NCBI RefSeq assembly: GCF_011745365.1
Contig: NW_024468915.1
Location: forward strand, 2,272,653-2,336,652
Source of the DNA: Cryphonectria parasitica EP155
Lineage: Eukaryota; Ascomycota; Sordariomycetes; Diaporthales; Cryphonectriaceae
Direction: 5' to 3'
DNA length: 64,000 nucleotides
Positions 1 through 64,000 of this stretch are shown in pieces. The number at the start of each line of letters is the position of its first letter. The first letter of the stretch is position 1. The position numbers and the translations under genes were made by a program. The notes under the pieces were generated by a model that searched no databases, was not told where the DNA came from, and saw only the letters and a program-made list of their open reading frames with translations.

Positions 1-101
1 GGGATAAGTCGCTTAGGCACAGCGAGGAGGACAAGGAAGAGGAGGTGGTAGTAGTTGTTGGGGTTGAAGAGGTGGCAGATGGCGTAGAGGTGGCGGAGTA
101 A
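1..101 (+). CDS. C-terminal end of a gene entering from the left (partial)
   Basis: An open frame on the plus strand enters the window and stops with TAA at 99-101, giving about 32 residues. The tail is highly charged and Glu/Val-rich, with EED, KEEE and a run of valines. Acidic tails like this are common at the C-terminus of fungal transporters, but nothing identifies the family. It could also be chance coding potential in a GA-rich stretch. If real, it is the left neighbour of the UstYa array and may belong to the cluster. Confidence 0.35.
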   Translation, partial: DKSLRHSEEDKEEEVVVVVGVEEVADGVEVAE

Positions 102-1098
102 ATAAATAAAATCAGTACATTAAATCACCCAAAGAGGCGAGGTAAATTTAAAGATAATCAACTCACAATGTGTCTGCGCTTGTGAGGCCATATGCAGCGA
201 CAATCAAGTCTCCAGATTGTAATACACTTGCATATTAACAAAACGGTAGACAACTTGAACGATTGTTGTCAATTACTGTCAGAACCACCAGGGAAAAGAG
301 ATCATACATGCATCACTACTTCAGTGGTGTGAAATGAAACAAGGCGAAATCATTCAACAAGATTTGGCGTGATTACATAGGTCAACGTTTCATTCGACTT
401 ACTTAAGCTTCAGGCTTGGAATATCACCTTTTCAGTATCTCGGTCAATAACATGCAGTCATGATCACAATGACACTTCTTCGTTTTCCACATGTTGCTGC
501 CTTTGGAAGGCTATATGTTCAACATTCGCGTAGTTGTCAGCCCACCATCATCAGAGTTTGGGCGCCCGAGTACAACAGACAAAGAGCATACAACGTTCAC
601 AAGTCTTTGCAAGCAGGAGAGCGAGGCGTCATCCTAAGCCAAGACGTCTCTAACGAAATGTGCCAACCAGGATAGAGAACAGCCAATCAATTGATGGACA
701 TCAAAAATGAACCGGATTTGATATACTGAAAGGAACCAGCACCAGCGACAAAATCTAATCGGCGGCATACCTACCTCCAAATGATTATCACCAAGAGTAC
801 AAGCTGATGATTAGTGCAATGTTAAAAGCATATAGTGTCATCACGATGAATTCATTCGGCTTTTATGAAAATATCAGCTGCGACAGCTGAAGTTGAGGGG
901 AGGGAAAAAAGATGTATTTTGCTGCGAGACCTCAGTCTACGACCAAACAGCCACGCCCTCCTAACCTGTGCTGGATTTGACCATTCTTTCAACACTTTTG
1001 GTCACTGTACATGTTTATCGATCTGTGCCTTGCTGATTTGTTCCTCGACTTTCTGCTTATAGCCTAGTCGAGCAATACCCGCCCCTTGAGCTACTTAT
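102..1098. other. Intergenic, left of the UstYa array
   Basis: No convincing gene is seen. Short open frames at 460-675 and 865-1062 lack family features and plausible splice context. The stretch probably holds the 3' regions of the two flanking genes. Confidence 0.5.
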
Positions 1099-1871
1099 TT
1101 AATACTGCTTACAAGACGTCCAAGTAGCCCGAACCCATGTTGGACAAACCATCTCCGCCGTGCACTCAGTGTCTTCGTGCAGCCAGTCATTCAGAAGAAC
1201 CATCTCGCAGTGATTTGTGTGTTTCCAATCCATCAAGTAGCTGTCGATCGGTTGGTTCTTCTCGAGAAGTGCCTTGTGCATCTTCTTCCACATGTACTGT
1301 TGCGGACGATGGTAAGTAGGGTGATCTGGACAGCGGCGTGACACATGGAGACAGATGGACGCAGTCATGATTCACTTACGGTACAATGAACGTAGTGGTA
1401 CTTCTTCTGCGTAAACAGCTTGGGATAGTCTCCCCGGAAGACAACATCAAGCGGGACCTCCGACTCGGGGGTCAACTTTGGGTCGAAATGCCACGAGTAG
1501 TCGGTTCTGTTCATGAAATCCTTGACCATCTCCTTGTCGTAACACTCTGGGCGAACCCAGATCCAACCCATCGGGTCGAAGATACAGCCCTTTGCACGGG
1601 CCTCTTCAACGGACCCGTCCGCACCACAGTCGCCGTGGTCGACGGGGCCCGCCTGGGCAATATCATGCACCTCTTTGGCTGTGTAAATGATGGCGCAGGC
1701 GCAGACAAGTGCGGTCAGGGCGAGGAGAGCCTTGAGGACCAGGCCTGACCGTGAACGGCGGTTCTGGCTGGCGACTTTCAGCCGCTCGCCCAGAAGAGTC
1801 ATGCCAGAGCCGTCATCTGAAAGTGAGGCAGCCTCGAAGGAGGTCTTGTGGTCTTCTTTGTGAGAGTCCAT
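1099..1871 (-). CDS. UstYa/DUF3328-family oxidase, short type (gene A)
   Basis: Predicted CDS complement(join(1099..1296,1380..1871)), 229 aa. The ATG at 1871 was chosen because it sits a normal distance before the membrane segment; the frame is open further upstream. A Ser/basic N-terminal tail is followed by one transmembrane helix at about residues 44-63, giving a type II membrane protein. The luminal part carries two UstYa histidine-cysteine motifs, HYVHC (159-163) and HTNHC (190-194). These HxxHC pairs are thought to bind the metal used for oxidative cyclisation in ustiloxin-type RiPP pathways. The single intron (1297-1379) has a GTAAGT donor and CAACAG acceptor and lies just after the first motif. 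It shares the AR-x-x-GC-x-FD block with gene D (6782-7507), so the two are paralogues. It is divergent from gene B. The family is clear; the substrate is inferred from the nearby repeat precursor. Confidence 0.85.
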
Positions 1872-2974
1872 GACTGCGAACGTAGAAATATGAAGGGAAT
1901 ATGTCCCAATAAGTGAAGGTGTATAGTGACGGACGCAGACAGGAAAAGAGGTAGAGAGTCTTGCAAGCACGCGCGGTATATTTGAGGCTTCTCGAGTCAG
2001 AGAGCGTGTTGCAAACTTGTAGGGGAGAAAAGAAGTCGAAAGGGAGACGGGCGTGCTCAAAACCCGGGTTCCTGTAGAGGCGGCTTTTCACACTCTTCAA
2101 GACATCAGAACGAGGCCATGCCGTCGGACGAACTCCACCGCCGGAGGATCACAGCCTGCCTATCGTAAACGAGGTCGTTGTTGCATCTTTAGCTCCATTA
2201 TCTATGACAGGATACACCAATCGTAAGACGTGCTGGGCGTCGCCACTGACTCACCGTATGTCCTTTTGTCGGATACAGTCTTCAAGATGTCACGATACAT
2301 TCAAAGATTGTCTAACTTGAGACAACTAGACATGGGAGTGGGTGGCTAGACCTTTCACCGGGTCCAGCGGATTGCAAGGTGTGTAAGCGATTTCGAGCCG
2401 TTTCAAGCTCTATTGAACCGTACATCCAATCTCGGTATAATGCTGCTTCACTAGCTCTGGCACAGCACATGACCGTTGCAAGCCTCTCTATCTGGCGCCA
2501 TCGTGGCAGGCCGTAAAAGGCAAAAACCTTGGGGGCGGGGGCCCACAAACGGTAGCAGGGCAGCCTCAGTAAGGGCGGCATTCAGATAATGGAGCGGAGA
2601 TCGCTCCTATAGTGGGCTAGTGTGGATCCTACGGGATGCTTGCAAGTGACTAAAAGATTACATCGTTGCTGACTACGTGGCGAGGCCAGCCGAAGCAGAG
2701 CTGTGCCTCAGCCTTGCGTGCCGAGGATAGAGAGGGTCCGGGTACCGTTTCAACGTTGGACAAAAAAAAAACCCCCAAGAACCTTCAACCGAGATCGGAA
2801 AGATAGCTAGGGGAATTGGAATAGTCTTTGGTCGCCCTTCTTCGGTCACAAACACTCGAGCTCTCCCTTTCCCGCGAAATTCTGACGCCGCAGAGTGCTG
2901 GCGACCTTGAACTTGGCCGAGGAACGCTTCTTCACGCCTCTCTTTTGGTCTTCTCGTGTGCCTATTCTGCAGTC
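1872..2974. other. Divergent intergenic region between UstYa genes A and B
   Basis: This 1.1 kb region separates two head-to-head genes and must hold both promoters. Open frames inside it show no family resemblance. A run of ten A followed by C's lies near 2762-2776. No regulator binding site can be assigned with confidence. Confidence 0.5.
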
Positions 2975-4102
2975 ATGTCATCAACCAGACCCTCACGAGC
3001 TCTCCTAAACTCAGGACACATGAAGTACTCGCCAGTCTCAACAGAGGATGACCTCTCCATCGAGGAGGGCTCATCATTACAACCCTTTCGTTTCCGCCAT
3101 GGAGATACGTGGCTCCGTCTCTGCCAACTCTTACCTTGGGCACTCACTATTGTCTTTGCCTGTATTTCCATGATTCTATCTATGAAAATCAGCTACAATA
3201 GAGATGAACAGTGTCGCGAGCATGAACAAATTGCCTCTTTTGCAACAGGATACGCTACAGATTTTGGTATACACCCTTACCCACACTCGCACATTGCATC
3301 CAAGAGAAACTTTCTAATTCCTCATGCCTTTCATCAGTAACGGCTCGGCAGCATATTCATGTAGAACAAGTCCGTTTTACGGGATCTCCGTCCTTTCATG
3401 AGGATGGAACGATGTGGATTCCCAATCCAGAGCCTATGCTCTACGTCGGCGATCCAAGTGTCCATCCCGAGATCGACCAAAATTGGGACAACCTTACATG
3501 GGGTGAGCTATTCTTCATTCACAAATTGCGAGGTTCATATCTGACAAAATTTCAAGGCCGCTACATTCTCATCACGAGGGAAGAAGCCATAGAATCTTGG
3601 GGTGAACAGGATATCGATTTATACTTCGACCATCAACGTGGGGGTTATGTTGCTGGGTATGTACCCTCGACGGAGTTCTTTCACAGAGAATGGTTAACTG
3701 ATAAATGAACTCAGGCTGGATATGTTTCATACGCTTCATTGCTTGGTAGGCTGTCCTCATTTTCCTTATACATAGTCTGAGTAATGACCACGGCTAATCC
3801 TTGCTCTGCTGCAGAACCAACTTCGGCAAGCCCTTATGCCGGAGCATTATGAGGCCCATGGGCACAAAGCCAGAGCAGACAATGCTGCGCTGCACCAAAA
3901 TCACTGCATCGAACAGATGCGGCAGTATATCATGTGTTCGGGGGACATGACACCTATACCTACAAAATACTACTCTGGCCTCGGAAGGAATTATGTGGAC
4001 TCTGATGTACCACATACTTGCCGCAACTTTGCAGCTTTGCATGATTGGGTCGTTGCTCGATACGATGGTGCGGAAGCAATACAGCCCATTTTCGAGGCTT
4101 AG
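2975..4102 (+). CDS. UstYa/DUF3328-family oxidase, long type (gene B)
   Basis: Predicted CDS join(2975..3266,3338..3656,3715..3745,3815..4102), 309 aa. All introns are GT-AG and the phases agree, including a 31-nt third exon that carries the first active-site motif. A Ser/acidic cytosolic tail is followed by one helix at about 53-70, then the DUF3328 domain. The two diagnostic motifs are HTLHC (209-213) and HQNHC (241-245), with the usual LNQLRQAL helix after the first and IEQMRQ after the second. Known relatives (UstYa/UstYb, PhomYc) catalyse oxidative macrocyclisation of fungal RiPP cores, and some act in other secondary-metabolite pathways. It is convergent with gene C, a paralogue of the same long type. 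Family assignment is firm; the actual substrate is unproven. Confidence 0.92.
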
Positions 4103-4843
4103 AAGTGTAAAGTTCACTACATAGAAACTTGAGATATCTTGCATACAGGGGCAAATCAATCCAATACAGAATACAGAATAAGCTTGGGCATCAGCCAACA
4201 GCACATGCGATTGTTTTGTTTCACTATCAGTTCGAAATTCTGATCCTCTTGCATCGGTCAAATTGGTCTCACCAGAATCTCTGCTTGCACATGCTCTGTG
4301 AATTATCATTTCTCTGCCTCTTTTCTTATTCTCCTTCATCCCTCTCTTTATGCTACTCAATTTGAGACCTGGTGAGTTTTAAGAGTGGCACGGACAGGTG
4401 AAAGAAATGGTTGATAGTCCCTTTCAACTCTTTAGGTGAATATACAGTTTTGGAGCCCAGAGCGGACCCACGTCTTTGTCATGATTTCAAAGGATTGTCT
4501 CACACGGCCTAAACACCAGGCATCTTGGAAGCTTTGCTTCAAACTCAGGAATATCAGCAATTGAACGGAATTGTTTCTGTCTACAGATGTACAACTTGGA
4601 CCGTTCTCTTGAGAATAATCTGGCAAGCGGATGTCTCGTTTTGACCCAGACCCCATAGTCATTCAACTAGTGTGGTCAGAAGAAATAAATTTGGTGAAAG
4701 TCAAGCAGATGATCATTGAACAGTAAACCACAAACGCCTACAGCTTATATACAGGCCAAAGACGTTGATCCCCAAGGGTGTTTAGCCAAACTTGGTGCTT
4801 CCTTCGCAGACTTCAGTATAATCATGATCTCTGAGACATGAGC
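4103..4843. other. Intergenic between convergent UstYa genes B and C
   Basis: This is the 3' flank of two convergent genes and the approximate centre of the mirror-image four-gene array. Several short open frames on both strands have no family features. No gene is called. Confidence 0.5.
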
Positions 4844-5975
4844 TCATTCATTGTGATGATGAGAGGCTGCATGAAACGCTTCCAAGCGAATCTGATACTC
4901 CTCCTGTGGAAAATGGCGATCAGGATGCAACATCCACTCAGTTAACTTCTCAAAATCACGGCAGACATGAGTAGTGTGGGCGTCTGGAAATTCTGACTGC
5001 ACCCGGTCCATCCATTTCCATGGAATGGTGCTGATATCCGAGTAGCATGTGATTGTCTGACGGAGATTATCCACACAGTGATCTAGGGTTACAACATTGT
5101 GTTAGTATTTCCTCACTCAGCTGTGGTTCGTTGGTGTGGCTTGTAATTACCGATATGGATCCAGTACTCCTTTTTCTCCTGCTCATTCATGCTTTTATCT
5201 CCACCGTAGTAGTCTGGGTACAAGGCTCGGCGGATGAAATCTAGACAGTGTAGTTGATGGTAGACTTCAAGCCCGACAATATAACCATCCTCTTCTCCTG
5301 GGATAGGCAGAGTGTGGTTCGGCAACTGCTCTGCCTGTGCCTTTGGAATCTTGATCACGCCGACGCCTGAGGGGGCTGGACTCAGCTTCGAATACTGGTA
5401 GATAGAGTGTAGAGAAATGGTTTGAATTATTACCTCGATAGATGGCATCCCAAGCTTTGTCCACCTCATCAGTTGGGGGGCCCTGCCAAGGCGTCCGATC
5501 TTCGTGGAAGTTATTGTGAAACACGACAGGCTTGTATTCCACAGCTTCGAAAGCTGGGGAGTAGAGTTCAGGGGTGCTTCTCGGGACGTAGTCGATCTTG
5601 TCGCCCTCGGTTGCTGATTCATATCAATATCTATGTAAGTTCTCATGACTACGAGAGAAACCTGGAGTGGGACTGTTAGGACTCACAGTAAAGCTCGGCG
5701 ATATTGATGAAAGTGTCCTTTGACCAGAATTCTCTTCTGGCCCAGAAAATGCAGACAAACGTCAAAAGACTCGCTAGGACAGTGACTGTGAGTTTCAGGA
5801 CTCGTAACTCTCGGACTAAGTTGAGATTGACTGCGAGATCCCCGTCCGACGCAGGGAGCGAGATGTTGTCAAGGGCCTCATCTTTCTGATCCGGCGATGG
5901 AAGAGTCTGATAATCTCTCTTCGCAAGCCGAGAGGAGACTGCTTCGTTGAATTGCCTTTTCAGTTGTGAAAGCAT
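4844..5975 (-). CDS. UstYa/DUF3328-family oxidase, long type (gene C)
   Basis: Predicted CDS complement(join(4844..5082,5151..5375,5434..5613,5687..5975)), 310 aa. A Ser/acidic tail precedes one helix at about 60-79. Then comes the classical DUF3328 block: AFEAVEYKPVVF, FHEDRTPWQGPPTDEVDKAW, followed by HQLHC (196-200) and HIDHC (230-234) with VDNLRQTITC after it. The acceptor at the start of exon 2 (CAG before 5613) is the one that keeps the conserved frame; the longer open frame nearby is a shadow. The third acceptor (before 5375) is less certain but gives the expected GVIKIP stretch. It is head-to-head with gene D and convergent with gene B. Same family role as B: a membrane-anchored oxidase probably working on a secreted precursor. 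Confidence 0.91.
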
Positions 5976-6781
5976 TGTGAAGAATGGGCGGTGACAGCAA
6001 TAGAACTGAGATTCGATTGAGTTCTTGTGCGAGAACAATTGATAACCCAAGACATGCGTGTCGGTGCGAGCAATTCGTGCTCTCATTCGAATTGAACCTG
6101 GGGGACGCCAGACTATCCTTTCAAGATGAAGAGACCTCAGTAATGCACGTCCGAGCTCGGATAACACTGGGACAGAAGAGAAGGGCCGTAAGGATTTCCC
6201 GGAATCCGAAGACTTGCTTCTCCTAGTTTGCCTTATCATCTAGTGGACGAGGCTGTTCGCACAGCGTAGCCGCTAACCTAAGCCGTGACTTGGTCCGCGG
6301 TGACGAGCTGATTCGACGCCGCAGGGCTGCATACCAACAAAGGTACCACGACAGGGTAAGAATTCGGCCCCACCATCATTTTCAAGTCAGCCGTAGTGCA
6401 TCAGTAAGCCAAAGGAAGAACTAGTTGTGCATTGCATGCCAGCTAGCGCAGGCGTTCCATTTTGTGAAGACTTCGCATAACTGAATAAATGCAAAATTCT
6501 CGATAGACCAATACTTTTGAAACAGCATTTCACTTCTGAGGGCCGTCACTGGATCGAACGAACCCGCCAAGTGGCTTTGCACAGCGTGTGCAACTTGAGC
6601 CGTCTTTTGAAGCAAACAGAACATCAAGATTGCTCGTGAGATCAACGCGTTTCCTCCAGAGTAGGTTGAGCCTTTACTGTGGTGCGGATATAATTCCAAG
6701 CTGACTTTTGTAAAGATACGTTCTTCATCAAACCACCTCAACACTCGAAACAAACATACAGTCTGAAGCTCCTCAAACACC
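5976..6781. other. Divergent intergenic region between UstYa genes C and D
   Basis: About 0.8 kb holding the promoters of two head-to-head genes. A plus-strand frame without ATG (about 6230-6423) has a basic stretch with RRRR, but there is no start and no firm homology. No gene is called. Confidence 0.5.
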
Positions 6782-7507
6782 ATGTCCCCAAGATATGTGG
6801 ACCACAGCCCTCAGGCCGGGACACTGGGAGACTCAGGACACCTTGATGGCAATATGGACACGGAAGACAAGGAGGACAACGTCTCAGATCTGCGGCAGTC
6901 ACCATATCGCCGTCAACCCTTTTATGCTATTGTCCTATTTGCGGTGTCATTGGTGATCATTGGTGGAATCCTGCTTGTTGGATTTTATTCTACGGCAAAC
7001 AAAGGCACCGAAACATTGGAGCTGAGGATTGATGAGGAGTGCGGTGAGTCTGCTGCCCAGGCAAGACAAGCTGGATGTGTATTTGATGCTATACTCATGG
7101 GTTGGGTGCCTTGGAGGTGCCATGATACGGAACTGGCAGTGGAATTTATGGAAAGGAACGACTGGGCGTTCTACCACGATATGAACAAGACCGGTGCTCC
7201 TGTACCCGAGGATGAAATTCTTCAAGGGGAATGGAGTGAGTTCTATGTGGACTATCATTATCAAGTCATTCACTGTATGTATGCTTGGAGGAAAACACAG
7301 CGTGCTGCGGTGGGTGGGTCGGTACTGGATGGATATCTGGCAGATCCTCATCACACAAGCCATTGTGAGATGATGCTTTCGCATGAAGACCTGGCTGATA
7401 AGACTGTCTATATGAAGTATGCTGGCTGTCCACATATTCATGTAAACCGGGGTCGTTTTGGTTGGTATAGGATGCTTGGTGGCAAGAAAACTTATAGGCA
7501 ACCATAA
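6782..7507 (+). CDS. UstYa/DUF3328-like oxidase, short type, variant first motif (gene D)
   Basis: Intronless, 241 aa, with an ATG at 6782. An acidic tail is followed by one helix at about 47-68. The luminal part has the AR-x-x-GC-x-FD block and a W-rich segment shared with gene A. The second motif is intact, HTSHC at 191-195. At the first motif the sequence reads QVIHC (161-165), so the first histidine of HxxHC is a glutamine, with another histidine two residues earlier. The MYAWRK stretch after it aligns with YMWKK of gene A, so the placement is secure. Gene A has an intron just here, so D may have lost it. The variant may change metal binding or mark a non-catalytic partner; UstY proteins often act in pairs. 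It is divergent from gene C. Confidence 0.85.
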   Translation: MSPRYVDHSPQAGTLGDSGHLDGNMDTEDKEDNVSDLRQSPYRRQPFYAIVLFAVSLVIIGGILLVGFYSTANKGTETLELRIDEECGESAAQARQAGCVFDAILMGWVPWRCHDTELAVEFMERNDWAFYHDMNKTGAPVPEDEILQGEWSEFYVDYHYQVIHCMYAWRKTQRAAVGGSVLDGYLADPHHTSHCEMMLSHEDLADKTVYMKYAGCPHIHVNRGRFGWYRMLGGKKTYRQP

Positions 7508-7768
7508 TGTCGCAATGTAATGAATGTTTCTGCAATCTTGGGACACATTGAGACGGCAAGTCTGCGACCAAATTGTTGAAGCTAACATTTGTCCTTGTTT
7601 AATATGCCATGGCAGCGTAATCATGGGCGCTGCAGCCAGAAAATTTATCATGAGCGCAGATAACTTCAGTACATGTACATATATGCATCCACACAGGTAG
7701 GACTCCAACTTCATATACGGATACAAAAGGCTTTCTTGATTATTGGAAACAATGATGGTTAGGATATG

Positions 7769-8780
7769 CTATTCATCGAGCGCATATCCATCAGTCCCTT
7801 CATCCGTCCTTTCGATAGTAATAGAACCCAAATCAAGACCCTCTACAGTCCTTACATTGAGTGGCTTCAGATTCAAGTTCTTATGGTAGACGGCCAGGGC
7901 TAGCTCCTTTCGCTCAGCAGGGAGTTTGTCGAAGATGCTAATGGGTGGTCCATAGATATTCGAGAAAACCATGACGCCACAGGTCTTGCAGTGAGAGATG
8001 CCACTGTACCCGGGTGCCTTCTTGTACTCAAAGGTATCTTCCATGCCGCGGAGTTTGACTTGATCCTTGGTAGGATAAACTCCTATATATGCATTCTGGC
8101 AAGGTCATTGAGTAAGAAGTCTCAACATAAAAAGTTCGTCATGCTGATTGTTGGATTCGAGCTTACTCTGACACATGAGCTACAGTTGTCTTCTTTCACC
8201 TCTTGCTCCTGTAGAGGGGTGAAAAGCTCCGCCTGGACGGCCGCACAGTGGCATGAGAACAAATGCTGTGCTTGCGGTTCGGAACGACTGGGGTTTCGCG
8301 TCTGCTGTTTATCTTCCTCTGCGTGGCTGGTGGTCACCCTGCAGGCTAAGTTCAGAAAACGGAAGACAGTGGAATGGGAAAAGGTTATCGTACTGAATTT
8401 TGAAAGGATTCACCCCTTGGATCGCCCGCACATTCACAGCAAGCTGGCCACTCAGTGGTCCAGTCAGATGTTCACCAACCACTCCTGTGCCGCAGTAGTT
8501 GCAAAACTGGTGGGTTTGCTAGTCAACAAGGGAAACGCAAGGGGCCAGGGATCAGTTGAATACACACCTGGTCATGGAGAGATTTGCAATAGTAGTGGCT
8601 TAGGTTCTCATCATCCTTGGTCACCTGGAAACTGCCCTTTGGGGGCACAAGCCAGAGATAGCCTTTCTTTTCGCAAAGACCACAGGAACAACGTATTGCA
8701 CTTTGAATTTCGGGCACTGTCAAAGTGAAACGAAAGCGCCCACAGTGACAATTGCCACGGTATGTTTGTAAGTCAGCCAT
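7769..8780 (-). CDS. Double GFA-domain (CENP-V/Mss4-like) zinc protein
   Basis: Predicted CDS complement(join(7769..8095,8167..8338,8394..8506,8568..8780)), 274 aa, all introns GT-AG with matching phase. Two tandem GFA folds are visible. The first has CHCGRFRF, CSCGLCEKKG and FCNYCGTG; the second has SCHCAAVQ, NCSSCVR and HCKTCGVMVF. These cysteine sets are the zinc sites of the GFA/CENP-V superfamily, named after glutathione-dependent formaldehyde-activating enzyme. The biochemical role of fungal members is mostly unknown. It has no signal peptide, so it is probably cytosolic. It lies 0.26 kb from gene D (convergent) and 1.1 kb from the repeat precursor (divergent), so it could be a cluster member or a bystander. 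An ATG 7 codons upstream is an alternative start. Confidence 0.85.
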
Positions 8781-9299
8781 AACAGCAATGACACACAGCA
8801 CTGGAACTCCTGATTTTGTTTGGTGAACGCTTCATGAGCTGCTCATCTGCTGGAGGACAGAAACGGCCTCTCATCCAAGGAAGCAAGTTTCAAGATAAGA
8901 ATATTGTTATATCATGGCATACTACTTAAAAGTCCATTTGCGCATTACTGCATATATTGTGCAAAGGATTTCGAACCAACCCCAAAAGTACGGGAGCACG
9001 CAGTTTCATGCCCAAAGTGTCGACATCGGCTCTCCACAGTCTGTAAGCGAATGCCGCCACGACGTTGGCAACGGGAAGCGGCCTTGGCTCCGAAGCGCTT
9101 GCAATCCTGCGGCAGATACTATAGTAGTCGCAAATCCTACAGCTGACGACCACGATTTGATAGGTGATAAGGATTCCGGAGGTTCTGAATCTCACCTCGG
9201 CCCCTTTGCAGCATGTTTCCGCCCGCATCCCCGTTCTCCACAAGGACTGAAACGTTGCCCGTATCTCTAAACTGATCCTACAAGCCTAGTCGTGATCAC

Positions 9300-9413
9300 A
9301 TGACTGAGACAGTAAGCTTTATCATCGGCGGTGTCGTGAGTGCACTTGTATCTTGCTTTGGGGGCCTTTGGCAATGCCAAAAACGCCGCTTCAAGTCAAG
9401 AACCAAATCCTAA
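9300..9413 (+). other. Possible 37-residue membrane micropeptide ORF
   Basis: ATG at 9300 to TAA at 9411-9413. The peptide would have one hydrophobic segment (FIIGGVVSALVSCFGGLW) followed by a very basic tail with KRR. It lies between the GFA gene and the precursor. It could equally be an exon fragment or chance, and short ORFs like this occur often by accident. Confidence 0.2.
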
Positions 9414-9698
9414 GTACCTCTACAAGTCAAGGATCTTATCCGATTGTCGTGGAGAGAAGGTGGGAGAAGGAGCCGTACAAGCTAGCTATCTTGCTAGGCT
9501 CTACGTGATCCCTTGTACAGGGGGCTGGTTGTTGAGCTGAGGGCATTCAGACTAATGCGCAACAGTGCGAATGGTCCCGGACGAAATGGTCCCCGAAGAG
9601 ATGGGTGCGGAGGAAATTTGTGGAAGAATCACAAGGACGGGCCAAGACATGTCGTCTTCGATTGAGTAATTGTGCCGCCTCTGAGAGCGAGCCTACCA

Positions 9699-9705
9699 TA
9701 TAAAG
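9699..9705 (+). promoter_or_regulatory. TATA-like box of the repeat precursor
   Basis: A TATAAAG element lies about 150 bp before the ATG at 9851, followed by pyrimidine-rich leader sequence. Strong TATA boxes of this kind are typical of highly expressed fungal secreted-peptide genes. Confidence 0.5.
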
Positions 9706-9850
9706 GGATAGCAGCCCGACAAAGGGAATATGACTTGGACGTTGATACAAGCTTCGTCGATCCTATTATCCAAGTACAGCCTCTCCTTGTTTGTTCCTAA
9801 AGAAACTGGTCACATCCCTTCTCTTATTACAGACTTTATCCACCGTCGCA

Positions 9851-10321
9851 ATGAAGTTCTCCATCCTCCTCTTCGTTGCCACCGCTCTCGGTGCGCCTGT
9901 CGTCACGCAGCGCGATACTGACACCACTGAGGGCGTCGTCACTTGGGCTGATGTGGCTGCACGCGACACCGATACCACTGAGGGTGTCGTTACTTGGGCC
10001 GACGTTGCTGCTCGTGACTCTGACACTACCGAGGGTGTCGTCACTTGGGCCGACGTTGCTGCGCGTGACTCTGACACTACCGAGGGTGTCGTCACTTGGG
10101 CCGACGTTGCTGCGCGTGACTCTGACACTACCGAGGGTGTTGTTACTTGGGCGGATGTCGCCGCGCGTGACTCTGACACTACTGAGGGTGTTGTTACTTG
10201 GGCCGACGTCGCTGCGCGTGGCACTGATACCACTGAGGGTGTTGTCACTTGGGCCGACGTTGCTGCGCGTGACACTGACACCACTGAGGGTGTCGTTACT
10301 TGGGCCGACGTTGCTGCATAG
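9851..10321 (+). CDS. Secreted eight-repeat peptide precursor, candidate RiPP precursor
   Basis: 156 aa, ATG at 9851 in good context (CGCAATGA). Residues 1-15 form a signal peptide (MKFSILLFVATALGA), followed by a five-residue link, PVVTQ. The rest is eight tandem 17-residue units, R-[DG]-[TS]-DTTEGVVTWADVAA, with the last ending at the stop. Cutting after each arginine would free eight 16-17-residue peptides of three kinds: D-T (units 1, 2, 8), D-S (units 3-6) and G-T (unit 7). There are no dibasic Kex2 sites, only single Arg after Ala-Ala. Trp is the only aromatic residue and there is no Cys. Signal peptide plus repeated cores is the layout of UstA/PhomA-type precursors, and four UstYa oxidases lie 2-9 kb away. 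The role is therefore inferred as the substrate of those oxidases. Alternatives are a repeat-rich effector or a wall-associated peptide (Rep1-like). Confidence 0.85.
   Translation: MKFSILLFVATALGAPVVTQRDTDTTEGVVTWADVAARDTDTTEGVVTWADVAARDSDTTEGVVTWADVAARDSDTTEGVVTWADVAARDSDTTEGVVTWADVAARDSDTTEGVVTWADVAARGTDTTEGVVTWADVAARDTDTTEGVVTWADVAA
9911..10318 (+). repeat. Eight tandem 51-bp units coding the core peptide
   Basis: Units start at 9911, 9962, 10013, 10064, 10115, 10166, 10217 and 10268. Units 3 and 4 are identical in DNA. The others differ mostly at third codon positions, while the peptide changes at only two sites. The absence of stops in the unit leaves three frames open across the array, so the long open frames on the minus strand and in the other plus frame are shadows. 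Confidence 0.95.
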
Positions 10322-10341
10322 ACTGTCCCGACCTGAGATAT

Positions 10342-10397
10342 GTAAGTTTGATTGACCAACAAAGAATCTCTGTTTGACCCCTGCTAAACGTTTCTAG
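10342..10397 (+). other. Probable 3'-UTR intron of the precursor gene
   Basis: A strong fungal intron signature lies 20 bp after the stop codon: GTAAGT donor at 10342, a branch-like TGCTAAAC, and TTTCTAG acceptor ending at 10397 (56 bp). It supports real transcription of the precursor. Confidence 0.55.
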
Positions 10398-13300
10398 CCA
10401 GGCGAATACCCGACGAGGTCTACTTCACCATTTTGACCAGGATGGCCTAAGATGTTGAGATGGCTAGCGAAACAGAAGAGGCTGTTGGGAAGGGGAGAGT
10501 CGGGATAGGGGCCGCACTCACGATACTGTGATGGAGGGTAGAGTACTCGCAGCTTCAGCCTTTAGAGTACTTAACCAAGCAGTGTCCACCGTCACACTCC
10601 AATCGGCATATGACTGGAATGAGTTACAATTGATCAGTGCAACCTATTACCACATGATATTCGCAGAGTCTCGTAGTGATTTATAGCACGTTGGCAATGC
10701 TAGCAAATGTAACCGATCATTCATTTTACTGATTAAGGATCAAACAAGGATTGACTCGAGGCATTGGAATCTCTTCAGGGCTCCAAGGCAGAGCTACAAG
10801 TGAGACGAAAGACGTCCACATAGCCACAGTCGCTTGGGTGTCTGAGTCGGCAACAACGATCTTGGAACGAAATGATTGGGGGCTACCTCTGCTAAGATTA
10901 CAACTTCAGACCTTCCTGAATAGATTCTCATGCCTGCTTCTGTCAGCTCTCGGGTGGATTACCGACATCTTCATCCCAGGGGCGAAGCCTTTCCACAAAA
11001 GCCTTGCTTGCACAGAACGGTAGACGCGGTCCTCCATGTTGATTCCCTCCAACACTTTAGCCATTGTTGCGATGTCTTGTGCAGAATTATTACAACCCGT
11101 TTTTCTGCAGCATCTCAACACTTTTGCATCTCTTTCGCCATGTGAACGCTTTGGACGTCACCGCCACTGCTGTAATCACAGGCGTAGCAGGATATGTACC
11201 TGTGGCAGGCCGAAAACTTTGCCTTCTTAGCCGGGACTAGTATGTAACGAGTTTCTCGAATACGATCATGAAGTTGTCTGGCTTGTGGACTGGCTGGGGC
11301 TTTGAAGCCGACCTTTCAGTTCCGTAATGGCCTTTGCATGAGTGTATTCCGATCGTGAGGCTCAAGTCTCTCGCTCAATCCTTCCAGTCACAACCAGTTA
11401 GATTACAAATTGTCAAGTTGGTCTTTGCACAACGATGAGCTTCTGGCCCCAGGGGCAGACCACGCACCGCTTGTGGTCTAATTTTTTTTTTCTTGGGAGG
11501 GGCGGGAGGCAACTTAGAGTAATTTGTACCGAAAAGGGCCTATCTAGCGCTGCGATTTAACACATATGGACGTTTGGACTTGAGAATTTTGCTTCAGACG
11601 GCTCTCCAGAAAACCTCAACACATGTCTTCAGAAAGATTATATAGACCCAAGATATTTTTTGTTTTTGGCTTTTTTTACGCTGAAGTACGCATAATAAAC
11701 AAGCTAATTAGCGCACATACGACTCTCTCACAAGGTCCCTTGGTCCGACAAAGATGCCCAAGAGACGTCGGGAAAGCTAACGCCACGGGCGGCCTGCGAT
11801 AATGAAAGCGGATGTTCATAATTTGAAGCTTATCAGCTCAAGGCTCACAACAAACATTGAATCATAACAACTGTCCGTGGCCAGATAACACTGTCCGGAG
11901 CGGACTGACGACACGATTACGATGATGTATAACCTCACTACTCAGATATGCATATGGCCAACCCTTAAAAAAAGGCCGTTCTGTGCCCTTGTATTTCTTA
12001 TGTCTTTAGTGCGGCATAGCACTCATGCCGATTCGCTTTGTCCTTTGCAATTGTTATAGCGTAATGCGCCTTTAACCTTGATTGCGTTTAGCTTTAGATT
12101 TGCATGTGATTGCTTTGCTAGGCTGGGGTGTACTTGCAAGAGTAGACTTCAACGGCAAACTCTTTTAATTCTCGGCATGAAAGCCTCAGATCCACAACTT
12201 CCGCGATGGTGGCTTGGGCGTCTTAGCACAGCGGATGCTCGACCTGCAGACATGTCACCCTCTGCGCCGAGGCTTTTAGCGACAAAGTCAACAACCCTCC
12301 AATACTACAGGTGAGAAGTTAATTCTTTCTTGGAGCGCCAGCAAAACGTGACGATTCTATGGGAGCTGATTGGGCAACGCATACATGACACCAGCCGCGC
12401 CTGTGGGTTCATCCAGAGTCTTCCAACTGTTGAAGCAAGCAGGCACGGTACCATCTAAATGACCAATCCTTTCAGAGAGCAATACCGATAGCCCGGTGAG
12501 GTATGTAGTAGCTCTAGATAGATACGGCTCTGTACATGAACCATATTAATGTTTGGTGTACGCTAGGCCAGTATAAACCCGGCATTTGAGTGGCTCTTCT
12601 GACACCTGTGATTGAGAATTCCCATGAATCAGTGATTGTCGAGACGGGTGAGGTGCCATGATTACTACCATTTATCGAAATCGGCGTCTCTGGGCCTGTG
12701 CCTAGACCTTGATAGGTTGCCATATATTTTTTGCTTGAAGAAAGTGCATCACAGGTGCTGACGGCATTTCCATGTTCAGTTCACATTCTGTTTACGGAAG
12801 TGAGCCAATGGTGTACCCAGGAGAAGAGTCGATGAGGATTTGTTGAGCCAGCTATGGACTTGACTACTCGTGATACTTGGGTAATGTCCAACTGCAGATC
12901 GGCACCCTACCAATGCTAGCTTTGAGTTGTCCATAGCAACTCCTGTCACCTTTGGGTCCGTGACTCCCCACTGACCAAGCCGACTGGCGCCCGTCCTGCT
13001 CGGGCGGCTCTGGTCGTAAACCTTTTGACACTTTAATGTTGCACCCCCTATTTATTTTGAGGTATAAAGCCAAATAAGACGTATAAGGGGACTAGGGTTC
13101 TTCCGCAAAATGCCTAGTGGCCTTCGTCAGGTTGCCGGCTTTTCCACAGCAAAAGGAGTGGTTGTATTTCACTTTGGCCGAAATTCGGAATCAGATGGTG
13201 TGGCCAGTGAGCCGATTACGCACCACTTTTGTCTCCATAGGTTCGCTCCGAACTCTTAAGGGATGCCTAGGTGGATGCTCGAGTGGGCGATTACTATAAC

Positions 13301-15229
13301 AATTTGTGGGCGTGAATATAAGAGATCGGTCTGAGCATGGGTGATCCTAGAAAGTTTTGACCCTGCATGTTCAGGGACAGAAGTCATGATGATGAACCTG
13401 CGACTCTCTAGAGTGCTGGCTGCGTGCGTATAGAGGAACGTCGAAATTGAAGTCACAAGACGATGGTGAATAGACCAGTCCCTTTGAGGATGGAAAGGAT
13501 GTTTACAAGAAGGTTGTCACCCGGAATGCTGTTTTGACTACTTCATATGATGGGATTGAATTGTTAAAACAGCTACGTCCATTCATATTAATAGGGTAAT
13601 AGGAGGGTGCTGGGGGCGTGCAGGCAACCCCTCTAGGACGTGGCAGTAAGATGAGCAATTGCATCCGATTTCACAGTATGCAAATGCCGACCAACACCCA
13701 CAGTTGCATATGCCCTGCAAGAATTCATGGGCAAGGGAATTGGAGACCGGTCGAGTGACGTCCACGGATTAGTCAAATGTCGTTCTGAAGGGTCGCATTC
13801 CGGCACAACAATATGTTCCTGTGTGGCCTTTGAAGTGCCTCATCCGCGATGGCAAGTTAGACTGTCACGAACTCTAGATAGAGCCAGACGTCACACCGAC
13901 GGAGAGAATATTGGCTAGTCTTGGAACGTTATATTATTAGACGTACTATAGTGTAGTGTGCTCTTCTCAACGTCATACTCGCCCATGGGGAATCAATCAT
14001 CCTTTGAGAATCGGCTCATAAATCGGTATAATGATGTCCTATGTTTCCACTTTTGCTTCTTCTCTCGTCGTGTAAAAGTACATCGGCATTTTGTCTATCC
14101 GGCCTTGAGCTAATCATTTCCGTTGCTGCTTCCTGGAACCAGCAATATCCTGCTGGTATAGAAATAGAATGACTTTGGTCTTGCCAGTACAGTAAGTTTA
14201 TGGCCCGGCATGCATGATTCTAGCATTAAAATTAGGCCTAAATCATATTTGAAAACAGCCATGTTTCACAATCAAATGACGGCCCACTGTCTATCTTGTA
14301 GGTGTATTCATTCCTCAGCTTTGCAGCAAGGCGGCCAGAGAAAAGGGGGATGAGGGTGGAAAAGATGCATGTGATGCACCTCGGATTACATTGTTCTCTT
14401 AAGCAAGCCCCTCCATGGCTCAGGCATGTACTGTATAATGAATGTACGTACAGTAATGCATAACAATAGAGATCAAGAATTGTAAAGGCAAGCTAAGTTA
14501 TCTGATTGCCTTTGTTCACTAATTGCCGGAAATGAGCAGTTCTATTCGATAGATAAGGCTGCCGGGTGGACCTGACAAGACGGGACTTAGCGTGAAGCTA
14601 TTGAGCCGTCAAGGTCCAGCCCAATGTTTCTATTCATGCCAGACGTGCCGCTTCCAAGGCGGGCTGCGTATCAACCTTTCATTTCCTGTGCCATGCCGCC
14701 CTTTTCATGAGGCAATCCAACCCTCTGCGTCCCTCCCTGGCTTGGCGAGTCAAGCCAAAGGCTGACCACGTCTCGGACTGCCAACTCGTGAGCCACGCCT
14801 CCTCATTTACCTACAATCAAAGGAGCACTGGCAGCCAAGGGTCCATCCTTCGGCAGCTGAGAACGTACCCTCGGCTTCGAGATGGAGAGATGTCGTCACG
14901 TCTCCACGACAGCAGTGGGGGGTCCAGCGGAGGATGGTATCTTACATAGATCCTAGACCTGGTTCAATGTTCAACTCCATAGCATTGCAACCTCAGAAAT
15001 GCTTGGTAGCCCCGACCCTGAAAAACCTGGGGTACGAACATCACCCGTTTTCAGCCCCCACCTCGACTGTTACTCGATCATATGCCTCAAGGTGTTGCCT
15101 CCAGCTTGTCACCCACTCACTGTAGCTGCCTTTTATCTCAGCAGTCGGTGTCGCATGAGAAACGAGTGAACCACGAACACACTCATCGAGTTTGGAAGCC
15201 AAGCATTGATCCAGCCGGCTGAAGGAAGG

Positions 15230-15232
<3 letters not shown>

Positions 15233-15260
<28 letters not shown>

Positions 15261-15286
15261 CCAAAAAAAAAAAAAAAAAAAAAAAA
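15233..15286. repeat. (GA)n microsatellite followed by poly(A)
   Basis: About 14 GA dinucleotides (15233-15260), then CC and a run of 24 A (15263-15286). Nearby open frames in this stretch are low-complexity artefacts. Confidence 0.95.
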
Positions 15287-15753
15287 GGAGAGAGTGTCGA
15301 GTATAGAGTTTCGCTCTCGGTCGATTGCATTGTCGTAGCACTACACCGTCCTGGGAGGTCCAGCCGACGTTGTCCCTGGCTAGAAGAACCCTTGCTATCT
15401 TCCTCCCATGTTCTAGTCGATCAGGCTGCCAACACGTATGTTGCATTGTTTCTCATTATAGAAGGTTTAACCTGGCCACGTGCTGGCAATGTTTACTGCT
15501 GCTACTAGTCATCGGCGCGGATACCGATATCAAGAGCGTCCAGCGAGGCCAACCTTATCTATTAGGATCCACAAAATACTTACAAGCCCCCGGTTCGTCG
15601 TATCTATCCTTCCCGCCTGTCAAGGCTCTCGCCGATGTCGTCTATCCACCTTATACTCCTCGACTGCTCCGTCCTGGACCGATATCACCGGCAGTTCCGT
15701 ACCAAAATGACAAACCTTCTGTGGTACCACAGCTACGATGAAGTGCACTACCA

Positions 15754-15767
15754 CCCCCCCCCCCCCC
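15754..15767. repeat. Poly-C run (14)
   Basis: Uninterrupted C tract in the desert upstream of the amine oxidase gene. Confidence 0.95.
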
Positions 15768-16225
15768 AGCTGGTTGACAGCCTCGCGACTTAATCACCGA
15801 GCTTAGCGCAGACCTATACCTGCATAGGGAGTGCTAGCCGGACAACCCCGCTGGAGAGTTCACTGGACCGCGCCATGATAAGGTCAGAAGGCTTTCATCC
15901 TGCTGTCGATCTTCAAGGTAATGAGAATATCCGAGTGTGGAGTTGACTAGTCCTATTTGTTTGTCCAAGAGGGGAGATGACAACCTCGGCCAGGTAGACT
16001 ACTCCATGACCCTGATAGGAGGAAGCTGTCTACGTGGGGAAGGGGGGCCCTGGCTCGAATCTTTGATGTCGTCCAGAGGTGGTTTTGATAAATAGCCATG
16101 ATGGTTCCCGCGATGGATGATCAGGTTGCTTCTTGTTGGCTCTTCACCTCTCTCGACAATCTCCTACTAGGCAAAGTGGTTTTTTCCCGCTCTGCTTGGC
16201 AACGAGAAGTGATCGCAAAGCAATC

Positions 16226-18864
16226 ATGAGACTCTCGGATTCTATCTCGACCGGCTCGGCCGTCACACTCTCTCTGGCAACCCTCGGGCTGCTGGCAGAG
16301 AATGTGCTCGCCCGCCCTTCTCCCGAGCCCAAGGCGTCCTGGGTTCGTAAGGGCCACGGGCGCAAGGCCATGTCCAACGTGCTGAAGGGCAAGCGCGATG
16401 TCAACCTGCACAGGTTGACGGCCCGCAACGAGACTGCTTCCTGCTCTGGCGCGGGTGCCGTGGAGATCACGGCCCCCAAGCAGAATGTGTGGGACCAGCT
16501 CGACGATTCTGATGCTGCCAGTGTTGTTGCTTGGCTGTTTGCGCAGGAGCAGTTCAACTTGACGGTTTCGGAGGATGCCGGCCCATGGGATAACACAATG
16601 TGAGTTCTTATATATATATATATACATATATAAGATATGCCCAACACAGCTGACAATGAATTTTAAAATAGTATCCTTGTGGAGGCCATTCAGCCCAACA
16701 AGACTGATGCCTTGGCATATATCGACAGCGAGTGCACGGCGGCACCCACCAAGTGGGCCAAGGTTGTGCTCGATGTGCGAGCCACCGATGAGCCTTACTA
16801 TCAAGATCTGATGGTTGGCCCAGTCCCTATCGACAACGCTACCGTCACCTATCAGCCTCTTACCTACCCTCTGACCAAGAAGACGGAGGGCAAGGTGCGC
16901 AACCTTGCTGCGGATGACGACGATGCCCTGTATACAGACTGGCTGTACCCCATCAGCGCGTCGATATCCGACATCACCCTGGACCTGTGGAACGGCACTG
17001 GTCTGGGCCTGGACAACGACACTCTGGATATCTGGGGCATTGATCCTCTGTGGCAAGAGGATGGACGTATCGTCCGCTGGGATACCTTCTGGAACTACCC
17101 CACCGACGAGTACGACGCCGAGACCCTTCTTCCTCTTGGACTCTTCTTCAAGTCGGATGTTACCGGCCGTGACCCAAGCCAGTGGAAGCTCGAGGGCTGG
17201 CTGTACAACGACATCTTCTATGAGACCACCGAGGAGTTCCGTGCCGCCTACTGGAGCGAGGGCTTCGTCAAGAACGGCGCCAACGTCGAAGGTGCTTGGG
17301 CCGGAACCGACCAGCAAGGTGAGATCCTGCCCATGGACGTCCTCTACCCGCCTGTCTCTGTCGCGCCCGCTGGCAACCGCTTCTCCGTCGACGCCGAGCA
17401 AAAGTACGTCGAGTGGATGGACTTCAGCTTTTACATTGGCTTCTCTCGTGATTCTGGCATCTCGCTGCACGACATCCGGTACAAGGGCGAGCGGCTCATC
17501 TACGAGCTTGCCCTGAACGAGGCGCTGGCCCACTACGCCGGCAACGACCCCGTCCAGTCTGGCACCGCGTACCTGGACAGCTACTACGGCTTTGGCCCCT
17601 ACGCCTTCGAGCTGGTTTCTGGCTATGACTGCCCCAGCTACAGCACGTACCTCAACTCGACCTTCTACGTGTCCGAGACTGTGCACACGCACATCAACAG
17701 CATCTGCCTGTTCGAGTACGATGCCGACTTCCCCATCCAGCGGCACTCCAACAGCGAGTACGTTGCCGTGACCAAGAACACGTACTTCTCTGTGCGCTCC
17801 GTGTCGACTGTGGGCAACTACGACTACATGTTCACCTACACCTTCTTCCTGGACGGCTCCATTGCCGTCGAGGTGCGTGCCTCGGGCTACATCCAGTCTG
17901 CCTACTTCGCCGCGAACCAGGACTACGGCTATCAGATCCACGACTTCCTCTCTGGCTCCATGCACGACCACGTGCTCAACTTCAAGGCCGACTTCGACAT
18001 CCTCGGCACTGCCAACACGGTCCAGCTCATGACCAACACGCCCGTGACGACCACCTACCCCTGGTCCGGCAACAAGACCCGCAACACCATGAAGCTCGAG
18101 CGCAAGTTCATCGAGAGCGAGGACGAGGGCCGTATCAACTGGGACACCAACTCCGTCACCCAGGTCCTTGTCGTCAACCAGGACGAGCTGAACGACTACG
18201 GCGAGATGCGCGGCTACCGCGTGCTGCCCTACACGGGCACTGCCCACCTGACGGTCCAGAACAGCAGCAACCTGGTCAACGCCGCACACTGGGCCGAGTA
18301 CGATGTGCAGTTCACCCGTCAGAAGGATACCGAGCCCAAGTCGGCTCACGCCTACAACAGCCAGGACGTCAATGATCCTCCTGTTAACTTTGCCGAGTTC
18401 TTTGACGGCGAGAGCCTCGACCAGGAGGATCTGGTCGTCTGGTTCAACCTGGGCATGCACCATGGTAAGTGATCGCACATCCTCCCAAGCTATATTAGCA
18501 ACATTCCTACCACCCTGGCAAAATGGAATGCCCCCCAGCTAACTTTGATGCCTTAACAGTTCCCCACACTGGTGATCTGCCCAACACCGTCTTCACCACC
18601 GCTCACTCGGGCGTCCAGTTCATGCCCTCCAACTACTTCAACCTGGACCAAAGTCGCAGCACTGTCAACATGGTCAAGATCCAGTACGAGAACGGCACCA
18701 CTGTCGCTGTCGACACTTTCGGGCAGAAGCAGACCTCGGGCACGTGCGAGATCGACTACTCGGCTCAGGAGGCGGACTTCTGGGACTACACCGGTGACGT
18801 GGTCGTGCGCAAGTTCCCGTATGATCCTAATGACTGGTACTATGAGACGGACTCGATTGTCTAG
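16226..18864 (+). CDS. Secreted copper amine oxidase
   Basis: Predicted CDS join(16226..16599,16672..18464,18560..18864), 823 aa. It oxidises primary amines to aldehydes with release of ammonia and hydrogen peroxide, using copper and a topaquinone made from its own tyrosine. The cofactor motif VGNYDY is present (Tyr about 508). Copper ligands are the H-x-H pair in MHDH (about 556/558) and a later His in GMHHVPHTGDLP (about 722), which spans the second intron. The candidate catalytic Asp is in YLDSYYGFG (about 427). An N-terminal hydrophobic segment (about 12-28) and many N-glycosylation sites point to secretion. Exon 1 ends at a GTGAGT donor, and intron 1 contains a (TA)n stretch. Third codon positions are strongly GC, unlike the UstYa genes. 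A role in nitrogen scavenging from amines is likely. Confidence 0.95.
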
Positions 18865-19264
18865 AGGAACTGTTTCTTTCTTGTACATCAAGGAATCGTG
18901 TACTTGACCCTATTGCAACGCGCTGGGGATGTACATGATGTAGTTAAAAGAATTTAATTAATCATTGCCACGTTACTTGTATCTATTTCATGACGGTGTG
19001 GAGTAGTGGATAGTTGTTTGTGCCGTTGGTGGCTGTTGCTACTTCATGCAGTGCCTATGGGCTCAGTACTTAATATCGTCTCCTTAGATTGTGATTGTTG
19101 TCACAGGTGGTATATGAGAGTGAACGATAAAGATCTATGTGCTTATATATTCAGTAAGATCACACAAGACCAACTCCCACGAAAATGCAGGCAAACTCCC
19201 TTTTTCAAAGAACAAGCATCTGCTTCATTTCCGGCCCCCTTTCTGCCGGTAATTGCCAGCCTAC
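18865..19264. other. Intergenic between convergent genes
   Basis: The 3' flanks of the amine oxidase and MFS genes. No gene is seen. Confidence 0.6.
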
Positions 19265-20972
19265 TCAGTCACGCTTCTTACTAAACTTGGGCAGCGCCAA
19301 CCAGAGCATAAGCTGTACGGCCAACAAGGCCAAAACAATAGGCTGCAGGACAGCCACACCTTTGGACTGGGCAATGGCACCCACCGCAAAGGGCAGCACG
19401 GCACCGCCTCCACCCCCAAAGGCAGCAGCGAAGCCGATGGCGCTGACATGGAGGTGCTTGGGCAGAGACTTGGAGACGGCGATGATGACAGCCGGGAAGA
19501 GGGGGCCCAGGAAGAATCCCACAAGGGCGATGGCTACGGCGGAGACGATGAACTGGGGGACGAGCCAGAAGAGGAGCTCGAGGCCCATGGCGGCGGGGAG
19601 GTAGATCTTTTCGTTCAAAGGAGGGAAGAGCAGAGTCAGCCTAGAGTTGTCTTTGCAGGTTGAAAGGATAGATTATGGAATGATGTTGGAGGCAAAAAGG
19701 TGGAGGGGGGTGAAGGAAAACGTTGCCGGAGAAGGAGAAGAATGTAAATGAAGAAACGCATCAGTCACATACCATCAAAGCCAGCCGCTCGCCCAGCTTA
19801 GGCGTCAGAAACCCAAAAAAGACTCGTCCTACAGTCAACCCCAGCCAGAACCCTGTGGCCGTCATACCACTCGCAAACGCAGCACCCTGCCTCACCTTGA
19901 TCATGAACGTAACAATCCACCCGCCCAGAGCAACCTCAACACCCACATAGCACAGCAGAAAGGCAGCACACAGCCACGACACCCTAGCAGCAGGCATCTG
20001 CCACAGCGCCTCGTGCATGCTCGACGTGCCCTTTCCAGTGCCCGTGCCCGTCGTCGTCGGGTGCGCCTCCCGGAACACGCGCCCCGTCACAGGCCAGAAC
20101 GACGAGACTAGCAAGGCCAACTCGACGGCAGACACGGCAATCATGACGTAGTAGTACGCGTACCAGCCCAGGCCGAGCTTGGTGATCATGGAGGTGGCGA
20201 TCAGGGGGCCCAGCACGCCGCCGACGCCGTAGAAGGCGTGCATGAGGCCGAGCAGCTCGTTGGCGTTGGCCATGGCGCCGACAAAGGCGTTCCAGGCGGC
20301 GTCGCCGATGCCGTTGCCGAACCCGGCGAGCATGTAGACGATGACCAGGACCGGGTACGGAGGATGCTGGGAGACGACGATGAAGGCGACCAGGTGGCAG
20401 CCTCCGCACAGGAGGGCGGCGCCGCGCTGGCCGAAGTGGGTGTGGATCCAGTTGTTGGAAAAGGCGGACAGGGTGTAGCCCACGAACGGGGTGAGGAAGA
20501 CGAGCGAGATGAGGGTGTAGGAGAGGTCGTAGTAGGGCCTCATGTAGGGGATGATGGCGCCGTAGCCGGAATCTCCGAGGCCGAGCACCATGAGCGACCA
20601 GAAGGCGGCCAACACGCGGCCTCGGTTACTGCGAGGGTAGTTCCAGCGCTCTAAAGGCTGAGAGGCAATGCTGGGTGCGGGAAGGGATGAGATGCCATTC
20701 CCGAGTTTGTCGTTGTCATCGTTTAAGGAGGTGGTGGTGGCGGCGGCTGCAATGCCAGTATCAATAGATGGGCTGCTGTTGATGCCCTTTTCAGTATCGT
20801 GTGCAGTGCTTCTTCTCTTGCCTGATGTCACTGCTTCTGGAAATGGAGGTTCTGGTTCATTGCCTGACGTCTTGGCTGCAAGAGGTGATGATGGTTCATC
20901 GTCGTTGAGGGGATGATGCTCGTGGACGGGAGCCTCTCTGAGTTCGATCGAGGTAGCGGAGCTGCCCAGCAT
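19265..20972 (-). CDS. MFS transporter
   Basis: Predicted CDS complement(join(19265..19606,19773..20972)), 513 aa. A disordered Ser/Thr/Asp-rich tail of about 115 residues precedes about 12 transmembrane segments. Family features are GLGDSGYGAIIPYM in helix 1, GFGNGIGDAAWNAFVG, HAFYGVGGVLGPL, TVGRVFFGFLTPKLGER and FFLGPLFPAVI. These resemble fungal MFS proteins of the fucose-permease/BSC6-like group, but the substrate cannot be read. The second exon start at 19606 (acceptor AAAAG) was chosen because it restores the IYL...LLFWLVP helix in frame; other acceptors give wrong phases. It converges on the amine oxidase gene. Confidence 0.92.
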
Positions 20973-22957
20973 GATGCCCGCCGTGTGTGCGTCACCAGAG
21001 TAAAATTGCTAGGGGAAAGATCAATGTGCCGGGTTATTCAAGAAAGACCTATGTTGAGGATAAGGAGGAGAGAGAGGGCGTGGTGTGAGATTGTGGCCAT
21101 GTGAGGACTCGGATGGATAGTTTTACAGTAGTTATATGAAAATGCTAGTAGGCCAACTTTGGATGTGTCTTCCTAAACTCACTCATTCACGGTGCCGGGA
21201 ACGGATAAGGGTCAGCAGTGTCCGTTGCGCTAAAGACAGTGCTTTACTCGAAGTAGGTTCAGCAGTGGAACATTTCTCGCGGGAATAGCAAAGAGAGAGA
21301 AGGGCACACAGAGTCCTTGGCATTTCTCCTCCTTCTCCTCACTCGACAGGTCGGTGAGGTCAATCATTGAGAGGGGGAGCAACGCCAGAAGGATCGTCGT
21401 GTGCAAGCTGCGGTTGTCACTGCACGTTACGGCAGCAGAGAAGCAGGAGTCCATGCAAGCGCAGAAGCTCGTGCATAAGTCCACACAAGTAGAGTAGCAC
21501 GGGACTGAATGCAAGTGCTTAGTACGCCGACTTAAGCATTCATATTATCAACTACGCCGAATGACTCTTCTTGATCCAGCTCAGCGTTGGGCGATGCTGG
21601 CAAGCAGTCTTTCAGTGATTAATGAGCGTCCTGTAGCTTGCGGTAAATCCTCGGTACTCAAAGAGTAGTTCAGCATGCAGCATTGACGGGGCCAAGCATC
21701 TGACTCTCGTCCAAATGTACTGTTCTGCCCTGTGAACGACTCTGGAACCCCATCGCCGTAGAGCTCTCGACTCGATGAGAGGGGACCGGTTCCAGCCAGA
21801 TCCCGGCCCGGCTTTCCCTCCCACATCTGCAGTGAATTGTGGATATCGATTGCATGGGTCCCAATCCTCACCGTGAATGGTGGTCGTCCTGTCAAAGAAA
21901 GAAGCAAAAGGTGAACAATAAAAGACAAAGAGGCCACGTAAACTTGAAATCATCCTTCTCCTTTCCGCCTCATCACCCACAATACCGTCGTCATCATCAC
22001 CAGCGTCAATGAACCAGATGAGGCGATGCCTCTCGAAGAAACTCTTCTGGCATCACCAACGCCCTATGATTGCACTGGCAGCAGGGTATGAGCGTCCCAG
22101 TACCCACTTCCCCTCCTCTTCCTTTCCCTTCCCCGCAGCAGGCTTCTTTATGGTGCTTTTACCCCACCAGACAGACACTGATCCACAAAGTCCTCTTGAC
22201 GCGCTCTCTGTTGTGCTTGGCCTCTGGCCATCTTGGGAAATGAACTGCAATGATCTCCGTCAGGGCAGGCGGTCGATCCTCGTGCATGCGCAAGAGATCA
22301 TGGAGACTGCGCTTCCGCGGGGAAATGAGCTGTCGTATCGCCGTGATACATAAACAGACGGATCTGAACCACATCTCTTGGAAGGCCGGAACGCCTTCGG
22401 CGATCTCGTCCTTGAGCGGCGTCTTCTCTTTTGCATGGCCTCTCCGCCTCAGCCAGGTTGCTGAGGCCCTACTTCTCTCTGGCCATATGTGTTACGGTGC
22501 TTGATGAATCCATGAGGTTCCAGTATATTGACCAGAGAATGTCAACAAATTCAGAAATGGTGGGCTGAAAAGAGTCTTAGTCATTGTGACGGTAAGAGTA
22601 CCTGTAGGCGACGCTACCTCTCGTAATATATCCTATGAGATCTCTGGGGAAATTACGTCATTGGAATATAGGGAGATTCTTTCTACCATGGGCAGATATG
22701 ATGTTCTATGTAGCTTGGATGTATACAGATTAAATGGTCTTCTGCCTTGTTGTCACTCTGCTCATTGTCTTACTCTTCCTCCCTCGCACATACTCATCAA
22801 TTGATGTCCACCTCCCCTCAAACTGCTGAAACATAGGGGGATGATGTCGCGCTCATTCAATGCATACAGAGAGCAAGCGGAAAATAAATGCTCCATTATC
22901 CCCCAAATGATTGTTCAATTACTACTCTAATGGATGACCTCATAATTAAACCTTTCA
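20973..22957. other. Intergenic, about 2 kb
   Basis: Open frames between 21230 and 22504 overlap on both strands and show no family features or consistent splice structure. No gene is called. Confidence 0.5.
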
Positions 22958-23686
22958 TCAGTCTTTGCTCGTCTTTCCCAATGATAGACTCCTCAGACGG
23001 GAAGGCCATGTTGACGCCGCTGATAGCTTCCCCTTCTTGCGCCAACTTGTCCGTTTTACTTCCGAACGTTCTTCTTGATCTTGTGCCATCTCGATGCCAG
23101 CATTCAAATCAAAGAAATCATCTGCCAACACGATGGCTCTTGGGCTTGCAACTGGAAGCTGGTTGAGCCGGGCGAATCGTGACTTGGGCGTGAAATTGTT
23201 AGAGTAGTTGCTCAGCGTCCTGGGCGGGAGATCGAAGTGGTCCTCGTGGTATTCTACCGCCGTGACGGGCTGCAGATCGAACAGATCCTCATCTTCCTCA
23301 TCCTCATCCTCGACTGTGATTGGCATCGGATGGACCGCCGTTTCATGATGGTCGACGTCGTCTGAGTAAAGGCTGGACGAGTATGTTGGACATCTCCTCG
23401 GGGGCGGGAGTGATGCCATCGAAGAAGGGGTGAAGCCCTCGACGTGAGAGCTGGACGTCCGAGACTCGCTACTGCTGCTGATGCTCCCGTACCCGCTGTC
23501 TGAGGCCGACGAGCTGTTCCATGAGATTCGATCGCCGTCTCGAGAAGAGATGCTGCCACCAAAGGTGCTGCGAATCGGTGTTCGCTGTCCACAAGCATGA
23601 CAGTATGGTTCTTCTACCGCAAGTGTGTCGCTGGTTCCTCTCTTCTTTTCCGTCACCTTCACACTCTTTCTGAATTTCTTCAACAT
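22958..23686 (-). CDS. Hypothetical Ser-rich protein
   Basis: Single open frame of 242 aa with ATG at 23686. It has no signal peptide and no membrane segment. The N-terminus is basic (MLKKFRKSVKVTEKKR) and is followed by one CxxC (CHACGQ). A long Ser-rich stretch around residues 55-95 comes next, then an acidic run (EDEDEEDEDLFDLQ), and the C-terminus is basic and Ser-rich. The composition suggests a largely disordered cytosolic or nuclear protein with many possible phosphosites. I do not recognise a family. The regular codon use and good start favour a real gene. Confidence 0.68.
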   Translation of the reverse strand: MLKKFRKSVKVTEKKRGTSDTLAVEEPYCHACGQRTPIRSTFGGSISSRDGDRISWNSSSASDSGYGSISSSSESRTSSSHVEGFTPSSMASLPPPRRCPTYSSSLYSDDVDHHETAVHPMPITVEDEDEEDEDLFDLQPVTAVEYHEDHFDLPPRTLSNYSNNFTPKSRFARLNQLPVASPRAIVLADDFFDLNAGIEMAQDQEERSEVKRTSWRKKGKLSAASTWPSRLRSLSLGKTSKD

Positions 23687-24646
23687 TTTTGGACAATGTG
23701 GTATTTATTCAGGATGTTCGGGGCTTTGAAGTGCCACTGGGTAATCTTTGAGATTTGTTTGTGAAAAGGGTATTCAAGCGAATGTTTCCAGCCAAGTACA
23801 GCTTAAGAATGAAGTGAGGTTGGAGTATCAAGAACAGAAAAGTCTGAGGAACAACACTGAGACGAACATGACCAGAGTACCATTTAAACTCTATATATCC
23901 GTTGCATGTCGTTGAGACGGTAGACCCTTGCCCATGCATTGATCCACGACCTGCGGCATGCAGACATTGGGCACCCCAGCAAAAGAGATGCCCCCCAAAC
24001 CGATCCGAAACACCTTCACGACTGACTCGACACTTGTCACACACCTCCTTGAAAATCCATTTTCGAGAGAAAAACCATTGGCTATCCTTCTTCCTGGCGA
24101 CGGGTTTATCCTAAACGAAGCTCTGTCCGCCAGATCTTCAGACCTTTGCCAAGACATGTCACGGTGAGTTTTGAAGACAGATACGTTTCCGGTCGGACTT
24201 GTGGCGTTTTCTCATATTGCACACACGACACCAACATTCTCGAAGTTTCTATTTATAGCCCTTCCGCATGATTAGGAGCGCTGGTGATTTCCACCTCAAA
24301 ACGGGCAGTTCCCACACCCTTGGCCTAAAGAATGGTAGTACCGTGGTACAACTTATTCTAGAGTGTTGTGGAGAGCTTCTGTAGCATGACATCTATTATC
24401 CTCCCTGAAAGTTTTGTCGTACTGGCACCCTCACAGACCATGTCTAGATTTATTCGCATCAATGTTGGAGAGAAATAACAACAATGTGTCACAAAGCGAC
24501 AAGTCATTCTTTGCACTGAAAGAGAGAGTGCAAACGGTAGCATTCAGTATTTTCTGACCTTTTCCCACTCAAAGACTTGAAGACTTTTGGCCCACCTAGA
24601 TCGTTCATAGGTACAGTGATAAATCAAGAAGCACAGCGCATATCCC
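23687..24646. other. Intergenic, about 1 kb
   Basis: No supported gene. Overlapping short frames at 23709-24167 and 24358-24543 have no family features. Confidence 0.5.
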
Positions 24647-27016
24647 TCAGACCATCACGAGCTCTGAGCCCAGCAACTGAACCCTGATGCCTGCGGCTTT
24701 CCTTTTCATGGCCTGCGGATCATCAATGCCACCTAAAGCAGACCGAGAGCTCTCATCCAGCGCCGCCAAGGCTGCGAGAGAGGAACTGTTCAGGACCCTA
24801 CCAGCGAGCCTGGCTGTGTGGATGATGGTGCCAATGACAAAGATGATGGACAAGACCAGCTCCGAAGCAAGGAACGCCAGCCAGCCCCAATGGATCTCAA
24901 CAAAGGTCTCAGGGCTAGTCGCCGTCCCATTGACCGTGAATGAATTCATTCCATCTCCTGAGGACGGAAACATTCTGATACTGTGACGTGCGAGAGTCCA
25001 CTTCAGCAGATGGCCTTTCCCTAGTGACGTGCATGAAGAGAGGACTGAAGGAGAGCCGTGGGGAGAGAATAATTGAATCCATGGGCTGCAGGCAGCAAAG
25101 ACTTACACATTTGTCATGCTGGTCGCGACATTTTGCATCAACGCGTCCATGATGATGGCGCGCTGGGTGGCGTCCTCAGTAGAGTTGCCAAACAGATTAT
25201 ACCAGATCGTCGGCACTTCTCCCATGCCAACGTAGGCGAGTCCGTCGGCCGTGTACGTTGCGAAGCCGCTCAGCGCGTTAAACAGGTCAACCGCTGTCGC
25301 AGCTAGTGTGCCGTAAGTCATACCACTATTGAAGGCGATACGTCAGTAAATCACACCAAAGGGAAGTTTTTGGGACGGTGATTTCTTGGGAGGAGGATGG
25401 ATGTTTTCACGAACAAGGTCGTTGTATTCGAATTTGGACTCGCAGGGTCTTTCAAGTACATCATAGGTGCCGGCACAGTCACATCCCACGGGACAGATGA
25501 GTAGGTATCCATGTCACAGATACCAGAGTTCTGTTCTGTAAAATAGCAGGAAAAATTCACGTAGCGGTCCGAGCTCGGGTCGGCGACCTCGTAGGATGAC
25601 GACACGACGGTAGTGGTCGGGTTGCCTGACTCCACCAGCACCTCATACTCATTGATGCACGGGTAAAAGATCAGCTCCGCTGCCTCGTATTGCACGCTCG
25701 ATAGGCTCGTGATGTTCGAGGCGAAGCCGCTTTCTGGAGGTGCACGAGGTACTGTGTAGAGGACAGCCAATGAGATGAGGCGGCTATGCATGAGGTTGCT
25801 GTCTTGTTGGAAGAGCAGGGACGTGTTTGGGTATAGGGCGCACGCCAAGTAGTTGTACGAGACCTGGGTGACGAGCGAGCAATTGTATGCATCAGGTATG
25901 GTCAAATTGATAGCAGGAACACCGTCATTAAAGGCGTAGAAGTCGGCCCACTCTGCAAGGCCCCAGGTGATATCGGACTCAGTCGGCTCTGCCAAGAACC
26001 CGGCATCCACGTAGGATGTGATGTTACCGCTCTTGGAACAGATACCCAGGGATTCAAATTTTGGGTAGGTGCAGTTTCCTGTGGAGCAGCTTGGTACTTC
26101 GGACTCGAACGGTGTCGACCAGTTTGTGCCGATACCTTGAGCTATGGCACTCGCAAACTGAGGGCTGTCGTAATCAAGGCCTTGAGGCGGGGGGTAGAAA
26201 ATCTGGGTTGCTTGTACCATCGCTGTCCCAGATATTGATGGTGTCCGGCGAGACTGGTAGGCGATCATCTGCTGGGTCAAAGGAGATGTTATGATAGAAG
26301 CCAGCGATATGAGGACACCGAGAGTTGCAAGGGACCTGCACCAAACGTCTATTAGCTATCACGTCTTCCAATGAGGTCTAAATCACTTGAAGGGAATCAC
26401 AATAGTACCTAACATTGCACTGCCTTACTAGTCTGACGCTGCCAAAGGTTCTGGTCATACTATCATCGAACACCTGGAACTCGCTCAGAGGCTGCGGCTT
26501 TTGGAACCAATTCCATTTCGACTGGCTGATGCACTCCGCGACTGGGACCATGAAAGCAACTTTGGCGAGAGACGATAAGAAGGAGAGGAACGTGTTTAGA
26601 GTAATGTTCATGGGCAGAGAGGGCAGGGCCCGTCCATCATAGGCATTTAGAACTACCACGATCACTATCCCTTATTGCGTGAGAAGAAGTTCAAACACGT
26701 ATTCATCCGAGAGAGATGACAGACCGATGATACAGGCTATACTCAACGCCAACCAGCCGAGTTCCTTTACCCAGGGTGTATACCAATGTAGAGCACTCGT
26801 ATGTTCGTCTTGGAGACTTTCTTTGGGTGTTTCCTTGGTCGGTAAGCTGTTTGTCGTCGAACTTTGCGAGTTTTGAAGTGTCACTGGACTGATCGTTTCC
26901 TCCTGCTTGTCTGTATTACCTGCAGGCTGGGTTATGAGAGCTTGGACGGGACTTTCTGGCTTGGGGTCGCCCTCGATCGCTTCTCTGACTGATTCATGAC
27001 GGCTAGGGGAAGACAT
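24647..27016 (-). CDS. DUF3176-family membrane protein
   Basis: Predicted five exons, complement: 26725..27016, 26409..26670, about 25400..26335, 25107..about 25325, 24647..24980. The acceptor/donor pair around 25320-25400 is unclear because the obvious branch site implies an intron too short to be normal. The N-terminus is disordered. A first helix follows (WLALSIACIIGIVIVVVLNAYDG, made by splicing), then the DUF3176 signature (NTFLSFLSSLAKVAFMVPVAECISQSKWNWF, FDDSMTRTFGS) and a second helix. A long extracytoplasmic part is rich in N-glycosylation sites and cysteines (CSTGNCTYP). A last helix (WGWLAFLASELVLSIIFVIGTI) lies near the C-terminus. Members are Pezizomycotina-specific and of unknown function. 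The family call is confident; the exact exons are less so. Confidence 0.83.
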
Positions 27017-28015
27017 CTGAATGATCTTGTATCAAGGATCTGAGCCAGTAAATAGATACGGAGAATTTTATATGCTTTAGATGCTAAAATACTCTCCTCT
27101 TCAATAATTGTTCTTTCGAAGTAATTATAGAACTGGACTTTGGTCGGCAGTTAGGTTGGAAACTTCTGAGCAATAGGTTCCCAGCACATGTTTGAGCACT
27201 GAAACATTTGGGTCTCTTATACTTGTGATACCCAAGGATATTTTTGACCATCAACACTGACATATTACTAGCCTTTTCTTGATAGTTGGGAAGCATTGGG
27301 GGCCGCAGACTGTAACCCTCTCAGGCTTCAGTTTGCGCACAGAATTAAAAGAAACGACGAGCGATAGAACCGACGGAGAATTGGTCGCCAAGAGTCCTCT
27401 CCTTGCCAAGAGTCATCTGATTGCTGCCTTAAGTACTTAGTAGCTACAGCGACATCATAGACTACATCTAGCACCAATGGGGTTGAACTGTGGTGGACAA
27501 TTTGGCCCCCACCTGCTTCCTACACATCCATCTCTACCCACCACCTGTTACCCTACATAAGGTAGTACTGATGGTAGATGCATGCATTTTAGCTAGAATA
27601 TGGTCTAGAAGGATTCTTGATGTGACCAGGATCACAGAGCGCAACATCGAACCGCCCTTGTGTTGTATCTGTAGTCGTAGTGATGTATTGATGATGCTCA
27701 CTAAGGGTATGATTACCCCAACTGGTAATTTCCGCGATGCTCTGCGACGCTGCTAAGGAATCGGTAAGGCAGACTCAAGAACATCGTGGGCTATCCGTGG
27801 GCTATCTACACCCAGAGGACCAAGCAGAATCAGCCTTCGCTTGCGTTTGCGTCTATGAGACATCCTGGGAGATAATAGAGGGACAAATTCTCATCTCGAT
27901 TGATAGGGCTCTAGCAAGATAGTTTACTACTATGATTTCGGCACAAGGCGTTATAATAAAGTATGAAGAATAAGATATGTGTTATTCAGGCATGATCCAT
28001 CGTAGATGGTATCCA
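27017..28015. other. Intergenic, about 1 kb
   Basis: No supported gene. Short frames at 27084-27296 and 27490-27922 show no family features. Confidence 0.55.
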
Positions 28016-29908
28016 TCAGTTCTGATCTAATATGACGTCGGCCAGCCTTTCAGCCATGGCATAGACAACACTCTGCGGATGGCCAGGAGTCAAGAAGGGC
28101 ATGGCGCTCGTATCCACCACCCGCAGGTTCTCGAACCCAAAGACGAGACCGTCGCTGTCCACCACAGCAGACGCATCCGTGGCCACGCCCATCTTACAGG
28201 TGCCGCTGGCGTGGTACACCGTGGTCATGCTCTCCCCAATCCACGCCTTAATTTCGTCATCGGTTTGCACAGACGAACCAGGATAAGCCTCCTCGGTGTC
28301 GGCAACGCCCATCTCCGCCAGAGAGTCCCAGATGGCACGCTGGCGCCTAAAGGCCTGCACTGACAGGTCTAGATCCGCAGGGCTGGAGAGCCAACCCGGG
28401 TTGACCTCGGGCAGGGTCAGCATGTCGGGTCCAGCCAGCTTCACGGTGCCGCGGGACAGAGGCGCGACCAGGCAGGCGTTGATGGTGGCATAGTTGTGCC
28501 CGTCCTTAGGATCGGCAGTCTGCTTGTTCTCGTTGTCGCCGTTGTAGGCTGCGACGGGGAGCCACTCGATCTCGGGCCAGTCGGACGGGAAGGCTGCGTC
28601 GAGGGCCGCGCGGGTGCTGTTGGTGAGGTTGCTGCGGTACGGCTCGGGTAGTTTCTCCCATCCGTAGTAGCCTGGACCAAAGATGCTGAGCGGTCCGCCG
28701 GCTGTGCTGAGGTACTCGGCCACGAGTGTAGCTGCGAGGCTCGGGTTGTTGACTGAGGCAGACCCCGTCTGGACATTGACTCGACGAGCAGAGCCAAAGA
28801 TGGGATGGTCCCAGAGATTGTTGCCCACGCCTGGCAGGTTGCGACGGCACTCGATGCCAAACTCGCCCAGCTCGGTACAGTTGCCAATGCCCGAGACCAT
28901 CAGAAGCTGGGGAGACTGGAATGCGCCAGCAGACAGGATCACCTCGTTCCTGGCAGTGAGGGTGAATTCGACAGAGCCCGTGCCGAAGGTTCCTGCTGTG
29001 AGGGCAGAGATGCCGGTGGCAAGGGTGGTGCTGTTGCTTGCAAATTGGATTTGAGTCGCGAACGTGTTCTTATACACGGTCAGGCCAGGCAATTTGGCGT
29101 CGATGGCTGCGTGCAAGAACGAAGACTCGGACGAGGACCGCTGTCCGTTGGTGGGATCGACCGTCAGGGCAGCGTAGGCAGACCCAATCAGCTTTCCGCT
29201 GCTGAGACCGGTAATCTGAGGCATGCCAGCCTTGATAAAAGCAAGTCGTGCCCAGGTTCCAAAGGGATCCACCGCGTTGCTGAAGGAGACCTGGACGGGC
29301 CCTCCGCTTGGAGAGAAGGCTGCCGGGTCCTGCAGGTTGGACGAGTTGGTGTAGGAGCTGTTGGAAAAGGCCGTGTAGTTGACGGACTTTTTGAAGTAGG
29401 GAAGCATGTTGTCCCAGGTAAAGCTGTCGTCGTCCACCTCGTCCGCCCACTTCTGCATGCTGTCGATAGTTGGTCTCTGGTACAGGAAGTAATTGCGCGC
29501 GCTGGAGCCGCCCAGTGTCTTTCCGCGGGCATAATGAAGCCTTCGTGATATCGGCGCAGCTTGTTCCGTTGTGGCAATGCCCCAGTCGATCAATGGCTGG
29601 AAGTTATTCAGCTCGCTGCCCGTGAAGTAGGTTGCATAGCCAGGCACAACGCTGAGGTTGCCGTTGTCCGTCTCGTAGAAGCCGCCGGCCTCGACGACAG
29701 CAACGCTGGCATTGGCCTCTGCAAGCCGTGTCGCGAGCGTCAGCCCGGCCGTTCCGCCGCCCACAATGACATAGTCGTATGTGGCGTTTGTCCCTGGCAC
29801 ACCAAAGAACGACTCAGAGAGGCGCTGTGCGCTGACAGGATAAAAAACCCTCAAGAGACATAATACAAAGAGCGATGCCCAAGAGCATCTCACCGGGAAC
29901 GACACCAT
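28016..29908 (-). CDS. Secreted GMC oxidoreductase (intronless)
   Basis: 630 aa, no introns. The first ATG in the open frame is at 29908. Residues 1-28 are a signal peptide ending VSAQ. The FAD-binding Rossmann motif VIVGGGTAG (about 48-56) is followed by ARGKTLGGSSARNYF, the second FAD signature AGAFQSPQLLMVSGIG, the catalytic histidine in YHASGTCKMG, and the C-terminal TPGHPQSVVYAMAERLADVI. GMC enzymes oxidise alcohols, sugars or aryl alcohols with FAD. This secreted subgroup includes aryl-alcohol-oxidase-like proteins and secondary-metabolite enzymes such as the patulin and versicolorin B synthase relatives, so the substrate cannot be fixed. Eleven or more N-x-S/T sites fit secretion. GC-rich codon use matches its right-hand neighbours and not the UstYa genes. 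Confidence 0.95.
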   Translation of the reverse strand: MVSFPVRCSWASLFVLCLLRVFYPVSAQRLSESFFGVPGTNATYDYVIVGGGTAGLTLATRLAEANASVAVVEAGGFYETDNGNLSVVPGYATYFTGSELNNFQPLIDWGIATTEQAAPISRRLHYARGKTLGGSSARNYFLYQRPTIDSMQKWADEVDDDSFTWDNMLPYFKKSVNYTAFSNSSYTNSSNLQDPAAFSPSGGPVQVSFSNAVDPFGTWARLAFIKAGMPQITGLSSGKLIGSAYAALTVDPTNGQRSSSESSFLHAAIDAKLPGLTVYKNTFATQIQFASNSTTLATGISALTAGTFGTGSVEFTLTARNEVILSAGAFQSPQLLMVSGIGNCTELGEFGIECRRNLPGVGNNLWDHPIFGSARRVNVQTGSASVNNPSLAATLVAEYLSTAGGPLSIFGPGYYGWEKLPEPYRSNLTNSTRAALDAAFPSDWPEIEWLPVAAYNGDNENKQTADPKDGHNYATINACLVAPLSRGTVKLAGPDMLTLPEVNPGWLSSPADLDLSVQAFRRQRAIWDSLAEMGVADTEEAYPGSSVQTDDEIKAWIGESMTTVYHASGTCKMGVATDASAVVDSDGLVFGFENLRVVDTSAMPFLTPGHPQSVVYAMAERLADVILDQN

Positions 29909-31671
29909 ATTTTGATGAAATGCCGATGATCGGTGATGGCTCAAAGAGTTAGGTTTACTTGGCCAGGCGACTCTCGAGTTGAGAGCGAGAGAGAAACGGG
30001 CGAATCAGGTCTTACCCAGGCGCGATTTTACACAGAACTTATACAAACCCTTTGGATCATCATGAGTTGAACTGCGAGTGGCGGAAATATCGCCAGAGGC
30101 GGTGGAGCGGGATGGGTCCTCATCTCAAGGAGGGGGTCCTTTTTGCCTGCACATATGGTCTGTTTTTCTCCTCTGCGATAGCCGCAGTGTCGGAGTAACC
30201 AAGTTCCCCACGGCTCTAATCACCGACGCTACCATACAAAGGGTCATGGGAACTGGAATTTCGTGGAAAGTCTGGCTGCTGCTTCTCGCGATCTCTGGAC
30301 GGCTGTGCTTCCTTTTATATTCTTTACAAATTAGAGAGATGCGAGTTGTGCTTTTGAAACATGAGCAGAGCCCTTGCGAAACCAAAACGAGATCCACAAA
30401 CCTCCAAATGCATGCATGGCACGCATTGGGTCGACGAAGGCAGGGGAAAAGGAAACGACAAAGTATATCTCTCGAATACTACTAAGATACTTCCATACTA
30501 TTGTATCATGTGGTAGTAGTAAACCCTATTGCCATGAGTCGGGGATTTGGATCACGAATATGCTCCTTCTTCTCCGCCTTCGGAGAAGACACCAAAAACG
30601 GGACCCAAGTTACATGCATCTTGACCAGGAGGTTGCGGGGATGAAGACATGAACGGGCGTGCTCCCATGATGAGCTGTTTTCTTTCTGGATAGGATCGAC
30701 CGGACCCGGTTGGTATAAATTTTGCTAGTTCGTTCCTCTGGTCCACAAAAGGCGACGAGTTCCACATGGTGAATATCGGCATAAACCTTGTCAGGTACCA
30801 TAGATTCAAGCAAATGTAGTGGGCGTGGACTGAGCACTTTCTGGGGGGGGGGGGGGGTTTCTTTTTGTTCATGCACGCAAGTCCCTGAAGATTGAGAGAC
30901 TTTTGGAGCCTGACCTGACCCGCATGTTGCTTCACCTAACAACGCCAGAAGCTGCCTTAGATTCATGTTGTTTTCTACGTTCCAGACACCTGATTAATGT
31001 CTCAGATTCACGATTTCATGCTTTGCTCACTCCCAGGCCCAAGCTTTGTGCAGCGGTGAACAGGACCCTTATCTGCTCCTGTCATAAAAAATTAAGATTG
31101 CATTTTTCTGTTCCTAGCAGCTCAGCTCTCGGTTGTGTGTCCAAAGTGCGTCTTCGATTTAACAGAGACCCCCACACTGAAGATGACATAGTTTTGCTGT
31201 CTGCCGGCATTAGTCGCGATCGATCATGCACTTAGATGGGACGGAAGCTTTTTGCGGCCCGATGATGGCACACGGCCGTTTACGTATTGGGCTGTCAAGC
31301 CAATTCCCACACCCCCCCAGAAATAAAGCAGCAGCCCCCCTGGTAATGGGACGTCGTAACCTCGAGGCTATGTGTAAATTGCCATGGATGGTCGCCTTTC
31401 GTATGCTGTATACTTTCTGCCAGGATAGATAATATCATCATTTCCCTCCCTCGCCCCAGCCCGTTTTCATGGGCTACCTGGAATGTTCCACAGGCCTCTC
31501 TCCCTCTCTTTCTCGTTCTTTTCATACATAGATCACGGCCGGTCCACCACTCACTTTAATAATACACAGCAAATCTCGAGGTCACGGGTTTTGCGAGCCA
31601 GAAGGTCATTGGGGCCTATCACACGCACGTCTCGTCCCCAGCCAGGCAGCCCAGCACCTTGCGAACCCGCC
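29909..31671. other. Intergenic, about 1.8 kb
   Basis: Promoters of the divergent GMC and SAT4-type genes. It includes a 15-G run at 30843-30857. No gene is seen. Confidence 0.55.
30843..30857. repeat. Poly-G run (15)
   Basis: Uninterrupted G tract in intergenic DNA. Confidence 0.95.
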
Positions 31672-32910
31672 ATGGCCGAAGATATTGCCTGGCACATATG
31701 GGTCGGCGTGATCGTCACCATCGTGCCAGCAACCTTTTTGGTTGCGGCACGGTTCCTCGCGCAGACCCATGGCCCATCCGCACCGGGCCTGGGCATGGAT
31801 GACTGGTTGGTGTTGGCATCTCTGGTGAGTCGGCACAGAAAGAAAAACAACTACTTCAGCGGCACGCAATCGATTGGGAACTAACCATGAATGAAGTGTG
31901 TCAACTGGGCAATGGCTGCCATACGGTTCTACCAGGTGTGCAACCTGAGCTACGGTCAACACGCCGCCGGCCTCCCAGCCGAGACCGTCTCCAAGTTTCA
32001 GATGTCCTTCCTCGCCGTCCAGGAGGTCTACTTCCTCAATGCAGTGCTCACCAAGTGCGCCCTGCTGTGTCTGTACTACCGCATCTTTGGCATCTCCCGG
32101 AGGTTCACCATCGCCATCTACGTCGTCGGCGTCCTTGTCGTTAGCTACTTCATCGTATGCGTCGTCCTCTCCATCGCCGGGTGCCAGCCGGTGTCATATT
32201 TCTGGAACAAGGCCCAGGCCGGACGCTGCTTTAACGAAGTCAACTTCTTCCGCGCCAATGGTATCACCAACATGCTGCTGGATATCACGGTGCTCATTCT
32301 TCCGCTCCCTATGGTCTGGAGACTGGATCTGGAACTGCGGCAGAAGTTGGCCGTGACGGGCATGTTTCTCCTGGGCTCGTTGTGAGTATTTTTTTCTTCT
32401 TCTTCTTTCTTCTTTCGCACCTCTTCGGCCAAAGCGTTCTGACCAAGGTGATGCTAACAACCCACAAGCGTCTGCGTCACTTCCATCCTTCGAATTCTCG
32501 CCTTCAGGACTTCCAAACAGTCCGACCCAACCTACACGACCATCGACACGGCCACGTGGTCTTCTGTCGAGCAGTCGCTAGGCATCGTGTGTGCATGCCT
32601 GCCCACCCTGCGGCCGCTGTTCCGGATGGCTCTGCACGGCGACCGGCAGAGCAACTCTGCTCGGAGGTCACTTGCCGTGCGAGACTCGATGATCAAGAAT
32701 GTCAAGCGAGGGCCTGGGTCGGTCGGGACGGCGCCGAGCGAGCAGTACATGCTCGCGTCTGTGCTGGAGAACCCGAGCTCGAGAGATTCGCTCAAGGAAG
32801 GTGACTCGCCCAGGCCTGACTCCTTTACCGACACTGGGAAGTTTTCCCATCCAGGAAACATTCGGCACTCGACTCGTATCTGGAGTGGTGATGATAAGAG
32901 AGGAGAATAA
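31672..32910 (+). CDS. SAT4/rhodopsin-like integral membrane protein
   Basis: Predicted CDS join(31672..31824,31897..32381,32469..32910), 359 aa, phases consistent. Start ATG at 31672 in CGCCATGG context. It shows the layout of the fungal rhodopsin-like domain family: a first helix, then GLGMDDWLVLASL, about seven helices, CVVLSIAGCQPVSYFWN with conserved Cys/Trp, NGITNMLLDITVLILPLPMVW, and SILRILAFRTSKQSDPTYTTIDTATWSSVEQSLGIVCACLPTLRPL. The C-terminal tail is Ser-rich. There is no CFEM cysteine domain in front. Members are plasma-membrane proteins of uncertain function; some are linked to secondary metabolism or sensing. Nearest neighbours offer no pathway clue. Confidence 0.9.
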
Positions 32911-34808
32911 GGAAAGAAGAAATCGAGGGGGACAAGAAAGAAAGAAGAAGAAAAGAAAAGAAAAGAAAAAAGAAATCAAGGAGGACGGGAAAGAGGAGTC
33001 TTGGAGTTTTCATTTGGTTCTTTCTTCTCAAGGAGAGCGGGGATGGCTTCCCTCATCACATCACCAAGGATTCCAAAGATGCATACGGCAAAGTCGTCCA
33101 CCGATGCAAGATGGGAAAAATGGGCCCCGATGGTCATTTACCAGCGCCTCCAAACACGTTTCTTTCTCACCAAAGGGCGAAGTGTCAATACCTGGACTGC
33201 TTGTTCGTCGACCATCGACCAGCCGCCTCTCAATAGCGCTCACGATCGCAGCGGCGTAGGTGGTGCAGAGACCACTTGGTCACGCCCAGGGCAAGATGGT
33301 GAACAGGAGAATATGTCACTGACTGAACAAGCGAGGAGTTCAACCTTGGTGGGAGCCCGAGAGTATTTAATGCCGCGGGCAGGTCCTACAGCTACATGAG
33401 TAAGGAGTAATGAAGCAATGAAATGCATTCTTGACCTGTCAATCCTGATGCTTGTTCTTGCGGTGAAGATTCAGCATAACTTTGTTCATAACAAAGTACT
33501 ATCGTCGTCTCCGTCTTGAACTGGGGATCGAGTCATCATGGTACGAGTGACAGGCGTGTTGGCCCCTACATATGTCTTTGCCTTGGAACCAATCAGCACA
33601 ATAGACGGCATACGTTATACCTCTCCCACAAGGTTGTGTCGAGGCTGTGGCAAACAAGGGGGGGGGGGGCAACATTGCAATGAAAAGCGGCAGCGCTCTC
33701 GAACCCCCGGTCTGTCAGTGCCAAGGAAGGTCATCCTCCCGTGCTGTGTTTGCCAGATTCAAGTAGACGAGGAAGAAAAACTCTAATGTTGTTCAGCTTG
33801 GTACTTGCAGTGGGTCGATCCGGTGGTTCCTTTTTTTGTGGAAAGACTTGACGTTGTGGGATTGCCAAAAGCAAGGACGAAAGATGGTTGATTTTTGTCT
33901 TGTTGATCTTGATTTTGGCGGGTGGGTCAGCGCTGTACTTGATCAACCTGGCACTCTACTTTAGAAGGTGGATGTTGCTGTTAGGAGGCAGTGGAGTATG
34001 TCTCTGTATTGTCGCCAATTATATCTCCACGTGGACGTGGGCTATCCCAGTGGCCTAGCCGCTCTTAGCACTAGTCACCCCCCCTCCCCCTTCCCGTGCA
34101 GCCGGTGTCACTTTCACTGCCCTCTTGACATTTGTTAGGATCGCCTACTGTGGTACACGATTTAAGGGGTGGGTTAGGGGATGGAGAGGTGCGCTCAGGG
34201 TGTTGTTGGGCGGATTAGAGGCTCATCTTCAGGCCCTGAAAGGCCCAAACCAAGCGGGAAGCGGGATTGTTAGTGGGGTTCAATCTTGTCAAGCCCCTTG
34301 TCGTGTTTTGATTGCTAGTAATTTTAGCACTATCTCAAACCCCGTCTCTTCAGGTGCTTCAGGCTTGCAGAGGCCCATAGGCCACACACGGCAAGACCAA
34401 CATCCGCTTTTTGCCCTTTTTTTTTTTTTTTTTTGTGTCCGTGTCGCTGATGTTGGTTGATGACGTGCGTCTGGGTTAGATTCCTCTATCTGTGTACAAG
34501 CTGAGCCTGCCACCTCAACTCTACTGTCTCCTATTTCCAGCTGGGATCTCTACCTCGCCATTCAACTTCTCCGTCTTCTCGAGCAGTCCCTCGACGTGTC
34601 ATTCGGCCGAGTCGCCTGCCATCCCCACAAACCTTAAAACATCATTGTTTGTCTTTCCTCAAACCTCGATTGTCCACTGGAATTCTCGACTATCCCGATA
34701 CGTGCAACCGCCAACCGCGCCCACTAAACCCTCCCCCTCGAAGACCACGAACTACGAGCGGACCCGCGACGGCGGCAGCAGCAGCAGCAGCACAAGCAAG
34801 CAGCCACG
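32911..34808. other. Intergenic, about 1.9 kb, with purine-rich tract and homopolymer runs
   Basis: Begins with a purine-rich AAG-type tract (about 32897-33000) in the likely 3' UTR of the SAT4-type gene. It has a 12-G run at 33658-33669 and a poly-T run near 34417. The leader of the transporter gene at its right end is pyrimidine-rich. No gene is called from the overlapping short frames. Confidence 0.55.
33658..33669. repeat. Poly-G run (12)
   Basis: Uninterrupted G tract in intergenic DNA. Confidence 0.9.
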
Positions 34809-36539
34809 ATGTCTGCAACGAAAGAGAACCAGCGCGACTCTGGTGAGGAGGACAGGAAGCTCGAGGGCGGTGTCCTCAGACAGGACTCTGCCCCTCCAGC
34901 ACCAGCTTCCAACGGCCTCCATCCAGCCGTCTACATTGGGTGCGTTCCCCTCTGACCATCCACCATTCGAGGGCTAGACTACACGAGGGCTCTTCAGTTA
35001 CGTATGGAATACTAACCTTCACGACGCAGAGTCTGGATTGCCTGTTCCTCTGGTGTCATTATCTTCAATAAATGGGTCCTTGCGACCGCAAAGTTCAGTA
35101 AGGAAGCTCCTACAGCTCTATCGAGACACCTGTCTCTGCCTATGTCCCTTCTCTGCTCCGTCCCACATAAGTATATACAGTTGCTGACATGCGATACCTT
35201 TAAAAACAGACTTCCGTAAGACCTCATTTCCCCGATAGTTGGCTCGCCAGCCCGACCCATTGTTCCTCGACTGACCGTCAGACGCACAGCCCTCTTCCTC
35301 ACAACATGGCACATGTTTTTCGCCACGGCCATGACCCAGTTCATGGCTAGGTTCACCTCCACGCTCGACTCAAGACACAAGGTGCCCATGACCACCCAGA
35401 CTTACATGTGAGTGGTGGCAAAGTCCAGCTTGTCAAAGGACGGTAGCAGGCAGGTGGACCATACTGACGAGCATATCGCAAAACAGGCGCGCCATTGTTC
35501 CTATCGGTATCATGTTCAGCTTGAGTCTGATCTGCGGAAACGTGGCATACCTCTATCTCTCGGTCTCGTTCATTCAGATGCTCAAGGCAGGTCAAATCCT
35601 TATCGCATTCGTAGTTGTGGAGATCGACATTGTCTGACAAGCTGGACACAGGCCACCAATGCGGTTGTTACCCTCTTCGCGACCTGGGCCTTCGGAATCG
35701 CCCCGCCTAACCTGAAGGTTCTCGGCAATGTTGGCATCATCGTGCTCGGAGTGGTCATCGCCTCTTTCGGGGAGATCAAGTTCGACCTCGTTGGCTTCAT
35801 TTGTAGGTGTTGGACTGCCGGAACGGATTTGCTTGCTTGTGAGCTTGCGAGGACTGAGCTGACGTGGCGAAAACAGACCAGTGCAGCGGTATCGTCTTTG
35901 AAGCCCTCCGGCTCGTCATGATCCAGCGCATGCTGAGCTCTGCCGAGTTCAAGATGGACCCTCTCGTCTCCCTGTACTACTACGCTCCCGCCTGTGCCCT
36001 CATCAATGGTGTTGTGACCATGTTTGTTGAGGCGCCACGCATGTCCATGGCCGATATCTACGGTGTTGGTCTGTTCACGCTCATCACAAATGCCTTCGTT
36101 GCGTTCCTGCTGAACGTATCCGTCGTCTTCCTGGTGCGTTGCAAGACCCGTACTTGGTGTCGCACTAGAATTGTCTCGCTAAATGTCTACTCTACAGATT
36201 GGCAAGACTTCTGCCGTCGTCCTCACAATGTCCGGCATCCTCAAGGATATCCTCCTCGTCTGCGCCTCCCTCATCATCTTCCACGACCCCGTCACCCTCC
36301 AGCAGTACTTTGGATACTCGATCGCCCTTGCGGGCCTCTGCTACTACAAGCTTGGCGCCGAGAAGATGCAATCCGCATTCACAGATGCCCGCCTCCAGCT
36401 CGGCACCATGCGCCAGAACCACCCTGCGCGAGCAAAGGGCGCAGTCGGTTTCTTGGTCTTTGGTGGTATTCTGTTTGGGGCGTACCTGTTCTGGCCCAGC
36501 CTGCACATGCCGCCTGTCATCACCACGCCATCGGGCTAG
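34809..36539 (+). CDS. TPT/DUF250-family sugar-phosphate or nucleotide-sugar type transporter
   Basis: Predicted eight exons, join(34809..34939,35030..35097,35210..35215,35290..35407,35487..35586,35652..35802,35877..36133,36198..36539), 390 aa, about ten helices. Conserved stretches of the triose-phosphate-translocator family are [99 protein letters not shown] and [25 protein letters not shown]. It should sit in the Golgi or ER membrane and exchange a phosphorylated sugar or nucleotide sugar; the substrate is not readable. Exon 3 is a 6-nt microexon that restores the KFNFPLFLTTWH stretch. Intron 5 starts with GC instead of GT, needed to keep MLKATNAVV in frame. Confidence 0.93.
35210..35215 (+). 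other. Six-nucleotide microexon
   Basis: The sequence ACTTCC is flanked by a strong acceptor (AAAAACAG) and a strong donor (GTAAGA). Including it adds Asn-Phe and gives the family-typical spacing before PLFLTTWH. Skipping it keeps frame but replaces three residues by one Thr. Confidence 0.7.
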
Positions 36540-37284
36540 ACCTGTAGCCCGACTTCTGGGGCGACGAATCCAAAATTATTGGTCGTTTCATACAGGTTCG
36601 GCGTTTTGATAGGACCCAATGGGAGCAAAATGAGAAATGAATCTGGCACGGCAAATTGGGTTGGAGCGGAACTTCGAGCATATGCAGCAAAGGAAATAAG
36701 GCTGCTCACGGATCTGTGTTATAGAAACTTGCCTTCTGTGAGGAGGTGTACATAGATTGGTTGGAGAGCCTTAAAGGTCTCCTTTTGGGAAAGGTGTGTA
36801 CGATCATGCAAAAAAGGTCGAGCGATTTCTGGTGCTCTCGGGATATTCGATACAAATGGTTCTAGATTGCCGTATCTGAAACGCGCAGCACAAGGTACTT
36901 CCAACCTGTCAGGAAGTATAGGGTCAGGTCGGCTGTAAATTATGACTTGTATAGCAATAATGTTGCCCCGATTAGGAAGGAAAACTGGTTTCATCTGGAA
37001 ATAAACAGCACTTGAGCTCCGTCTTATCATTTTCTACATCAGAATCCTTGTTGAGGACACTTGGTTGTGATCATGAGGGGTGTTCAGAGCAGCTGGGCTT
37101 TGACTTTCCATATAATCAAGGTTTTGATGTCCCTCAGTTATATGAATCAGCTTCTCCCATGAGATTTTTAAGCTCTGTGAGCACTTGGCAGCTGTCGACA
37201 GTCTTCGACGCGCAGAAAATCCACATCATTTTTGGCCATGAGCCTCTTCCCTCCCCCAAACAACACCTTCCAATACAGATCCTC
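36540..37284. other. Intergenic between convergent genes
   Basis: The 3' flanks of the transporter and the dehydrogenase. No gene is seen. Confidence 0.55.
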
Positions 37285-37829
37285 CTACTCAGCAACCCTC
37301 ACAACTACCTTCCCGAAGTGCGACCCATCATACAGGAACTTGAGGGCCTCCACAGCCTGGTCAAACACAAAGACGCGATCGACAACAGGCCTGATCTGGT
37401 GCCGGGCGTAAAACCCACACATCTCCTCAAACCGGTCCCGCGGCCCGTTGATGATGCCCCTCAGCGTCACGGTCCTCCTGAGGGCGAGCACGTTGAGATT
37501 GGTGAGATCGCCGGCCGGGTCGTCCTGTTTCCCGCTCACGTAGCCGATGCTGTTGATGACGCCGCCAAAGGTGACGCAGTCGAAGGACTTGCGCAGGGTG
37601 CGGGCGCCTCCGACCTCGAAGATGATGTCTGCGCCTCGGCCGGCTGTGAGGCGCATGACTTGTTCGTCCCAGTCTGGGCTGGCTTGGTAGTTGATGAGGT
37701 GGTCTGCGCCCAGGTCTTTGGCTCGCGCGAGCTTTTCGTCTGAGGACGAGGTGACGATGGCTTTTTCGTATTCATCATTTAGTCGTTGAAAATTCTAGCA
37801 GAGGGTGTTGAGAGGAGGGAAACGGGTGA

Positions 37830-37908
<79 letters not shown>

Positions 37909-38584
37909 TGAGGTCACATACTCGTGGCTCCGCTGGCCTTGGCAATTTGCATGCCACTGATACTGACACCGCCAGTGCCCTGAACCAACACGACTTCACC
38001 CTCCCCGCCAGCCTGGCCCAGAGGTCGCATGCCATTGATTGCCATCCAAGCCGTCACGCCAGCCACAGGAAGACAGGCAGCCTCCTCATCAGTGAGATAA
38101 TCGGGCGTCCCAATCAGGCCTGTCTCGGGGAAGACACGGTAGTCCTGGAGCACGCCGTCCTGTGGCAGGCCCAGGCCGGAGGCCATATGGTGTTCTCTGA
38201 TCTGGCCTGTCAGGTGTGCCTGGCAAAAGGTACCCATGACGCGGTCTCCGGTCTTCCAGGACGAAATGCCGGGCCCGGTGGCCGTGACTTCACCGCACAT
38301 ATCGGAGCACAGCACAAGAGAATTGTTGGAGCCGCCGTCGAGAGTCTTGTGGTGATTGTAAAGACCCATGGCCACTTTGAGGAATGTCAGGAGGATGGAT
38401 TGTGAAAGAGAGGGAGTGTGGGAGTGTTTGTTGGCTAACCTTCTGTGTCGCGATAGTTTAGTGAGACGGCCTTGATGCGGACGAGCACCTCGCCATCGCC
38501 TGGTACGGGCACTGAACAAGATGTCTGGAAGATCTTTTCGAGGCCATCCTGGCGCGTCCGCCACTGGCGATTGACCTCAGCCAT
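37285..38584 (-). CDS. MDR-family quinone-oxidoreductase-like alcohol dehydrogenase
   Basis: Predicted CDS complement(join(37285..37760,37922..38374,38440..38584)), 357 aa. The N-terminal GroES-like half has [14 protein letters not shown] and LCSDMCGEV. The Rossmann half has [55 protein letters not shown] and [12 protein letters not shown]. The GHE zinc motif of true zinc alcohol dehydrogenases is absent, so a zinc-independent NADPH-dependent reductase of the quinone oxidoreductase type is likely. No targeting signal is seen, so it is probably cytosolic. The second intron (37761-37921) contains a long (GT)n(GA)n microsatellite that also creates false open frames. Confidence 0.93.
37829..37905. 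repeat. (GT)n(GA)n microsatellite inside an intron
   Basis: About 11 GT units followed by about 28 GA units, within intron 2 of the dehydrogenase gene on the minus strand. On the sense strand this is a long polypyrimidine/CA-rich stretch near the donor side. Confidence 0.95.
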
Positions 38585-39499
38585 GTCTGGATTTTGAATG
38601 CTTGCACTGCCTGTGATGATTGATAAGGCGCAGGAGATTATAATACGAAGTTGCTGCGTACACAGAATTTGCCGGGCGACTAAGTTCTCTTTACCTATCA
38701 ATGCTACGCTGATAACATGGCACCGTTAGCCCTCGAGATCTCTAGAGATTCACATCCAATGAAGAATAATAAAAAAACAAAGCTCCTCCCTCGTCGCCGG
38801 AGGGTGGATACTTGTTATGCCATTAGTTTTGGTAGAGAGCCCTGACATATTGGTGACCTCATATGTCTAAGGCGGTGGATCCTTATTATGATGGTGGATC
38901 CTGGATGGTCTCCTCTGGGCTTGAGTGCAGAGCGGGAAGATGACTGCGGGACTTAGATCGACGAGGATGAGCTTCGTGCTGGGTGATGCTCACGGCTCAT
39001 GAGTATTACTGAATTATATTACTGGGTTAGTGTTTATACTGTGCTCCAATCCATTTGCTGGTCACACGGGCTGTAAAATGAAACACATAACTCACCATTT
39101 ATACAAAAGCCTGAAGATAGTAGCCTTCGATTAAAGGCTCAACATTTCACTTCGCCTGCGGATAGAAATTTGGTAGTGATATTCCCTCGGCTAAGTGGTT
39201 GAAGATTTTGAGACGATGATGGCCATGACACCTGGCGAACAAAGAGCCACTACAATAAGCTCCGTGTACGACAAGAAGACAGAAATTTGACCTATATCAC
39301 CATCATTGTCATCAAATCCCGATCACACAATGCACAAGCCACCATCGACGATTTCCTGCAACCTGGCTCCGAGGAGAAGGGCAAGGAACAGGCCCATGGA
39401 GGGGAACCACTAACCTCCACCGACTTGCCACACTGACCCTCCCGTGAGAGGAAGATAGATGCCCAAAGACTGTTTCAAAATAGGATGCCTCGATTGTGT
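38585..39499. other. Intergenic, about 0.9 kb
   Basis: No supported gene. AT-richer than the region to its left. Confidence 0.5.
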
Positions 39500-40677
39500 T
39501 ATTCGTGATGATTGTCGTAGGACAGATTGTACCCTTCGCCATCCTCAGCCCGCTTGCTGTCAATTCTGAGTAGCAATAAACCCTTCTGGTGGCCTCTGAG
39601 TTTATACATAGCTGATACAGGGCCGCTTGGGAGATGGAATGGTGACTCCAGAGTACCGGGGCACTTCCGTTCTTCGGACTGACTCTCCAAGTGCTCAAGT
39701 GTTACGTTCTTCAGGCTCAAGACATCCACCCGATCCCATCCAGAAAAGATGGCACCCCAGGTTAACGCCAATCTCTATGTCGTCCATGGTGGTGAATGGA
39801 TGTGCTTCACGAAGTAGGCACATAGCTTCGTTAATGTCGTCGATATTTTCCTTGTCTTCTGCTCGTCGACCAAGCGGATTCGCAAGAGCACACAGTATCG
39901 ACGCCTTCTGAGACTCATGAACCAGAGCTTGTCGGGACATGGTGATACATCGGTCTAGACCGCGGCGAGAAAGACGCTCTCCTCCTGCTCGTAGCATCTA
40001 TGTAGGCTAGCAGCGAGGTTGCTTAGCCACTGCGCTCGGCTGTCTTTCCAGCCCTCATGTGGTACAGCCTGAAGCAGCTTTTTCAAGATATCGATGGAAC
40101 GGTCCACGTCGCCGAGGGATCCAGTCAATTGAAAGCGCTCGTCAGACCTGACCACCAGGATGTTGAAAGTATGGAAATCTTGGCCAGTACTTTGCAGGAC
40201 AGTGCCTCTGGGCTCGTCGATAATGGATACAGCTTGTGGCGAGGCAGCCACTGCGTCTTCGCTGAGCGAGGTCGACCTGTAGAGGTCTTCGGGAAGTTCA
40301 TTTCGCCAGTAGTCATATTCTAGGGCTGTTGCATAGTTGTATGCACGATTCCTTCGTCAACTGACATCTTCGGCAGAGTGAGGGATTTCGTAAAGCTCTT
40401 TAGCGACTCTGGTAATGCTACTAAAAGCACCTTCAAAGCCGGCCAGTCCAGATTCCTGCTCCACGAGATATGCGACCAACCGGCTCTCGGGCCGTTCCAT
40501 GTCAGTCAGCTCACATAAACTGATGGCTCGCTCTATATCCTCAACAGACCCTTCCCCGAGAAACCTCTCGATACTGATCCCGACGTCACGCTGAAACTTA
40601 GTTCCTTGTTGCATTTTCCTACATAAGGCTATACCTAAAGAGTACAACTCGTGCCATAAGGCTCTGACCCTTGTCAC
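39500..40677 (-). pseudogene. Relic of a TPR-repeat protein (frameshifted)
   Basis: On the minus strand, pieces in different frames resemble the tetratricopeptide arrays found with fungal CHAT or NB-ARC proteins. These are VEDIERAISLCELT, DVDRSIDILKKLLQAVP...SNLAASLHRCYEQEE, GLDRCITMSRQAL and DDINEAMCLLREAHP...NLGCHLFWMG. The frame changes near 39955-39990, where the repeat continues in the next frame across a false stop. It is lost again after 39760. There is no plausible intron at the first break, and I see no catalytic CHAT domain or start codon of normal kind. A frameshifted fragment is the best reading; a badly modelled multi-exon gene is the alternative. Confidence 0.5.
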
Positions 40678-41322
40678 CTCCTAATAACATTTTGCTCGAT
40701 CACACGCTATTATGTTGTCCCAAGTTGAAAGTGAGGCTATCAGTGTAACCCCTCGCTTAGTATGCAGGTAGGGCGAAGTCGAAGTCGATAGGCTATTTGG
40801 GGGGGGGGGGGGGCAATATCACATTTCATGCATGCGTTTATGCGGAGGTCGAGCCAAGCTTGTCAGTACTGCTGGCCAGACCACAGGCGGCATCGTTAAG
40901 GCTGAAGAATAGAAGATTGAAAACATTTCAAGGAGTGCAAAAGTACAAGCATGGACCAATACAAAGTAGCCACGAATACCGCCGCTGCAAGAAGCTTCTG
41001 TGTAGCAAGATGGAAATCTGACCCCCCGTTTCATTGGCCAAAATACAAACGCTAAGCTTGAAATTGTGCACGTTGGTCCTCAGTCAGCCCCAGCTACTGA
41101 TGGTCACAGACGAAGAGGTGGTGTAGAGGCCAGGAGTTTCCCAATACTACGAGTCGGGTCTACGTTCAAACTTCTACGCCTACAAATGGTGGGGAATTAT
41201 GCACTGGCCTGGTCTGGTCATATGTTGGCAGCCTTTGAAGACTACCTGCATCAGACATGTGCACCGCATCGGCATACGTAACTTCTTGCCGAGGCGATTT
41301 ATCATCGGAGCTGGTCTTTACT
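40678..41322. other. Intergenic with a 15-G run
   Basis: Contains an uninterrupted run of G at 40799-40813. Short open frames here have no family features. Confidence 0.5.
40799..40813. repeat. Poly-G run (15)
   Basis: Uninterrupted G tract in intergenic DNA. Confidence 0.95.
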
Positions 41323-41530
41323 TTATGTGCGGTCTTTTGGCTTCGCCCTCCTCAATTCCTTAGCCTCGAATGCCCGTCCATCCTCAACCACATTGCCCTG
41401 CTCATCATGTAGTCTGAATTTCTTTTGATCCAGCAGTACATCACGAATCCTGTAGGGCCCATCCGAAGAAGAGTATCCGGGTGCTAGGATATGCACAAAC
41501 TGCCCGCGCTTGAACTCTGGTATCTTGAAT
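41323..41530 (-). CDS. Possible last exon of a small gene, SH3-like fold
   Basis: An open frame of about 69 codons without its own ATG ends at TAA (41323-41325). It reads FKRGQFVHILAPG, then DGPYRIRDVLLDQKKFRLHDE, QGNVVEDGRAFEAKEL. This looks like one compact beta-barrel domain of the kind found at the end of some fungal hypothetical proteins. An intron with branch site GCTGACG and acceptor before 41530 precedes it, with a donor-like GTGTGT near 41583. No donor gives a clean frame to the upstream Ser/Asp-rich open frame (41568-41984), so the gene may be broken. Function unknown. Confidence 0.4.
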
Positions 41531-42292
41531 TCTGTTCGTCAGCACATCACATCGTGTTCAACCTCAATTACGAAACAAAACACACATATGCAGGTTTCCG
41601 AACTTGGCCACGTTGAGGCTCATCCGATTCGGAGTCACTATGCGTGACAATCGGCTGCTGGCGGCTGGGAAGAAAACCTGGAGTGTTAGCATTAGACACC
41701 GTGCAAGAGGGCAGTAAGATGGACTTGCCGTTCCGAGTCCGACATTTTGTGTCTTGGTTGGAAAGGCAAGATTCTGTTCTTTGGTGATGAAGGCACGAGG
41801 CACTTGTAAAGTTGATGAATGTTGAGAAAGACGCAATCAGCCCCTGACTGCAGCGTCCAACAGCATCCCTTTTAAGGCTACCCCCTCTTGGCCGGCGATG
41901 CGGTGCATGCAATGAGTGCCATGCATGTAAGTAAGCCCTCATACTTATAGATCTTCCGACGAACAAGCGATTCATACTATTCAAGTATCCAGGCCCCCAA
42001 TATTACAAATTACTTAGACTTTGAGCTAAGACGCAAGCATAGGCGACCTTCGCCTAGCCTTTCTCGAAATAAATTTGTCTCGCACAGTTTCCCTTGCATA
42101 GTAAGCGGGCGACAACTGACGACACCTGATTAGGGAGCCTTTCAATGCTTCCTGGCGGATGGCTAGGCTAAGCCTTATCCACGCTGTTGAAAAAAAAAAA
42201 AATTCGATTGCTGGCTAATACTTCATTTGTGCTTGTTCGAACCGGAACTCTCGCTGTTCGACATAATACAGACAACTTTTGACTCGAGCAAA
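41531..42292. other. Intergenic or degenerate upstream part of the 41.3-kb exon
   Basis: Overlapping minus-strand frames (41564-41984) may be the 5' part of the small gene at 41323, but splice phases do not agree. No other gene is seen. Confidence 0.4.
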
Positions 42293-43478
42293 ATGGATGG
42301 AGCCAGGCTGATTGCTATCTTGCTCAGATGGAGGGGCAAGATTTCACGGCGAGGACTTTATACCCCCTCGGACAGCGAGCTTCCCACCGTTCAAGGTATC
42401 TCCAGTAACCCCACTAGCAAACAGTCCCAGAGTATGCCCAGCTTATCTACGACTACATGCTGGCACACTGGCTAACATACCATAGTTGAGAACTTCCCTA
42501 CAGGGTATCCTCAGTACGCTGCTCTCATCTCATCGTATGATCCTTTCTTTGTCTTCCGGTCTTTCCGTCGGCTCCGGGCGAGACTCGAAGCAGGACGAAC
42601 TTGATGTTCTCGAGGCGCAGCTTGATCGACTGGACCGCAAGGAGGTCTCTCCATATGTCCTGGTGACGCATCGAAATGACAGCAACATCGCTCGTACCAC
42701 CCTTCTTGCTCAGATTCACATGCGCCTGGCCGAATACGGTATGTAAGCCAGCTACTCTCAGCAGTCTCTCCAACGTGATATCATACTGATTTATCCACAG
42801 ATGAATTTCTCAACAGATGCCAAAAAACGCTGAGCTACAGCCATGCAAACCCGCGTGACGTCGCGAGCCTTCAAAATTGGTTAGACGGAACGGGGTGCAT
42901 CAATGAAGACGAGACCTCGTACCTCGACACAAGGAGCGACTTGGTCAGCCTGACGTCCTCCAGCGATCTAGCCATGAAGCAGCTGGAAGATTGGGTGGAA
43001 GATCAACTTATACAATACTATAGAGGGTTCCGAGAGGTACCAGACCCTTACTAAACTGACCCCCTGGAACAAGCTAACGCAGTTGAAAGGGTCCCGGTTT
43101 CGAGGTCTCGTCCAACTCGGATGTCTACGTCTATTCCGGTACTATGATCAAGAATATTGCGACAGGCCTAATGTTGTTCCTCATAACATTCTTGCTTCTT
43201 ACACCTGTCGTGGTCTGCATCCTTGTGGATAGCATACCGGCACGAATTGTCATCATCATTATATCTACGGGGTGCTTTCTCGTGGCTTCATCACGGCTAA
43301 CAAAGTCAAAAATGATAGAGCTTATATTAGCCGGCGGAACGTGAGTCTTCTCAAGATATGAATGGAAAATCTGAAACACAGACTCAGGAATTATTCAGTA
43401 TATGACTGACTTACAAAATGGACGTCCAGATTCGCAACAATTTCAACCGTCTTCGTCTCGAATTCCAAGAGCAGCTAA
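42293..43478 (+). pseudogene. DUF6594-family membrane protein with one frameshift
   Basis: Five exons are readable: 42293..42395, 42486..42738, 42801..43036, 43090..43340, 43430..43478, all with GT-AG borders. The DUF6594 features are in order: FPTGYPQYAALISSYDPFFVFRSFRRLRARL, then DELDVLEAQLDRLD, YLDTRSDLVSL and two C-terminal transmembrane helices. Within exon 2 the frame ends in TGA about 10 codons after FRRLRARL, while the conserved continuation lies in the next frame near 42580. The exon phases confirm a one-base disagreement (exons 1 and 2 sum to phase 2, exon 3 needs phase 1). No intron fits there. It is either a recent pseudogene or a sequencing error. Proteins of this family are fungal-specific and of unknown function. 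Confidence 0.75.
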
Positions 43479-45508
43479 ACCCTTACCATGATCAGCAGCA
43501 CCAGCCCAGAGAGACATTGGGGTGACGATTTCGATGTAGTGAGAAGCCATGATTCGACTGGCTTCTAAGGAAGATGGATGACTGCGAACACGGTAGCAGT
43601 AGGTATATTTGAAATTGGACACAGAAGATGGCTGGCCGACAATATGTACTTAGAAGGAACGCACACAAGCTTGTTTCGATTCTAATCCAAGAAGTTCATT
43701 TTTAAAACTATAGTATTGACATAAAGGAGCTTCAGTATCGATCAATTAGCTTGAAATGGCTTGAGTACTATAGTAAACTCTGTCAGAGTGGCTTGATAGT
43801 TGTCTTTGGGGAGTGGCGGAAAAGTTCCGGAGAAACATCTCAACTGCTCTTCATCGTCAATATAATGCATATTATTTAACGACATGTTTCATGGATTGAT
43901 ATAGCGAGTTGACCCGAAGACCGTCTACTATGGGGTTTGGAAGATAAGATCTGGCGAAAGTATCAGAAATGGCTTTTGATAGATGAGGGAAGCGTGTCTG
44001 GTTCTTTTATTTCTCGCTTGGGGAAAGGGGCAGGAGAAAGAGATACTCTTACGATGAATGATTGTAAAAGCCAAGACGTCACAATAAACCATGAAGGAGA
44101 AGAGAATTCTCATACTTGGTAAAGGAAAAATTGAGATGCCCCCCTCCCCCGCTGTAATGAATGCACTGCAATATCCGAAGATCTGAAGTACACAAAGGGT
44201 TTATGCTAACAAGAGCGGTGTCGAAGTAGAATCCACTGAATACGGAAATATAACTGTGGTCTGTGCAAGTGCTGATCATTCGCCTTTGGGGCTATTCAAG
44301 TGTGTGACAAATGAATACTTAGATTGACGACTGAAGAGCTATGTCCTGGTGGTCTATCTAATGGTAATGAACGTGTTCTTATATATCCCGCTCTTCAGTG
44401 TGGCTCACTATTGCTCGGTGATGCTCACTGAGGCCCGATGAGCACTGGTGAGCTCCTCTGATTGGTTGGCCTGTACTAACCCTAACCCTAGGTTACCTAA
44501 TCTTGGTTGGGCGTGTTTATCCTTCAAACTGTAACTGCCGGTTCTTTGTTGGCGGGGCCTGTCCTGTGACCTGCATGTCGGATGGGTCATAACACCCGCA
44601 CCCGTTTCTTTAATAGCTGTTTTTGCAAGCCAGGAATGGGTCTAACTGCCAATAAAAGCTAGAAGAAGACAAAAGAGAAAAGAAATCAGGTGGTTGAACT
44701 TGCCTACTTGTCACAAGTCACAAATTGTCGGATGGCTGTCCGTCCAGCTCCTTCAGAAGCGGCCGTCACTGCGCCATCACCTGGCTTTCACATGCTTATT
44801 CCTTACTCATTAACCGGGATTCTCTCAAAGTCTTGCGAGACATTAGCAAAAGTCCATTATATAAGGAGCCTGCTAACTATGAAAACTGTTATTGGTCAGG
44901 TGGTGATGTGGGTGGGGGATTGTCAATGAAATGTAACTGAATGAAGGCAGCAATGAAGCTGATGTACACCGAGTGACCCGTGCCATTCATCACAGAGACT
45001 CTCTATATTTCAGTAGCTTTAGTACCTCTAGTAGGGGTGATCTGCCTAGAACGTACCTGGCCATCATGCTCTGCCCTAGAATGCTGTTTTTCCAAATTAG
45101 GTGGAATCGGGCAAGGAATGGCAATGCTTATTCAATAAGATTCACCATTGGCTCGCAGCACAGCATTTTTCCTTTGTCTACTTCATTTCCCTCTTATTTT
45201 TCATGCCATTATTATGCGTATCTTCTGGCCAAGACCGGGTCGTTCAAGACCATCGTCGAGGCAACATTGACCTGTTGGAACCTCTTCGAAGGGCCGCACC
45301 TTCTTTCGGTACATATATTCTCAACGAACTCACCAAGTTCAGTTTATCCTGAGTCACACAAGTTTTGTTCGACTAGGGTGACTGTCCCCTTCTCTCCTTC
45401 TATCTCACCTACGGCAACGGCATCTCGATTTGCTTATTTCCCAGAAAACCCCGACCCTCCCCTCTCTCAAACCCAGAACCACGGCATACTCATATCCTGC
45501 TCAACACC
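43479..45508. other. Intergenic, about 2 kb, with a short telomere-like motif
   Basis: No supported gene. Contains CTAACCCTAACCCTAG at 44476-44491. The leader before the RNA ligase (about 45150-45500) is pyrimidine-rich and may include 5' UTR. Confidence 0.55.
44476..44491. repeat. Short interstitial telomere-like motif
   Basis: Two and a half copies of CCCTAA, the complement of the fungal telomere repeat TTAGGG. Too short to be a former chromosome end with any confidence. Confidence 0.5.
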
Positions 45509-46666
45509 ATGACACCTCCACGAAAACTAGTAACCCTGCACAAAGTCACTCACATCCACCCCACGCGAGGCACCAGGTACAAGAGCCACTATGAAGTAGC
45601 AACCGTCGGCGGTGGGTGGACCGTCGTTGTCTACCGTGGCGACTTCAAGGTCGGCCAGCTGGTCCTGTACTTTGAGATCGACAGCTTCATTCCCGCGACA
45701 AACGGGCGCTTCAGCTGGGAGGTGTCTGACACTCTGACCGAATTTCGAGGCGAAAAGGGCTACCACGTTCGGTCGCAGATGCTCGGCAAGCAGCTCTCGC
45801 AAGGTCTCGTGCAGCAGGTCGGGGCGATGCCTGAGGTCAACGCCGTGCTGGAGGGGCTGCAGAAGAAGCATGGGGTGTGCAAAGGCACAGAGATGGCGAT
45901 GGAGATGGCATTTGAGGACAGAATCGGCGTCAAGAAATGGGAGGTCCCGTTCGAGGTGCAGGGCCAGATCCTCGGTCCAGCGCCATCATTCTTCCCTCGG
46001 CCGGCGAGCGAGCGAGTCCAGAACATACCCGACCTCTTCACACACAGATACCTCAACGAGGTGTTCCAGGTCACCGAGAAGCTGGATGGTGTCTCCATGA
46101 CTGTCTATAGCGTTGTGCGCGGCTCGAAATGGTACAAGGCTTTGCCTGCGGTGCCCGTTGGCCCAGGGCAGGAGACACAGGACGTGCGATTTGGCGTGGC
46201 CAGTGCGAACAAGGGCCTTGACGAGCGAGGCAACGATCTCTACTGGAATGCGGCCAAGCGGCTCGGCCTTCCCACCAGGCTCCATGGGATTGGTGGTGTC
46301 CAGAATGTCGCTATCCAGGGCGAGCTTGTTGGCCCCGCCATCAAGCGCAATAGCATGCGTTTTCCGGACAGCGCCGAGCACAATTTTTTTGTGTTTCAGA
46401 TCTTCGATATCGACAAGCAGGAGTACCTACCGCCTGTAGAGGTAGTGGACATCTGTGAGAGAATGGCACTCCCACACGTACCTGTTCTTGGTTACTTCAA
46501 GCTGCGAGATTTCGCCGCGAGCCTGAACGAGATATTGGCCAAGGCTGAGGGGGTCGGCACATGGGGACAGACTAGAGAGGGTTATGTGTTCAAGAGCGTC
46601 AGCTCGCGGAAGGACTTTACTTTCAAAGTGATTTCCAACAAATGGCTGCTCGAGCAGGGCGAGTAG
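45509..46666 (+). CDS. RNA ligase, DraRnl (Rnl5)-like
   Basis: Intronless, 385 aa, ATG at 45509. It belongs to the nucleotidyltransferase superfamily that joins RNA 3'-OH and 5'-phosphate ends through ligase-AMP and RNA-adenylate. The nucleotidyl-attachment motif is EKLDGVSM with Lys about 191. Motif IV is EGYVFKS and motif V is FKVISNKW. Upstream is a distinct N-terminal domain of about 165 residues with GDFKVGQLVLYFEIDSFIP, an OB-like module characteristic of the Deinococcus RNA ligase DraRnl group. There is no organelle signal that I can read, so it is probably cytosolic or nuclear and likely in nicked-RNA repair. Neighbours give no hint. GC-rich codon use is like that of ordinary genes. 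Confidence 0.93.
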   Translation: MTPPRKLVTLHKVTHIHPTRGTRYKSHYEVATVGGGWTVVVYRGDFKVGQLVLYFEIDSFIPATNGRFSWEVSDTLTEFRGEKGYHVRSQMLGKQLSQGLVQQVGAMPEVNAVLEGLQKKHGVCKGTEMAMEMAFEDRIGVKKWEVPFEVQGQILGPAPSFFPRPASERVQNIPDLFTHRYLNEVFQVTEKLDGVSMTVYSVVRGSKWYKALPAVPVGPGQETQDVRFGVASANKGLDERGNDLYWNAAKRLGLPTRLHGIGGVQNVAIQGELVGPAIKRNSMRFPDSAEHNFFVFQIFDIDKQEYLPPVEVVDICERMALPHVPVLGYFKLRDFAASLNEILAKAEGVGTWGQTREGYVFKSVSSRKDFTFKVISNKWLLEQGE

Positions 46667-49600
46667 CTGAGAAGTACATCATACTCGCACTCGGAGAATT
46701 GTGATCTGAAGGCCACAAAGAATACTTTTGGCTGCTGAGATACGCACCATGCTGCTGTTGTCACTCCAGGAGAGTAAAACATGCACTGAACCTGGACGAA
46801 ATTCAAGTCGACATTTCATGACGGGTCGTCCAGAGGTTTTCAGTGCCTGAATCTCAACGCTCCATGAGGTCAGGAGTAAAGCTCAGGATTTCTTGCCGTG
46901 CTGTGGAAGAGGTGTAGGCGTGCAATCTGCAGATGACTTGCAAATTATAAATGCATGGATAGGCCACTACAAATACTGCATTCGTCTAGATCTTTTATTC
47001 AAGTCACTCTATTGCAGTTGCTGGCCATCTTTTCATTGGCTCGATGACAGCCAGATCTTTAAGACCACCCACTTCTTTGCTATTGACCCTAAAGTAATTC
47101 CATGAGGTTATCATCAAGATATACAGCCACCCTCCGCAGTGATTACGCTATGTTACCTAGCTTCATGTCTGCCTTCTTCCACCTCCCCACTGATCATTTC
47201 AATTTGAGTCGACTTCCCGTCTCTCAGAGAGACAAAGCTCTGCGCCCAAGTCCTCACAATTCACTACTCCACCCAACCTCGGACACCGTCGGCGGGCCAA
47301 AACCCACTTCCCCATGCCCGGGCGGACGCCGATGAACCTTTCGCTCCTCCGTGTCCGACACGGCCGAATCCACGGACACAAGCATCGGCAGTCCAAGTCT
47401 CCCGACGATGACGACGACGACGAAAAAAAAACCAAACCGAAACCGAGACCGATGGTTCCAGACCTCCTCCAAGTGCTGAGACACACACGCGCGCAGCAAG
47501 TCATCTCAAGCGAGAAAAGCCCCTATCGGCCCTCTCGCCCCTCACCTCCACTGCGTGCCGGCGGATTCTAACGCCAAGAAGAAGGAGAGGGAGAGAGAAA
47601 TGATCTGCAGGCGGAGCCTCGAGGGAATGGGGTTCAGGTTCCAGGTCCAGGCCATGGGCTTTTGTCCCCCCCCCCCCCCCCCCACGCTGCCTGCCTTGTG
47701 CCGTCCTCTGCTTCTCAGTCTATCTTGCATCTATGTTGTTTCTTGCTTCCTTCCTTCTCCTTGTATCTTTTCTCCCCCCCTTCCCCAAGTTGAATGGATG
47801 CATGCCACCCACCCTCCATGACCGGGACCACCCGCCGATGGAGCCGTCGTGGTGGGTTGTGATGGTCCACGCAGTAGTATTCCAAGTACTAGGCTGGCCC
47901 CCTTATTACTACAGCAAAGCATGGTGTGTGTGTGTAGTAGTAGTATTGTACATAGGGCTCAGAATGAGGCACCCTCTTTCCTCCCCCCTAATCATGTGCG
48001 TCAGCCACACATCCCGAACGGCGCCGTCGCTGCAGGGCGGGTGGTAAGTGTGAGTGCGAGTATGCAGAGAGACGGAGGGAGGAGAGACACAACTCATGTC
48101 CCCTACGAAACGCAGACGAGATTGAGGGCGGACGGAGGTGTGTCTTGGTTGCGGTAGGTGCCAACTTCCTTTCTTCTGCTTGTTGATGCTGTTATGTCGA
48201 CAACGTGGCCAAGAGTCTAATGGTGTGCAATATACCTGCTACCTTATAATGAAACACACACAACGCTCTCTCTCCTCTCCCTATGCCCCCCACGGATGTA
48301 TGGATGCCCATCTCATGCCGTCAGCAGATAGATCGTCCAAGGTTGCATATCCGGGTCAATCAATATACATAGCAGGTCCAAAATGGGCTGTTGTTCGACG
48401 GGAAGGGTCTAGACCTAGGCAGTCTCCTTTCAATATTCCCCCGCTGCTGCTGATGCTGTTCCCACCTTCCAAACCCTTCCCGCCCTGCACTGATCGACCT
48501 CGCAGATGGCTCAGATCTTGGAAGATGCCCATGCGTGGGTGATTCATCATTAATTTCCATCATCAACATCAATTGACTTCGAAATTCTACAGGCAGCCAT
48601 CAAGATCCTTCTTTCGCAGCACATGCCTTTTCTCCATCCATGCCCCCTTCGCTGCCTTCGCCCTCTCCAACTTGGAAGAGGTGCCAAACTAGGGAAGACG
48701 ACGAGTCCACCATCATGATACGGGCCTAAAACCCCACGGGAAAGCCTTGGGAAATTTCTCCGTGGCGCATCTACGCTTCGGTCGGCATAATTAACTAATT
48801 TACCTTTGATATTCAGCGACGGGGTGTGTATCGAAGCTCTGAAACGACCAGCCTTTGTGAAATGAAATTACTGTACGCAGGGTCTTGAGCGTAAATGAGA
48901 GATTGACAAAACGACACATCATTCTGTCCTATTTACTGTGGTATAGTGTAAAGCTTTGCAAAGCTTGTTGCGTGCTAGGCGGACAAATGCAGGCCTCCCC
49001 TGGGTTGGTTTGCTGGGGGGTACAATTGGACGCCCATGAAGCGCGACTAACTGCCAGGGCGCCCTGTTTGAATACTTGGTAGACCAAGTCAGCAGAGATC
49101 AGCCCACTCGTGCAACGGCGGCCCGCCCAGCTGGGTTGGGTTGGGCTGGTGGTTACCTCCAAGTCATCCAATACACCGGCGGCGACCGACTAGGAAAACG
49201 CCCTCATGTCTCTTGGGTCGGGTCTAACTCATCGGTTGGGTGCGTGACGTCAAAAGAATGGGCGCCTCTTCTTACTTTCTTGTTCGCAAGGGTGCATCAC
49301 ATCCACTCATCCATTACCCCGATGGTGATCATGGCGTGTTGATAGTCCAGCAATGAAAGAGAAAAAAAGATACTACAGTAAAAAGAAACCAGGAAACATG
49401 TTGTTCTGGCCTAGCCCCCCTCCCTGGGCCCTCCCCTCTTCTCCTCTCTGCCTGGTTGATGCCCTAGCCCTTCCTTTCCCGGAACCGAACCCCCAGCATA
49501 CCACGGTTCGGATGGATGAGTGGGCACGTGGGTGGGGTCCAGACCCACCATGCAAGTAACCCTGGGGAGGGGGTGGTGCTGTAGTGTGTGGAGCAAGAAA

Positions 49601-50240
49601 AGCTCCTTCGGATGCCGAAGTTTGGATTTAAAGTTATCAGTTGTGAAGGCTTCGGAGCCGGGCGGGCGAGGCAAATTCGATGCCATAGTACCTCCTCCGT
49701 CCTCGTTGTTGCCATTTGTGCCTTCACACCGCTCACGTCCAGGGGTGTGTGAAGCCTGTTCTGGAAGCTTAGGTGCCGAAGCCCACCTGTCCCTCCAAGG
49801 GTTTGAGGCTGGGGGGAGGGAGGGGGAGGTGCCCTGATTGAGAGACCGAGCGCCAGGGTTGGTGTGCGTGGCGTTGCAGGCAAAGCGGTGCCTCATCGAA
49901 CAACGCTGTCTGTGCTGCTTGAGTGGCTGGTCCCATCATCGTGGGTGGTCGGTCTTTGCAGCTTGTGAGACAGGAGTAAGCTGCGAGATGGTTGGTTTGG
50001 TTGGCTGAGTTCTGGACACAAGCAGCAGTGAGGGTGTCCTCGTTGCTCAACTCATGACTCCTGCGTACAATCGTGTGACGAACCAAGGTCGCGTCCTATG
50101 TGGTGGCTATGCTACAAATGAATGCGTTACCTGTTGCTTGAACGTTGCAATGTTGACAGTACCGTATTTGCTGTTGGGACAAATCTTCTTGTATTACGAG
50201 AGTGCAGTGAGAGTGCAGTGATCATGTATAAACCGTCCTC
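46667..50240. other. Intergenic, about 3.6 kb
   Basis: No supported gene. Low-complexity stretches include an 18-C run at 47666-47683, GA- and CT-rich segments, and short frames overlapping on several strands. The right part is the 3' flank of the acyltransferase gene. Confidence 0.55.
47666..47683. repeat. Poly-C run (18)
   Basis: Longest uninterrupted C tract in the window. Confidence 0.95.
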
Positions 50241-52052
50241 CTAAGCGTCCAACTTCTTCGCCGACCCAATCATGGCCGCCGGAGCTAGATTACCTCCTCT
50301 TCCGAGAGTCGCACCACCACCGCCACCACCACCACTAGTAGCACCCATGTTCGGGGCTGGCGGCGGCGCTGCCAGAGTCCTCCGGTAGAAACCCTGCACA
50401 ATCTTGACGGCAGGCTCGTCAATCCATTTCATGACCATCTCAGCGCACCAGAAAGTGACAGGCAATAGAATCAGCTGCGGCAGGAGGAACGAGAGCTCGA
50501 GCCCCAGGATGCCCCTCTTGGGCAGCGGGAAGCGGTTCACCCACCAGGGCACATTGGCCAGGTGAACCTGAACGTCTGGGCCATCCCATCCGACGGCGGT
50601 GTAGATCCTGTCGCCGAGGGTCCAGAGTATAGGGCCGTGGACGAGGTAGAGCGCATACGAGACACGCCCGAGATACTGGCAAGAGCGTGTCTCAAAGAAG
50701 CGGCGGAGCCAGGGGAGGCGGGGGCAAGCTGCCACGATGAAGGTCGCCGCGAAGAAGAGGTAGAACCACTTGTAGTCGAACACAGCCTGGGGCTTGAGGA
50801 AGGACAGGTAGTACCAGCCACGGTTTTGGCGGAGGAGCGCGGCGTCTGTCGTCAGCGAGGGGATGCCGCCGAGATAGATTGCGATGACGAGGAGGTGGTA
50901 GTAGATGAAGTTCTTGTATGGTGTCAGGGAAGTAAAGATGCGCGGGAGCTGGTTCTTGGCGGAGAGGTGGTCGAGGTCCGCGAGGAACATGCCGACCATG
51001 AAGAGAGCGCAGTACCACCCGTCGCAGATGTACATAAAGTAGTATATCAGCCCGACAGTGCACCACAGCCTGGCCCGCGTGGTCAGGTTCGAGAAGGCCA
51101 ACAGCGCCGTGTAGACGACGATGGACCCTTTCATCTCAACAGGTATGCTCCACAGGTGAAAGTTGTACGTGAACCAGGGCTCGCCGCCCGAGTTGAAGAC
51201 GAAGCTGAAGTTCTTGAACTCTGCGTACCATGCCCACAGCTCGTCGCGCATGTTGCTCTGCTTCCTGGCGCCATGGATCCAGAGACCACCAAACGAGTGC
51301 CAGGTGAGCATATAGAGAAACGTCGTGGCGGCGAGCGGAATGTAAAGGCGCAGCCACCGCCGAAACAGCTGCGAACCAAGGTTGTCGGCGAGCTTGGCCT
51401 GCTCGCCCGCCTGGATGAGGCTCAGGGGTTTGGTCGACAGGACGTAGCCTGAGATGACAAAGAAGATGGCGACCGCAAAGTGGCCCCCGTTGAAAAGGAG
51501 CCTGATGCCGTGAAAGTTGGTGAAACGGAACTGGCCCTCAAAGCCCCACGCATTCTCGATGATGCGGCCCTCCTGAATGTTATGTGCCCAAAGCTCGTGG
51601 TGTTGTATGTACACAAGAAACGCGGCAAAGCCTCGCAGTCCGTCCAGGTAGGCCGTCGGCCGTAGCGATTTCTGCGGTGTGCTGGGCTTTGATTTTGGCC
51701 AGACTGTCGACCGCAGCCGCCTGTAGGCCCAACCGGCTTTGGGTGACTTCAGGAGCCCCGGCGAGGCCAGCTTTAGGTCCATCAATTTTGGAGTTTTCCA
51801 CGTCTGTCTCTCGTCCCAGTCCAGAGTCGAGACATTGTCCCACTCCTTGCCGTCTAGTATACCCAGGCCGTGGTGTTTTGTGGTTGTCGCCATCTTCTCG
51901 TCCAGGCTGTCCCTGGTCGATGATGGGAGACTTGAAGCGGGTGATTGGGCCAACTGACCAAAACCTAGATCTGAGGTCTGGATCGAAATCGGGAGAGGCG
52001 GTGGGTCTCTCCCAGTCCGTCTTGTTGATAGATTCTCAAGAAACGATTTCAT
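50241..52052 (-). CDS. Acyltransferase-3 family membrane protein
   Basis: Intronless, 603 aa, first ATG at 52052 (MKSFLENL). A disordered N-terminal region of about 130 residues is followed by the acyltransferase-3 domain, with about ten helices. The start of the domain is TAYLDGLRGFAAFLVYIQHH, in which the conserved His pair is thought to be catalytic. Then come GGHFAVAIFFVISGYVLS, RLYIPL, FHLWSIPVEMKGS and RVSYALYLVHGPILW. Such enzymes transfer acyl groups from acyl-CoA to sugars or other small molecules across a membrane. The C-terminal tail contains a run of eight glycines. The substrate is not inferable and the neighbours are unrelated. Confidence 0.94.
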   Translation of the reverse strand: MKSFLENLSTRRTGRDPPPLPISIQTSDLGFGQLAQSPASSLPSSTRDSLDEKMATTTKHHGLGILDGKEWDNVSTLDWDERQTWKTPKLMDLKLASPGLLKSPKAGWAYRRLRSTVWPKSKPSTPQKSLRPTAYLDGLRGFAAFLVYIQHHELWAHNIQEGRIIENAWGFEGQFRFTNFHGIRLLFNGGHFAVAIFFVISGYVLSTKPLSLIQAGEQAKLADNLGSQLFRRWLRLYIPLAATTFLYMLTWHSFGGLWIHGARKQSNMRDELWAWYAEFKNFSFVFNSGGEPWFTYNFHLWSIPVEMKGSIVVYTALLAFSNLTTRARLWCTVGLIYYFMYICDGWYCALFMVGMFLADLDHLSAKNQLPRIFTSLTPYKNFIYYHLLVIAIYLGGIPSLTTDAALLRQNRGWYYLSFLKPQAVFDYKWFYLFFAATFIVAACPRLPWLRRFFETRSCQYLGRVSYALYLVHGPILWTLGDRIYTAVGWDGPDVQVHLANVPWWVNRFPLPKRGILGLELSFLLPQLILLPVTFWCAEMVMKWIDEPAVKIVQGFYRRTLAAPPPAPNMGATSGGGGGGGATLGRGGNLAPAAMIGSAKKLDA

Positions 52053-55000
52053 GGACGCCACGTTATGTCGAGCATCAGAACGAGACTCGCTTCAGTCTTG
52101 GACCGGGTTGCTCTAGTGGGAGGAAGTATTTGCCTGGCGGCCAACAATTACTATGGCTTCGGTTATTTCTCTTTACTTCCTTCTTCGTTCTCGCAAACCA
52201 GACCAGGTTATCAGCTTCGTTTGTCTTTCCGCCTTGGAGCTGTGAACTTCTTTGTCGGTAAATTCGTGCCGTCCGTGGTGTGAGTGTGTGAGTGTGTGTA
52301 CTTGGACGCTTAGTGTGTTCCTTCGATCGTCTGTTGGCTCCAGGCTATTGAGTCGTCACGCGCGCAGCTGAACAGAGAAATGTTGGATCGCAAGGCAAGA
52401 GTCAAAGTTCGGCCTCATCCACTTTCACAAGCCAGAATTCCCACCTTGGGATCACCACTGTATTAAGCAGATCTCACCTCAGCGCCGAGGCTGCACATGG
52501 AGATGGATCAAGGCATGCGGGGAGTTCTGCGGGGGAGGGCACCACATCGAGCACACCGTCAACTCCCAGTCTGAGGCGGGGAACCCTGTTTGATGCAGGG
52601 AAAAGAAGAGGAGGAGGACGACGACGATGAAAAGTGAGAATTCAATTGGGAATGCAAATAGCGCAATTAAAAGTCCCCTTTCGTGCCCTGATCAGCGTTG
52701 GTGCGGGGAGCAAGTGTCACGAACAAGGCCCGGTGAGGCTAGACTTGCGCGACGTGAGAAAAGTACTCGTGTAGGAGGGAAGAAGTAGGGAACAAGGTCT
52801 TGAGGACAACACCGCCTGCCCACAACTACCCTCTTGGATTCCTACGGGTACAGCGGTTCAAGGGGGGATGCCAGTATCTTCTCGCAGGGGTTGAAAGGGT
52901 ATGACGTTAAGGGACGGTTCTGTGCTCCATGCGAATGAATGTGCGTGTGAGAAGTCGGAAATCAACTGGTCGGCCCGTCTGCAGGAGATTGTGGCAACGT
53001 GCACATGCAAGATAAAAGAGCAACGCACCTGCATAATAATACAGCCGTATTATGGCATGCTTGTGCGACACACTACCAGTGGGTTATGGGTTTCGCCCAC
53101 ATGCGTCTTCATTACCGTAAGAGAAAAACAGTGGGTAGAGGGCAGATAGGGAAGTCGGCCTTGGGCCTGCATAAGGTGACGACGGACGTGTCATACCAGT
53201 TCGGGCTTCGGGATCAGGATTTCTCTTTTCTTTCTTTTTTCGATCACTGCAGAAAAAGGAAGGTCAGGAACTAGATTGCAACGCAATGCCGCCCAGAGGC
53301 CACCAGCCACCAAGATCCCGTTGCACAATCTGATCGACAACAAGAGAAGAGGCTCTTGAAGCTGGCACGAGCACCACAACTCATTCTTCTCCATAGTGGT
53401 TTGTCAAACTTGACGAGATTCATACTCACATGCACGAATTATTAGCAATACCGCGGCTCTGGATGGCGCCCTGCAGGGTTGTTGCTGAACAAGAACACGC
53501 GATTGGGCCGCTTTCCCCAGATTTCCCCAGACACTGCTTAGCTCGCAAGAGCTTCTCTTTGCCACGGCCCTTGACTTTCCAACGTTCTTGCTAGCGCTCC
53601 GAGATTAGCTCTCTCAGACCACCGCAGCACCGTCGCTGGACCTGACTATCCACGACCAGGGCGGGTACAGTAGGTAGGACAGACCCGGCGGGGCGGCCAT
53701 GGGTCAGCTTGGTCAAGCCAATCAGTGGGCGCGATGCCTCCCAATTGAGGGTGATCGCTCATGGCACACCCTGTTTGTGGATACGTGCCCGGCACTAGAC
53801 GACGCCGTGCCGACTGGGGCCCGTTGCGCCCCCCCCCCCTTCCCCTGGCCCAAAAGACGAGGTACTACTGGTATAGTCATTGCCAACCTGCCCTGTCCTG
53901 CTTGATGATGGAATGCTCCCACCTGCAGCTGTATTTGCTACTGCAGCTGCATTAGTCCCCGTTCCGCGGACATCGCCAGGCCCAAGCTGTGAGCAAAACG
54001 AAGAAAAAATGTACCATCGTGTGGCGGGGTAGCCAATTCGTGATCGGCGGACTTACCCGTCCGGGTCTGCATGTGCTCGGAAAGCGACCACACACAGGAC
54101 GCGCAAGACTGTGAGGAGAGGGAGGGGAAAGGAAGGCAAAGCACATGTCGCGAAATACTGACTCTACGCAAAGAGTCAATTTGGAACCATGACAGCACAG
54201 GTTTCTGCCTGTGCGCGCCACAATACCACCCCCCCCCCCCCCGGCCCCCAGCACAGAACCTGGCCGGTCACGATATCGAGGTACCAAGTCATCTCCGATC
54301 CTCCCCTCACGGTAAGGCGGAGCAAGGGAACCTGAGCATCAGGATGCAACGAGTTTCTCGTGCCATAAGATCGCCCAATGTCGACCAGACACCCCAGGCT
54401 TCCCCGCCCGGTCATAAGCATGTGCCGTGCGCCATGTTTACCGCCCTGGCAAATCAAGGACCAAGGGATATGCTTTCTCGGTATGTGAGATGTCTCAAAG
54501 TTGAAAGTAAAATCGTATCTTCTCAGCCCCTCTAGGAGTTGCTGCTGCAAGCAAGAGGCACGGCTCTACTCGCCAATCTCGTAGTGGTCGGCTCGACAAG
54601 CTGATAGTAATACGTCAGGGCCATTCTGGAGGGGGCTTTCGTGCAGCTGGGGTTGTACTGCGTTGCGTAGTATTTGTCCCATGTGGCTACCTATCTCTAC
54701 CTGACCGGAGTCAGGAACGAGACGCCGCAGCTTGCGTACTCATCAGCTGCGAAGAGCCTTGCCTATTGAGGAAGGCTACCGGCGTGATATGGTGAACCTG
54801 GGGTAGCACACAGTCCGAAATGAAGTGGTCCTCCCGAAATGTTGGTAGGGTATCTATGATGTTAGGTTGATCAACGCCTCCCCCACCTCGGATCCCTGGT
54901 CCAATTTCTTCCATCGCGTTGTATTTGTTGTAGTTGGAATATCCCATGCCCTCTCGTCCTGTCTCATTGTTTTGTCCCACCACCTCAATTCTTGGTTCTT

Positions 55001-55102
55001 ATTGAATCTGTTCTCGATTAGCACATTCCTGCTCTATAGCAATCCCTTCTCCCCTTCTCCCTATCCGAATCGAAAACACAGTGACACCATATCAAGTACA
55101 AC
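52053..55102. other. Intergenic, about 3 kb
   Basis: The shared upstream region of the divergent acyltransferase and GT32 genes. It has C runs at about 53829-53839 and 54228-54242 and purine-rich stretches. No supported gene. Confidence 0.55.
54228..54242. repeat. Poly-C run (about 15)
   Basis: Uninterrupted C tract, with further C-rich sequence after it. Confidence 0.9.
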
Positions 55103-56716
55103 ATGGACGAAGAAAAGGGCCAGTTCAGCGCACAGTCATCCCCTATTCGTGAGCCGTCGTTTCGGCATACCTTCACGATGCACTCACCTGTGTCCTCGTC
55201 CTCGCCGCGGTCCTCGGTGGGGACGTGGTCACCAGCCACCCCAAACTTCTCTCACAAGTTCAGGAACCGTGTACCAACACAGATGCGAAGGTGCATACCC
55301 ATATACCTGGCCTGTGTCTCCCTGATCCTCCTCATCCTCAACGCCGACCTCCTCACCGTGGCAGTTCCCAAAAGTGGCGGCCCGGTCTTCAAGCGAGGAG
55401 GCACTCGGACCAATGGCGGCCACGCATCTGTGCCTATGGCACAAGGGTTCCCAAAGAAGGTGTGGCAGACGTGGAAGATCGATCCCCTGCAATTTGAGGA
55501 ACGAGACAGCACCACTGCGAGGACATGGCTCCAGAAGAATCCAGACTATCGTTACGAGGTCCTCACCGATACCAACGACATGGGATACGTGGAACTTCAC
55601 TTTGGCCCAGGTGGCATCAACCGCCCCGATATTGTCGAGATGTACAGGAGCATCACCGCCACGATCATCAAGGCCGATCTTCTGCGATACATGGTCATGT
55701 ACGCCGAGGGTGGTGTGTACGCAGACATTGATGTCGAGGCGCTGAAGCCCATCTCTCGTTTCATCCCAGATCACCGGTACGACGAAAACGACATCGATAT
55801 GGTGATTGGTGTGGAGATTGATCAGCCTGGATTCCGAGACCACCCCATCTTGGGCAAGAAGTCCCAGTCGTTCTGCCAGTGGACATTCATGGCGCGCCCG
55901 AGGCTACCAGTAATGTTGCAACTGATTGAGAACATCATGAGCTGGCTCGACGGTCTCGCAAAAGAGCAGAATGTCCCCGTCTCGCAGGTGGAGTTGGACT
56001 TCGACCAGGTCATCTCGGGCACCGGACCCTCCGCATTTACTGAGGCGATCATCAAACAGATGAACCTGGACCGCCCCAAGGGCACTCCCGAGATTTCATG
56101 GGATCTGTTCCACGAACTCGATGAGTCGAAAGTCGTGTCGCGTGTCCTAGTCCTCGACGTCGAAGCCTTCGCGGCAGGGCAGGGCCACAGTGACAGCGGT
56201 AACCACAACGCCCGAGGCGCCTTGGTCAAACACCACTACCACGCCAGCAACTGGCCGAGTCGCCACCCACGGTTCAACCACCCAGCATATGGCTCAGTCG
56301 AGCAGTGTAACTGGGATGCAAACTGCGTAGCGAAGTGGGACGCAGACACGGCCGCTTTCGCACTTCTCAATGAAGAAGAACAGAGGAACCTGATTGCTTT
56401 CATTCAGAGAGAACAGCAGGAATTGCTGGAGAGACAAGAGGCCTTCCTCAAGGCATTGGCACAGCAACAAGTACAACAACCCCTCTTCGAGCAGCCGGCG
56501 TTGGCCCAAGAACCACAGGCGCCCATCGCGGTCGAGAACCACCATGAGCCTGAGAGGCTCCCTGAAGAGGTTGAGCAGAACCCCGATGCGGAGAGAGATT
56601 CTGATGTCGAGAGGCCTCAAGTCGAGATAGCCGAAGTTGAGAGGACTGAGGTCGGGAGGACCGAGGCCGACAGGCCTGAAGTGGCTGCGGAGGGCCGGCC
56701 GGAGGAACATGAATGA
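55103..56716 (+). CDS. GT32 (OCH1-like) glycosyltransferase
   Basis: Intronless, 537 aa, ATG at 55103. Type II Golgi membrane layout: a Ser-rich cytosolic tail, one helix at about 64-87, then the catalytic domain. Family motifs are FPKKVWQTWKIDP, a sugar-binding segment with IIKADLLRYMVMYAEGGVYADIDVEALKP (DxD is DID at about 208-210), and HHYHASNWPS. These enzymes transfer sugars such as mannose from GDP-mannose to the outer chain of N-glycans. After about residue 430 comes a Gln/Glu-rich coiled-coil-like part. It ends in an acidic tail with about eight short E/V/R motifs (VERPQVEIAEVERTEV), longer than in typical members. It lies between intergenic deserts and is unrelated to its neighbours. 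Confidence 0.93.
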   Translation: MDEEKGQFSAQSSPIREPSFRHTFTMHSPVSSSSPRSSVGTWSPATPNFSHKFRNRVPTQMRRCIPIYLACVSLILLILNADLLTVAVPKSGGPVFKRGGTRTNGGHASVPMAQGFPKKVWQTWKIDPLQFEERDSTTARTWLQKNPDYRYEVLTDTNDMGYVELHFGPGGINRPDIVEMYRSITATIIKADLLRYMVMYAEGGVYADIDVEALKPISRFIPDHRYDENDIDMVIGVEIDQPGFRDHPILGKKSQSFCQWTFMARPRLPVMLQLIENIMSWLDGLAKEQNVPVSQVELDFDQVISGTGPSAFTEAIIKQMNLDRPKGTPEISWDLFHELDESKVVSRVLVLDVEAFAAGQGHSDSGNHNARGALVKHHYHASNWPSRHPRFNHPAYGSVEQCNWDANCVAKWDADTAAFALLNEEEQRNLIAFIQREQQELLERQEAFLKALAQQQVQQPLFEQPALAQEPQAPIAVENHHEPERLPEEVEQNPDAERDSDVERPQVEIAEVERTEVGRTEADRPEVAAEGRPEEHE

Positions 56717-57882
56717 TGAGCACGCCATTCTCCTTTGTCGCTAATTGCATGAAACATGTCGGAGTCATACTGGATAGGGGTGTTTTGGCGTTTTCAAGAC
56801 GAGTAATCCTAAGACTTCCAGAGAATTCATCGTCCGGGACGATGACAAGCAAAAGAGCTATGTTGATGACAAGAGATGGACATTCTCTCGACGATGGGAT
56901 GTCGTTGATTCAAGCTTCCGAGGGGCTGCAATCCTCCGTCGCTCGTTTGCTCGGATCCCAGACCCAACAGCATGAGTCACCCGGTTCCACAGCGTTTATT
57001 GTGATCCTATTCCGAAACGATCTGAGGCTGCGAGTGCTGGGGTGGCACGGTTGGCACTGTACGTTGGCGAAATGATGTGCGTCGACAAGGGCTGAACAGA
57101 TGAGAGGATTGCGGCACAGCAGCAAACATGTGTCTGATCCTTAGGAACATTCTTCGACCGTGATCAAACGTTCTCGACTTTCGGTCAACGTGTGTCGAAG
57201 TCCCATCAGCTGCGAAGCTGTCAGTTCAAGGGGACGGCAGGATTGCGTCGGGGGTCGAGACGCGTCGAGTGTCACGGTGTCATGGCTGTCTGCGTGTAGG
57301 TGTTGGCGGTTGAATTGGGCGACGATGACGCCACATATATACAGCGCACATACATCACATACCCTTCGCGAATACAGAATTTTAACAAATATCAATCGTG
57401 GTTTTTGACATTTTTGGCTTGCGAGGTACAATCAGGAGAGAAAAGGAGAAGTCGTCAATGTTGGTAGACTAAAGACGAGGAAGGTGGGTGGTTGAGCGGA
57501 GGGGCCTCAGTACTGACGTAAGGACACAAAGGATGTGTGCAGCTCGGGGTTAGGGTCTCACGACGACACGACATCACCCTAGCGCCTACCAAATTTAAAC
57601 CTCAGAAAAGAGTTTCTATTGAGGAGGTGCGCCAGAGAAGAAAGAAAGGGGGAAGGAAGAACCAGAAGCTATCTAGCTCAGCAAAGGCAGGGCAGGCACG
57701 TACGAGGCACTCTTGAGCCAGTGAGTCACTGACCTTTGCCTAACACTACCTTAACGCCCAGGAGATTGATCATTTGCAGCTTCTCATCTGAGGGCAGTGA
57801 CCCAGTGATAACCTCTCGAAAGATCAATGCAGAGTCTTGAGCTTAGCATCTTGGCCCACTGCGTCCGTTTCCACACCGGGTC
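56717..57882. other. Intergenic between convergent genes, about 1.2 kb
   Basis: The 3' flanks of the GT32 gene and the hypothetical gene at 57883. No gene is seen. One TTAGGG motif lies near 57550. Confidence 0.55.
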
Positions 57883-59150
57883 TCACTCCTCACGGTCCTG
57901 GAACAGAGCAGGCTCGAAATTGCCTCCCTTGGCCAGGTGTAGCGACATAGCTCGAGACCAGTACATAGAGGGAGGAGTCACAGGAGGATCGTTGGAAGGA
58001 GACCTCCCAACCTGACTGCCCCCACTATTGTTGTCTCGGGACCCTACTTGAACTCGAGATTTGCCCTTCACACCATCATCAGCCTCGATGAAAGTTTTCT
58101 CATCAACAGCATGGTCATTGAGCATCTGCACCGCGGGATCCCAGTACTCTTTTGCCCATACCTTGTGCTCCTCAACTTCCGTATCCGTCGCGGTAGCCGC
58201 TCGCTCGCCATATAAACTCGTGCAGCTTCCAATCCCACAGCTGACAGTATTTGCCACAGTACCGAGCATGCAAACAGCGCGAGCAGAGTAAATATTTCCT
58301 GGGTTCCTGTCGCAGTTCGCACACTTTGTGATGTCCTTGAGATGCGGAAGATGGTCGTGCAGTTTTTGCGCTATCATGCCAGAGAGGTCAGTTCCGCCAG
58401 ACGAAGTCCGAGGCTCGGGTGTGCATGCGTGCGTGGACCAATGCTCCGGCGCCGTCTCGGTCCCAGACTTGTCGCATGAGTTCTTCTTGAAGTCCACACA
58501 GGTTGTGTCCGCGGTGTTCTATGCATCGACAGATATGCTGCCGATACAGCGTGGCCGTGGACGGCTTGGTTGTGCTGCATGGCATGGGGAAGACTAATCC
58601 CTGGCACTTTTTTGCACCTGGAACTTCGAAACGGGCTTGGTTGAGATGATATTGGTGGCAAACGTAGACTCGATGGTTAAAAAGTTGTTACTATTTGGGA
58701 TGTTTGTTGCGTCAAGTCTGGACGTGCTGTTGAGTAGAGCTCCTTTAGTCAAGGCGTTTGTTGTGCCCAGAGAATCGCTGGACGTAGCTGTGTTTACTGG
58801 GGCTGGAATTGAGTGCAGACCTCCATCTTCATTTTCATCATTCTTCGCTTTGCGGGTAGACTTGTCTGTGTGGATAAATGTGTCAGCAGCATTTCCCACG
58901 CTCGGGGAGCTTGTGATCTCATTAGATGATTGTCCTCTTCCAGTACTTCTTTGGTAGTTCTTCAGCCTGACTGCCAGCCCAAGGTATCATGACTTGACTA
59001 TATCTATTAATTCGACACATCGCTGACATGTTTTTCTCACGTACTTGTATCATGGAGGAACCCATTGTTTTTCGTAATGACCACATCCGGTGGCTGATTA
59101 GCTATCCTTCGGCTGCGTCTGGCGCTTCGTGTAGTTAGACGTGTACCCAT
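57883..59150 (-). CDS. Hypothetical three-exon protein
   Basis: Predicted CDS complement(join(57883..58518,58618..58970,59045..59150)), 364 aa. Exon borders have GTACGT and GTGCAA donors and CAG/TAG acceptors, with agreeing phases. The N-terminal 30 residues are basic (RSARRSRR). The middle is Ser/Thr/Asn-rich and low-complexity. The C-terminal half has a Cys-containing block with CANCDRNPG and SARAVCMLGTVANTVSCGIG, and charged Trp-rich stretches such as VWAKEYWDPAVQM. I do not recognise a family. The reading depends on two introns I inferred from signals, and the second donor is weak, so the model may be partly wrong. Confidence 0.6.
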
Positions 59151-59464
59151 TGTAATGCTGTTACTCGAATTCAGAGCGCTTCATAAAAGCATTAAAGGCA
59201 ATTAATTGCGAGATAGAAATAGACAAAAACAAATGCAAGTCTGGATCTGTCGTTAGAGATTAGGTAACTTGGGGAGGTGTAAAGCCCTGGGCTGTTGGCT
59301 GCGTCGAGAAACTAATTACTTCACAGGCCAGGTAAATGTCAGGAGAAAGCCTAGGCCTTGTCATTGTCAAAGGCTGTGAACTAATCATAAGGCAGAATAA
59401 CATTGTGCAGTCCATCATAACATGACCTTGACCATCCCTTACTCACTTATGATATCACTCATTC
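59151..59464. other. Intergenic, about 0.3 kb
   Basis: Short gap upstream of the hypothetical gene and downstream of the second GMC gene. Nothing is seen. Confidence 0.6.
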
Positions 59465-61743
59465 CTAAGAAGCAGTTTTCAAAATGATGGAAGCAGCCTT
59501 TTGAGCCACAGAATACAAGCACGCCATGGTGTGTGACGTAAGTTCAATTGGAAATATCCCAGCATCAACCACTCGAAGGTTATGTGTTCCATACACCCTT
59601 CCAGCATTATGGAAATGTCAGTCTATGATGGCAAGGTAAAGTCCCACACTCCCCAATATGCAGATGGCCAAGAGCAACTCACCGCAACTCGGGATCAACG
59701 ACACCACCCAGTTCCCTGGGTAGCATTGCAGTGCTTCCAACCCAATGGCTCGCCCCATAGCTGGTGGACTCATACCAGGCCAGATACTCTGCATCCGTGC
59801 TGTTAGGCCCCAATGCAGGGGCATAGTAGGCGTCCGCGACGATTGCAGCCCACGGTTTGGAGGAGAAGAGGGTACCAGCGCGTCTGCTGATGGCCACTGC
59901 AACCTGCTGGTCGAATTCGTCCGTGAGGAATCTCGGGACGATGATCTGGTTTTGAAAGGGGTCTGAGGAGTTGATGTGGACGTGGCCGCGGGATAGGGGC
60001 ATGAGCGGCCAGAAGATGGCCTCGAGAACTGTGGGGTAGGATTCACCGATGAACTCGGCCACGGGAACTTTAAAAGCGGTCAATAGTGTGCATTATCGTA
60101 TTGCGATTACCAGTACTATGGAAACACCTACATTGATGGTTGACGATGAGATCGATGGTGGCATTGAGGATTGTCATGGCTCCGCGAGTGTTTGCGGCGG
60201 CTCCAGCAGACACCAGAGCCTCAGCACGTGATTCGAGTGTTCCTAGTGCTGTAAGCTGAGCATAGTATGAGTCGGAATCTGTCATTGTACTACTACGTCA
60301 ATAGATGATTTCCTGCGGGCTTGTCATGTCTGTCAGACACAAACAAGGGCTCACCATTCTGCCAAATCTGCTCGACATTGACCAGGCTTATGATAGGCGC
60401 GAAGATGTTAATATCATCAATCAGGGCTGTGTCGTTTTGGTAGTCTTCCACGACAAGCGCTGCTGCTCCCGTGCCTGGCTGGTCCACTAGATTGCAGCCA
60501 ACTCCTGGAAGATCAACGAGCGGCTCAACGCCTACTGCCTGCAGGATACTCGCGTTGCCAACGCCTGACCTCTCCAATATGGAGGCACTGGCGAGAGAAC
60601 CTGCGGATAGGATTATCTCCCTGGCTGCATGTACTGTGTGGAGACCTGGCTGACTTCCTGGTACACTGTTTCCTGGCTTGATACCGAACACAACGGCTGT
60701 GGCTGTCACGTTGGTAGTAAACAAGATCTTGTCAACTTTGTGGTTTGCCAAGACGGTGAGCTTCTCTCGTTGCTGATCTGGTGCCCAGAGAAGAGCATTT
60801 GCTGCAGATGACCGCAGATTCTCATTGGTCTTGTTGTCGTACCAGATTGTCCAGGACGTGGATGCTGAGACGGTGTGATCAGCAGACCGGTTCGATAAGT
60901 CATTGCTGACCACGAGGCTTGGGAATGCTGAAGGGAGGGAGTCTTTATATATTGCGACGGCTTCTGGAATCCTCATAGGAATCTTCCAAAGATCAGAGGT
61001 TTTGTCAGTTACTTCGCCTCGACGGTGAAGGTTTCTTGTGTGCGCGTACATACTGGGAACGAGACGTTCACCGCGCCCTGGAAACCATGCACATATGGGT
61101 CCAAACCTGCGCCTTGCTCTCTCTGGATTTCATCTGGAGGAATGTTTCTTTCGATTGCAGTCATGTACTGTTATAAGATGTGGTCAGTCCGCCCCCGAGA
61201 AACCATCAGGTTGGAGATAAGACAGCATACCGGCTCAAGAGTTTCCCAGTTCCACCCCGGATTGCCCAATGCTTCTAACTTGTCAACCTCCACAGCAGTT
61301 GGTCGATTCCAAACCATACCGTTGACTAGGACATTTTTAATTCAGCATCACGGATCTCATCCCCGCTCATTGTGAGCAACCTCTGTCATCGACATACTCG
61401 ATGTGCTCCCACCAATACAAGCTCCAACATCCACAGCCACAGACAGCATAGTGCCATTCTCATAATACGCCGGGTAAAGCCAGTCGCAATAAGGGTCGTG
61501 CAGGACTCGATCTTTGGCGACGGTCACTTCAGGATTCCACCGCGGATCCGGCCCAGCCTCAATGACAAGCGTCGTGTAGCCGCTTCCACTCAGCTTGTTT
61601 GCAACGGTGATGCCTCCCAGCCCGGCACCGATAATCACATAGTCAAAGGTCTGGTTTGCAGCCACTGTCGTGTCGTTTGTGACGAGGGTGGCACACACGA
61701 GACTTGTGTAAGCAATATTGATGAGCCAGAGATGGCAGTGCAT
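59465..61743 (-). CDS. Secreted GMC oxidoreductase (seven exons)
   Basis: Predicted CDS complement(join(59465..59597,59683..60067,60132..60278,60355..60982,61054..61167,61231..61325,61398..61743)), 615 aa. All introns are GT-AG and phases close at every junction. The N-terminus is a signal peptide. The FAD motif VIIGAGLGG is at about 37-45 and the second FAD signature is EIILSAGSLASASILERSGVG. Catalytic histidines are in ASHWVGSTAM and LTSHTM. The NLRVVDAG block precedes the C-terminus. It resembles glucose-oxidase-type and aryl-alcohol-oxidase-type GMC enzymes, substrate unknown. It is not a close copy of the GMC gene at 28-30 kb: that one is intronless and GC-rich, while this is intron-rich and lower in GC. 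Confidence 0.92.
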
Positions 61744-62432
61744 CTTGAGTTCACTTAAGGTTGAGGGAGCCCTTGACGACGATTTCCTTGACGACGATTC
61801 CCTTGATGGGTCCTTCGACTCAAGGTTTCTGTGAGGGGGTTCTCGGGAGGCAGAGCCAGGTGCTGGGGAATGACGATGGTGAGGTAATCCTACTGCATGA
61901 ATAGCTCATCGCTTACCTGCAGGTAGCCCGCCTCTTTTGTATACGATGTAAACCCCGCTTCTCCATCCATTGGCGTCAGCCGGAGGAGGCATTCACTTAG
62001 CTGCCTCTACTAGACCATATTTGTGATATGAAGCCAGACTCGCAAAGCGTATACATTCATGGAACTCGTGTTGCTTGTCCATGCGATGGCCGCTCCTTCG
62101 GAACTTTGTCATTTCGTGCGGCGTATATAAATACATCTCTTGCGCTGATTTTTCTTGGCGAGCCGTGATGGCTTCATGCTCTCGACGTGGTATTCGGTCT
62201 CTGTTCCACATGGGAAGCCCTGGCACGGCACAGCCCGCTCGGTGTCGCACAGCTGACACCATCTAATGCATACCATCAAAAGTATTTGTTGAGTAAGGAC
62301 CCATGCGACTGTAGCATCAAGGAATCTTGGTCCATTCCACGTTTGCAGAACCGAAGTGTAATTTTCAGGTATTTCTCCTTTGAAGATTGTTTTGTATTGT
62401 ATCCAAATTCTTAATTCAGTATATTACACCAC
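61744..62432. other. Intergenic, about 0.7 kb
   Basis: Upstream of the GMC gene and downstream of the permease. A TATATAAATA string near 62125 has no gene in the right position. No gene is seen. Confidence 0.55.
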
Positions 62433-64000
62433 TCATTTACTGGTGGTATCTTCTTGCTTCCCATTCATTTTCTCCTGCGGCCTCTCCTCATCCACCGACT
62501 GACCGCTCACGATATCCTCCATCCCATCCTTCAACACGGGCGGCCCAGAAAAGTTCTTCCTGCCCCACGCAAAGTACCACCCCAGACTGATGAGCGCAAA
62601 GCCGGCAAAGACCACACTGGCATAATTCATGGTCGAGCTGTCGAGCCCCGTCAGGTTGGTGGGCATGCAGAACAGGAAGATGGACAAGACAATCCAGAGC
62701 AGCGTGGTGATGTTGATGGCCATGCCGAACTTGCCGAGAGAGAAGGAGGCGTGCTTGAGCTGCTTGCGGCCCTGGACCACGGACACGAGGATGGGTAGAC
62801 CGTAGGAGGTGGCCAGGCAGATGGTGGCCACACTCGTAAAGCTGCTGAAGGCGGCCGAGGAGCCGAAGTAGATGAGGCCGAGCAGGCAGTCGACGACGGT
62901 TGACAAGGTCAGCGCCCAGAAGGGAATCTCGAACCGGTCGCTAACCTTGGCCCAGACTTTCGAGGCAGGGATGGCGCCGTCGCGGGCAAAAGCGTAGGTG
63001 CACCTGCTGGATGCAGTCAGGGCGCCCACGCCAGCAAAGAGCCAAATTCCGAGGACAAGGAAAAGCAGGCCAAAGCCACCGCCTGCACTCCCTGTTGCTG
63101 TCTTGAACACAAGACCGATGGGCTGTCCGTTGGCAACATCCAGCAGCGTCTGCACGTCGGGGAGCACAAACAGGACAGGAATGAGATACACCAGCCCTGT
63201 GATGCCTGCCGCCACGACGGAGAGCACGATGGCCTTGGGCACCTCGCGCTCTGGGTTCTGGACCTCCTCGCACATGGAAGCCACCATGCCGTAGCCCGTC
63301 AGGACATATGCCGGCTGCAGCAGGCCGACAAAGAAACTCCACCCCCACGGCCAGCCAGATGCAGACGCGTCGTAGTGCGCAAAGACGAACTCGCCACTCC
63401 TCTTGGTGGGAGACATGACCAGCAGGACGATGAGGAAGATGACGATGGAGGCGCCTGTCCAGTAGATGCACATGGTGTTGATCTGGTCGAGGTATTTAGA
63501 GCAAAAGACGTTGATGAGGTAGCACACCAGCATGCAGGCCCAGAACATCAGGATGGTCTGCCACTCGTTGGCGACAAAGTCCTCGTCCCAGAGCGAGATG
63601 GCGCTGAGGATCAGCTGGGCCCCGCCAAAGTTGATGGACAGCGTCACGGTCCAGTTGCCCACCAGCGTCAGCCACCCAGTGATCCAGCTGGCGATGGGCG
63701 CCCATTCAGGGTTCGACAGCAGCGCGCTCCAGTAGTACACGCCACCAGCGGTCGGGTAGACGGAGCAGATCTCGGCCAGCGAGGCGGCGATGGCGACAGA
63801 GAGGAGGGACAGGAGAACCCACCCCCAGAGGATGGTCACGCTCTGGCCGTTGGAGAGGGTGATGTAGAAGGTGGTGCTAAGGCCGTACGGGACCGCCATA
63901 ATGGCAAATGAGAGACCCAGCACCGACAGCATGCTCAAGCTGCGCGGAAGCTCGGACTTGTAACCCATCTTGGCGAGCGCATTGTCTGCTGCTGCTGCTG
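62433..64000 (-). CDS. Amino acid/choline/GABA-type APC permease (partial, 5' end outside window)
   Basis: The open frame runs to the right edge and ends at 62433. The ATG at 63968 (MGYKSELPRSLS) is probably internal: the codons before it read DNALAK preceded by a short alanine run, as expected for the usual pre-helix tail of this group. The visible part is about 520 aa with about 12 helices. Signatures are LGLSFAIMAVPYGLSTTFYI, AEICSVYPTAGGVYYW, YGMVASMCEEVQNPEREVPKAI and FARDGAIPASKVWAKV. The group includes fungal choline, GABA and amino acid permeases of the plasma membrane; the substrate cannot be told. The C-terminal tail is charged and ends in TSK. Confidence 0.94.
   Translation of the reverse strand, partial: AAAADNALAKMGYKSELPRSLSMLSVLGLSFAIMAVPYGLSTTFYITLSNGQSVTILWGWVLLSLLSVAIAASLAEICSVYPTAGGVYYWSALLSNPEWAPIASWITGWLTLVGNWTVTLSINFGGAQLILSAISLWDEDFVANEWQTILMFWACMLVCYLINVFCSKYLDQINTMCIYWTGASIVIFLIVLLVMSPTKRSGEFVFAHYDASASGWPWGWSFFVGLLQPAYVLTGYGMVASMCEEVQNPEREVPKAIVLSVVAAGITGLVYLIPVLFVLPDVQTLLDVANGQPIGLVFKTATGSAGGGFGLLFLVLGIWLFAGVGALTASSRCTYAFARDGAIPASKVWAKVSDRFEIPFWALTLSTVVDCLLGLIYFGSSAAFSSFTSVATICLATSYGLPILVSVVQGRKQLKHASFSLGKFGMAINITTLLWIVLSIFLFCMPTNLTGLDSSTMNYASVVFAGFALISLGWYFAWGRKNFSGPPVLKDGMEDIVSGQSVDEERPQEKMNGKQEDTTSK

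What the first reader, a model, noticed from the sequence alone, without database searches (positions are those of the whole stretch)
9851..10321. New-looking repeat precursor with single-Arg sites and one Trp per repeat
A signal peptide is followed by eight 17-residue units (R-[DG]-[TS]-DTTEGVVTWADVAA). Known fungal UstYa-linked precursors that I know of have Kex2 dibasic sites and Tyr/Phe cores. Here every unit border is a single Arg after Ala-Ala, and Trp is the only aromatic residue. If UstYa enzymes act on it, the product would be a Trp-crosslinked cyclic peptide, a chemotype I do not recognise. Peptide release would then need a monobasic-cutting protease.
Basis: partly seen in the sequence, partly recalled or inferred. 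Interest (0 to 1): 0.92.

Follow-up and report, generated by a model that had tools for sequence, protein, structure and literature searches.

The report
Fungal tryptophan-repeat peptide precursor cluster
The chestnut blight fungus appears to carry a small secreted protein made of eight near-identical tryptophan-containing repeats beside five genes for proven or possible copper enzymes, and relatives in other fungi suggest that it is cut up and probably oxidised into small modified peptides.

Summary
Window 9851-10321 (+) encodes a hydrophobic leader and eight 17-residue units; 16 of 51 nucleotide columns vary among units, 14 at third codon positions. The genome is probably Cryphonectria parasitica EP155 (contig-length match).

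The unit is not isolated. Eight other public proteins carry VVTWAD[VI], 28 copies including the window's eight. In six of them the window's AA-R corresponds to xK-R, a classical Kex2 site; in two, fragments of one metagenomic family, to VD-R. All seven internal window borders read V-A-A-R, with Arg at P1 and an aliphatic residue at P4, which fits the expanded Kex2 motif apart from its unusual P2. An exotic protease is therefore not required.

The precursor lies near three canonical UstYa genes and two divergent HxxHC-type genes (B, E). In Copromyces, precursor, B homologue and E homologue are reported on a contig of one length, 119,433 bp.

Best reading: a UstYa-type (dikaritin-like) peptide cluster with an invariant Trp core, which a dibasic-site filter would miss. 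A Trp cross-link is plausible but unproven.

The parts
9851..10321 (+). Repeat precursor protein, 156 aa
   Evidence: one match in the genome; homologues
9851..9910 (+). Signal-peptide-like leader MKFSILLFVATALGAPVVTQ
   Evidence: By eye. Of the 8 homologues, 6 begin with a comparable leader, P0001 has one inside a longer annotated N-terminus, and the fragment P0007 has none. No signal-peptide program was available
9911..10318 (+). Eight 17-residue units R[DG][TS]DTTEG-VVTWADV-AA; conserved core VVTWADV
6782..7507 (+). Gene E: single-exon protein with a predicted N-terminal membrane helix and two HC motifs (QVIHC ... HTSHC), possibly a divergent UstYa relative
1099..1871 (-). Gene B: relative of E, two exons (intron 1297-1379, chosen for its canonical splice sites), HYVHC ... 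HTNHC
2975..4102 (+). Gene C: canonical UstYa (PF11807), several predicted introns, HTLHC ... HQNHC
4844..5975 (-). Gene D: canonical UstYa (PF11807), predicted introns near 5614-5686, 5367-5433 and 5083-5150, HQLHC ... HIDHC (the second motif spans the last splice junction); 3' end placed by eye
1..101 (+). 3' end of gene A, a canonical UstYa that begins left of the window (C7:2271592), HTLHC ... HTAHC; end placed by eye
7772..8780 (-). GFA-like gene (glutathione-dependent formaldehyde-activating type) between E and the precursor; limits by eye; role unknown
   Evidence: 17.7 bits, below Pfam's 24.3 cut-off

Best explanation
The gene encodes the multi-core precursor of a UstYa-type ribosomal peptide. 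Proposed path. (1) The leader sends the protein into the secretory pathway [inferred from sequence]. (2) The Kex2-type convertase of the Golgi cuts after Arg at V-x-x-R borders, giving eight near-identical 16-17-residue peptides, and a carboxypeptidase removes the terminal Arg [inferred]. (3) The membrane-anchored UstYa enzymes A, C and D, and the divergent HxxHC pair B/E, oxidise side chains of the conserved VVTWADV core by binuclear copper chemistry [inferred]. The indole of the invariant Trp, coupled to a nearby Val, Thr or Asp, is the likeliest ring-closing site (about 0.4 within this reading). (4) The variable flanks (DTDTTE-, -AA) are trimmed and the product is exported [speculative]. 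The single-Arg border differs from the KR of most relatives and probably works through the same convertase.
For: Repeat under protein-level constraint. Eight other proteins share VVTWAD[VI] units, 28 copies with the window's, while flanks vary. Six have KR where the window has AAR, two have VDR. C, D, B and E lie within about 9 kb of the precursor start, A about 9.8-10.9 kb away; A, C and D carry two HxxHC motifs each. In Copromyces sp. CBS 386.78, precursor P0005, B-type P0022 and E-type P0063 are each reported on a contig of 119,433 bp. On all 7 contig lengths that two of the 63 hits share, one hit is B-type and one E-type. A kexin-like gene is present. PMC12435403 (passages): a DUF3328 enzyme is a membrane-anchored binuclear copper enzyme with HxxHC(x)nHxxHC; the E model has a comparable layout.
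Against: No product, expression or mass data. The relation of B/E to UstYa is weak by sequence: small alignments gave hhalign probability 5.9%; larger ones 47%, P 0.0002, reversed control P 0.43. One of 33 family members reaches PF11807 at E 0.039, whereas Rad10 scores better (4 members, best E 0.0073). No PDB fold match with E <= 0.001. E lacks the first His of the first motif. Ala is not among the best P2 residues listed for Kex2. W is not enriched in published KEPs next to DUF3328 genes (20.5% against 24.5%, PMC7329392). No S41 peptidase match in the genome and no tyrosinase nearby; ustiloxin and phomopsin need a tyrosinase (PMC7329392; S41 peptidases recalled). Gene order in relatives could not be read. 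N. tetraspora, which has the precursor, gave no B/E hit.
Confidence: 0.62

Rival explanations
1. A sub-reading of the above: the UstYa enzymes modify the peptide but leave Trp alone. They desaturate, hydroxylate or cross-link Val, Thr or Asp, and Trp is conserved for binding its target or the enzyme.
For: A DUF3328 protein hydroxylates cyclochlorotine (PMC12435403 passages), and UstYa-family proteins install dehydroamino acids in phomopsins (Sogahata 2021, seen only as a reference title). V, V, T and D of the core are as invariant as W (by the pattern used).
Against: In ustiloxin, phomopsin and asperipin-2a the ring closes on the aromatic ring of Tyr (PMC7329392 passages), and Trp is the only aromatic here.
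Confidence: 0.3
2. The precursor releases linear, unmodified peptides (signal, pheromone-like or effector-like) and the UstYa genes make something else.
For: 78% of published KEPs have no DUF3328 neighbour, and W frequency is not higher next to DUF3328 genes (PMC7329392 passages).
Against: PMC7329392 found DUF3328 neighbours for only three KEPs annotated as pheromones.
Confidence: 0.2
3. Release at V-A-A-R is done by another protease with single-basic preference (for example a yapsin-type aspartyl protease), not by Kex2.
For: Ala is not among the top P2 residues listed in PMC8528282; yapsins cut at single basic residues (recalled).
Against: KR at the same place in six relatives; V or I kept at P4; the leader border is single-Arg in several relatives too (SISPR, SIAQR, AINR).
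Confidence: 0.3
4. A repetitive surface or structural protein (Rep1- or Hum3-like) that is not a precursor of small metabolites.
For: Secreted repetitive Kex2-cut proteins of that kind exist (PMC7329392 passages).
Against: Short acidic units; only two units in P0004 and P0005; enzyme genes nearby.
Confidence: 0.07

Closest known systems
Dikaritins / ust-RiPS (ustiloxin, phomopsin, asperipin-2a)
   Same: Secreted multi-repeat precursor with UstYa (DUF3328) genes nearby; the phomopsin cluster also has five DUF3328 genes (PMC7329392, passages)
   Different: Trp instead of Tyr core, single-Arg borders, no tyrosinase nearby, two divergent HxxHC-type genes
Kex2-processed repeat proteins (KEPs; PMC6339444, PMC7329392, passages)
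   Same: Leader plus near-identical units with basic residues between them
   Different: PMC7329392 required KR, KK, RK or RR between repeats, and this protein has no such pair, so that filter excludes it
Plant burpitides (lyciumin, moroidin)
   Same: Copper-dependent peptide cyclases; [quoted passage not shown] moroidin recalled)
   Different: Analogy only; BURP and UstYa proteins were not compared here
GVVTWADV proteins of Neurospora tetraspora (P0001) and Copromyces (P0005)
   Same: Same core and leader type
   Different: KR borders, 5 and 2 units, different spacers; unnamed hypothetical proteins

Membership tests
KEP as defined in PMC7329392 | At least 3 repeats of at least 8 aa between KR, KK, RK or RR | tested here: not met
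   Eight repeats but no dibasic pair anywhere in the protein (definition)
KEP in the wider sense | Repeat units separated by Kex2-compatible sites | tested here: inconclusive
   V-A-A-R fits aliphatic P4 and Arg P1; P2 Ala is not among the listed best residues. Cleavage not tested
KEP in the wider sense | ER signal peptide | tested here: inconclusive
   Leader looks like one by eye; no predictor available
Dikaritin / ust-RiPS | UstYa (DUF3328) genes close to a repeat precursor | tested here: met
   A, C and D exons match PF11807 over the cut-off
Dikaritin / ust-RiPS | Double HxxHC motif in the UstYa enzymes | tested here: met
   A, C and D in predicted gene models. B also has two and E only the second in full (sequences)
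Dikaritin / ust-RiPS | Core peptide oxidatively cyclised | not testable with these tools
   Needs a product
Dikaritin / ust-RiPS | Tyr in the core and a tyrosinase in the cluster (ustiloxin, phomopsin) | tested here: not met
   No Tyr in the repeats; nearest tyrosinase match on C7 is at 1.476 Mb, about 0.8 Mb away
UstYa family, genes B and E | PF11807 match | tested here: not met
   No match for B or E reading frames; 1 of 33 family members at E 0.039
UstYa family, genes B and E | Remote homology and architecture: membrane helix, then two helices each with an HC motif | tested here: inconclusive
   hhalign 5.9% and 47% with P 0.0002; the E model has helix 41-74, then 158-178 and 189-200 carrying the motifs; no PDB match
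Alpha-pheromone precursor | MF_alpha-type Pfam match | tested here: not met
   Pfam gives only two sub-cut-off hits, neither of them MF_alpha

The most novel reading that the evidence does not exclude
A fungal counterpart of the plant Trp-cross-linked burpitides: the B/E pair is a two-protein copper oxidase outside Pfam's UstYa model that joins the indole of VVTWADV to a neighbouring side chain, in a peptide family found in Cryphonectria, Neurospora and Copromyces and missed by dibasic-site mining when its borders are single-Arg. E-type members often lack a His of the first motif (8 of 25 keep HxxHC there, against 33 of 36 B-types, fragments included), which would make B the catalytic half and E a partner.
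Probability: 0.3. Interest if true: 0.82.

Novelty: new variant of a known kind. Interest (0 to 1): 0.6.

Why it matters
The largest survey of fungal repeat precursors that I saw (PMC7329392, passages) kept only repeats between dibasic sites; a precursor with single-Arg borders like this one is lost by that filter. The cluster also offers a defined, conserved Trp-only substrate for copper UstYa chemistry, where I recall no characterised Trp product, and it points to an HxxHC-type protein pair that no Pfam model covers well.

Tried and rejected
Pfam hits of the precursor to an anti-CRISPR family and a Mu transposase family: below cut-off, taken as repeat artefacts. Hits P0003 and P0010 were dropped before counting: P0003 (E 0.0035 and 0.0017) repeats GVVTW but continues RLL and has no clear leader; P0010 has E 9.6. 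Both precursor searches scored only the 7997 candidates sharing most words, so the family may be larger. Reverse-strand and other-frame ORFs over the repeat: by-products of the 51-bp period. Tyrosinase and S41 peptidase as cluster members: none nearby. PDB sequence searches for D and E and fold search for E: nothing. Repeat scan of the loci then held from UstYa regions: one further clear precursor (C1), the rest simple repeats or other frames; the scan needed a 5-mer three times in an ORF of 45 aa or more, so weaker precursors are not excluded. My first view that the C1 precursor shows the same single-Arg system was cut back: besides [LIV]-E-A-R it has 13 NNGR sites, 3 LEDR sites and a KK pair in the units, so its cleavage sites are open and a dibasic filter might keep it; for this I lowered the main confidence from 0.65 to 0.62. 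Literature strings of the unit: 0 papers in the held library. Searches (30 of 399 listed; 14 of 15; 25 of 34,764; 15 of 37; 12 of 31; 40 of 213): no listed title or abstract start concerned a Trp-cross-linked UstYa product.

Full report
Observation. The reading frame at 9851-10321 (+) encodes a leader MKFSILLFVATALGAPVVTQ and eight 17-residue units R[DG][TS]DTTEGVVTWADVAA. The array is the strongest tandem repeat of the window (score 564, highest of 6 rows). Among the eight units, 16 of 51 columns vary, 14 at third codon positions; pN/pS is 0.047, so the peptide is held constant while the DNA drifts. Seven of eight borders are AA-R; the first is TQ-R. The search of the genome gave one match. 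The window's own protein was not listed among the hits, so it seems to be unannotated.

Source. The window lies in G000 contig C7 of 3,395,974 bases. The nearest hit for gene E is M406DRAFT_72712 of Cryphonectria parasitica EP155 on a contig of exactly that length, 97% identical over 65% of the query. I therefore take the genome to be that of the chestnut blight fungus; this is an inference.

A family of precursors. Two searches (each scored only the 7997 candidates sharing most words) gave ten proteins in all. Eight carry the core: Neurospora tetraspora P0001, Copromyces P0005, four unnamed ones (P0002, P0004, P0006, P0007) and two metagenomic fragments of one family (P0008, P0009). P0003 and P0010 were dropped as unrelated. 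Together with the window there are 28 copies of VVTWAD[VI]. The residues before it are EG (18), QG (7) or DE (3). The residues after it are AAR (7), IKR (7), GKR (5), VDR (3), TKR (2), and one each of VNS, SKL, IKT and, in the window's last unit, AA-stop. The core is constant and the flanks drift.

Release. Six relatives have KR after at least one unit; the window has AAR and P0008/P0009 have VDR. P4 is V in all eight window sites. In the relatives P4 at unit borders and leader borders is V or I except for M in P0007's first site and A in the leader site of P0008 and P0009; P0001 and P0005 have no Arg at the leader border. PMC8528282 (passages) describes Kex2 as needing Arg at P1, preferring Leu or another aliphatic at P4, and tolerating varied P2 (top alternatives Arg, Thr, Pro, Glu, Ile; Ala is not named). 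The genome has a kexin-like gene (one P_proprotein match; subtilisin-like and transmembrane parts read by eye in L042), and the same review cites Kex2 silencing in this species. Cleavage itself is not shown.

A second repeat protein. At C1:903130-904338 (-), about 3 kb from a UstYa gene, lies a protein with 14 PHHQGK units, preceded by LEAR (6), IEAR (4), VEAR (3) or VDVR (1). This resembles the window's borders in having single Arg and aliphatic P4. It also has 13 NNGR and 3 LEDR sites and a KK pair in its units, so which sites are used is open. It is weak support for single-Arg release, no more.

Enzymes. Three canonical UstYa genes (A, which ends at window position 101, and C and D inside the window) match PF11807 over the cut-off and carry two HxxHC motifs each in predicted gene models. 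B and E have no Pfam match for UstYa but belong to a family with 63 public hits, one of them the published model of E itself. By motif these are 25 E-type, 36 B-type and 2 unassigned. On all 7 contig lengths shared by two hits, one is B-type and one E-type; five of these belong to named organisms, and two rest on length alone. The other 49 hits had no partner in the list. The first motif keeps HxxHC in 33 of 36 B-types and 8 of 25 E-types, fragments included; the window's E reads QVIHC. Profile comparison with UstYa gave 5.9% probability with small alignments and 47%, P 0.0002, with larger ones, aligning a short stretch that holds the two HC motifs (reversed control P 0.43). Against PF11807, 1 of 33 members reaches E 0.039, while Rad10 matches 4 members at best E 0.0073. 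The AlphaFold model of E (mean pLDDT 75.8; 95 of 241 residues at 90 or more) has a long N-terminal helix and then two helices bearing the motifs, a layout comparable to that described for CctR in PMC12435403 (passages). No PDB entry matches. I regard B and E as possible to probable distant UstYa relatives, not proven ones. Two more B/E-like loci exist in the genome, one about 2.6 kb from another UstYa region on C4.

Linkage elsewhere. In Copromyces sp. CBS 386.78 the precursor P0005, B-type P0022 and E-type P0063 are each reported on one contig of 119,433 bp. This is the main evidence that precursor and B/E belong together; gene order could not be read. N. tetraspora gave no B/E hit.

Neighbours. 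A GFA-like gene lies between E and the precursor (below Pfam's cut-off). To the left are an MFS transporter and a FAD oxidoreductase, then a large SWI2/SNF2-type helicase (recognised by eye). To the right are a copper amine oxidase and an MFS gene. Whether any belongs to the cluster is open. No tyrosinase is near and no S41 peptidase match exists in the genome.

Comparison with what is known. PMC7329392 (passages) defines KEPs by KR, KK, RK or RR between repeats, reports Tyr in 65.6% of repeats next to DUF3328 genes, and gives W content rates of 20.5% with and 24.5% without DUF3328 neighbours, with one Trp type (P-3) noted. Trp alone is therefore no sign of modification. The precursor here fails the dibasic criterion. 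No paper in the held library contains the tested strings of the unit.

Verdict. A real precursor, most likely of a UstYa-modified peptide family with an invariant Trp core. The Trp cross-link, the role of B/E and the identity of the cutting protease remain hypotheses.

Noticed in passing
G000 C1:903130-904338 (-), loci L039 and L041: A second repeat precursor (14 PHHQGK units; [LIV]-E-A-R, NNGR and KK all present) about 3 kb from a UstYa gene; may belong with the di-histidine KEP types mentioned in PMC7329392.
   Followed up: partly
window 6782-7507: The public gene model of E (P0011, 178 aa) is truncated and lacks both HC motifs, while the genomic frame is open for 241 aa.
   Followed up: yes
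G000 C4:104866-105264 and C3:1414773-1415216: Two further B/E-like loci, one about 2.6 kb from a UstYa-rich region at C4:107844-114432 in which the repeat scan found no precursor.
   Followed up: partly
window 16121-18864: Copper amine oxidase gene with MFS genes to its right; may or may not belong to the cluster.
   Followed up: no
window 45377-46666: ORF with an RNA_ligase domain and a PHA02142 OB-fold domain, unexpected in this setting.
   Followed up: no
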